A DNA stretch of 33,250 bases from a virus, in the IMG/VR virus record IMGVR_UViG_3300032291_001670, positions 1 through 33,250 of that record; one strand, written 5' to 3'. Position numbers and translations under genes: made by a program. The notes under the pieces are model-generated. The model was not told where the DNA came from, searched no databases, and was given only the letters and a program-made list of their open reading frames with translations. Every line of letters begins with the position of its first letter. The stretch's first letter is position 1. This document shows, in pieces, positions 1-33,250 of this stretch.

Positions 1-123
1 ATTTGATAAGCAACTGTGTCTGTGTCACCGTTATGGTTTGATGTTATTGTAAATGTTGAACTACCTTTTGAACTTACTACTACTGGTCCTGCATTAGGAT
101 GATTGTTAGTTTGTTTGGTTAAG
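1..123. repeat. Terminal direct repeat, left copy (circularisation overlap)
   Basis: These 123 bases are identical to the last 123 bases of the window. They lie inside the 3' part of the tail-fibre coding sequence, and joining the copies restores one uninterrupted reading frame. The simplest reading is a circular assembly with an overlap left in place, giving a 33,127 bp unit. A true packaged terminal repeat is possible but less likely, because it would fall inside a structural gene. Confidence 0.95.
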
Positions 124-3100
124 AATATTAAACTACTTGTTGTGACTAATGTATTTGATATTGTTGCAGTACCAGGGTTTCCACCGTTCAACGCTACCGT
201 TCCCATTGTTTTATTTGAACCTGATTCAAATTGAACGTTACCTTGTACTTTTATACCAAATCTAATATCAGTATTTGCATTGATCTGTAATATTTGTGAA
301 CCTGATGTTGCATTAAATGTTCCATATAATAATGAACCACTTCTCATTGCGTTTAAATTACCTCTATTTTGATTATCTAAATAGAATGAATTACTACCTG
401 TTTCAAAACGACCAGCGTTATCACCAATTGCAATATTACGTGAACCACTTACGTTTGTATATAAACTTGTATTACCTATTGATATGTTGTTTGAACCTGA
501 TTGATTAAAGAACTGACTATCATAACCAAATGAAATGTTATCAGAACCAATTAGATTTGATGATAAAGCGGTTGAACCAATTGCGGTATTAGCACCACCA
601 TATAGGTTATTTACTAATGAATTTCTACCAATTGATGTATTGTTTGAACCTGAAATATTTTCTCTAAGTGATGCATCACCAATTGCAATGTTACCAGCAC
701 CTGTTGTATTTCTAAATAATGTAAATGAACCAATTGCAAGGTTATTTGATGCAAGATTATCTCTTAAACTATTATCACCAATACCCACATTATTTGAACC
801 ACTAATGTTATTTAACATTGCGTTTGCACCAATTGCGGTATTACTTGTACCTATTGTATTATAATATAAAGCACTATATCCTAAAGCGGTATTATTACTT
901 GTTGATGATGATGCAAATAATAAAGCATCTTGACCATACGCTAAGTTATTAATTTGGTTTCCACCACCTCTATTATATATTGAACCTGATGAAACAATAA
1001 TTGAACCTGTAACTACTGAATTACCATTAACTAATAATGAACCACTTACACCAACTATTGAACCTGATGTTACATATAAAGCTGTCTTTCTTAATGCACC
1101 TGTTGCCGTTCCTGTTCCTACCGCAAATACCGTTCTTGCACTATCCGCTAAACCATCCGCTTCACTATTCCATCTACCAAAAAATGCGGCACCTTGTGTT
1201 GTTGTTTGTGCTGCTGAATGTGAACCTGTCACATTTAAATTAAAACCCCATATTGCTGTATTTCTTAAACCACCTAAATCACTACCTGTTATTTGTGCTG
1301 ATACTGTATTTGTTGTACCACCAATTAAATTACCTACAATTGTACGGGATACATTTGTTTGTGGGTTTCCCGCAACATTAATAACAGTTGTTTGACCACC
1401 AAATATGTTTGCTGCTAATGAAACACTATTATTTGAACCTGTTTGAAAATAAGAATTATTTATTGTTGTAGAACCACCAATTATATTATTTGTTGTTAAT
1501 ACTGATGAACTAAATTGGTTTAATGCCAATGTATGATTTACAATATTATTTTGAAATGTTGGTCTAACTGTGTGTGTTGTTAAATTTGAAGTGGATGTTA
1601 CACTGGCATTTAAAACATTAGTAGTCATTAATAATGATGAACTTGGATGATTAAAAGTTTGTGATGCATTAATAATATTTGAGTTTATACTTGGTTGTCC
1701 TAATGATGATGATGTAAAAGTTAAAGCAATATTATTATTTATATTATTATTATTTGTCGTTGGTTGTAATAATGAACTTGTGTTCATATTAATTGTACCA
1801 CCCAATCCAATATTAGATGTACCATTAATATAACCCATAGTTGTTGGTGAAAAACTAAGTTGACTTAATAATAAGTTATTTGAACCAGACACAACATATG
1901 AACCACTTAGTGTAGAAGTATTAGATGTTTGACCAAAATAGATATTTGATTGAACACCACTTTCAGTTACATAATTTACATTGGTATTATCTTGTTTTTT
2001 AATCCATAATGAACCACTCATATTTGTAAATCCAATAACTGATAATGAACCACTTTCAATTAAACTACCTGTTATAGATTGTGTTTCAACTATTGAACCT
2101 GTTGTTATAAGTCCTGTCTTATCTGTTAATCCACTCGTTCCTGATGAACCACTTGTTCCTGAACCATTACTTGAACCTGCTGCTATACAATTTACATATC
2201 CTGTCCAACCTGAATAAAATCCTGATGTTAAATCTTGTGCAGTATATATTGTTAAACCTGATGCTGATTTTCCTGAATAACCAATTTGGTACGCACTTGT
2301 TAAACTATAATAAGGTAATTCATCACCTATGGCACCTATCCCATTATTATACATAATGTCAACTGAATAATCTGATGATGCAAATGGTTGTGCAAATGTT
2401 ATTGTTTTTCTTGCCCAAACATTATCCCAACTCCATCCTGTTGCATCTAATGGTATAACTTTTGAAGGAAGACCTAATCCATCATTACCACTTGTACCTG
2501 ATGAACCTGTTGTTCCTGATGAACCATCACTACCTGAGGAACCACTTGTCCCTGAACTACCATCACTTCCACTTGTTCCACTACTTCCTGATGTTCCTGA
2601 TGAACCATTAGAACCTGAACTACCTGACGTACCATTTATCCCACTCGTTCCTGAACTACCATCACTTCCACTTGTTCCATTACTTCCTGATGTTCCACTC
2701 GTACCTGATGAACCGTCACTACCGTTAGAACCACTTGACCCTGATGTACCTGAACTTCCTGATGAACCACTGCTTCCACTCGTACCACTTGTTCCTGATG
2801 AACCTGAAGTTCCTGATGAACCTGAAGTTCCTGTGCTTCCACTTGAACCTGATGTACCACTACTTCCGTTACTACCTGAACTACCACTACTTCCTGATGA
2901 ACCATTAGACCCTGATGTTCCTGATGAACCACTTGTACCTGATGTTCCTGATGAACCACTTGTACCTGATGTTCCTGATGAAGAACCACTAAATGGTAAA
3001 TTATTTATAGTGAATGAACCTGATATATTTACTTGAGTTAAACTCATTTGTAAAGGACTATCAGAACCATCACCCGCTTCTATTGTTTGTAAACTATTTG

Positions 3101-3179
3101 TAAGACCTGTAGCACTATTGGTCATCTTCAAGAGACCTTGAAAACTACTACTTACATATAAATTATTTAAAGCACCCAT
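1..3179 (-). CDS. Large tail-fibre/adhesin with collagen-like and NTAIG repeats (3' end continues across the circle join)
   Basis: A single minus-strand frame opens at the ATG at 3179, 17 bases after the preceding gene, and stays open to position 1. It continues at 33127 and stops at 33114-33112, giving 1064 residues. Architecture: an N-terminal segment (about 1-63) probably anchoring to the virion; a long Gly-Ser/Thr-Ser triplet block (about 64-232); a globular stretch with a short second triplet block near 335-350; a Ser/Thr/Asn-rich beta region; YadA-head-like repeats with the core NTAIG (about 762-927); and a C-terminal domain ending VAYQIINPI. These features fit a trimeric fibrous receptor-binding protein. 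The frame has no proline-rich collagen triplets; it is the Ser/Thr type known from phage and other virion fibres. No chaperone-like peptidase tail or catalytic motif is visible. Its host receptor cannot be told from the sequence. Confidence 0.9.
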   Translation of the reverse strand, partial: MGALNNLYVSSSFQGLLKMTNSATGLTNSLQTIEAGDGSDSPLQMSLTQVNISGSFTINNLPFSGSSSGTSGTSGSSGTSGTSGSSGTSGSNGSSGSSGSSGSNGSSGTSGSSGSTGTSGSSGTSGSSGTSGTSGSSGSSGSSGTSGSSGSNGSDGSSGTSGTSGSNGTSGSDGSSGTSGINGTSGSSGSNGSSGTSGSSGTSGSDGSSGTSGSSGSDGSSGTTGSSGTSGNDGLGLPSKVIPLDATGWSWDNVWARKTITFAQPFASSDYSVDIMYNNGIGAIGDELPYYSLTSAYQIGYSGKSASGLTIYTAQDLTSGFYSGWTGYVNCIAAGSSNGSGTSGSSGTSGLTDKTGLITTGSIVETQSITGSLIESGSLSVIGFTNMSGSLWIKKQDNTNVNYVTESGVQSNIYFGQTSNTSTLSGSYVVSGSNNLLLSQLSFSPTTMGYINGTSNIGLGGTINMNTSSLLQPTTNNNNINNNIALTFTSSSLGQPSINSNIINASQTFNHPSSSLLMTTNVLNASVTSTSNLTTHTVRPTFQNNIVNHTLALNQFSSSVLTTNNIIGGSTTINNSYFQTGSNNSVSLAANIFGGQTTVINVAGNPQTNVSRTIVGNLIGGTTNTVSAQITGSDLGGLRNTAIWGFNLNVTGSHSAAQTTTQGAAFFGRWNSEADGLADSARTVFAVGTGTATGALRKTALYVTSGSIVGVSGSLLVNGNSVVTGSIIVSSGSIYNRGGGNQINNLAYGQDALLFASSSTSNNTALGYSALYYNTIGTSNTAIGANAMLNNISGSNNVGIGDNSLRDNLASNNLAIGSFTLFRNTTGAGNIAIGDASLRENISGSNNTSIGRNSLVNNLYGGANTAIGSTALSSNLIGSDNISFGYDSQFFNQSGSNNISIGNTSLYTNVSGSRNIAIGDNAGRFETGSNSFYLDNQNRGNLNAMRSGSLLYGTFNATSGSQILQINANTDIRFGIKVQGNVQFESGSNKTMGTVALNGGNPGTATISNTLVTTSSLIFLTKQTNNHPNAGPVVVSSKGSSTFTITSNHNGDTDTVAYQ
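400..895 (-). repeat. About nine NTAIG-type beta-roll repeats inside the fibre gene
   Basis: The translation repeats every 19-21 residues with a core such as NTAIGANAMLNN, NVGIGDNSLRDN, NLAIGSFTLFRN, NIAIGDASLREN and NTSIGRNSLVNN. The Asn/Gly-rich period matches the left-handed beta-roll repeats of YadA-type adhesin heads, which form trimeric stalks or heads. On the DNA the repeats show as recurring plus-strand text like accaattgc. They are diverged from each other, so recent slippage is not indicated. Confidence 0.85.
2483..2990 (-). repeat. Collagen-like Gly-X-Y low-complexity block in the fibre gene
   Basis: Roughly 55 consecutive triplets of Gly followed by Ser/Thr and Ser/Asn/Asp (GTS, GSS, GSN, GSD) fill residues of about 64-232. 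The DNA is built from short units like cctgatgaacca in variable order. The block is probably a flexible or triple-helical stalk. The repetitiveness keeps other frames open, producing spurious overlapping ORFs, and the copy number may vary by slippage or assembly collapse. Confidence 0.9.
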
Positions 3180-3196
3180 ATTATATTATTTTTGTT

Positions 3197-4210
3197 TTAT
3201 ACATCTTCCCATTGTTCTTTTATTTTTCTCCATAATCTATCTAATTCTTCCCACGTTAAACCTGAACTAAAACTTGTTATAGGTAATACACATCGGTTAT
3301 AATCAAACTTCTGTTGTATTGTAACTATCAAACTCCATCCACCCAATTCTGTTTGTGTCTCCTGTAATATTGGATTTAGTGATGCGTTCCATAACACCTC
3401 GTAATCAGATAAATATGTCTTAGCATAAAAGTCTTTCATAATCTCTAAGGTATCCGATAACACATCTTGTTGATTTAATAAATCATCCTCAATCCTATCT
3501 AAACATCTAACATCAAAATTTATATCTAATTGATTCTGATTCAATGTACTTGTCTCAGGTAAAAAATATAAACGTGGATATAATGGTTCCACTTTTGTTT
3601 CTATATTATTCACTAATTGTGTTACATCACCGAACCCAAAACTATTCACCTGTTCGTGTGCTATAGCAAAGTTCTTCCAATCTTTTAATATTTGATAATA
3701 AGAACTAAATGATTCATCTTGACCGAATCCAAAATCATCTACTATTGGTAGATTACATGAGTTATAATCAAATGGTATTGTTAATTTAAGGTGTAACGTA
3801 TGACCACCAAGTATAGTATTAAATCTTTCTGTAAAGGGTACAACCTCAGGTGACCAATCACCTACCGCTATTTGACTAAAGTCTCCTGATTCATATGTAT
3901 ATGATTGATAGAATACGGTAAATATATCTGACGCTAATTCCAATGTATCAGACATAACATCATCCAAATTGGATAAGTCATCTTCCACCCTATCCATAAA
4001 CACAATACCGAAGTTATAATGTATATGGTTCTGATTGAATTGTACTTGTTCTGGTACAACATACATACGAGGGTATAATGGTTCCTCCTTTGTTTGTATA
4101 TCGTTTGTAATCTGTGTGTAATCACCAAACCCGAATGACTTAATCTGTTCGTGGTGATACGCTATACTACTAAAATACGTTAATAATTGTTTGTATGTTA
4201 TTGTACTCAT
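3197..4210 (-). CDS. Tandemly duplicated tail-completion/terminator-like protein
   Basis: This 337-residue protein consists of two homologous halves offset by about 165 residues. HEQIKSFGFGDYTQ (20-33) matches HEQVNSFGFGDVTQ (185-198). EEPLYPRMY matches VEPLYPRLY, MDRVEDDLSN matches LDRIEDDLLN, and FDYNSCNLPI matches FDYNRCVLPI. The mixed alpha/beta pattern and the place just upstream of the fibre suggest a tail terminator or neck protein, in which one chain supplies two subunits of a ring. That role is inferred, not read from a diagnostic motif. No transmembrane segment or signal peptide is present. The gene is separated from the upstream frameshifted gene by 40 bases with no visible terminator. 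Confidence 0.8.
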   Translation of the reverse strand: MSTITYKQLLTYFSSIAYHHEQIKSFGFGDYTQITNDIQTKEEPLYPRMYVVPEQVQFNQNHIHYNFGIVFMDRVEDDLSNLDDVMSDTLELASDIFTVFYQSYTYESGDFSQIAVGDWSPEVVPFTERFNTILGGHTLHLKLTIPFDYNSCNLPIVDDFGFGQDESFSSYYQILKDWKNFAIAHEQVNSFGFGDVTQLVNNIETKVEPLYPRLYFLPETSTLNQNQLDINFDVRCLDRIEDDLLNQQDVLSDTLEIMKDFYAKTYLSDYEVLWNASLNPILQETQTELGGWSLIVTIQQKFDYNRCVLPITSFSSGLTWEELDRLWRKIKEQWEDV

Positions 4211-4250
4211 CTAATATTAAATATAAAGTTTATTAAAACGTATCCTGAAA

Positions 4251-4547
4251 TTAGATAATATTGTTGGCCTTTTTCATCCTCTTAACTTCTTCCTTATCTT
4301 TTTCTATCAAATAGGATAACATATTTAAGGTTTCAATAATTCCTTTCTTAGCGATGCTATCGTGTCTTGTAATATCATCATCTGCAATTCGGTTAAGAAC
4401 CATGTACCATCCGAATTTTTCTTCCATAGATTTGTCCATATTCTCTTTCTCCATCTCCATACGAATTTTATCTGCATCCAACTTACTTTCATCCATGTCT
4501 TCAAAGATATTGGGGTACTTTGAGAATAGATCCTTGCGAAATGAATA
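4251..4547 (-). CDS. -1 frame extension of the post-terminase gene (C-terminal half of the 275-residue product)
   Basis: Reading in the -1 frame after the T9 run gives YSFRKDLFSKYPNIFEDMDE and continues through KFGWYMVLNRIADDDITRHDS to a stop at 4253-4251, 98 residues in all. This frame is highly charged, has sensible composition and joins the upstream frame seamlessly (GSQFFF then YSFRKDLF). The alternative zero-frame tail is tryptophan-rich and looks non-biological. An internal ATG at 4496 could start a separate 81-residue protein, but the coding signal extends upstream of it to the T-run. I therefore read it as the true C-terminal domain of the gene starting at 5077. Confidence 0.75.
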   Translation of the reverse strand, partial: YSFRKDLFSKYPNIFEDMDESKLDADKIRMEMEKENMDKSMEEKFGWYMVLNRIADDDITRHDSIAKKGIIETLNMLSYLIEKDKEEVKRMKKANNII

Positions 4548-5077
4548 AAAAAAAACTGAGACCCTAAAGCGTACTCCACATTTAACTTGTCTCTGAATAA
4601 CTCAGCACGTTCCTCCATCTTGTGGACGTCGTATTCCTCTATCTCAAATTTATGTTTACCCTTATGTTTTGTAATAGGTCTATATAGTATTGCGGTAATA
4701 ATATGTAGGTAACTTAAAAACTCCTCAGGTTTCTTGGTCATAAGTGTATCTAAGTCAGCAAACTCACCAAAAGACATATTCTTCCACGATGGAATGAATC
4801 CGTATTCAACACCCTCAAATGTAAACTTATCCGTAAACTCAGGTTCCCTTGTTGGAATGATCTTTAATAACTCCATTGATAAAGTATTAATAACATCCCT
4901 GTTTCCTTTCATTAATAGATCCATTGGTGCACCAGTGATTATGTTAATTAACTTTATTGAGAAGTATTCATCCTCAAATAAGTCCTTTACCTTGAATATC
5001 TTTACGTAATCTCCTATCGTTAAATAATAGGGTAACTTATATTCCTTTCCTTCTAATTCAAATGTTATTTTTTTCAT
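4325..5077 (-). CDS. Phage protein with frameshift; possible tail-assembly-chaperone analogue (zero-frame product)
   Basis: The gene starts one base after the terL stop. The first 177 codons (KKITFELEGKEYKLPYYL to ALGSQFFF) look like a genuine conserved phage protein. After the T9 run the zero frame gives an implausible W-rich tail (WMQIKFVWRWRKRIW) ending at 4325 for 250 residues. A -1 shift gives a 275-residue protein instead. Long tail phages often make two products of an assembly chaperone by -1 slippage, so this could be one. However, that gene usually sits just before the tape measure, whereas here it follows the terminase. A one-base homopolymer miscount would look the same. Function otherwise unknown. 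Confidence 0.7.
   Translation of the reverse strand: MKKITFELEGKEYKLPYYLTIGDYVKIFKVKDLFEDEYFSIKLINIITGAPMDLLMKGNRDVINTLSMELLKIIPTREPEFTDKFTFEGVEYGFIPSWKNMSFGEFADLDTLMTKKPEEFLSYLHIITAILYRPITKHKGKHKFEIEEYDVHKMEERAELFRDKLNVEYALGSQFFFIHFARIYSQSTPISLKTWMKVSWMQIKFVWRWRKRIWTNLWKKNSDGTWFLTELQMMILQDTIASLRKELLKP
4547..4555 (-). other. T9 slippery run, candidate -1 frameshift site
   Basis: On the minus strand the codons are CAG TTT TTT TTT ATT. The run contains a U UUU UUU heptamer, a standard -1 slippery sequence. Slipping back one base gives TAT TCA TTT CGC, which enters the better coding frame. Both frames stay open for more than 70 codons past the site. No clear stimulatory pseudoknot was identified by eye. 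Confidence 0.6.
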
Positions 5078-5078
5078 A

Positions 5079-6443
5079 TTATCTTATATTATTAATTGAT
5101 GTATAGTTATTTCCACCGACTACACCTATTGCGTATCTTCCTGACGCTTTTATGTTTTTTAATTCCCAATACATTCTCATCATCATTGCATCAGATAAAT
5201 CGGGTGACTTACCTAATACTCTTTTCATCTCATCTTTTGATTGTACTGAAACCTTATTATCCTTATCCGTATCTTTTAGTTTTATTGCAAGTAACTCCTG
5301 TGTTAATTGATCTATTGTTGTTGGGTCTAATATGTTTAATGATAACTTACCCTCCCTGAATAGATCTGATAATTTAACATAACACTGACTCTTTAGGTTA
5401 CTGAAATTTAATTTATGTAATGGTGAACTATTATTCACAAAGTTTGTTCCTCTAATCTGATCCGCAACACCTCCACCTACGCCATCACTATCCACAATAA
5501 TGTTTGATGGATGTATACCGTGTTTCTCAATTAGAGACCTAATTTCGGAGGATAATTCTGTGGTTGATAACTTACTATAGACAAGACATTCCACGACCAC
5601 CAGTCCAACCCAAACCATCACTACGGATCTATCATCACCAAACCTTGCTACATCCACTGACATATATTTCTTATCTTGTGGATTAGGTGTCTGTAGGAAT
5701 ATAGAATTTGATATATAATCAAAGTTGAATAAACTATCTGTGTCATCCATGTAATTCCAATCACCTTCCAATAATCTCTTTCTTTGTTGTGATGGTAATT
5801 CCTTCAACATCTCAATATAACTTGGTGGTAGATGTGGGTTATCTAATGGGAGTGCTGGTACAAACGCCATATTATCAGGTAGTGTCTGATTAACAAATGG
5901 TAAATAAAAGTCCTTCTTGATCCAATTGTTGGATGGGTTACAAGTCATTAATACTTTTGGTATTAACTTATACTCATTTAATTTATATCTTATACGGGAC
6001 TTTAATATTGAATAACATAATGAGGTGATCTGTGTAGCTTCATCTATGAATATAGCGGAGACCTCCATTGAACCAAGAGAATCATAGTTAGGATCACTGA
6101 TTTGAAACGCTAAGTCCTTTAATATAATCTCACTACCATTATTAAATGTTATAACATTTGACTGACCATTATACTTGAAGTGTTCCCCTGACTTTAAACT
6201 CATCATCTTTAATACATCAAATAGTGTATTTAATGTGGTTAATTTAAGTTGTTGTAATACCGATCTACCTATTAATGTCCTTACGCCAGGATATTGTAGA
6301 CAGACAGTAGTAATCCAGACACAACCCAACCAAGACTTTCCGCCACCGGCGGATCCACCATATACAATAATATTCGTCTTATCATCTAATAATAATTTAA
6401 AAGTATGTTTTTGTTTATCTGTTGGATTAATCTGTATTTCCAT
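5079..6443 (-). CDS. terL: Terminase large subunit (ATPase and nuclease)
   Basis: The 454-residue protein has every hallmark of the packaging motor. Walker A is GGSAGGGKS (29-37), Walker B is IFIDEAT (131-137) and the coupling motif is TCNPS (167-171). The C-terminal RNase H-like nuclease has acidic residues in SVDVARFGDD (262-271), VDSDGVGGG (317-325) and SPDLSDA (413-419). It translocates DNA into the prohead and cuts the concatemer. Its length is normal. The start at 6443 overlaps the end of the glycosyltransferase gene by 17 bases, so the cassette upstream is cotranscribed with it. The small subunit lies about 2.5 kb upstream instead of adjacent. Confidence 0.97.
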   Translation of the reverse strand: MEIQINPTDKQKHTFKLLLDDKTNIIVYGGSAGGGKSWLGCVWITTVCLQYPGVRTLIGRSVLQQLKLTTLNTLFDVLKMMSLKSGEHFKYNGQSNVITFNNGSEIILKDLAFQISDPNYDSLGSMEVSAIFIDEATQITSLCYSILKSRIRYKLNEYKLIPKVLMTCNPSNNWIKKDFYLPFVNQTLPDNMAFVPALPLDNPHLPPSYIEMLKELPSQQRKRLLEGDWNYMDDTDSLFNFDYISNSIFLQTPNPQDKKYMSVDVARFGDDRSVVMVWVGLVVVECLVYSKLSTTELSSEIRSLIEKHGIHPSNIIVDSDGVGGGVADQIRGTNFVNNSSPLHKLNFSNLKSQCYVKLSDLFREGKLSLNILDPTTIDQLTQELLAIKLKDTDKDNKVSVQSKDEMKRVLGKSPDLSDAMMMRMYWELKNIKASGRYAIGVVGGNNYTSINNIR

Positions 6444-7161
6444 ATAAAAAATTATACGCTGATAAATCTACAATATCAATATTATCATTAACCTCGTTAT
6501 CCCATCTATCTCTATCATGTTCTATATTACAATCTATCCTACCTCTTTCACATCTCAACATCCAATCCTCTCTTGTCTTATTGTGGTAATGATTAATCAC
6601 CGCAACATCTGATGGACCATTAGGATTAAACGGTCCTCTAAATACTTTTCCGTTGGTATCCATTGCGTGTCCCAATGTATTGTGTGGTAGTTGCATTCTT
6701 TCACCTGACCTTGCGTTAACTAATACTTTGATATGTTGGTCTGTATTCTTATTCCTATTATGGAACATTGTTAATAATGAATTACAATATCTATTCATTA
6801 ATCCAAACGATCCGTATATAAACCAATTCAATCCTATTACATTGGTCTTATCCTTATAGTCATCAATAAACTCCTTTATGTTCTTATGTTTCTTTAATAC
6901 AAGAAACTCATCACAGTCAAAGAACGCAATCCAATCATATTCTGTATTGTTATGTAATACGTTATTGTATAATGGAACCTGTAAATTCCTACCATCACAT
7001 ATTTCTTTTTGTAGATATGGTTTCTCTATATCGGTCCTCCAATCGTTTTGATATATGATGATCTTATCAAATCCTAATTTGTGGTTATACTCCAACCATT
7101 CATCTAAGTAATGGTCTTCCATTCTTGCTACACATACGAGTGCTACTTTAATCTCCTTCAT
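6427..7161 (-). CDS. GT92-like glycosyltransferase
   Basis: The 244-residue protein begins KVALVCVARMEDHYLDEWLE, the typical N-terminus of GT-A glycosyltransferases of the GT92/DUF23 kind. It carries the metal-binding DxD-type motif FFDCDEF (81-86). Downstream are HNTLGHAM and INHYHNKTREDW, similar to conserved His-containing segments of that group. It probably transfers a sugar from a nucleotide donor onto a phage or host target. The substrate is unknown. No membrane anchor is visible, so it should be cytoplasmic. It overlaps both neighbours (14 and 17 bases), which marks it as part of a compact operon. Confidence 0.8.
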   Translation of the reverse strand: MKEIKVALVCVARMEDHYLDEWLEYNHKLGFDKIIIYQNDWRTDIEKPYLQKEICDGRNLQVPLYNNVLHNNTEYDWIAFFDCDEFLVLKKHKNIKEFIDDYKDKTNVIGLNWFIYGSFGLMNRYCNSLLTMFHNRNKNTDQHIKVLVNARSGERMQLPHNTLGHAMDTNGKVFRGPFNPNGPSDVAVINHYHNKTREDWMLRCERGRIDCNIEHDRDRWDNEVNDNIDIVDLSAYNFLYGNTD

Positions 7162-7711
7162 ACATTCTTGATGGTTTGTAATTTTTATTAGAGTTATTAT
7201 GTTCTAAGTGAACAAACATTAAATCTCTTGGTAATAATTTATGACAGAAATAGGAGTTATTAAATGATGATGTGTTTCCATCAAACGATACTTTCTTATC
7301 TACTATTAATAATTGTAATTCCTTATCCAAGAAAAATTCACCCACTTCCTGATAGTTTAATATAGGTAGTCCCAATATCATTGCAAAGGGTTTCCCCAAT
7401 TTGTATAATCTATCCAATACTTCTAACTTACGGGTAAAGGGTGGATTTGAGACCACACAATCATAGTATGGTGGTTCATATTCAAAAAAGTCATAACCGT
7501 CCTCTATATGTCCGTAAATAACTTTATGACCCTGTTTGGTTATTTGTTGTACAAACTCACTTTCAAATTTATCAAATGGACACCATACAACACTATTCGG
7601 TTTTATATATTGTAGGATTGGTTCAACCAATATTGGTGGTGTGTAATATTCATCCTTATCTTTTGTCCTGAAGTGTGCTGAATTAATTATGGACATACAA
7701 TATTTTATCAA
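7148..7711 (-). CDS. DNA N6-adenine methyltransferase-like protein
   Basis: The protein contains DEYYTPPILVEPILQYIK near the N-terminus and SNPPF (88-92), the catalytic NPPF motif of N6-amino DNA methyltransferases. In the usual SAM-binding place it has WCPFDKFESEFV, an abbreviated or degenerate motif. It is short for the family (187 residues) and has no obvious target-recognition domain. It could modify phage DNA against host restriction, or be a divergent or inactive relative. The annotated start at 7711 overlaps the upstream gene; an ATG at 7696 (MSIINSAHF) is an alternative. The context within a glycosyltransferase/methyltransferase cassette supports a modification role. Confidence 0.7.
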   Translation of the reverse strand: MIKYCMSIINSAHFRTKDKDEYYTPPILVEPILQYIKPNSVVWCPFDKFESEFVQQITKQGHKVIYGHIEDGYDFFEYEPPYYDCVVSNPPFTRKLEVLDRLYKLGKPFAMILGLPILNYQEVGEFFLDKELQLLIVDKKVSFDGNTSSFNNSYFCHKLLPRDLMFVHLEHNNSNKNYKPSRMYEGD

Positions 7712-8282
7712 CGTGTATTATCTTCCCTTCAGGGAATCTTGTTAAATATTCTTCAATGAATACATAGTCCGCTTGTTCTATATTCTCTTTTAATTCTAAT
7801 TTTTGTGCGTTATATGTACGGACCATAAAGTTTCCTACATCAATCTTACCAAATTCTATTGCACATTGAATTGGTATATAATCATCATTCACCCAATTGT
7901 GTACCATATTACAGAATACAAAATGTACGTCATCTCTATCTTTAACTGATGATAAGAAGTTCTCTACAAATGTTGGTGCGTAATAGTTATCTTCCCCTGT
8001 CATTAACACCCATTCTTCTGTTGCTGCTTTAAGTCCGATATTACGTGGTGTATGTCCCCAATCATTATATCTTACTTTTGTTGTTGAGAACTTAATCTTA
8101 TCCTTATGTTCATCAAAGAACGCAATAATATCTAAGTATCTTTCTTTAACATCTTCAGGAGGACAATCAGCAACAACGTGTATTCTCCAATTAGGATTTG
8201 TTTGTGCTACAATTGAACTGATGATTGTGGTTAATAAATCTACCCTTTTATGTGTGGGTATCACAAATTCTATTTTATCCAT
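7683..8282 (-). CDS. Family 2 glycosyltransferase
   Basis: The protein opens with DKIEFVIPTHKRVDLLTTII, the classic nucleotide-sugar-binding beginning of GT2 enzymes. It continues with WRIHVVADCPPED and NWGHT-like text (RYNDWGHTPRNIGLKAAT) before an acidic motif GEDNYY (96-101), which stands in the DxD place. I choose the start at 8282 (199 residues) because that ATG overlaps the upstream stop as TAATG, a junction repeated elsewhere in this genome. An in-frame ATG at 8300 would add six residues. It is probably cytoplasmic and acts with the second glycosyltransferase of the cassette. The acceptor is not known. Confidence 0.82.
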   Translation of the reverse strand: MDKIEFVIPTHKRVDLLTTIISSIVAQTNPNWRIHVVADCPPEDVKERYLDIIAFFDEHKDKIKFSTTKVRYNDWGHTPRNIGLKAATEEWVLMTGEDNYYAPTFVENFLSSVKDRDDVHFVFCNMVHNWVNDDYIPIQCAIEFGKIDVGNFMVRTYNAQKLELKENIEQADYVFIEEYLTRFPEGKIIHVDKILYVHN

Positions 8283-8839
8283 TATACATATTTTATCCAA
8301 CTGTTATCCCCGAACACTTTATCAGGTTGACCGAACATTTCATTTACCGCTTGATATACTCCAACCAAATGTGGAATCTGACTTGTATAATCATGACCTC
8401 CAATTACTCCACCTTTTTTAACAAGTGGTAGATAGTTTTGTATGTCTGTCTTAACTCCTTCATATGTGTGTAATCCGTCTATATAAACAAAGTCATAGGT
8501 CTCACTATTCAGTTCTTTAACTGCGTTATCTGAAGTGTCTACAATCGTCTCTATGTTTGAATAAACGGTAATCCTATCCAAGTATGTTTGGTAAACATTA
8601 TCAAATTCAAATAAATATGATGTTGGGTCAGCGTCATCATAATTAGGTTGAAACGGATCCACAGCAATAACCTTTTTAAATGATTGTGCAAACAGTACCG
8701 TACTCTCACCAACGAATGAACCTATCTCAATCATTGTCTTATCGGAGTTATCCCCCAATTCTTTTATCAGGTCCAATAAACCTTCGGTACTTGTAGCATC
8801 ACGCATCCAAGTTTGATCTTTATTTGTTGTATGTTTCAT
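8282..8839 (-). CDS. Class I SAM-dependent methyltransferase (Methyltransf_24-like)
   Basis: The 185-residue protein shows a Rossmann methyltransferase core. Motif I is IEIGSFVGESTVLFA (37-51), the acidic end of strand 2 is VIAVDPF (57-63), and YDFVYIDGLHTYEGVKTDI (115-133) is followed by GGVIGGHDY (143-151). This pattern is typical of small-molecule or sugar O-methyltransferases that travel with glycosyltransferases (the Methyltransf_24 family), not of DNA methylases. It probably methylates a sugar added by the neighbouring enzymes, which is inference. It is the first gene of the cassette, after a 62-base intergenic gap that follows terS, and is coupled to the next gene by TAATG. Confidence 0.85.
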   Translation of the reverse strand: MKHTTNKDQTWMRDATSTEGLLDLIKELGDNSDKTMIEIGSFVGESTVLFAQSFKKVIAVDPFQPNYDDADPTSYLFEFDNVYQTYLDRITVYSNIETIVDTSDNAVKELNSETYDFVYIDGLHTYEGVKTDIQNYLPLVKKGGVIGGHDYTSQIPHLVGVYQAVNEMFGQPDKVFGDNSWIKYV

Positions 8840-8870
8840 CTTATAATTTATTTTAATAATGGGTCAAAAA

Positions 8871-8880
8871 CGAAATTTCG
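8871..8880. other. Perfect 10-bp palindrome CGAAATTTCG in the gap after the terminase small subunit
   Basis: CGAAATTTCG, followed by GGGGGTAG, lies in the 62-base gap 8840-8901 between the small terminase and the methyltransferase. The string AATTTCGGGG recurs at 12090-12099 inside the spacer of the rightward promoter. In this AT-rich genome a shared G-rich decamer in two intergenic sites is unusual. A protein-binding or packaging recognition site is conceivable; nothing in the sequence proves it. Confidence 0.3.
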
Positions 8881-8901
8881 GGGGTAGTTAAACCAAAAAA
8901 A

Positions 8902-9306
8902 TTAGTCGTTCAAGTTAATGTTTATTGAAATGGGTTGACCATTGGATGTTATATCCACCTTCTTAGTCTCCAATGAATGTATCTTCGCAATAGAGTCCAA
9001 CACCTCTTTCTCAGTTCTCTTATTATTGTCTTCACGACAACGATGAAGTAGGTCATATAATTGAGTTAAATGGTTTTCCAATATCTCCTCAGAGTTTTGG
9101 TTATATCTTTCTTTCATTCGGGTCCTTGCTTCCTTCCACCAATTCTCAGCGGTTCTTTCTGTTACGTCAAATTCTTTTGATGCTTTTGCTGCAAACTCTC
9201 TATAAGATAAATGTTCGTATAACATCATCTCAAATATTCTTGCCATCCTACTTTCAAAATCTAATTCGTTTGACTTACGTCCTCTTTTTGTTTCTTTATT
9301 TTCCAT
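8902..9306 (-). CDS. terS: Terminase small subunit
   Basis: This 134-residue protein starts with a basic GRKSNELDFESRM segment. It then has a helix-turn-helix-like region (about 33-66, YREFAAKASKEFDVTERTAENWWKEAR). A long helical central part follows (LTQLYDLLHRCREDN), which would oligomerise, and the tail KKVDITSNGQPISININL resembles the C-terminus of many small terminases. The small subunit binds the packaging site and hands DNA to the large subunit. Size and position fit, although a modification cassette separates it from terL. It overlaps the upstream gene by 11 bases. Confidence 0.8.
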   Translation of the reverse strand: MENKETKRGRKSNELDFESRMARIFEMMLYEHLSYREFAAKASKEFDVTERTAENWWKEARTRMKERYNQNSEEILENHLTQLYDLLHRCREDNNKRTEKEVLDSIAKIHSLETKKVDITSNGQPISININLND

Positions 9307-9637
9307 ATAAATGTAATCTAAATCTTCTCGCCTGTTTATTTACACATGATCTACATCCCCAATCAAAGTCTTCGTTGAATAAGAATTGATATACCTTTTG
9401 TATAAACTCCTTCTTATCATCCTTAACTCCTAATATAGATGTTAGTTCTGCGTACGCTACCTTAATATCTTCCTGTGTAGGTATAAATAGTTCCTCCTCT
9501 ATTTCAAATGGTAATGGTAGTTTCTCCACCACTACATCTTTCTTCTTCTTACAACTAACGCAACCCTTCTTCTTCTTACTTGGATTCTCAATTGAATTTT
9601 GTTTTAACTTCTCTAATCTATCTAATTCCTTATCCAT
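9296..9637 (-). CDS. Small protein with two CxxC pairs (putative zinc binding)
   Basis: The 113-residue protein has a lysine-rich N-terminus with CVSC (26-29) and a second CRSC (95-98) in the segment DFDWGCRSCVNKQARRF. The four cysteines could bind one metal ion across the chain. The middle part is acidic and helical. I recognise this general arrangement as a protein placed before the terminase in Bacteroidota phages, but I know no function. A DNA- or packaging-associated role is possible. It overlaps the terS start by 11 bases and begins inside the end of a tiny upstream ORF. Confidence 0.75.
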   Translation of the reverse strand: MDKELDRLEKLKQNSIENPSKKKKGCVSCKKKKDVVVEKLPLPFEIEEELFIPTQEDIKVAYAELTSILGVKDDKKEFIQKVYQFLFNEDFDWGCRSCVNKQARRFRLHLYGK

Positions 9638-9713
9638 TTATTATTTGTTTCAATTTTCTTTTATAATAAGATATTCTTAATTTATACAGTTGTTTAATCA
9701 GTTTCTTCTCCAT
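9630..9713 (-). CDS. Possible 27-residue basic peptide
   Basis: ATG at 9713 opens a 28-codon frame (MEKKLIKQLYKL and onward, about ten Lys/Arg, no Asp). Its stop overlaps the ATG of the CxxC protein by eight bases. It starts inside the end of the preceding 51-residue ORF, so it sits in a chain of overlapping frames as expected for translational coupling. It is too short to assign a function. It may only be a coupling leader. Confidence 0.4.
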   Translation of the reverse strand: MEKKLIKQLYKLRISYYKRKLKQIING

Positions 9714-9849
9714 GTTCTATTGGGGTTATTGTATCTATATTATTGAAATGATCTATTTCTTCTTTTGGTGGTTCAGGAACAGGTATTGGTTCAGGTGTTC
9801 CCATTATTACTTTTGTCTCCACACGTTTATTCTTTTTACAGTTACACAT
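9694..9849 (-). CDS. Small Cys- and Pro-rich protein
   Basis: The 51-residue frame starts MCNCKKNKRVETK and includes GTPEPIPVPEPPKEE, a proline-rich acidic linker, then ends GEETD. Its ATG at 9849 overlaps the stop of the sigma-like gene as TAATG, the same coupled junction used by other gene pairs here, so I consider it real. CNCKK near the start may bind metal. No function is known to me. Confidence 0.6.
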   Translation of the reverse strand: MCNCKKNKRVETKVIMGTPEPIPVPEPPKEEIDHFNNIDTITPIEHGEETD

Positions 9850-10364
9850 TACTTATTCATTTTTTTAAAGGTATTATGTCTTATTACTTGTTTTGTTTCT
9901 TTTACATATCTTTGAATGGATGTTAAAGGTATTTTGGTATCCGTTGATACTTTCTTTAAACTACCTAATACCATATACTTCTCAAAAATAATCTTGTGGA
10001 ACCATCCAATCTCCGTAAATTCTGTTTCCACTATTTCTAATATATGATGTTCCTTAAACACATCATCAGTATCAGTTAGATTACTTACCTCAAACAATTC
10101 ATTATACAATGTACTTTCCCTTCTTACCTTTCTGTAAAATGGACTTGTTTTGGAATACCAATTAATTGTTAGACATTTAACAATATAATACTTTATACTG
10201 TTATCGTCAAGTTTGTTTAGATTTATTTCTTTCTTATCGTATAGTTGAAGTAATACATCATTGAGTAGATCCCCTGCGAATGAATCATGTTTGGTTATCT
10301 TATTACAAATGTTTAATAGTTCGTAGTAGTTCTTACTTATGTATCTCTCTATTTCAATCTTCAT
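9849..10364 (-). CDS. Sigma-factor-like protein
   Basis: The 171-residue protein has an N-terminal helical part resembling sigma region 2 (HDSFAGDLLNDVLLQLYD, then KYYIVKCLTINWYSKTSPFYR). A C-terminal helix-turn-helix (about 134-162, GSLKKVSTDTKIPLTSIQRY) resembles region 4. That layout is typical of ECF-type sigma factors, and similar proteins occur in Bacteroidota phages. It could redirect host RNA polymerase to late genes. The match is by overall pattern, so I am only fairly sure. It sits with other DNA-binding proteins upstream of the terminase genes and overlaps its upstream neighbour by 11 bases. Confidence 0.65.
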   Translation of the reverse strand: MKIEIERYISKNYYELLNICNKITKHDSFAGDLLNDVLLQLYDKKEINLNKLDDNSIKYYIVKCLTINWYSKTSPFYRKVRRESTLYNELFEVSNLTDTDDVFKEHHILEIVETEFTEIGWFHKIIFEKYMVLGSLKKVSTDTKIPLTSIQRYVKETKQVIRHNTFKKMNK

Positions 10365-10617
10365 TCAGTATGGTTCTAATATCCTTTAAACATTGACAAA
10401 TTTCATATTGTTCCAAATGTTCATTAGATATTATACTACTCTCTAATATCTCATCTAAGAAAGTAATACGGTTTATGACTGGATCTAACTCCTTGTCTAT
10501 TGTAGTTAATAAAATATCTATTAGTTTATTACACAATGCATGTTTCTCTCTCCTTGTAAAATCACAATAATCTTTTGGTATATCTATAAAACCAATTTCA
10601 GCTTGCTCTCTTTTCAT
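10354..10617 (-). CDS. Conserved-looking small protein, function unknown
   Basis: The 87-residue acidic and helical protein contains FTRREKHALCNKLIDILLTT and ISNEHLEQYEICQCLKDIRT. No domain is recognised. It overlaps the zinc-finger/HTH gene upstream (20 bases) and the sigma-like gene downstream (11 bases), so it belongs to the same regulatory operon. It might be a partner, such as an anti-sigma or accessory factor, but that rests only on position. Confidence 0.65.
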   Translation of the reverse strand: MKREQAEIGFIDIPKDYCDFTRREKHALCNKLIDILLTTIDKELDPVINRITFLDEILESSIISNEHLEQYEICQCLKDIRTILNED

Positions 10618-11125
10618 TCCTATATCTTGTTACTACAGTTCTTATTAGTGTATGACTACAATCAAATATACCCGATATATCATCATAAGTATAACCTTCT
10701 TCCACCAATTTAACAATCTTATCTACACTATTCCATACACCTTTCTTAATCTTTCTTCCACCACCTGGTGTTGCTAATCTTTTTGGTTTATTTTCAAATA
10801 CCATATTAATAAATACTCCATTCTCTTTAACACTAGGTTTATTCCAAATTCCTGTTGGTTCATCAAATATCCAACCAAACGCCTCCATTACCATAAATAC
10901 ATTCTTCTTCTGTTCCTCATCAAAATATCTATTCGGTTGTTCATAATATCTATCACTACCTCCCTTATTTGATAGTTTTTCTTCCTTACATTCTTTATAC
11001 ATCTTACCATGACAGGTTTTACATCTTTTGATATGATTACCATTTGCATTGAGATAATAATTAACTAAGGGTTGATATTCCTTACAGTCAGAACATTGTT
11101 TATGATTGTCCGGTATTACTGGCAT
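10598..11125 (-). CDS. Zinc-finger plus helix-turn-helix DNA-binding protein
   Basis: The 175-residue protein has an N-terminal Cys4 zinc-binding knuckle (C11, C14, C35, C38; CSDC and CKTC). The middle part includes EAFGWIFDEPTGIWNKPS. The C-terminus has a resolvase-type helix-turn-helix (about 125-172, KIVKLVEEGYTYDDISGIF then SHTLIRTVVTRYRNEKR). Such two-part proteins occur in phages as putative regulators. It likely binds phage DNA, either to control the downstream genes or to take part in packaging or replication. It is the first gene after a hairpin terminator at 11155-11198. Confidence 0.75.
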   Translation of the reverse strand: MPVIPDNHKQCSDCKEYQPLVNYYLNANGNHIKRCKTCHGKMYKECKEEKLSNKGGSDRYYEQPNRYFDEEQKKNVFMVMEAFGWIFDEPTGIWNKPSVKENGVFINMVFENKPKRLATPGGGRKIKKGVWNSVDKIVKLVEEGYTYDDISGIFDCSHTLIRTVVTRYRNEKRAS

Positions 11126-11150
11126 TACTATAAATACATTGATTTAAACG

Positions 11151-11198
11151 AAAAGACCCAGCACCTTTTATTATGGGAATAACCGTTGGTGCTGAGTC
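11151..11198 (-). terminator. Long-stem hairpin with T-run (minus-strand terminator)
   Basis: On the minus strand, GACTCAGCACC (11198-11188) pairs with GGTGCTGGGTC (11165-11155) over 11 base pairs with one G-U, followed by TTTT. The 22-base loop can form a small inner hairpin, TTAT-TCCC-ATAA. It sits in the 119-base gap after the gene at 11245. The loop is long for a simple terminator, so a regulatory or processed RNA element is also possible. Confidence 0.6.
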
Positions 11199-11244
11199 AG
11201 TGAGCGAAAATTGTTTTAGAACTTTCTATACTATTATAATTAAA

Positions 11245-11451
11245 CTAATCGGGATCTTCAAGAGATAAAAACTCTTTTACTTTATTGATATTCTTTCCAT
11301 ACTGGTTGAGTATTATATTATCACCGGAACTTCGTTCTGTTGAGGATAGTTTCTCAATTAAAGATATATATTCATTTCTACTTGTTTGTGGCAAGGAATA
11401 AAATTCTTTCATTGTTAATTCTTTATCCCTCCAAATCCAACCTTTTTTCAT
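11245..11451 (-). CDS. Small protein, function unknown
   Basis: The 68-residue frame starts MKKGWIWRDKELTMKEFYSL and contains TSRNEYISLIEKLSSTERSS. It is mixed charged, has no membrane segment and no recognised motif. It lies between the DUF6291-like gene group and the long-stem hairpin. Start choice: the first ATG, behind an A/T-rich leader. Confidence 0.6.
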   Translation of the reverse strand: MKKGWIWRDKELTMKEFYSLPQTSRNEYISLIEKLSSTERSSGDNIILNQYGKNINKVKEFLSLEDPD

Positions 11452-11471
11452 ATATATAAATATAAATAATT

Positions 11472-11588
11472 TTATTTATTTTTAATAATTTCTTTTAATA
11501 TTTCAATATTAAAATCTGGATGATTTATTAATTGTTCAATTAACCATTCAATTGGTAATTGTTGTTTTACTATTTTACTTGTGTTCAT
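11472..11588 (-). CDS. Possible 38-residue protein
   Basis: ATG at 11588 opens a 39-codon frame (MNTSKIVKQQLPIEWLIEQL, then INHPDFNIEILKEIIKNK). The composition is amphipathic and helical, and codon use is like that of its neighbours. It fills an otherwise empty stretch between two minus-strand genes. No function is recognised. Confidence 0.5.
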   Translation of the reverse strand: MNTSKIVKQQLPIEWLIEQLINHPDFNIEILKEIIKNK

Positions 11589-11598
11589 ATTTTTTTGT

Positions 11599-11722
11599 TT
11601 AGAGTTGTGATTTTAGATTTAACAGTTGTGATTTAGGAGTTATGAGTTTAGATTTTACATTTAAGAGTTTAGAGTTAGGATTTACCAGGTTTTTTGGGTT
11701 ACAGAATAACCCATTGGGTTTA
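11599..11722 (-). other. Out-of-frame continuation of the DUF6291-like gene
   Basis: A +1 shift after GGTTAT (about 11726) lets the upstream protein continue as NKPNGLFCNPKNLVNPNSKL and then through four 7-residue repeats ending LKSQL. Tails rich in PNG, NPK and short repeats are usual for this family after the GGRP motif. In the window the zero frame instead stops at TAA. A frame from an ATG at 11796 also covers this, but its first part runs antiphase to the real gene, so I do not call it a separate gene. Confidence 0.5.
11602..11685. repeat. Four imperfect 21-bp tandem repeats (iteron-like)
   Basis: Units start at 11602, 11623, 11644 and 11665. Examples are GAGTTGTGATTTTAGATTT and GAGTTTAGATTTTACATTT (first 19 of 21 bases). 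The 21-base period equals two helical turns, as in plasmid or phage replication iterons. It also equals seven codons, so a repetitive protein tail is the alternative. They lie about 320 bases from the divergent promoter region. Confidence 0.6.
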
Positions 11723-11986
11723 TTAATAACCTGTTGGGTTATTTGGTCTTCCACCAAGTGCTCCATTTTCTCTACTACGTTGTGCTCGTTTTTCATATTT
11801 CTCTTTGTTTATTTCAAGTATCCTTTTGATCTGTAACCAATGCATCTGTTCTGCTCGGGTAGGTAGATATGGTTCTTCTCCTCTTGCGTTACGGAATATG
11901 TTCAACATGAAGTTCTGTACTTCAGCTGGTGTCATTAATTTTATATCTTCTTCCCAATCGGAATAGATGAGTATGGATTTTTTCAT
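11723..11986 (-). CDS. DUF6291-like phage protein (possibly truncated by a frameshift)
   Basis: The 87-residue protein begins KKSILIYSDWEEDIKLMTPA and contains LPTRAEQMHWLQIKRILEIN and SRENGALGGRP. I recognise this layout as the DUF6291 type found near replication genes of phages of Bacteroidota and Firmicutes. Relatives have a repetitive PNG/NPK-type tail. Here the frame stops right after GGRPNNPTGY, while the tail is present in the next frame. The gene starts the leftward operon; a candidate promoter is 13-44 bases upstream of its ATG. A replication-initiation or regulatory role is likely by context only. Confidence 0.75.
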   Translation of the reverse strand: MKKSILIYSDWEEDIKLMTPAEVQNFMLNIFRNARGEEPYLPTRAEQMHWLQIKRILEINKEKYEKRAQRSRENGALGGRPNNPTGY

Positions 11987-11998
11987 AAGACTAATTTA

Positions 11999-12030
11999 CA
12001 ATAAATATTTTGAAATATCAAAAAGGTCAA
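11999..12030 (-). promoter_or_regulatory. Candidate leftward promoter
   Basis: On the minus strand TTGACC (12030-12025) is followed after 17 bases by TATTTATTG (12007-11999). Read in the Bacteroidota way, this is TTG-N20-TATTTATTG. The ATG of the DUF6291-like gene is 13 bases downstream of the box. The match is weaker than for the plus-strand promoters. Confidence 0.4.
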
Positions 12031-12084
12031 TATATTTTTATAAACATACCTAATTTATATGTGGAAAACTATTTTTATAAGGAT

Positions 12085-12115
12085 TTTGTAATTTCGGGGA
12101 AAGTTCGTATATTTA
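12085..12115 (+). promoter_or_regulatory. Rightward promoter P1 (TTTG-N19-TATATTTA)
   Basis: TTTG at 12085-12088 and TATATTTA at 12108-12115 are 19 bases apart, as in the Bacteroidota -33/-7 consensus TTTG-N19-TAnnTTTG. The ATG of the first rightward gene is 17 bases past the box. This spacing (17-18) is shared with P3 and P4. A degenerate DnaA-box-like TGTGGAAAA lies at 12060-12068. Confidence 0.75.
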
Positions 12116-12132
12116 TGTATAAACAAAATTAT

Positions 12133-12420
12133 ATGAGTTATTACAACACAACAATTGAAAGAGACCCTTCACTTAAACAATTTCAAAAGGAAGCAAAAAA
12201 ACAAGAGGCAGTAGTATTAAAAATGTTTGAGGTATATGAATCTCAACAAATAAAGTTTTCAAGATGGGATATGGTTGAATTATATCCATGTTTTATCTTA
12301 CCTTCGTCTGTGGGTAGATGTTTAACTGATCTAACCAAGGAAGGTAAACTAATTAGATTAGATGAAAAGAAAACAAGCAAGTACGGACGACCAGAACATT
12401 TTTACAAATTAAATAAATAA
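12133..12420 (+). CDS. Winged-helix DNA-binding protein
   Basis: I choose the ATG at 12133 (95 residues, MSYYNTTIERDPSLKQFQKE). Promoter P1 lies at 12085-12115, so upstream in-frame ATGs at 12010 and 12115 would fall before the transcript start. The C-terminal half, LPSSVGRCLTDLTKEGKLIR then KYGRPEHFYKLN, is a winged helix-turn-helix: a recognition helix followed by a beta wing with a GRP turn. It is the first gene of the rightward block and probably an early regulator or replication accessory protein. No effector domain is present. Confidence 0.8.
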   Translation: MSYYNTTIERDPSLKQFQKEAKKQEAVVLKMFEVYESQQIKFSRWDMVELYPCFILPSSVGRCLTDLTKEGKLIRLDEKKTSKYGRPEHFYKLNK

Positions 12421-12426
12421 TAAACA

Positions 12427-12717
12427 ATGGAACAGAAAAAAGTGGTAGAAACAAAACCAATTGAGTTTTACTCAACAAACATTAGTATTTTACAACAATC
12501 CCAATCAAAACTTGCATTGGAGTATTTAACATCAAAAGGTTATATTCCAACCGTTGAGGAACTGTGGAGGATAACTGAGGTATTTGTATTATGTTGTTTA
12601 CAGAAACAAGATGTTGAATTAAAGAAAAGAATCATTGCACTTGATAAATGGGTTGCTGAAAAAACAAATCCAACCGATCAACTTAAACAAACTATTATTA
12701 ACAAATTAAGTAAATAA
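12427..12717 (+). CDS. Small early protein, function unknown
   Basis: The 96-residue protein (MEQKKVVETKPIEFYSTNIS) is helical, with TSKGYIPTVEELWRITEVFV and LKKRIIALDKWVAEK. It has no recognised motif. It follows the winged-helix gene by six bases and precedes the next ATG by one base, so it is cotranscribed from P1. The C-terminus is lysine-rich. Confidence 0.75.
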   Translation: MEQKKVVETKPIEFYSTNISILQQSQSKLALEYLTSKGYIPTVEELWRITEVFVLCCLQKQDVELKKRIIALDKWVAEKTNPTDQLKQTIINKLSK

Positions 12718-12718
12718 G

Positions 12719-12838
12719 ATGAAACAATTAACAGCAGATGAAAAAGGATTTATTCTATGGTTAATAACCGAATATAAAAAACAACACTCAACAAAAAATG
12801 ATGTTTGTAATTCTATAACTAATAAACTATATAAGTAA
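12719..12838 (+). CDS. Very small early protein (39 residues)
   Basis: ATG at 12719, one base after the previous stop (TAAGATG), opens a 40-codon frame: MKQLTADEKGFILWLITEYK and onward, ending NKLYK. The sequence is amphipathic helical. Codon use and the A-rich leader match the neighbours, and without it the gap to the next gene would be empty. No function is recognised. Confidence 0.65.
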   Translation: MKQLTADEKGFILWLITEYKKQHSTKNDVCNSITNKLYK

Positions 12839-12843
12839 ATAAT

Positions 12844-13023
12844 ATGAATTTAGAATTAACAAAAAAAGAAACAGATTTAATATATAGTTCTTTAAAATTA
12901 TATATTAAGATGGCTGAGGTATCAATTAAAAATGGTAAAAACTCTTTTACTGAAAAGGATAGTAAAAGTATTGTTGATTGTATTAATACAGTTGGTACAT
13001 TACTTAAAAAATTAAAACAATAA
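12844..13023 (+). CDS. Small early protein, paralogue of the gene at 13311
   Basis: The 59-residue frame starts MNLELTKKETDLIYSSLKLY. Its leader and first codons (taaataatatgaatttag and on) repeat almost exactly before the gene at 13311, whose protein starts MNLELTKEEIFTLKVAMLFY. The two genes therefore look like a local duplication separated by one gene. The protein is helical and lysine-rich with no known domain. A frame on the opposite strand over this region is a shadow. Confidence 0.7.
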   Translation: MNLELTKKETDLIYSSLKLYIKMAEVSIKNGKNSFTEKDSKSIVDCINTVGTLLKKLKQ

Positions 13024-13024
13024 T

Positions 13025-13309
13025 ATGAAACAACTACTTGATGAGTTATGGGCAGTAAAAGAAAAAGAACTTGCTGCACTAATTAAAGACACTAATTTCC
13101 AATACTACTTAGGTAATATTACAAAAAAAGAATATGAAATTAGAAAGGAGGGTCATATGGGATTTTATCTTGGATGGCGTGGTTTGTACTACGAATTAAT
13201 TAAACATGATGAAACAATTAGAGGTGTTATTACCGTACCAAAATCACATCTTGAACAATCAATAGAGTTTGCAACACAAATGGTTGAACAAGAAAAACAA
13301 AATAAATAA
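13025..13309 (+). CDS. Small early protein, function unknown
   Basis: The 94-residue protein MKQLLDELWAVKEKELAALI contains YYLGNITKKEYEIRKEGHMG and ends with VEQEKQNK. It is predominantly alpha-helical, probably with a short coiled coil at the C-terminus. It starts one base after the previous stop and ends one base before the next start, so it is certainly part of the P1 operon. I do not recognise a family. Confidence 0.75.
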   Translation: MKQLLDELWAVKEKELAALIKDTNFQYYLGNITKKEYEIRKEGHMGFYLGWRGLYYELIKHDETIRGVITVPKSHLEQSIEFATQMVEQEKQNK

Positions 13310-13310
13310 T

Positions 13311-13478
13311 ATGAATTTAGAATTAACAAAAGAAGAAATATTTACACTTAAAGTAGCTATGTTATTTTATATTAAAATGAATGGGAAACTTACTGATAAA
13401 ACAACAATGGAAAAAGAATTAATAAAATATAATAAATCTATTATGATTAAATTTGATAAACTATTAATAACTAAATAA
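13311..13478 (+). CDS. Small early protein, paralogue of the gene at 12844
   Basis: I choose the ATG at 13311 (55 residues, MNLELTKEEIFTLKVAMLFY), not the ATG at 13269. The 13311 start follows the previous stop by one base and has the same AATAATATG leader as its paralogue. An upstream start would read through the preceding gene. The shared region covers the leader and first seven codons almost base for base and then diverges at the protein level. Function unknown. Confidence 0.7.
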   Translation: MNLELTKEEIFTLKVAMLFYIKMNGKLTDKTTMEKELIKYNKSIMIKFDKLLITK

Positions 13479-13479
13479 T

Positions 13480-13692
13480 ATGAAACTAAAAGTCTATAAA
13501 TTAGAACGAGATAATAGAAAAAATGTTATCCAACAGATTGAATGGTTAAAGAATGAGACAGGTGAGGAGTACGATTGTGATTATCTTAAATCATTATTCC
13601 CCATGACTAAAAAGGAATTGATTCAAGTTTGGATTGAATTGGTTAAACAATTAGAATATCCTCAATTAGATTGGATACAAATTTATTATTAA
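13480..13692 (+). CDS. Small early protein, function unknown
   Basis: The 70-residue protein MKLKVYKLERDNRKNVIQQI has an acidic middle (NETGEEYDCDYLKSLFPMTK) and an aromatic C-terminus (YPQLDWIQIYY). It has no transmembrane segment and no recognised motif. It begins one base after the preceding stop, as the other genes of this operon do. Confidence 0.7.
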   Translation: MKLKVYKLERDNRKNVIQQIEWLKNETGEEYDCDYLKSLFPMTKKELIQVWIELVKQLEYPQLDWIQIYY

Positions 13693-13709
13693 CAAATTAA
13701 ATAAATAAA

Positions 13710-14006
13710 ATGAAAGAAACGACACCACTACGTCCTATTGCAGACATTTGGGATGAATTATCAAACCACCCTGATTATGTTGTGGGTGCTTTTTATGATA
13801 AGGAAACGGTTATTGATATTATTGCTACTGAAATTGGAGATGATTATGATGATGATGATAAATTATTTAAGGATGCTGAAGTAATATTAAATAATAACTT
13901 TTATCAAATACAAAAAAATATTGAAAATTGTTGGGATTATGGTATGCAAGATTGTATTTTTTCTGACGATTGTGATTTACCTGAAGAAACAACTAAAGAA
14001 GATTAA
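13710..14006 (+). CDS. Acidic small protein, function unknown
   Basis: The 98-residue protein is strongly acidic (EIGDDYDDDDKLFKDAEV; C-terminus CDLPEETTKED) with a few cysteines near the end. Highly acidic small phage proteins are sometimes DNA mimics or inhibitors of host enzymes; that is only a possibility here. It is the last gene before promoter P2 and the structured region, so the P1 operon probably ends nearby. Confidence 0.7.
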   Translation: MKETTPLRPIADIWDELSNHPDYVVGAFYDKETVIDIIATEIGDDYDDDDKLFKDAEVILNNNFYQIQKNIENCWDYGMQDCIFSDDCDLPEETTKED

Positions 14007-14008
14007 TA

Positions 14009-14040
14009 TTTGGAATTGTAAAAACAATTTCTTATATTTA
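14009..14040 (+). promoter_or_regulatory. Promoter P2 (TTTG-N20-TATATTTA), not followed by a start codon
   Basis: TTTG at 14009-14012 and TATATTTA at 14033-14040 are 20 bases apart. The box is identical to that of P1. At the distance where P1, P3 and P4 have an ATG there is none, but a long base-paired stem begins at 14044, the expected start of the transcript. Confidence 0.65.
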
Positions 14041-14043
14041 TAT

Positions 14044-14120
14044 AGAAGGGGTGGGGATTTATTTATTATAGATTGCCATCTATGTAAGGTTAAGTTTCTC
14101 ATAAACCCATCCCTTCTTTT
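14044..14120 (+). ncRNA. Candidate structured small RNA (about 75 nt)
   Basis: The expected 5' end (AGAAGGGGTGGG, 14044-14055) pairs with CCCATCCCTTCT (14106-14117) over 12 base pairs with one G-U, followed by TTTT. The 50-base interior forms a second hairpin, ATAGAT-TGCC-ATCTAT (14068-14083). The RNA therefore has its own promoter, closed ends and a built-in U-tract. It matches no RNA family I know. The alternative is a long-looped terminator for the upstream operon. Confidence 0.5.
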
Positions 14121-14172
14121 ACAACGTCTATTTTTAATATAAATAGGAAACTGTGATTAGTTTTTCAAAACT

Positions 14173-14197
14173 CACCCCGTTCTCTACGGGGTGTTTC
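14173..14197 (+). terminator. Intrinsic terminator
   Basis: CACCCCGT (14173-14180) and ACGGGGTG (14186-14193) form an eight-base-pair stem with loop TCTCT, followed by TTTC. It separates the P1/P2 region from promoter P3. An A-rich stretch on the left may let it work in the other direction too. Confidence 0.7.
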
Positions 14198-14201
14198 AAT
14201 T

Positions 14202-14210
14202 TGTGGATAA
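14202..14210 (+). promoter_or_regulatory. Perfect DnaA-box sequence upstream of P3
   Basis: TGTGGATAA is the complement of the bacterial DnaA box TTATCCACA. It lies six bases before the -33 element of P3. The same box occurs five bases before P4, within a shared stretch GTGGATAACTTT(T)ATTTGGTA. Confidence 0.55.
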
Positions 14211-14216
14211 CTTTTA

Positions 14217-14248
14217 TTTGGTAATTTTAATACGATTTATTATCTTTA
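14217..14248 (+). promoter_or_regulatory. Promoter P3 (TTTG-N20-TATCTTTA)
   Basis: TTTG at 14217-14220 and TATCTTTA at 14241-14248, 20 bases apart, fit the Bacteroidota consensus. The ATG at 14267 is 18 bases past the box, as in P4. The leader is short and A-rich (ataaaacaaaaatt). Confidence 0.72.
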
Positions 14249-14266
14249 CACTATAAAACAAAAATT

Positions 14267-14482
14267 ATGCGAACAATTACAAATGAACAAATTAAAAATT
14301 TAACTTATGATGATTATATACATATTATATATTCAGCGTTTGAAATAGATAAATTTAATGAAAAAGATAAAAAAGGTATTAATTTTCAAATGTTACGAAT
14401 ATTAAAACGTAATGAAAAAAAATATGGTATTGATTTAAAAATTTTAGAAAAAGAAGTTAAACCATCAATAAAATTAGGATAA
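14267..14482 (+). CDS. Small protein driven by P3, function unknown
   Basis: The 71-residue protein MRTITNEQIKNLTYDDYIHI is lysine-rich and helical (FNEKDKKGINFQMLRILKRN). It has its own promoter (P3, with a DnaA box) and its own terminator (14499-14529), so it is a single-gene unit. The leader is like that of the microprotein at 20439. It has no recognised domain. Independent control suggests a dose-sensitive or early role. Confidence 0.7.
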   Translation: MRTITNEQIKNLTYDDYIHIIYSAFEIDKFNEKDKKGINFQMLRILKRNEKKYGIDLKILEKEVKPSIKLG

Positions 14483-14498
14483 CTAACTCCCAATATAA

Positions 14499-14529
14499 AA
14501 AAACCCTTCTATTCTTAGATGGGGTTTTT
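14499..14529 (+). terminator. Intrinsic terminator between P3 gene and endonuclease gene
   Basis: AAAAACCC (14499-14506) pairs with GGG and TTTTT (14521-14529), with one bulged G. The interior forms TCTA-TTCT-TAGA. The stem ends in a T-run. The endonuclease ATG is only 13 bases further, so that gene may depend on read-through or its own weak promoter. Confidence 0.65.
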
Positions 14530-14542
14530 AAAATAAAATAAT

Positions 14543-15103
14543 ATGTATTACATATATTACATTGAAGGAATTAAAATAGGTTGTAGTAAAAATCCTAAAC
14601 GTAGAGTTAAACAACAAGGATATACCGAATTTATCATTTTAGAGACCCATACAGACATTCAAATAGCATCTGAAAGAGAAAGGTTATTACAGAAAGAATA
14701 TGGTCTTAAAGTGGATAATAAACAATATAAAGATGTTATTGAAATGTGTTCTTCAGGTGGTTTAGCGGGTGGTAAAAAAGGTGCTGCAAAAATTAAAGAA
14801 TTAGGTATTGGAATTTATTCAATGACTAAAGAAGAAAGAATTGAAGTAGGTAAAAATAGTATTGATAAATTAGTTCAATGGAACAAAAATAATCCAGAAC
14901 ATTTAAAAAATCAACAGAGTATTGGTGGTAAAATACGTGGACCAATACAGGGTAATATTAATAAAGAAAATGGTCATATGTCCCAATTAGGGAAACAAAT
15001 GACCATATATAATAATCGTCTTCAAACTTGTCCTTATTGTAGTAAAGAAAGTAAAGGTGTTGGTTATTCTCGTTGGCACGGAGAAAATTGTAAATTTAAA
15101 TAA
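14543..15103 (+). CDS. GIY-YIG family homing-type endonuclease
   Basis: The 186-residue protein begins MYYIYYIEGIKIGCSKNPKR, a GIY-YIG fold with the two tyrosine strands, then the catalytic arginine in NPKRRVKQQ and the glutamate region ASERERLLQKEYG. A middle segment with GGLAGGKKGAAKIKELGIG resembles DNA-binding NUMOD-type repeats. The C-terminus, TCPYCSKESKGVGYSRWHGE with NCKF, is a zinc finger typical of homing endonucleases. It is free-standing, not inside an intron, and stops at 15103, directly abutting the convergent stop at 15104. It is probably a selfish insertion at the end of the rightward block. Confidence 0.8.
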   Translation: MYYIYYIEGIKIGCSKNPKRRVKQQGYTEFIILETHTDIQIASERERLLQKEYGLKVDNKQYKDVIEMCSSGGLAGGKKGAAKIKELGIGIYSMTKEERIEVGKNSIDKLVQWNKNNPEHLKNQQSIGGKIRGPIQGNINKENGHMSQLGKQMTIYNNRLQTCPYCSKESKGVGYSRWHGENCKFK

Positions 15104-15409
15104 TTACTTCTTTTCCCATTGTGCGTAACAAACTGCATTTCTTTGTGCATCATCAGGAAACTCACCATATAATTCTTTGTTACAACGTGAAATATATGTT
15201 TGTTCATCCTCACCACTTTCAGGTGTCGGGATTACAAATTCTTCTTTCTTTTGATTCTCTTTAATTGGCACACAATTCGGTGAACCATCAGGTTTTAAAC
15301 CTATTGCTTCATATCCTTCCCAACATGGGTTAGGTTCAATCATTTCCTCCTTAGGTATTTTAATCTCGTAGTTATTTAATTTCAGTTTTATAATATCTTC
15401 TAATTTCAT
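15104..15409 (-). CDS. Small phage protein with two conserved Cys-containing motifs
   Basis: The 101-residue protein has PNPCWEGYEAIGLKPDGSPN (27-46), followed by CVPI, then EDEQTYISRCNKELYGEFPD near 67-86, ending QRNAVCYAQWEKK. Both motifs are familiar as short modules in phage head-region proteins such as portal or protease fusions; here they stand alone. I know no biochemical role. It is the last gene of the leftward structural operon and abuts the endonuclease stop with no terminator between. Confidence 0.7.
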   Translation of the reverse strand: MKLEDIIKLKLNNYEIKIPKEEMIEPNPCWEGYEAIGLKPDGSPNCVPIKENQKKEEFVIPTPESGEDEQTYISRCNKELYGEFPDDAQRNAVCYAQWEKK

Positions 15410-15410
15410 A

Positions 15411-15623
15411 TTATCTTAATTTTTTTAATTGTGTTAAATTTAGTTCTTGATCCAATAAGAATATTGACTGATAGTTATGATGAATCCAAGAGGTTAATTC
15501 CTGTTGGGTTATCTTATACTTTTTATCAAAATCCATATCAAGTATCCTTGTAAAGTATTCAGACTTATGTCCTAAGTTAAGTTCGTCTTCCGTTGGTCGT
15601 GGTAAATAATAATCCATATTCAT
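15411..15623 (-). CDS. Small structural-operon protein, function unknown
   Basis: The 70-residue protein MNMDYYLPRPTEDELNLGHK also has an in-frame ATG at 15617. It is acidic and helical (EYFTRILDMDFDKKYKITQQ). It lies between the adaptor gene and the Cys-motif protein with 1- and 12-base gaps, so it is cotranscribed with head genes. No domain is recognised. Confidence 0.65.
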   Translation of the reverse strand: MNMDYYLPRPTEDELNLGHKSEYFTRILDMDFDKKYKITQQELTSWIHHNYQSIFLLDQELNLTQLKKLR

Positions 15624-15635
15624 ATTCTAATTTAA

Positions 15636-16253
15636 TTAATAACAATCAGCACAGGGAGGATTTTCGTTTTCTAATTCACTATATACACTAAATTGTTTTC
15701 CAATGTTTCTCATTGAATAACCTTTACGTGTTGTATTCTTTAATGATATACCACTCATATATTTTTGTGAACGATCAGGTATCATACCATCCCTCGTTGA
15801 TTGTGTTAGATATTGTGGGAACACATTACTTCCATAACCGATCAATAAATAATCTTGAAGACGTGTCATATAAAAATCAGCACGTTGTTTCTGTATATTT
15901 CTAAGGTATTGCATCGTTGCAATATCCACAGATTGTGCGTTCTCCATTGTACCTGACATAATACCATTGTTCATTGTACGATACATTATATGAGGTATTG
16001 CGTTGAAGTACGCGGTCTGAATCAAATACGGTTGAATATATTCATTTACCAATGTTGTTTCTTGTGCGTTAAATGTATTACCTGTTGAACTAACTTGTGA
16101 TAATAAATGATTATAAAATAAAGTTCCCAATATTGTTTGAAGGTCAATATCTTGTGCTATTTGTATTTCCGCTTTAAGAACATCCATATCAACATTCTTA
16201 TTGATATTGGTAAAATTCTTTAATTTGGTTTCTGAAATTAATAATACACCCAT
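15636..16253 (-). CDS. Head-tail adaptor/connector-like protein
   Basis: The 205-residue protein begins GVLLISETKLKNFTNINKNV and then AEIQIAQDIDLQTILGTLFY. This is the pattern I know from adaptor (DUF6712-type) proteins placed after the portal in Bacteroidota phages, including crAss-like ones. It is helical and continues with YIQPYLIQTAYFNAIPHIMY and YMTRLQDYL; the C-terminus ends PPCADCY. It would form the ring joining portal and tail. Its position directly after the portal (2-base gap) supports this; identification rests on sequence pattern and order. Confidence 0.7.
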   Translation of the reverse strand: MGVLLISETKLKNFTNINKNVDMDVLKAEIQIAQDIDLQTILGTLFYNHLLSQVSSTGNTFNAQETTLVNEYIQPYLIQTAYFNAIPHIMYRTMNNGIMSGTMENAQSVDIATMQYLRNIQKQRADFYMTRLQDYLLIGYGSNVFPQYLTQSTRDGMIPDRSQKYMSGISLKNTTRKGYSMRNIGKQFSVYSELENENPPCADCY

Positions 16254-16255
16254 GT

Positions 16256-17608
16256 TTAATTAATGTTTAATTCTTCTTCTCCTAACCATGCACCACATTG
16301 TTCTTCAGTTAATCCGAATCCTGACATTAACATTTGTGCTGCTTGTCCTCTTGTTATTTTTTCTTTATTATATTCTCTTACAATTCTTAATAGACCTTGA
16401 TATTCTCTACCTGATAATTTCTTAATGTTTTCATTAACTGACATTTCTTGTTCGTCAGGAACTAATACTGGTGTTACAGGTGCATCATCTACCACAGGAT
16501 TTTCTTTAACATCACCTGTTAAGAATAGACTTAAAGGTTTAATTTCAAATGTAGTTGGTTTCTCAAACTTGATTGATACCAATTTATTAAATATAGGTAA
16601 CATACAATTTTGGAATGGTTGAATAACCATCTTACGGAAATATTCAGAATGTTCTGTAATCTCATTTGAACCACCTAATTTACCCGCAGTAGCAATACCG
16701 AATAATTCAGCACTACTTACTCTATGAGAGGATAATATTGAACGTGTTATATCATCATTCATTGTTTGATAGTAACTATCATTATCATTACGAGGGATCT
16801 GAATAATCTCAGGTGCGGTATCTTTACTTTCGTTGAAGGATATAATTGCTTGACCTGCGTTATCTGTTCCTGCGTATTGTTCTTCCAATGCACGAGTTAA
16901 TATTCTTTGTTCTTCCTCGCCTGGTATTCCACCGTTCATATTGATAAACAAACTTGGAACCATACCTGAACGTAAATTATTCATATGGAAGTTCTTAGTC
17001 TCAATATCAATTTCAATTGCACGTTGTCCCGCTGACCAATCAGGTACAGGATAGTAACTCATTGATGGAACATATGTTTTGTAATAATAAATTTGATTGG
17101 GAGAATTATCATCCATATTAAACACAGGATATTCTTGAGGTGGATACTTTCTTGTATCTTTCCAATGTGCTGAATAATAGTATGTATCTATCTTATCATC
17201 ATCATTTAACTTTCCACTTCTAACTCTACTAAAGTCCAAATGATATATCTCAGCAATTGAACCATCTCTTGCTTTAACAATCTGTAAACTAAATCCACCA
17301 AATAACATAAAGTCCAATGCACATTTTCTCATTACATCAGATACATTCTCAGATGGATTAATAAGATTAACTGATGCCATTGGGTTGTTTAATGATACAA
17401 TACCATCACCCATAATCTGATTTACCTTTGAGGTTACTACCGCCTTATGTATTGCACAGTTATCGTATAACTCAATAAAGTATTGAGGTAATAGATTCTG
17501 ATCCCCATAATAAACCCATGGGTATCTCTGCAATACTTCCGCAAAAACGGGAACTGTTGCACGGTCAAAACTTATTTTCTTTAAGTCGTATTTTTTTATT
17601 TCACTCAT
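16256..17608 (-). CDS. Portal protein
   Basis: The 450-residue protein begins with a basic segment and VLQRYPWVYYGDQNLLPQYF. Next is DNCAIHKAVVTSKVNQIMGD, the usual early portal motif, then CALDFMLFGGFSLQIV. A central helical region with EQRILTRALEEQYAGTDNAG and SSHRVSSAELFGIATAGKLG matches the stem/crown pattern of HK97-like portals in Bacteroidota phages. The acidic linker DDAPVTPVLVPDEQEMS precedes a C-terminal helical tail. The dodecameric portal is the DNA gate used by the terminase. It is encoded here downstream of the capsid gene, the reverse of the common order. Confidence 0.88.
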   Translation of the reverse strand: MSEIKKYDLKKISFDRATVPVFAEVLQRYPWVYYGDQNLLPQYFIELYDNCAIHKAVVTSKVNQIMGDGIVSLNNPMASVNLINPSENVSDVMRKCALDFMLFGGFSLQIVKARDGSIAEIYHLDFSRVRSGKLNDDDKIDTYYYSAHWKDTRKYPPQEYPVFNMDDNSPNQIYYYKTYVPSMSYYPVPDWSAGQRAIEIDIETKNFHMNNLRSGMVPSLFINMNGGIPGEEEQRILTRALEEQYAGTDNAGQAIISFNESKDTAPEIIQIPRNDNDSYYQTMNDDITRSILSSHRVSSAELFGIATAGKLGGSNEITEHSEYFRKMVIQPFQNCMLPIFNKLVSIKFEKPTTFEIKPLSLFLTGDVKENPVVDDAPVTPVLVPDEQEMSVNENIKKLSGREYQGLLRIVREYNKEKITRGQAAQMLMSGFGLTEEQCGAWLGEEELNIN

Positions 17609-17610
17609 AA

Positions 17611-17982
17611 TTAATCTTGTATATAAATATAATTCTCGTTAGTCTCATTTGGTGAGATATATTCTGTAAATCCTACACCAACTTCAGTTCCTTCCAATAT
17701 TGTAATACCACTGTAAACCAATTCGTTATCAGGATTACCATATATGTTTAATATATATTCTCCTAAGTAATTCAAATCATTTGTTGCTAATGGTAATAGT
17801 ATTTCACAATAACGAATGTTTTGGAAATACACCGCAGGATCACTAATATTAATTGTATAATTCTTAACCTCTTTACTCATTACGTGGGTAAAGTTTAACG
17901 TATAACCAGTAAATACAGTTCTACTATTATTGTTAATATTCAACACCAAATTGTTATTCTGTCCCTTAATCAAATAAAGCAT
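17611..17982 (-). CDS. Small beta-rich virion protein
   Basis: The 123-residue protein is almost entirely beta-strand in character: KGQNNNLVLNINNNSRTVFT, then GYTLNFTHVMSKEVKNYTIN. It has no cysteine cluster and no signal peptide. It lies between the terminator after the tail-tube-like gene and the portal, two bases before the latter. Proteins of this look near the portal are often head decoration or tail-tip subunits; I cannot choose between them. Confidence 0.65.
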   Translation of the reverse strand: MLYLIKGQNNNLVLNINNNSRTVFTGYTLNFTHVMSKEVKNYTINISDPAVYFQNIRYCEILLPLATNDLNYLGEYILNIYGNPDNELVYSGITILEGTEVGVGFTEYISPNETNENYIYIQD

Positions 17983-18036
17983 ATTCTTGTCTTATATAAT
18001 TAAATATAAAAAAAACCATTTTGAATTGGTATAGCA

Positions 18037-18061
18037 TAAAAAAAAAGGGTCCTTAGACCCT
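18037..18061 (-). terminator. Intrinsic terminator after the tail-tube-like gene
   Basis: On the minus strand AGGGTC-TAAG-GACCCT forms a six-base-pair hairpin (18061-18046), followed by a run of T. It separates the strongly expressed capsid/tube pair from the portal group. Confidence 0.75.
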
Positions 18062-18117
18062 CTTTCTTTTAGAATTAGAGATATAGAAAATTCAGTCTAT
18101 AAAAGACCTACTATTTT

Positions 18118-18666
18118 TTAAGCCGCTCCAAATCCACCTGCAGTAAAGATAGAACTTAACGCTCCACTTATTACGTTTGCTGGTGCTGATTCTTGACCTG
18201 TGAAGATCAATTCAAATCCATTTCTATCACCAAACGCTGTACCTGTAGCAGCAGAACCACCACTTAAATACAATCCGTTTACTTGACCTAAATAGTACTG
18301 AACATCATTTTGATCTATAGCGATAATTTGTGTTTGGTCATTTTGACCTAATACCAATAATTGGTTTCTCTTAAGTTGGTCGTACTTGAATAATACAGCA
18401 GTTAAAACTTGTTCCCAATAGATAGTTCCGTTTTCAAAGTTCTTAGTAGTATTTTGTGCTAAAGAAGAAGTGTTTCTCTTTAATTCAAAATTGTACCAAA
18501 CACCTGAACCTGTAATACCTGTGATAGGACCAGTTGTTCCTGTAATTGCTACTGTAGAAACAGAAGGTGCTGTTGCACCACTTGCACCTAATACCCAAAT
18601 ACTTTTAATACCACCTATTCCATCAGAACAACCTAAGTCAACTCCTGAAGATATATAACATGACAT
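18118..18666 (-). CDS. Probable major tail tube protein
   Basis: The 182-residue protein opens MSCYISSGVDLGCSDGIGGI, then ITGSGVWYNFELKRNTSSLA, FENGTIYWEQVLTAVLFKYD and KRNQLLVLGQNDQTQIIAID. It ends with ATGTAFGDRNGFELIFTGQE. This string of motifs is typical of the tube protein in Bacteroidota siphoviruses as I know them. It sits alone between hairpins, next to the capsid gene, which fits a protein made in large amounts. The alternative is a head decoration protein. It has no transmembrane segment. Confidence 0.6.
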   Translation of the reverse strand: MSCYISSGVDLGCSDGIGGIKSIWVLGASGATAPSVSTVAITGTTGPITGITGSGVWYNFELKRNTSSLAQNTTKNFENGTIYWEQVLTAVLFKYDQLKRNQLLVLGQNDQTQIIAIDQNDVQYYLGQVNGLYLSGGSAATGTAFGDRNGFELIFTGQESAPANVISGALSSIFTAGGFGAA

Positions 18667-18698
18667 ATATGTATAATTAATTTTTGTTTATTTATGTT

Positions 18699-18720
18699 AA
18701 AGGGGACTTTCACCCCTTTT
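18699..18720. terminator. Bidirectional hairpin between capsid and tube genes
   Basis: AAAGGGG and CCCCTTT (18699-18705, 18713-18719) form a seven-base-pair stem with a seven-base loop. The T-rich tail is stronger on the plus strand (TTTTGTTTTTATATTTTTTT) than on the minus (TTTAACATAAA). It may tune capsid/tube transcript ratios and stop antisense transcription. Confidence 0.55.
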
Positions 18721-18739
18721 GTTTTTATATTTTTTTAGA

Positions 18740-19702
18740 CTATGCTAAGTTGTTTGTTGCGAAATATGCAGTTGAACCAAACGTAGCGATTGTTACACCG
18801 TAGTTATAGTTTGCACGTAATCTTAACTCATCAAAATCTTTTGAGTACCAGATAACTAATTTCTCGTGGTCAGACAATAAGTCAAAACCTACAACCATGT
18901 ACTCACGTGGTCCGATTACAACTTGATTTGATCCGTTAAGACCAATAGTTGGAACGACTTTAACGTTTGTATTAGGTTGAGTTGCTTCCATCATTCCTGT
19001 AATATCAGATGAACCGATATAGTTTTGGAAGAAGTTAGCACGTGTTAACGCTTGAATGTATAAACGGAAGTTAGCGTATGACATAAACACAACTAAATCT
19101 TCACGAGACATTGCGTTGTCATCTAATACGTTAATCAATTTATCTACTTCAGTGATTGGATTACCACTAACACCATATGCAGCAGTACTTGAGAAAGTAA
19201 CACCTGTAGAGTTAGCAACACCTGTTGTACCTGTTGAGATTAAAGTTTTAAATCCTGTGAAACAAGATGAACCTGTTGTTGCTTGCCATAATTGTTGTTC
19301 AATTCTTTGTTGAATTTGTTTAACTTTTAACTCAGCAATTTGTTGTTCAAATGGAACTGTCTCAGATGTTTGACCTGGTGCCATTAACATTGACTGATAT
19401 GTATCATACAAATCCTTATAACATAATGCTTCATTATATTTCTCAGGACAAGTTGTGATGTTTGTTTGAGAAAACTCAGTTGTACCTGATGGAGACCATC
19501 CACAAGTACCGTCTTGGAAATAAGCAACTGAATTTAATAAATTCAATGCTTGTGTACCTTTAATACCTAAACGTACGTTTGCGTAACGAGCGGTTGTTCC
19601 ACCGATTAACGCTTTTGAAAGTAATTCACCACCAACTTGGTCTACGTATCCACCGATAGTAGCAACGTCGTATTGGAATTGTTCTCTTGATAAAATTTTC
19701 AT
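18740..19702 (-). CDS. Major capsid protein
   Basis: The 320-residue protein begins MKILSREQFQYDVATIGGYV and follows the scaffold gene by 25 bases. It contains KVKQIQQRIEQQLWQATTGS, a typical spine-helix/P-domain boundary of HK97-fold capsids. It ends with ELRLRANYNYGVTIATFGSTAYF, close to C-termini of other capsid proteins. A glycine/threonine/serine-rich insert (GTTGVANSTGVTFSSTAA) lies mid-chain. Size, location and the neighbouring scaffold and protease make this the capsid shell protein. Confidence 0.8.
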   Translation of the reverse strand: MKILSREQFQYDVATIGGYVDQVGGELLSKALIGGTTARYANVRLGIKGTQALNLLNSVAYFQDGTCGWSPSGTTEFSQTNITTCPEKYNEALCYKDLYDTYQSMLMAPGQTSETVPFEQQIAELKVKQIQQRIEQQLWQATTGSSCFTGFKTLISTGTTGVANSTGVTFSSTAAYGVSGNPITEVDKLINVLDDNAMSREDLVVFMSYANFRLYIQALTRANFFQNYIGSSDITGMMEATQPNTNVKVVPTIGLNGSNQVVIGPREYMVVGFDLLSDHEKLVIWYSKDFDELRLRANYNYGVTIATFGSTAYFATNNLA

Positions 19703-19727
19703 AATTTTATTAATTTTTGTTTTTTAA

Positions 19728-20303
19728 TTATTTATTTGTTTTTCTTAATGCTGCAATGGCTTCTAATTTAGAATCCATGTAGTCATCTGTTTTATTAAAC
19801 TTTTCAGTTTTTCCATCAGCAATCTTTTTTGCTGCAGGTTCTTTTTTGAATGAGTTAAAGTCAGTAGATAATGAAGACATTTGTTCTTCCATCTTTTTAA
19901 CTTTATCACCCATTTTGTAGATAAATTCTTTCAACATATCTACCATTTCTTTTGACATTCCGTCTTTAGATACTTCAATCTCAACTTCAGCTTCAGGTTT
20001 TTCCATTTCTGGTTCTTCTAATTTTTCTTCAATCTTAGCGATAATACCTTCCTTAGTTTCAACTTTCGTACCATCAGAAATTTCATGTACGCCATCTGGT
20101 GCGGGTATTTCTCCCTCCTCAGTAACGACAACAACTTTAGCACCTTCAACTAAAGAATCACCTTCCACTTTAATTGCGGTACCATCAACCAATTTTGCAT
20201 CAATGAAAATCTCTTTTACAATTTCAGTTTCTTCATTTTTCAAGAAACCAAACTGTACCATAAGGGATTTAATCTCTTGAATAGCACTTTTTGAATTTGA
20301 CAT
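19728..20303 (-). CDS. Capsid scaffolding protein
   Basis: The 191-residue protein has an N-terminal domain with FIDAKLVDGTAIKVEGDSLV and VVTEEGEIPAPDGVHEISDG, a beta domain I recognise from Bacteroidota phage scaffolds. An acidic linker and a coiled coil (MLKEFIYKMGDKVKKMEEQM) follow, and the lysine-rich C-terminus could bind the capsid. It shapes the prohead and is removed by the protease encoded upstream. It is the gene just before the capsid protein. The upstream region holds an 18-bp palindrome. Confidence 0.8.
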   Translation of the reverse strand: MSNSKSAIQEIKSLMVQFGFLKNEETEIVKEIFIDAKLVDGTAIKVEGDSLVEGAKVVVVTEEGEIPAPDGVHEISDGTKVETKEGIIAKIEEKLEEPEMEKPEAEVEIEVSKDGMSKEMVDMLKEFIYKMGDKVKKMEEQMSSLSTDFNSFKKEPAAKKIADGKTEKFNKTDDYMDSKLEAIAALRKTNK

Positions 20304-20334
20304 AATTTACGTTTATTTTATTTTATTTATTCCT

Positions 20335-20352
20335 TATCTATATATATAGATA
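20335..20352. promoter_or_regulatory. Perfect 18-bp palindrome upstream of the scaffold gene
   Basis: TATCTATATATATAGATA is perfectly self-complementary and lies 32 bases before the scaffold ATG on the minus strand. It also lies 37 bases before the -33 element of the plus-strand promoter P4. It could be an operator serving both directions; an AT-rich chance palindrome is the alternative. Confidence 0.4.
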
Positions 20353-20374
20353 TAAGACATTATTACCATTAATA

Positions 20375-20383
20375 TGTGGATAA
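20375..20383 (+). promoter_or_regulatory. Perfect DnaA-box sequence upstream of P4
   Basis: TGTGGATAA (complement of TTATCCACA) lies five bases before the -33 element of P4. About twenty bases around it match the region upstream of P3, differing by one T. Confidence 0.55.
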
Positions 20384-20388
20384 CTTTA

Positions 20389-20420
20389 TTTGGTAGGTAT
20401 GAAAATATGTTTTAATTTTG
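20389..20420 (+). promoter_or_regulatory. Promoter P4 (TTTG-N20-TAATTTTG)
   Basis: TTTG at 20389-20392 and TAATTTTG at 20413-20420 exactly fit TTTG-N20-TAnnTTTG. The ATG at 20439 is 18 bases past the box. The promoter points opposite to all flanking genes. Confidence 0.78.
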
Positions 20421-20438
20421 TATCCTAAATTAAAAATT

Positions 20439-20510
20439 ATGAAAAAAGAAAAAACAATGGGAGACATTTGGATTTGGGACAGAAGAATCGGAATGTGGAT
20501 CGTAAAGTAA
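20439..20510 (+). CDS. 23-residue tryptophan-rich microprotein
   Basis: The frame starts ATGAAAAAAGAAAAAACA and encodes MKKEKTMGDIWIWDRR and then IGMWIVK. It has a basic start, three tryptophans and a hydrophobic C-terminus. It has its own promoter (P4) and terminator, so it is a complete one-gene transcript, lying antisense in the gap between the protease and scaffold operons. Such a peptide could associate with membrane or inhibit a host protein; that is a guess. It is also possible that the transcript works as an RNA. No known family is recognised. Confidence 0.6.
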   Translation: MKKEKTMGDIWIWDRRIGMWIVK

Positions 20511-20516
20511 ACAAAG

Positions 20517-20545
20517 AACCCCTCGTAATTGAGGGGTTTCTTTTT
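20517..20545 (+). terminator. Intrinsic terminator of the microprotein unit
   Basis: AACCCCTC (20517-20524) and GAGGGGTT (20531-20538) form an eight-base-pair stem with a six-base loop, followed by TTCTTTTT. It lies seven bases after the microprotein stop. Confidence 0.85.
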
Positions 20546-20561
20546 ACATATAATCTAATAA

Positions 20562-20723
20562 TTATTTTCTTTTTTCAAGTATTAAATAATTAATTTTAGT
20601 TATTAATTCCTCTATTTCTTTTGGTGTAACTAAATAACCAATTGGTTCTTTAGGGATATATTGTATCCCTTGCATTAATCCGAATTTTATATTTGTTAAT
20701 TCTAATTCTGTTAAATTTTCCAT
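20562..20723 (-). CDS. Small protein, function unknown
   Basis: ATG at 20723 opens a 54-codon frame: MENLTELELTNIKFGLMQGI, then QYIPKEPIGYLVTPKEIEEL. The residue pattern is a plausible helix-strand-helix and the leader is the usual A/T-rich one. It lies between the protease stop (20756) and the microprotein terminator and belongs to the leftward operon. No function is recognised. Confidence 0.6.
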   Translation of the reverse strand: MENLTELELTNIKFGLMQGIQYIPKEPIGYLVTPKEIEELITKINYLILEKRK

Positions 20724-20755
20724 AATTTATATATTTTATTTTTTATTTTTATTCT

Positions 20756-22246
20756 TTAATATTTCTTTAATATCTCAGCAACTTTGTATAAGAACATTTC
20801 TTCCTTACTGAACGCTTGAACTTCTTCAAAGAAACCTGATACACTAAATCCGTTTAACTTACCTTCCTTTACTTGATTCCATACCTCATCACCTTTTGGT
20901 GTCTTAGCGATCTTCATGGATAACATCCACGATCCTACAGGAACATCACCAAATCCGTATTTTACTGACTTATCATTCTCATCTTCCTTAATCCAACTCT
21001 CAATCACATATACATCTCTTACCGCTTTACCATCGTGCATCAAATCATTATTACGTGTATATTGATTCTTCATATACTTCTCACTTATCATACGAATTGT
21101 TTGTGCTGTAAAGAACACATAATATGGATTACCCATTGCATCTTTACGGAATATCTTTTGATCAGGTATCATTGCTGGTCCTAATACAATTCTTTTTTCT
21201 TCACTATCAATTTTAAAATATTGTTTTGACATTTTATCCGCTTGATTGATTTTTGATTGAGACCAACTTAACGCTGACTTTCCTCCCCAACTATCATACA
21301 TCAATTTACCACATCCATCTCCATATCCTTTACTTGATTCTAAATCTACCTCATGACGGGATAAGTAACTATACATCCTTTTAACTGTATCCAGACTGAT
21401 TGGTTCACCCTTAGCAAGTTGATTAGCACGTTGTTTTCCTACATCAGTTCCACAACTACCCCATCCATTTTCTTCCACATATTTCAATACCGCTTGTGCG
21501 TTGTTTTTAACACTATCAGGATAATCACTATAACTTTCAAATGTTGTTGGTTCTACCAATGATTTTGATATTGTATCACCTGATACTTCATCCACATAAG
21601 ATGGTAAAGGATTGTCATAACCAAATGATGCTTTACCTGGTACTCTTGTGTCGGGTTGAGGTATCCCTAATACATCATAACTTTCAGCACCATCAATTCT
21701 ACCTTTTGTACTTGATCCTTTATTAACAATTCTATCACCTTTTCTATATTCTATCTTCTGCCATAAATGTCTACAGTTATACGATCCCCTCCAAACCATT
21801 GCTGAACTTCCCAAATCGTTTGTAATACCCTCTAAGTCCTCAACACGGTACACAAAATTCTTTTGTAGTAAATCCTTACAAAACTCTCTTGTGGTGTCCT
21901 TAATGGGACTCCCTGATGCTTGTGGGTTAAGTACGTACTTATATCTAATTAACCTTTCTTCTGTATCCTCAAATGATGGTGAGTTTGGTGATGATGATAT
22001 AAAATCTTCTTTTACCATATCCCATCCATCGTTAATTAAATCATCTTCAGACTGACCTTTTTCAAGTATCATTGATGAGAACTTCATATCCTCACCATCG
22101 GGTATAAAAAAGTCTTCTTGTGTCTTATTGAACGCTAACCAATTAATGCAAATTGCAGGTTCATCAACTAATGATACTGCGTCAACACCTGACAACTCAT
22201 CATCTTCTTCAATCTTTAATTCAAATATTTTTTCTTTCTTTATCAT
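20756..22246 (-). CDS. XkdF-type prohead protease polyprotein
   Basis: The 496-residue protein has an N-terminal XkdF-like beginning (GVDAVSLVDEPAICINWLAF, 21-40). Next is a Mu-F-like block with DTTREFCKDLLQKNFVY and GSYNCRHLWQK (117-164), then a phage module NAQAVLKYVEENGWGSCGTD to KGYGDGCGKLMYDSWGG (249-322). The C-terminal serine protease core contains NNDLMHDG (His405) and GFSVSGFF (466-473). The protease core cuts scaffold and capsid proteins during maturation. The two inserted modules divide the protease halves, an unusual mosaic. The gene lies between the tape measure and the scaffold. Confidence 0.8.
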   Translation of the reverse strand: MIKKEKIFELKIEEDDELSGVDAVSLVDEPAICINWLAFNKTQEDFFIPDGEDMKFSSMILEKGQSEDDLINDGWDMVKEDFISSSPNSPSFEDTEERLIRYKYVLNPQASGSPIKDTTREFCKDLLQKNFVYRVEDLEGITNDLGSSAMVWRGSYNCRHLWQKIEYRKGDRIVNKGSSTKGRIDGAESYDVLGIPQPDTRVPGKASFGYDNPLPSYVDEVSGDTISKSLVEPTTFESYSDYPDSVKNNAQAVLKYVEENGWGSCGTDVGKQRANQLAKGEPISLDTVKRMYSYLSRHEVDLESSKGYGDGCGKLMYDSWGGKSALSWSQSKINQADKMSKQYFKIDSEEKRIVLGPAMIPDQKIFRKDAMGNPYYVFFTAQTIRMISEKYMKNQYTRNNDLMHDGKAVRDVYVIESWIKEDENDKSVKYGFGDVPVGSWMLSMKIAKTPKGDEVWNQVKEGKLNGFSVSGFFEEVQAFSKEEMFLYKVAEILKKY

Positions 22247-22264
22247 AATATAATATATATAATT

Positions 22265-24646
22265 TTATAATGTACTTAAATCCTTAAGTCTTGATTGTTT
22301 CTGTGCTTCAGTTGTTAATTCACTTGATACCACATAAGTTTTTATTATTTGAGGTTGCGTCATTGTTTCAGTTACTCTTGGATTATCATATCCTGCTTGA
22401 CCTGCAGCACCCTGACTGAATGATGTACCACCACCCATTTGATTCATTGCTGATAATAATGGTTGAAACATAGTTACTGCACCACGTGTCATTACCGCTT
22501 CACCACCTTCCGCATTGATCATAACCCCACCACCTGCGTGTCTTGGTCCATTAATCATTCCACCATCAGCATAATTCTGACCTAAGTTCGGTGCTGCGGG
22601 TGCTGCCGCTTGATTACCTTCTGCACCACCTGTACTTGCACTCTCATATTGTTGTGATTTAATCTTATTGATATTAGCAATACCCAACGCAATTGCTGCA
22701 GCTGCCGCAATACCACCTAATACAGGACCAACAATAGGAATTGCTGCCATTGCTGAGAACGCTGAGATTGCTGATTGGAACATCTGTATAGTTGCGTTTG
22801 CAATCTGTAACTTCTTGTTCTTTTCAAAATACTTTTTCTTAATCTCCTCTTGTTTCTGTTGGTTATCACCAGCAGCTTTCAACTCCCTATTCATTTGGTT
22901 CTCATATATTGCACCGAGTGCTGCAGTAATTTGAGTACCTATACCAGCAATTTTTGAAGCCATCTCAGCATACGCAACAATCTCTTGCATATTGATTGCT
23001 TTCCTATCTCTTGACGCTTTCTCCTGTATTTGAGTTAACGCATCTTGTTGTTCTTTTGCGTTTTTTGCTTTAAACGCATCTGTTTGTTTTAACTCCTCAA
23101 TTTCCTTTTGTTCTGCTTTCTTATTAATTTCCCTTAATACGTCATAATATCCTTTTGTTCCTTGAATCTGTGCACCTTGTTTGATTTGAAGGAATTTAAG
23201 GTCATCATCTAATTTTTTAATTTTTTCTTGTTCTTCCTTTTTGGTTGCATCATCTTTAACCTTTTGTTCTGCTTGTGCCGCTTGTTCCCTATATAATTTT
23301 CTAATTGCTTCCTTTTCAGTTTCATTCTTTTTAATGAACGCTTTATCCTTTTCTAAGTTTTCTAAATCTAATCTTAACTTATCTTGAATTGACGCAATAT
23401 CTCTATCCTTTTCATCCTTAATTAAACTTATTTTAAGTTCAATAATCTTATCATTTAACGCCTTTTCATTATTAATCCTATCTTCATTTAACTTATTAAG
23501 GTCTTTTGTATTGGTTGCTTTATTCTCCAAATATCCTTTTTCTAAGTTATTTCTTTCTACTACTAACTTCTTATATTCTGAACTACCAACCGTTTCTAAT
23601 TTTATTAGGTCGTTAATTCTCTTTAATTCACGTTGGTAATCTATATCTTGTGCGGATTGTTTATCCTTAAGTGCTTGAACCTCATCTTCACTTGCTTTAA
23701 CTTTTACACGTGCAAGTTCCTCTTCAGATTGTTTAACTGATTCATTATCATTGATAGTATCCTGTGCTGCTTTCTTTTTGTCTGCAGCCTCTTTTATTGC
23801 TGCATCTGACGCCTCTTTACGTTTTTGTTTTTCTTCTTCCTTCTGTTTCTTTAATTCTTCTAATCTTTCTTTTTCTTTATCTGCAGCTTCCTGTCCTACC
23901 TTATCAATATCATTAGTTGCTGCTTCAATTTGTCCTTTAGACACACCCAATTTCTCAGCAATAAACGCAAAGGCACTACCTACCTTACCAATAATCATTG
24001 CAAGTTTCTCAAATATAGGAACCGCTACCGTATTGATCAAAGCAAGTATTGGACCCATTACTGATGAGAACGCCTGACTTACTTTATTAAGTGCCGCTTG
24101 ACCTTCCTTAGTTTTACCTAATGCTTCCTTTAAGAACATGAACGCACCAATTAATCCCGTAACAATTGCAAGTAATGGATTTTTAGCAAGTACTTTAAAC
24201 GCTTTATCAACACCCTGAATTGATTGTCCGACAAAACCTGCGACACCTGGCATTGTAGCTAAGGCGTCCTCAAACTTCATTGCTTGAAGGGTTGTTATTT
24301 CAAATTTGTCGTTTAATTCGTCCAATTGTTTCTTAGCCGTGGACATTCCTTTCAAATCACCTTTCTCTTCTGCTTCCTGAAACGCTAATGTTGCTTGACG
24401 TATTTGTACCTTTAAAGACTTAAACTTTCCTTCAGTTTCAGATAATATCTCTTTTGTCTGATTAAAAGTCTTATCAGCGTTCTTTAACTCACTATTCAAC
24501 TTCTTCCACTCATCCGAACCCAATGGAAGATCATTTAATTTCTTTTGTGTTTCACTATATATTTTATTAAATTCATTAACGGATGTTTTTACAACATCTA
24601 ATTCTTTTCCGTTAACTTTAATTATAATAGGTATTTCTTTAGCCAT
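22265..24646 (-). CDS. Tape measure protein
   Basis: The 793-residue protein has an N-terminal helical region with KELDVVKTSVNEFNKIYSET, a hydrophobic stretch near 155-175 (PLLAIVTGLIGAFMFL) and long charged coiled coils in the middle. Another hydrophobic region lies at about 625-658 (AAIPIVGPVLGGIAAAAAIA). The C-terminal motif ADGGMINGPRHAGGGVMINA with EGGEAVM is typical of tape measures. It sets tail length, spans the tube and may help DNA cross the membrane. At about 0.15 nm per residue a tail near 120 nm is expected (inference). Its place after the tail-tip genes is the reverse of the common order. Confidence 0.92.
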   Translation of the reverse strand: MAKEIPIIIKVNGKELDVVKTSVNEFNKIYSETQKKLNDLPLGSDEWKKLNSELKNADKTFNQTKEILSETEGKFKSLKVQIRQATLAFQEAEEKGDLKGMSTAKKQLDELNDKFEITTLQAMKFEDALATMPGVAGFVGQSIQGVDKAFKVLAKNPLLAIVTGLIGAFMFLKEALGKTKEGQAALNKVSQAFSSVMGPILALINTVAVPIFEKLAMIIGKVGSAFAFIAEKLGVSKGQIEAATNDIDKVGQEAADKEKERLEELKKQKEEEKQKRKEASDAAIKEAADKKKAAQDTINDNESVKQSEEELARVKVKASEDEVQALKDKQSAQDIDYQRELKRINDLIKLETVGSSEYKKLVVERNNLEKGYLENKATNTKDLNKLNEDRINNEKALNDKIIELKISLIKDEKDRDIASIQDKLRLDLENLEKDKAFIKKNETEKEAIRKLYREQAAQAEQKVKDDATKKEEQEKIKKLDDDLKFLQIKQGAQIQGTKGYYDVLREINKKAEQKEIEELKQTDAFKAKNAKEQQDALTQIQEKASRDRKAINMQEIVAYAEMASKIAGIGTQITAALGAIYENQMNRELKAAGDNQQKQEEIKKKYFEKNKKLQIANATIQMFQSAISAFSAMAAIPIVGPVLGGIAAAAAIALGIANINKIKSQQYESASTGGAEGNQAAAPAAPNLGQNYADGGMINGPRHAGGGVMINAEGGEAVMTRGAVTMFQPLLSAMNQMGGGTSFSQGAAGQAGYDNPRVTETMTQPQIIKTYVVSSELTTEAQKQSRLKDLSTL

Positions 24647-24663
24647 AATTTATATAAATGTAT

Positions 24664-25140
24664 TTACGTTACTGTTACTGTTAAGGTCTGACATATTGGA
24701 TATATTGCTTTAAGTCCAATCATTCTTATTTCAAAATAATATGTCCCTGATGAGAAGGTTGTTAAACCCATCATAGAAGGGGTTACGGTGACCGTATTTG
24801 ATCCCGAATAGGTTGTTGAACCTGTTGTACCATTTGATACCAAATCAACACATCTCCACGGCTTATAATAGGTTTGACCACCCGCAATCAAATGAACTGA
24901 TAATAAATGTATTTGACCTGAACTTGATATAAATGGTTGTGCACTATTTTTAGACCACGTGTAATCATGAGTAAATGTTATACCTGTCGTTCTTGCTGTA
25001 CCTGATACCACAAAATTGGTCACCGTTCCTGATACACTAAAATCATTTATATTGTGTATTATATCTACATCATATTCTGATAACTCGTAATTTGGAAATA
25101 CAAAGTTGGTTTCGTTTAGTTGTGGTATGTACTTACTCAT
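24664..25140 (-). CDS. Beta-rich tail protein, function unknown
   Basis: The 158-residue protein is rich in Ser/Thr/Val strands: DFSVSGTVTNFVVSGTARTT and SGTYYFEIRMIGLKAIYPIC. It looks like one or two Ig-like beta sandwiches. It lies between the propeller protein and the tape measure, so it is probably a virion component of the tail tip. There is no signal peptide and no catalytic motif. Confidence 0.65.
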   Translation of the reverse strand: MSKYIPQLNETNFVFPNYELSEYDVDIIHNINDFSVSGTVTNFVVSGTARTTGITFTHDYTWSKNSAQPFISSSGQIHLLSVHLIAGGQTYYKPWRCVDLVSNGTTGSTTYSGSNTVTVTPSMMGLTTFSSGTYYFEIRMIGLKAIYPICQTLTVTVT

Positions 25141-25178
25141 ATTATTAAATATACTTTTTTAGTTATTGTGGTCTCAAA

Positions 25179-26585
25179 TTATTTATTATAAGACATATTA
25201 GTTATGTTTGAAACAGTTGGTGAATAGTTTGTTGTATTCCACGTTGAACCATAATCAGTTGAATATCTTAAAATAGTTCCACTACCTGCAATTGCATACA
25301 TATATTTACCTGATGCTGATACTGCCACATTTTTAAACGTACTAAATAATAATGAAGGTATTGATGTAAATGTTACACCGTAATCTATTGATAAATAAAC
25401 ACTTCCAATATAATTATTACCAACCAAAATATACTGTCCTGTTGAATTTATAGCTGAACAAATATTATTAGCATTGGTTACCCCTGTTAATACTTGTGTC
25501 CATGTTGTTCCACTATTACTTGATATATAAAATCTTGATGATGGATTTGATGGTTGTGGATAAGAATCTTTCCCTGAACCTACAAAAATATATTTATTAT
25601 CATCTGAAACAGATATTGTCTGCCATGCTCCAGTTCCTAAAGATGTAATTTGTGTAAAACTACCTCCAATACTATCTAATTTATAACAATAATTAGGAGT
25701 ATATGGATAAGCTACACCTGATGCAAAATATTGAGGGAAACCTAAATAACCAATCGTCATATCATTTGAGGTAAATGATGCGGTTTTTGTAGTCCAATTT
25801 GCGGCACCATCAGTTGAAATATATATATTATCCACCCCATATTCACTTATAGCAATAATCTGACCATCATAAGAAATATCAGATAGAGTATAACCTTTAT
25901 TACCCAAATTATATATTGGTGTCCACGTTGAACCTTTATCTAATGATTTATATGCGTATCCATATGTGTATGGAAAGTTTGGTGCATAGTTTGAAACTGC
26001 CACCATATAATCACCAAATCTACTTACTGCTCCACCATAAAAAGTAAATGTATTTCCTGATGGACCTATATTTGACGGACCAACATTTGTAATTGTTGAA
26101 CCATAATTTACTGATACTGCTAAACCTTGAGTTGTTCCTGTATTAGTTGCGGAATATAATAAAAACTGACCATCATTATAATAATTGAATTGTGGTACTG
26201 TTACATCCAAAATTAAATCATAAGAATAACTATCATAAGTACCGTTAGCAAAATAACCTTCAGTTGTATATGTATCTGTAAATACATTACCTGTAAATCC
26301 TGTTATATATGTATTCGTAATACCATTATTATCACCTGTAGCATCTGTGGTATAATTTACCCTATTAATTGTAATTTCTGTTCGTTGGTCTAAATAATTT
26401 AAATTGTTTATTTTAACTTTTAATATGTCCCCTGAATTTATATTTGTTACATATAATAAATGTACATCACTATATTCTGTATGTCTTAATTGATCATTAA
26501 CATAAACCTCAACATAAGTATTTAAAGGATAACCAGTTACGGGTGTATAATTTAATAAAACTGAATTTTTAGTTTGATCACTCAT
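25179..26585 (-). CDS. Sialidase/BNR-type beta-propeller virion protein
   Basis: The 468-residue protein has an N-terminal beta domain (about 1-130) and then a propeller with Asp-box repeats: SLDKGSTW (214-221), STDGAANW (257-264), SSNSGTTW (355-362), SIDYGVTF (399-406) and STDYGSTW (442-449). A weaker one lies near 158-165. The repeats are regularly spaced with the expected S-x-D-x-G-x-x-W pattern. The sialidase catalytic arginine triad is not evident, so a carbohydrate-binding role is more likely than cleavage. Its ATG overlaps the stop of the LamG gene as TAATG. Confidence 0.8.
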   Translation of the reverse strand: MSDQTKNSVLLNYTPVTGYPLNTYVEVYVNDQLRHTEYSDVHLLYVTNINSGDILKVKINNLNYLDQRTEITINRVNYTTDATGDNNGITNTYITGFTGNVFTDTYTTEGYFANGTYDSYSYDLILDVTVPQFNYYNDGQFLLYSATNTGTTQGLAVSVNYGSTITNVGPSNIGPSGNTFTFYGGAVSRFGDYMVAVSNYAPNFPYTYGYAYKSLDKGSTWTPIYNLGNKGYTLSDISYDGQIIAISEYGVDNIYISTDGAANWTTKTASFTSNDMTIGYLGFPQYFASGVAYPYTPNYCYKLDSIGGSFTQITSLGTGAWQTISVSDDNKYIFVGSGKDSYPQPSNPSSRFYISSNSGTTWTQVLTGVTNANNICSAINSTGQYILVGNNYIGSVYLSIDYGVTFTSIPSLLFSTFKNVAVSASGKYMYAIAGSGTILRYSTDYGSTWNTTNYSPTVSNITNMSYNK

Positions 26586-27403
26586 TATTGATATATAGTT
26601 TTTTTGGCATTATAATTATTTAATACTTGTGCATCCGTTAATGCCGTATTGTATATTTGAATATCACCCAATTTAAAAGGATATTTTAAGTTTGGTGAGT
26701 TGTCCCATTGACCACCTGACCACGCTTGAGTTGGTGTTCTTAATGTTGTATCTGTTGTAACTGTTGTATTATTTAATACACCATTTATATATATTTTTAA
26801 ACTACTCCCACTTGTCCAAACACCTGTAACATATATAAACGTTGTATCATTTACTAAAGAAACATTTGATGCACAAGTAACTTGACCTAATGTTGTAAAT
26901 GCGTCAACTCTCCATTGATTAGAACTATTACTCATTACAACTAAATTAGCAACTCCATTATCGATTATATTACCATTATGAATGAAATATGCAAGACCAT
27001 TAGGATTTGCTGCTATCCAACATCCGAAAGACCAATTACCTGTTGTTGTACCTGATGCTGAGTTTTGAAATGTGAAAGAACCTGGTGTTGTCGCACCACC
27101 ACCTATAAAATCAAAATAACCATTATACCGTTCATAATATTCCCAATATTGTGTTGATGTACTAAATGTTGCGGTAAAAGAATTTGGTGATATATCTGTC
27201 CATGTTAGTCCACTTGTATAACATCTACCATAAGTTCCATCTGAATATAACCATAAACCACTTGTTGTGATTGGTGGATTAAATGAAGGAGTTGGGGTTG
27301 GAGTAGGGGTTATTGTAGGGGTCGCAGTTGGTGCGGGTCCTGGAGTTGGAGTTGGTACTAATTGTGAATTATTTTGATATGAAGGGTATATTCTTGGTCC
27401 CAT
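26585..27403 (-). CDS. LamG-type (concanavalin-like) lectin domain protein with Pro-Thr linker
   Basis: The 272-residue protein starts with a short leader, then a Thr-Pro linker (about 17-43, VPTPTPGPAPTATPTITPTP). It continues with a jelly-roll domain containing GYFDFIGGGATTPGSFTFQN, NWSFGCWIAANPNGLAYFIH and the end IQIYNTALTDAQVLNNYNAK, characteristic of the LamG/ConA-like superfamily. It probably binds host surface sugars. Its layout mirrors the C-terminus of the 1162-residue protein upstream, suggesting module duplication. Confidence 0.8.
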   Translation of the reverse strand: MGPRIYPSYQNNSQLVPTPTPGPAPTATPTITPTPTPTPSFNPPITTSGLWLYSDGTYGRCYTSGLTWTDISPNSFTATFSTSTQYWEYYERYNGYFDFIGGGATTPGSFTFQNSASGTTTGNWSFGCWIAANPNGLAYFIHNGNIIDNGVANLVVMSNSSNQWRVDAFTTLGQVTCASNVSLVNDTTFIYVTGVWTSGSSLKIYINGVLNNTTVTTDTTLRTPTQAWSGGQWDNSPNLKYPFKLGDIQIYNTALTDAQVLNNYNAKKTIYQ

Positions 27404-27404
27404 A

Positions 27405-30400
27405 TTATATTCCGTATCTTGTTTTAAAGTAATCGTTTATTTGTGTTATTTCACTTGTTGATAATTTTCTATCATACATCAACGCAGGTCCTATTCTACC
27501 ATTCATAGTTCTATCTTGACCTGTAATTTTATCTTCACCCAAATAAATTGGTTCATTAAATGATGAAGTTGCTGGTGTGAGTGATGAAGAAACAAATGAG
27601 ACACTTCCTGATTTATATACACTTCTTATCCTTTCATCTCCAATTGATCCTGCAATGAAATTCCATGAACCTGTTGTTAATGTACCTGAACCTGTTTCAA
27701 TAAATTGTTGACCATCATGGTATCTTAAATCTAATCTATTAGTACTCTCTTGTTGATACAAACCATTTGTTATTGGATCAGTAGAACCTTCAGTCATAAA
27801 TCCATCATAACTTTGTGGATCATTTCTATATATTGCCATCCACATTGACCAACTGATTGGACTCATAGATAATGTTGTACCTGTAATACTATTATTATCA
27901 TTACCATTTAAATTAAAATATGCGGCAGAACCTGATACCCATGTGATACCTGTATTAATACTTGCATTACGACCATTTCCTGATAAGTCATATAAGACAC
28001 TACCTGAACCTGGATATGATGATATATTACCTGGATCATAATAAAATAATGAACCTGATACAGGAAATGGTAATGGTGTAGGACTTGGGGTTGGTGTAGG
28101 ACCTGAAGTTGGTGTAGGAGTTGGAGTTACAATACAAGGACTTGCTCCATAAGTTGTTGATGATCCTGTTGTTATTCCGTATGTATTTTTTGTACTATTA
28201 AATCCTGCACAATTAGACCATAAATTTGTTCCTGTAAAAGTGTCTGCAGTATTTTCCCAAAATGAAGATAAACTATAATTTAATCCACTTACATTACCGT
28301 ATATATAATCTAACATTGTATCACAACTACTATTATAACAACTACCACTAACATAATCTGTTTCAGTAATCTCCTCCATTGTATATGGTACATATTGAAC
28401 TTGGGCACTACCTGTATTGAATATTCTAAATGTAGAAGTAAACCCTGTTGTTGTCCCTGTTAATGAACCTACTTGTTGATCATAATATGTAGACCAAATA
28501 AAGTTTGTGTCTTGTAAATTGGGATTGGTAAAATCTGTCTTTAATTTAAAACAATAACTTGGTTGATCACAATAGGTATATTTAAAATACCTATCAACAT
28601 ATTGTTGAGGATTTAAGTTTAACTGAATTAACTCTACCTTAGTCAATTCTCTATTAGTTAAGTTAAATTCATTTATCTTATTAATTGTAAAATATTGTTC
28701 GTTGATTTTAATAACATCATTCCATTGGAAGTTCTGTATATCAGAATATTTTAAATCAAAATAACCACTAACAAATCTCGTATTAGGATTATATATATTA
28801 TTTATTCTTGTTCTATAGAAGGTATTATAAACATCATTTTCTGTATATGTATTAAAAGTCTGAATACCAATGTCTACAGGTAATTCTGAGTTGAATAATA
28901 TACTTAAACTATCATTATTAATTTTTTGACTATCTGATAAACCTAATGGCATCGTATGTGAAACCACCGGTATTCTTTCATAACTATCAGGTGTACTACC
29001 CGTATAAGTTGATGCTGCAACTTTAACTGTATAGGTATTAAAACTTGTTCCTGTTGTTGAATAAACCTCATTTACATCGTCAATAAAAGGGTTTGCTGTA
29101 CCTACCCAATAAAATATTTTTGGTTTAGATTTAACACCATTATACTGCCATCTAACTTGATTATCAACAGGATCAATTTTACTTGTTGCTGAGTAATTAA
29201 TACCCAACGGTAACCCTATATTCTCATCCCATTTTCTAATTAATTCAGGTGAGAATATGGTGTCTATTTTCTTTTCTTGTGATTTAAAATCAGTTGGGTT
29301 ATATACAATATTCTGTCCGTATATACGATTTACTCTATTCTTAAATTCTCTATTACCTTCATCACCATCCTCTAAATCTGTCAGTAATAAATTACTCTCA
29401 ATAAAGTTTTGTGCTGGTTCCACCGTAAATCCTTTATCCCATGATAACTTAGGAGTCCAATCAAATATCTGACCACTACCTATATAAAAATCGTATGGTT
29501 CAACTATAATTTGAGTTGGTATTTCAGGATCAGGAATAAATACTAAATTAAATTTCTTAGCTATTGAACTAAGTAAATCAATCTGTTTAATATTTTGATC
29601 TATAACTAAATCAAAAGTTACATCATCACCATCTTCATATTGTGCAGTATCTCCCACTTTTTTTGGAAGATAACTTAATCTACGTGAAATAGCAACATTA
29701 CCTGCACTACAAAAAAGTAATTCAGGAGTACCTACGTGTGTATATGTATATCCACTTGTTCCTGCTTTAATTGTTCCAAATTCTGTATAAAAAGTTGGTA
29801 GGTTAAAAGGTATAGTAACATTAATATCTTCAGTACAAAAACAAGGAATACCTGTACCTAATTTTACAACATAACAAGCAATATTATCAAAATATACTGC
29901 AACACCACTTGGAGGTAATTGTTGAATATTATTTACCTTCCACCCAAATTTAGTTCCCTCATATGAAAAATATCCATATAGATATAAACTTTTCATCCAA
30001 GGTGTATTCATAAAGTCAGACTTAATAGTATAACCATAAGTCTTAAAAATTAGTTTAATTAAACTCCAAACATTTAGACCAGGTTTTAACTGATTATCTC
30101 TTAAACCATATATTGGTGAATTAATTCTATATTCTAATACACCAGCAGCAGTCACAGCACTATAAGAACTAAAACTATCTATTGGTGATGTTGATGTATA
30201 TAATCTTGTTTGTCCTGATGTAACACCTGTAAAATTAGGTAATGGTGTACTACTCGTTCCACCTGTAGTTCCTGTTACGTTTGTGTACTCATATCCATTA
30301 TGAACTATGGGATAAAAATATGTATATGGATATTCACTGTCTTTATAAAAATTAGATTGATCAAATAGACTTGTAACTACACTCTGTGTAAATACATGAT

Positions 30401-30893
30401 TGAATGTATATTCTGTATCGTCAAAATCTAAGTCTTGTAATAGGTTATTACCTATCTCACCAAATAAATTACCTACAGTTGAATATAATGTTACATCATA
30501 TTCTACCTTACTATTTAATACATTAATTTTATTTAATCTTAAATAACCCTGAAAGTATGATTCATCATTTAATAATACATTACAAGCAACTCTACTCGTT
30601 GGATCAAAATATAATGATTGAATATCAACATTATAAAACGTTTCAAAAAATCTATTATTCTTTTTAGAACCTGGTAAAGTTAAACCTATTGATAAATCTG
30701 AATTACGTTTTGATATATCCTGTATTTCAGCAATAGATTTATTTATCTTAATAGGAATATCACCATATAAGTCTAATGTTGTAAATTTATATTGATTCCT
30801 ATCTTCAAAAAATGGAGATACAGGAATTGGTACCTGATATATAAAATCTACGATATTTGTTTCTACCCTTAATACTGTTTGTTGTTGACTCAT
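27405..30893 (-). CDS. Large tail-tip/baseplate-hub protein with C-terminal LamG domain
   Basis: The 1162-residue protein has a long N-terminal part with LRVETNIVDFIYQVPIPVSP and an alternating beta structure as in tail-tip hub proteins. A Thr-Pro linker (about 921-945, TPTPTPTSGPTPTPSP) leads to a LamG-like lectin domain (about 946-1162). That domain includes LFYYDPGNISSYPGSGSVLY, GRIGPALMYDRKLSTSEI and a terminal FKTRYGI. The N-terminal part most probably attaches to the tail tip and the lectin domain binds host glycans. Attachment by a linker to a lectin suggests exchangeable modules. Confidence 0.75.
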   Translation of the reverse strand: MSQQQTVLRVETNIVDFIYQVPIPVSPFFEDRNQYKFTTLDLYGDIPIKINKSIAEIQDISKRNSDLSIGLTLPGSKKNNRFFETFYNVDIQSLYFDPTSRVACNVLLNDESYFQGYLRLNKINVLNSKVEYDVTLYSTVGNLFGEIGNNLLQDLDFDDTEYTFNHVFTQSVVTSLFDQSNFYKDSEYPYTYFYPIVHNGYEYTNVTGTTGGTSSTPLPNFTGVTSGQTRLYTSTSPIDSFSSYSAVTAAGVLEYRINSPIYGLRDNQLKPGLNVWSLIKLIFKTYGYTIKSDFMNTPWMKSLYLYGYFSYEGTKFGWKVNNIQQLPPSGVAVYFDNIACYVVKLGTGIPCFCTEDINVTIPFNLPTFYTEFGTIKAGTSGYTYTHVGTPELLFCSAGNVAISRRLSYLPKKVGDTAQYEDGDDVTFDLVIDQNIKQIDLLSSIAKKFNLVFIPDPEIPTQIIVEPYDFYIGSGQIFDWTPKLSWDKGFTVEPAQNFIESNLLLTDLEDGDEGNREFKNRVNRIYGQNIVYNPTDFKSQEKKIDTIFSPELIRKWDENIGLPLGINYSATSKIDPVDNQVRWQYNGVKSKPKIFYWVGTANPFIDDVNEVYSTTGTSFNTYTVKVAASTYTGSTPDSYERIPVVSHTMPLGLSDSQKINNDSLSILFNSELPVDIGIQTFNTYTENDVYNTFYRTRINNIYNPNTRFVSGYFDLKYSDIQNFQWNDVIKINEQYFTINKINEFNLTNRELTKVELIQLNLNPQQYVDRYFKYTYCDQPSYCFKLKTDFTNPNLQDTNFIWSTYYDQQVGSLTGTTTGFTSTFRIFNTGSAQVQYVPYTMEEITETDYVSGSCYNSSCDTMLDYIYGNVSGLNYSLSSFWENTADTFTGTNLWSNCAGFNSTKNTYGITTGSSTTYGASPCIVTPTPTPTSGPTPTPSPTPLPFPVSGSLFYYDPGNISSYPGSGSVLYDLSGNGRNASINTGITWVSGSAAYFNLNGNDNNSITGTTLSMSPISWSMWMAIYRNDPQSYDGFMTEGSTDPITNGLYQQESTNRLDLRYHDGQQFIETGSGTLTTGSWNFIAGSIGDERIRSVYKSGSVSFVSSSLTPATSSFNEPIYLGEDKITGQDRTMNGRIGPALMYDRKLSTSEITQINDYFKTRYGI

Positions 30894-30896
30894 ATA

Positions 30897-32495
30897 TTAA
30901 AAACCTTGGTTTGCAAAGAATGTATCAGCGTACTTCAATGTTATTCTATACTTATTTAATTTTTTGTGTTTCTTGGTGATTGTGTCTACCTCAGTTGATA
31001 ACACTTGTACTGGTCTTAAATCCCAATATATCTTATCTTGTCTATCCATTGGTGAAATGTAATTAGGTCTAACTTCGTATACCTGTGGTGAATAGAACAT
31101 TTGTTCTAACCATTGTCCTACTGGTACTGATAAATAATCTGATTCTAATACTATCTCTCTATCTACATCTGTTCCAAATGTTCTTGTACTTCTTCCCACG
31201 TTAAAGTCAGGTCCCGCTAAGTCTGTTGAGAAGTATCTATTATCATATGATTGTGTCTTAATCTTTTTTGTATCTTGTCTATATGACTTGAATGTAAAAT
31301 AATCATATCCACCTTTAGAATTTAAGAAACTTAATCTTGTATTCTCAGGTTGACAGTTATTATATAAATAGAAATAGAATGTTTCACTAACTGGTCCTAT
31401 TGGTCCTGTTGATGTTCTTCCTGTACTATTTGTTGGGTATGAATAAAACAATTGAACTGTGTAATAAGAAACATTATCAAATGTCTGTCCTGATAAGAAT
31501 AGGTTTTGTATATCCACCGGTCCACATGGTAATGCAAATGGTTGTAATGTATCTGTATAACCTGTTGGTGATGCGTATGTTGTACCACTAAAGTTTAATT
31601 GTTGATTCCAATATCCATTAGTAACTAATTGAGTATTTGTACTATCATATAATGTAAAAACTGCGTAGTCTGCTTCTATAACCATTCTATCTCCTGATTG
31701 TCCGTTTAAGTAAAATAATACATAATTTTCATCAGGTTGTATATACTGAATACGTGGTGCGTCCGTTAAGAACCTACTTGTTTCACTCATTTCAGGAACG
31801 GTGGGATAATCCATCATATACTGAGAGATGGGTGACAATCGTCTGTAAATGTCCAATGTATTGATCGTTAATCCTGTTCCCATAACCGTACCAATCTCTT
31901 GGTCAAAGTTTGGTAGGATAAACTTATCACTACCCATTTGAAATTGTCCTCCAATGTAATCAAAAAATTCACCTGTGTTGGTAAATCCTGATGCAGTAAA
32001 TCCTGTTGCGTTAATACAGTTAGGAATATTTGTAAAGTGATTTAAGTTGTTTGTTGGTGATCCACTATATTCTGTTACAGTTGCACCGGTAGAATTTACA
32101 TATCTATACCCATACTTGAAATTAGCATTAACAATATTTGGATATGGATTATTAATGTTAATTGTATTTGTTGTACTAAACCAGTCATTCTTCCAATAGT
32201 ATTGGAAATGTTCTGATTCAACAAAATTAGACATATAGTTGTACGGTCTTAAGTTGAAATTATAATAATATGTGGAACCTGATAATGATGTATCAAATGG
32301 AACCAATTGCATCCTTCCTACTTTTGTTCCATCACCATATAGATCCACATCAAGTTCCATTGATGGTTCAAATGTGTCTCCTGTTAAAACAATATTATAA
32401 TTCCCACCACGTTGATATACCATGTCGGTACTCCTTCTAAGTTGGGTATTGTTGTTTAATCCGTTTGCGTATAAAATTGGGTATCCAAATGACAT
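30897..32495 (-). CDS. Large beta-rich tail structural protein
   Basis: The 532-residue protein contains RRSTDMVYQRGGNYNIVLTG, PFDTSLSGSTYYYNFNLRPY and FLNSKGGYDYFTFKSYRQDT. The last motif is familiar from tail-tip structural proteins of Bacteroidota phages. It ends with RITLKYADTFFANQGF. It probably forms a distal tail or baseplate ring. It has no signal peptide or enzymatic motif. It lies three bases upstream of the hub-like gene and one base after the tail-completion gene. Confidence 0.7.
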   Translation of the reverse strand: MSFGYPILYANGLNNNTQLRRSTDMVYQRGGNYNIVLTGDTFEPSMELDVDLYGDGTKVGRMQLVPFDTSLSGSTYYYNFNLRPYNYMSNFVESEHFQYYWKNDWFSTTNTININNPYPNIVNANFKYGYRYVNSTGATVTEYSGSPTNNLNHFTNIPNCINATGFTASGFTNTGEFFDYIGGQFQMGSDKFILPNFDQEIGTVMGTGLTINTLDIYRRLSPISQYMMDYPTVPEMSETSRFLTDAPRIQYIQPDENYVLFYLNGQSGDRMVIEADYAVFTLYDSTNTQLVTNGYWNQQLNFSGTTYASPTGYTDTLQPFALPCGPVDIQNLFLSGQTFDNVSYYTVQLFYSYPTNSTGRTSTGPIGPVSETFYFYLYNNCQPENTRLSFLNSKGGYDYFTFKSYRQDTKKIKTQSYDNRYFSTDLAGPDFNVGRSTRTFGTDVDREIVLESDYLSVPVGQWLEQMFYSPQVYEVRPNYISPMDRQDKIYWDLRPVQVLSTEVDTITKKHKKLNKYRITLKYADTFFANQGF

Positions 32496-32496
32496 A

Positions 32497-33027
32497 TTAT
32501 AATCCTTCTATTTTTGTTAACAATTCATCGTAGGTTGCGTCCTCAATGATTTGTATTATTTGTTCGTTATTCATTATTTTATCTATTGATATTTCAACGA
32601 AGTTCTTAGGTTTATTTTGAAACCCAAACTTACCTATTGATCTTGCTATAACGAAAGCAACACTATCTACATTCTTTTCTGTTTTAGGTAGGAATTGACC
32701 TGTCTTGTAATCTCTAATTCTAAAACTTTTTTTGTTATAAATCCACTCTTTAATTGCGTTAATGTTAGCCCATTTACCTGGTTTTCTATCATTGATTAAC
32801 CAATAAGCGTATGTGTCTTCTAATCTTTTTCCTCCGAGTGCTGTAACTCTTATAACTTGTATTCCTTGTTTGTTATCCTCAACTACTGCACCAATACTAT
32901 CACGTAATCTACCACTTGCAACACGATTGGTCAATCCCTTTTGGTATGCACCAAATAGATAAACCTTTTCGTTTAAACTGTCTTTTACAATCTGTGCTAC
33001 TATTGGTGCTATTGCGTCTAAGTCCAT
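32497..33027 (-). CDS. Tail-completion/neck-like protein (HK97 gp10-like)
   Basis: The 176-residue protein has KGLTNRVASGRLRDSIGAVV, YAYWLINDRKPGKWANINAI and VDSVAFVIARSIGKFGFQNK. These match the pattern of neck or tail-completion proteins of the HK97 gp10 kind. It would connect the head-tail joint to the tail tube. The ATG at 33027 overlaps the stop of the upstream micro-ORF as TAATG. Confidence 0.7.
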   Translation of the reverse strand: MDLDAIAPIVAQIVKDSLNEKVYLFGAYQKGLTNRVASGRLRDSIGAVVEDNKQGIQVIRVTALGGKRLEDTYAYWLINDRKPGKWANINAIKEWIYNKKSFRIRDYKTGQFLPKTEKNVDSVAFVIARSIGKFGFQNKPKNFVEISIDKIMNNEQIIQIIEDATYDELLTKIEGL

Positions 33028-33107
33028 TATTCTTGATTTGGTAATTCAGGTGGTAATGGTGTTGGGAACGGAGTTGGTTCGGGGGTTATTGTATATACTA
33101 TTTCCAT
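33027..33107 (-). CDS. 26-residue Pro/Thr-rich micro-ORF
   Basis: ATG at 33107, five bases after the fibre stop, opens a 27-codon frame MEIVYTITPEPTPFPTPLPP followed by ELPNQE. Its TAA overlaps the next ATG (TAATG). The composition is the same Thr-Pro linker used before the LamG domains, so it may be a remnant of a lost lectin module or a coupling leader. Confidence 0.55.
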   Translation of the reverse strand: MEIVYTITPEPTPFPTPLPPELPNQE

Positions 33108-33111
33108 ATTA

Positions 33112-33250
33112 TTAAATTGGGTTTATGATTTGATAAGCAACTGTGTCTGTGTCACCGTTATGGTTTGATGTTATTGTAAATGTTGAACTACCTTTTGAAC
33201 TTACTACTACTGGTCCTGCATTAGGATGATTGTTAGTTTGTTTGGTTAAG
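33112..33250 (-). CDS. 3' end of the tail-fibre gene (second copy through the terminal repeat)
   Basis: This stretch completes the fibre gene whose 5' part is at 1-3179. Reading leftwards it encodes TITSNHNGDTDTVAYQIINP and one last Ile, then the stop TAA at 33114-33112. Bases 33128-33250 duplicate 1-123, so only 33112-33127 is new coding sequence. The two pieces together give 1064 residues. The fibre stop is five bases before the ATG of the micro-ORF. Confidence 0.9.
   Translation of the reverse strand, partial: LTKQTNNHPNAGPVVVSSKGSSTFTITSNHNGDTDTVAYQIINPI
33128..33250. repeat. Terminal direct repeat, right copy
   Basis: Exact copy of 1-123. See the left copy; it indicates a 33,127-bp circular or circularly permuted genome. 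Confidence 0.95.

Follow-up and report, generated by a model that had tools for sequence, protein, structure and literature searches.

The window analysed here, the whole 33,250-base stretch of a virus record, carries on its minus strand genes for terminase, portal, head-protease-like and tape-measure proteins. In this leftward structural operon, a head-maturation-protease-like protein of 496 aa (20756..22246, minus strand; phrog_3017, E 7e-15) and a putative scaffold protein of 191 aa (19728..20303, minus strand) are the left and right core neighbours of a filled gap of 452 bp (20304..20755), and the scaffold gene is followed by a putative major capsid gene (18740-19702, minus strand), the roles of the last two being assigned from position. 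The gap, which is empty in most relatives and bracketed by TATTAA, contains a plus-strand unit at 20375-20545 made up, in this order, of a DnaA-box-like element, a promoter of the Bacteroidota type, an ORF of 23 aa and, at the end, a strong intrinsic terminator. The preliminary description had located this unit inside the structural operon, where it indeed sits in the intergenic gap, outside any gene. A 53-aa ORF in operon orientation (20562..20723, minus strand), present in the window only, lies between the protease-like gene and the terminator of the unit; no homologue was found in the fetched relative loci or in PHROGs, and it was noted as an extra insertion beside that terminator. An AT-rich palindrome-like stretch, TATCTATATATATAGATA, was also observed at 20304-20375, just upstream of the scaffold start, and similar stretches occur in sites with and without an insert. 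Among the window ORFs scanned, none was identified as a repressor or integrase, no Rfam family was matched in the window, and the capsid gene had no relative in 395 Bacteroidota genomes.

The plus-strand unit and the site that it occupies

The box TGTGGATAA (20375..20383, plus strand), located 14 nt upstream of the -33 element, is the reverse complement of the DnaA box TTATCCACA, and is a perfect DnaA box when the minus strand is read. The promoter TTTG-N20-TAATTTTG (20389..20420, plus strand), with TTTG at 20389-20392 and TAATTTTG at 20413-20420, matches exactly the -33/-7 consensus of Bacteroidota housekeeping promoters (TTTG, about 19-21 nt, TAnnTTTG), and the transcription start is predicted from it at about 20427. 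The "consensus promoter" claimed earlier is therefore sound as one of the Bacteroidota type, whereas an E. coli sigma-70 promoter scan found no match in the 20375-20545 unit. The micropeptide gene (20439..20510, plus strand) runs from ATG to TAA over 24 codons, stop included, and encodes MKKEKTMGDIWIWDRRIGMWIVK, in which the three tryptophans reported among 23 residues are seen. Its start codon is preceded by A at -3, -6 and -12, a context that favours translation in Flavobacterium (PMC6847099). The terminator called at the end of the unit, GAACCCCTCGTAATTGAGGGGTTT followed by CTTTTT (stem 20516..20539, plus strand), recurs in other cassettes. All the parts previously described within about 170 bases were thus present. 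Taken by itself, the promoter pattern does not occur significantly more often in the window than expected (3 times against 1.24); the ordered combination of promoter, ORF and terminator occurs once in the window and in 0/2000 of its dinucleotide shuffles. Independent support is given by the same terminator and promoter at the homologous place in other phages, and by two homologues of the peptide.

The putative capsid protein and the protease-like protein each served to fetch relatives, and the protease-scaffold gap was measured in 155 loci. Among the 81 distinct gap sequences obtained, 62 were short (54-82 bp) and 19, the window included, were long (280-1072 bp). Since some of the filled loci came in through terminator or promoter scans, the filled fraction of 19/81 is biased; the initial set, for which only the capsid protein had been used, gave 6/62. 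Among close relatives, L003 is empty while L008 and L095 carry other genes, with flanking bases nearly identical. The insert starts after the protease stop codon, and the TATTAA brackets are found in the window and in L095. The unit is therefore an insertion between genes that are adjacent in relatives, with clean flanks, as in phage morons (62 empty versus 19 filled).

The filled sites share a common frame. The cargo is antisense to the structural operon in all 19, the promoter core TTTGG-N19-TAnnTTTG is present in 17/19, and an exact TGTGGATAA box in 15/19, two more having it with one mismatch. Furthermore, 17 of the 19 are closed by either of two terminators, AACCCCTC...GAGGGGTT or GGGTCCC...GGGACC, and the terminator core AACCCCTCGTAATTGAGGGGTT or a close variant is found in 12. 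Possession of an own promoter and an own terminator, another moron property, is thus seen at the sequence level only, as elements conserved among cassettes. The cargo itself is variable and horizontally acquired, differing from phage to phage, again as in morons: HNH nucleases are present in L041 and, by translated sequence, in L005, a SprT-like metalloprotease is encoded in L140 (1521-2123), and many cargo proteins have no family assignment. The cargo at L128 182-589 was observed to resemble, by appearance, the SprT-like protein of L140. Cargo proteins are 84-92% identical between phages in which the neighbouring core protease segment is only 64-71% identical, which indicates that the cargo moves between phages. 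Judged from these sequences, the junction is a moron-type accessory hot spot, filled by different genes in related uncultured phages.

Boxed promoters and their candidate regulator

Loci fetched regardless of promoters contain 22 exact copies of TGTGGATAA, 17 of which are followed by a Bacteroidota-type promoter that reads in their orientation; for 60 permuted 9-mers used as a control, the corresponding count averaged 0.02 and never exceeded 1. The distances from box start to -33 start were 14, 15, 24, 25, 27 and 38 nt, and the DnaA box accordingly holds a conserved position upstream of the promoter, as in DnaA-regulated promoters. At some cassette promoters two or three boxes are found 12 bp apart, as in the tandem arrays with 12-bp steps upstream of the cassette promoters of L148 (5182-5252) and L092 (2180-2249); these distances and spacings look like those of activator sites placed near helical steps. 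Because TTATCCACA is a perfect DnaA box, DnaA is the simplest candidate for the protein bound to TGTGGATAA, an assignment that is possible but falls somewhat short of even chances, a phage protein being another possibility.

The full promoter pattern was found in 26 stretches of IMG/VR and in only 2 of a genome set of 84,980 species, collections that differ in size and make-up, and this suggests that it is mainly a phage feature. The window contains a second boxed promoter (14202..14269, plus strand), whose DNA is 72% identical to the first copy; downstream of it lies a 71-aa ORF (14267-14482, plus strand), followed by a terminator-like repeat. Additionally, a conserved 5′ leader, GGGACAG-n-TCTGAACA, was observed 9-10 nt before the ATG in 10/10 occurrences (L091, at 3102-3123 on the minus strand, L092, L100, L103, L148, L202, L049, L055, L059 and L149), each copy being downstream of a Bacteroidota-type promoter. 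This leader can form a short stem-loop in L091, and the window cassette is without it.

The micropeptide and the competing readings of the unit

Homologues of the 23-aa peptide were found by DNA pattern scans. One, MRQKEKTFGDYWIWSKEFNCWVVR, is encoded in L091 (3018-3092, minus strand), where slot, promoter and terminator are the same as in the window; the other, KNKTIGDIWVWDNKTSMWIVK, is encoded in L230 (about 4455-4520, plus strand), a phage with related structural genes, at another locus and behind a boxed promoter. The window and L091 peptides align with a score of 79, the best of 5000 shuffles reaching 46. Across the three members, all from metagenomic contigs, nine columns are invariant (K3, K5, T6, G8, D9, W11, W13, W20 and V22), all three tryptophans included, and a length difference of a single codon between the window and L091 leaves the frame intact. 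The identity between these two phages is 48% for the peptide and 85% for the flanking protease. Their codon changes are spread as 8, 8 and 9 over the three positions, with no third-position excess, so that purifying selection on codons is not supported by a family of three, which is too small for a codon test. The L230 copy has no in-frame ATG, GTG or TTG, ATT being a possible start, and this copy may be decayed or misassembled. Translation of the peptide is considered very probable.

Neither the peptide nor its L091 homologue was assigned to a family in Pfam or PHROGs at E up to 10, the L091 peptide had no match among PDB sequences, and INPHARED phages, PLSDB plasmids and PADLOC gave only chance-level peptide matches or none. 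Several candidates were discarded: an 18-base DNA match in L001 was an unrelated coincidence, weak profile matches in L106, L112 and L121 were due to the fetching DNA pattern or lay inside other genes, and the profile matches in 395 Bacteroidota genomes were as numerous as expected by chance. Another open frame of L230, similar to the window, was rejected as the conserved reading, given that L091 has a stop in that frame.

The tryptophans of the peptide follow the pattern W-x-W-x6-W-x-V. In autonomous beta-hairpins, such as GB1 residues 41-56 and the trpzip designs, a W-x-aromatic element is separated by six residues from an aromatic-x-V element. The peptide shares this pattern, although its L091 homologue is without a sequence match in PDB chains, and a self-folding, Trp-stabilised beta-hairpin is, on balance, a slightly favoured reading of it. 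The L091 motif IWSKEFNCWV also has a counterpart, IWSKEQNKWI, in a cargo protein of 72 aa from the same site (L092 and L101), an equally good match being found in 1/5000 shuffles. AlphaFold predicted the matching motif of this protein as strand-turn-strand with a mean pLDDT of 67.8, and a fold search with the model returned nothing significant (best E 0.28); the model of a 93-aa cargo was helical and of low confidence. The peptide has a net charge of about +3 and no hydrophobic stretch of membrane-spanning length, which argues against a membrane-spanning peptide.

The match to the 72-aa protein raises the question of whether the peptide is a decaying remnant of a longer cargo gene of that kind, with promoter and terminator persisting. 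The fast divergence of the peptide and the lack of a standard start in L230 would fit such decay; however, the three copies are equal in length within two codons and end in the same stop residue, ATG is kept in two of them and the invariant residues include every tryptophan, which renders a remnant improbable. That the unit acts instead as a non-coding regulatory or antisense RNA with an incidental ORF, as the preliminary description had also proposed, would agree with its position antisense to the operon message spanning the gap and with the folding of the window transcript, which is better than that of shuffles (z -3.8; coding part -4.2), and 12/15 of the window stem pairs are also paired in L230. 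Nevertheless, the coding part of L091 shows no folding advantage over its shuffles (z +0.6), with 10/15 of the window pairs retained, the amino-acid match is far above chance with a frame-preserving indel, and the other cassettes of the site carry ordinary, sequence-unrelated genes, leaving no conserved RNA target. Since the hairpin is not kept in L091 and the peptide is, the protein is the conserved entity, and the RNA reading becomes quite improbable. The comparison of codons with RNA structure that had been proposed for related phages thus favoured the peptide, whose conservation in two other phages sustains the earlier view of an autonomous antisense micro-transcription unit with a peptide gene.

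A last reading takes the cassette mainly as a regulatory insulator, in which a convergent promoter and a terminator palindrome tune protease-capsid transcription and the cargo is secondary. The terminator is nearly symmetrical and is called on the operon strand too, and the insert always occurs at the same junction. Nonetheless, the operon-strand U tract is weak, the insert is absent from most relatives (62/81), and inserts carry long conserved genes moving between phages, making an insulator highly improbable. By comparison with these readings, it is highly probable that an uncultured Bacteroidota phage carries here a cargo cassette of the moron type, because the site is empty in most relatives, the promoter and terminator are common to unrelated cargos and the cargo is conserved. 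The self-contained nature that had been taken to suggest a small inhibitor, membrane-active peptide or regulatory RNA is real, but it reflects one occupant of an exchangeable cargo site.

Proposed mechanism and relation to known systems

In the moron cassette so understood, host RNA polymerase with the housekeeping sigma factor would start transcription at about 20427, possibly with the aid of a TGTGGATAA-binding protein, for which host DnaA is the simplest candidate. Transcription would terminate near 20540, ahead of antisense read-through into the protease gene, yielding an mRNA of about 115 nt from which the 23-aa peptide would be translated at its A-rich start. The peptide might then fold into a Trp beta-hairpin, in which a short loop would join the strands DIWIW and MWIVK, and might bind and inhibit a host or competitor-phage protein. 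This last step is the weakest one and is drawn from what moron products usually do (PMC7067206); inhibition of a host or phage protein is the most likely single role, held as a tentative suggestion. The account as a whole, which joins a moron cassette, a shared control frame and a conserved peptide cargo with a presumed inhibitor action, is considered probable.

Phage morons, as known from lambdoid HK97-type phages and from the antisense accessory loci of Salmonella prophages (PMC7067206), are extra genes with their own promoter and terminator located between core genes, and an own promoter and a position antisense to lytic genes are both cited as moron features (PMC7067206). The cassettes described here resemble them in being missing in relatives, in their antisense orientation, which is frequent among morons, and in their variable, horizontally exchanged cargo; their absence from most relatives is also consistent with a product dispensable for phage growth, as for morons. 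They depart from known morons in that a single promoter-terminator frame serves, at one place, many unrelated cargos, in that the promoter has a DnaA-box-like element, repeated in tandem at 12-bp steps in some members, and in that a cargo of only 23 residues can occur. Expression of classic morons does not depend on the lytic genes and often takes place in the lysogen. The unit had been presented as not yet described: its kind is already known, but novelty seems to lie in the boxed promoter and in the micropeptide family, for which Pfam, PHROGs and PDB sequences gave no match. Regarding the box, literature cited in PMC3985674 reports that DnaA stimulates transcription from lambda pR through RNA polymerase. 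Host DnaA boxes would lie near a phage promoter in both systems, those described here being candidates read from the DNA; the lambda sites are tied to the replication origin region, whereas the present ones lie upstream of the -33 element of accessory-gene promoters.

These features allow a further, rather unlikely proposal, in which a single promoter-terminator frame, switched by host DnaA through phased TGTGGATAA boxes, would provide a slot into which genes for host takeover or competition are plugged, Trp beta-hairpin micropeptides of 22-24 residues being its smallest active cargo. If true, this would be a previously undescribed phage system. Phage genes this short escape gene callers, and a conserved product of 23 residues, whose promoter and site are defined, can guide further finds. 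Accessory genes that uncultured Bacteroidota phages can exchange are also readily surveyed at this junction, and through the boxed promoter a connection between host DnaA and the expression of phage accessory genes becomes open to testing.
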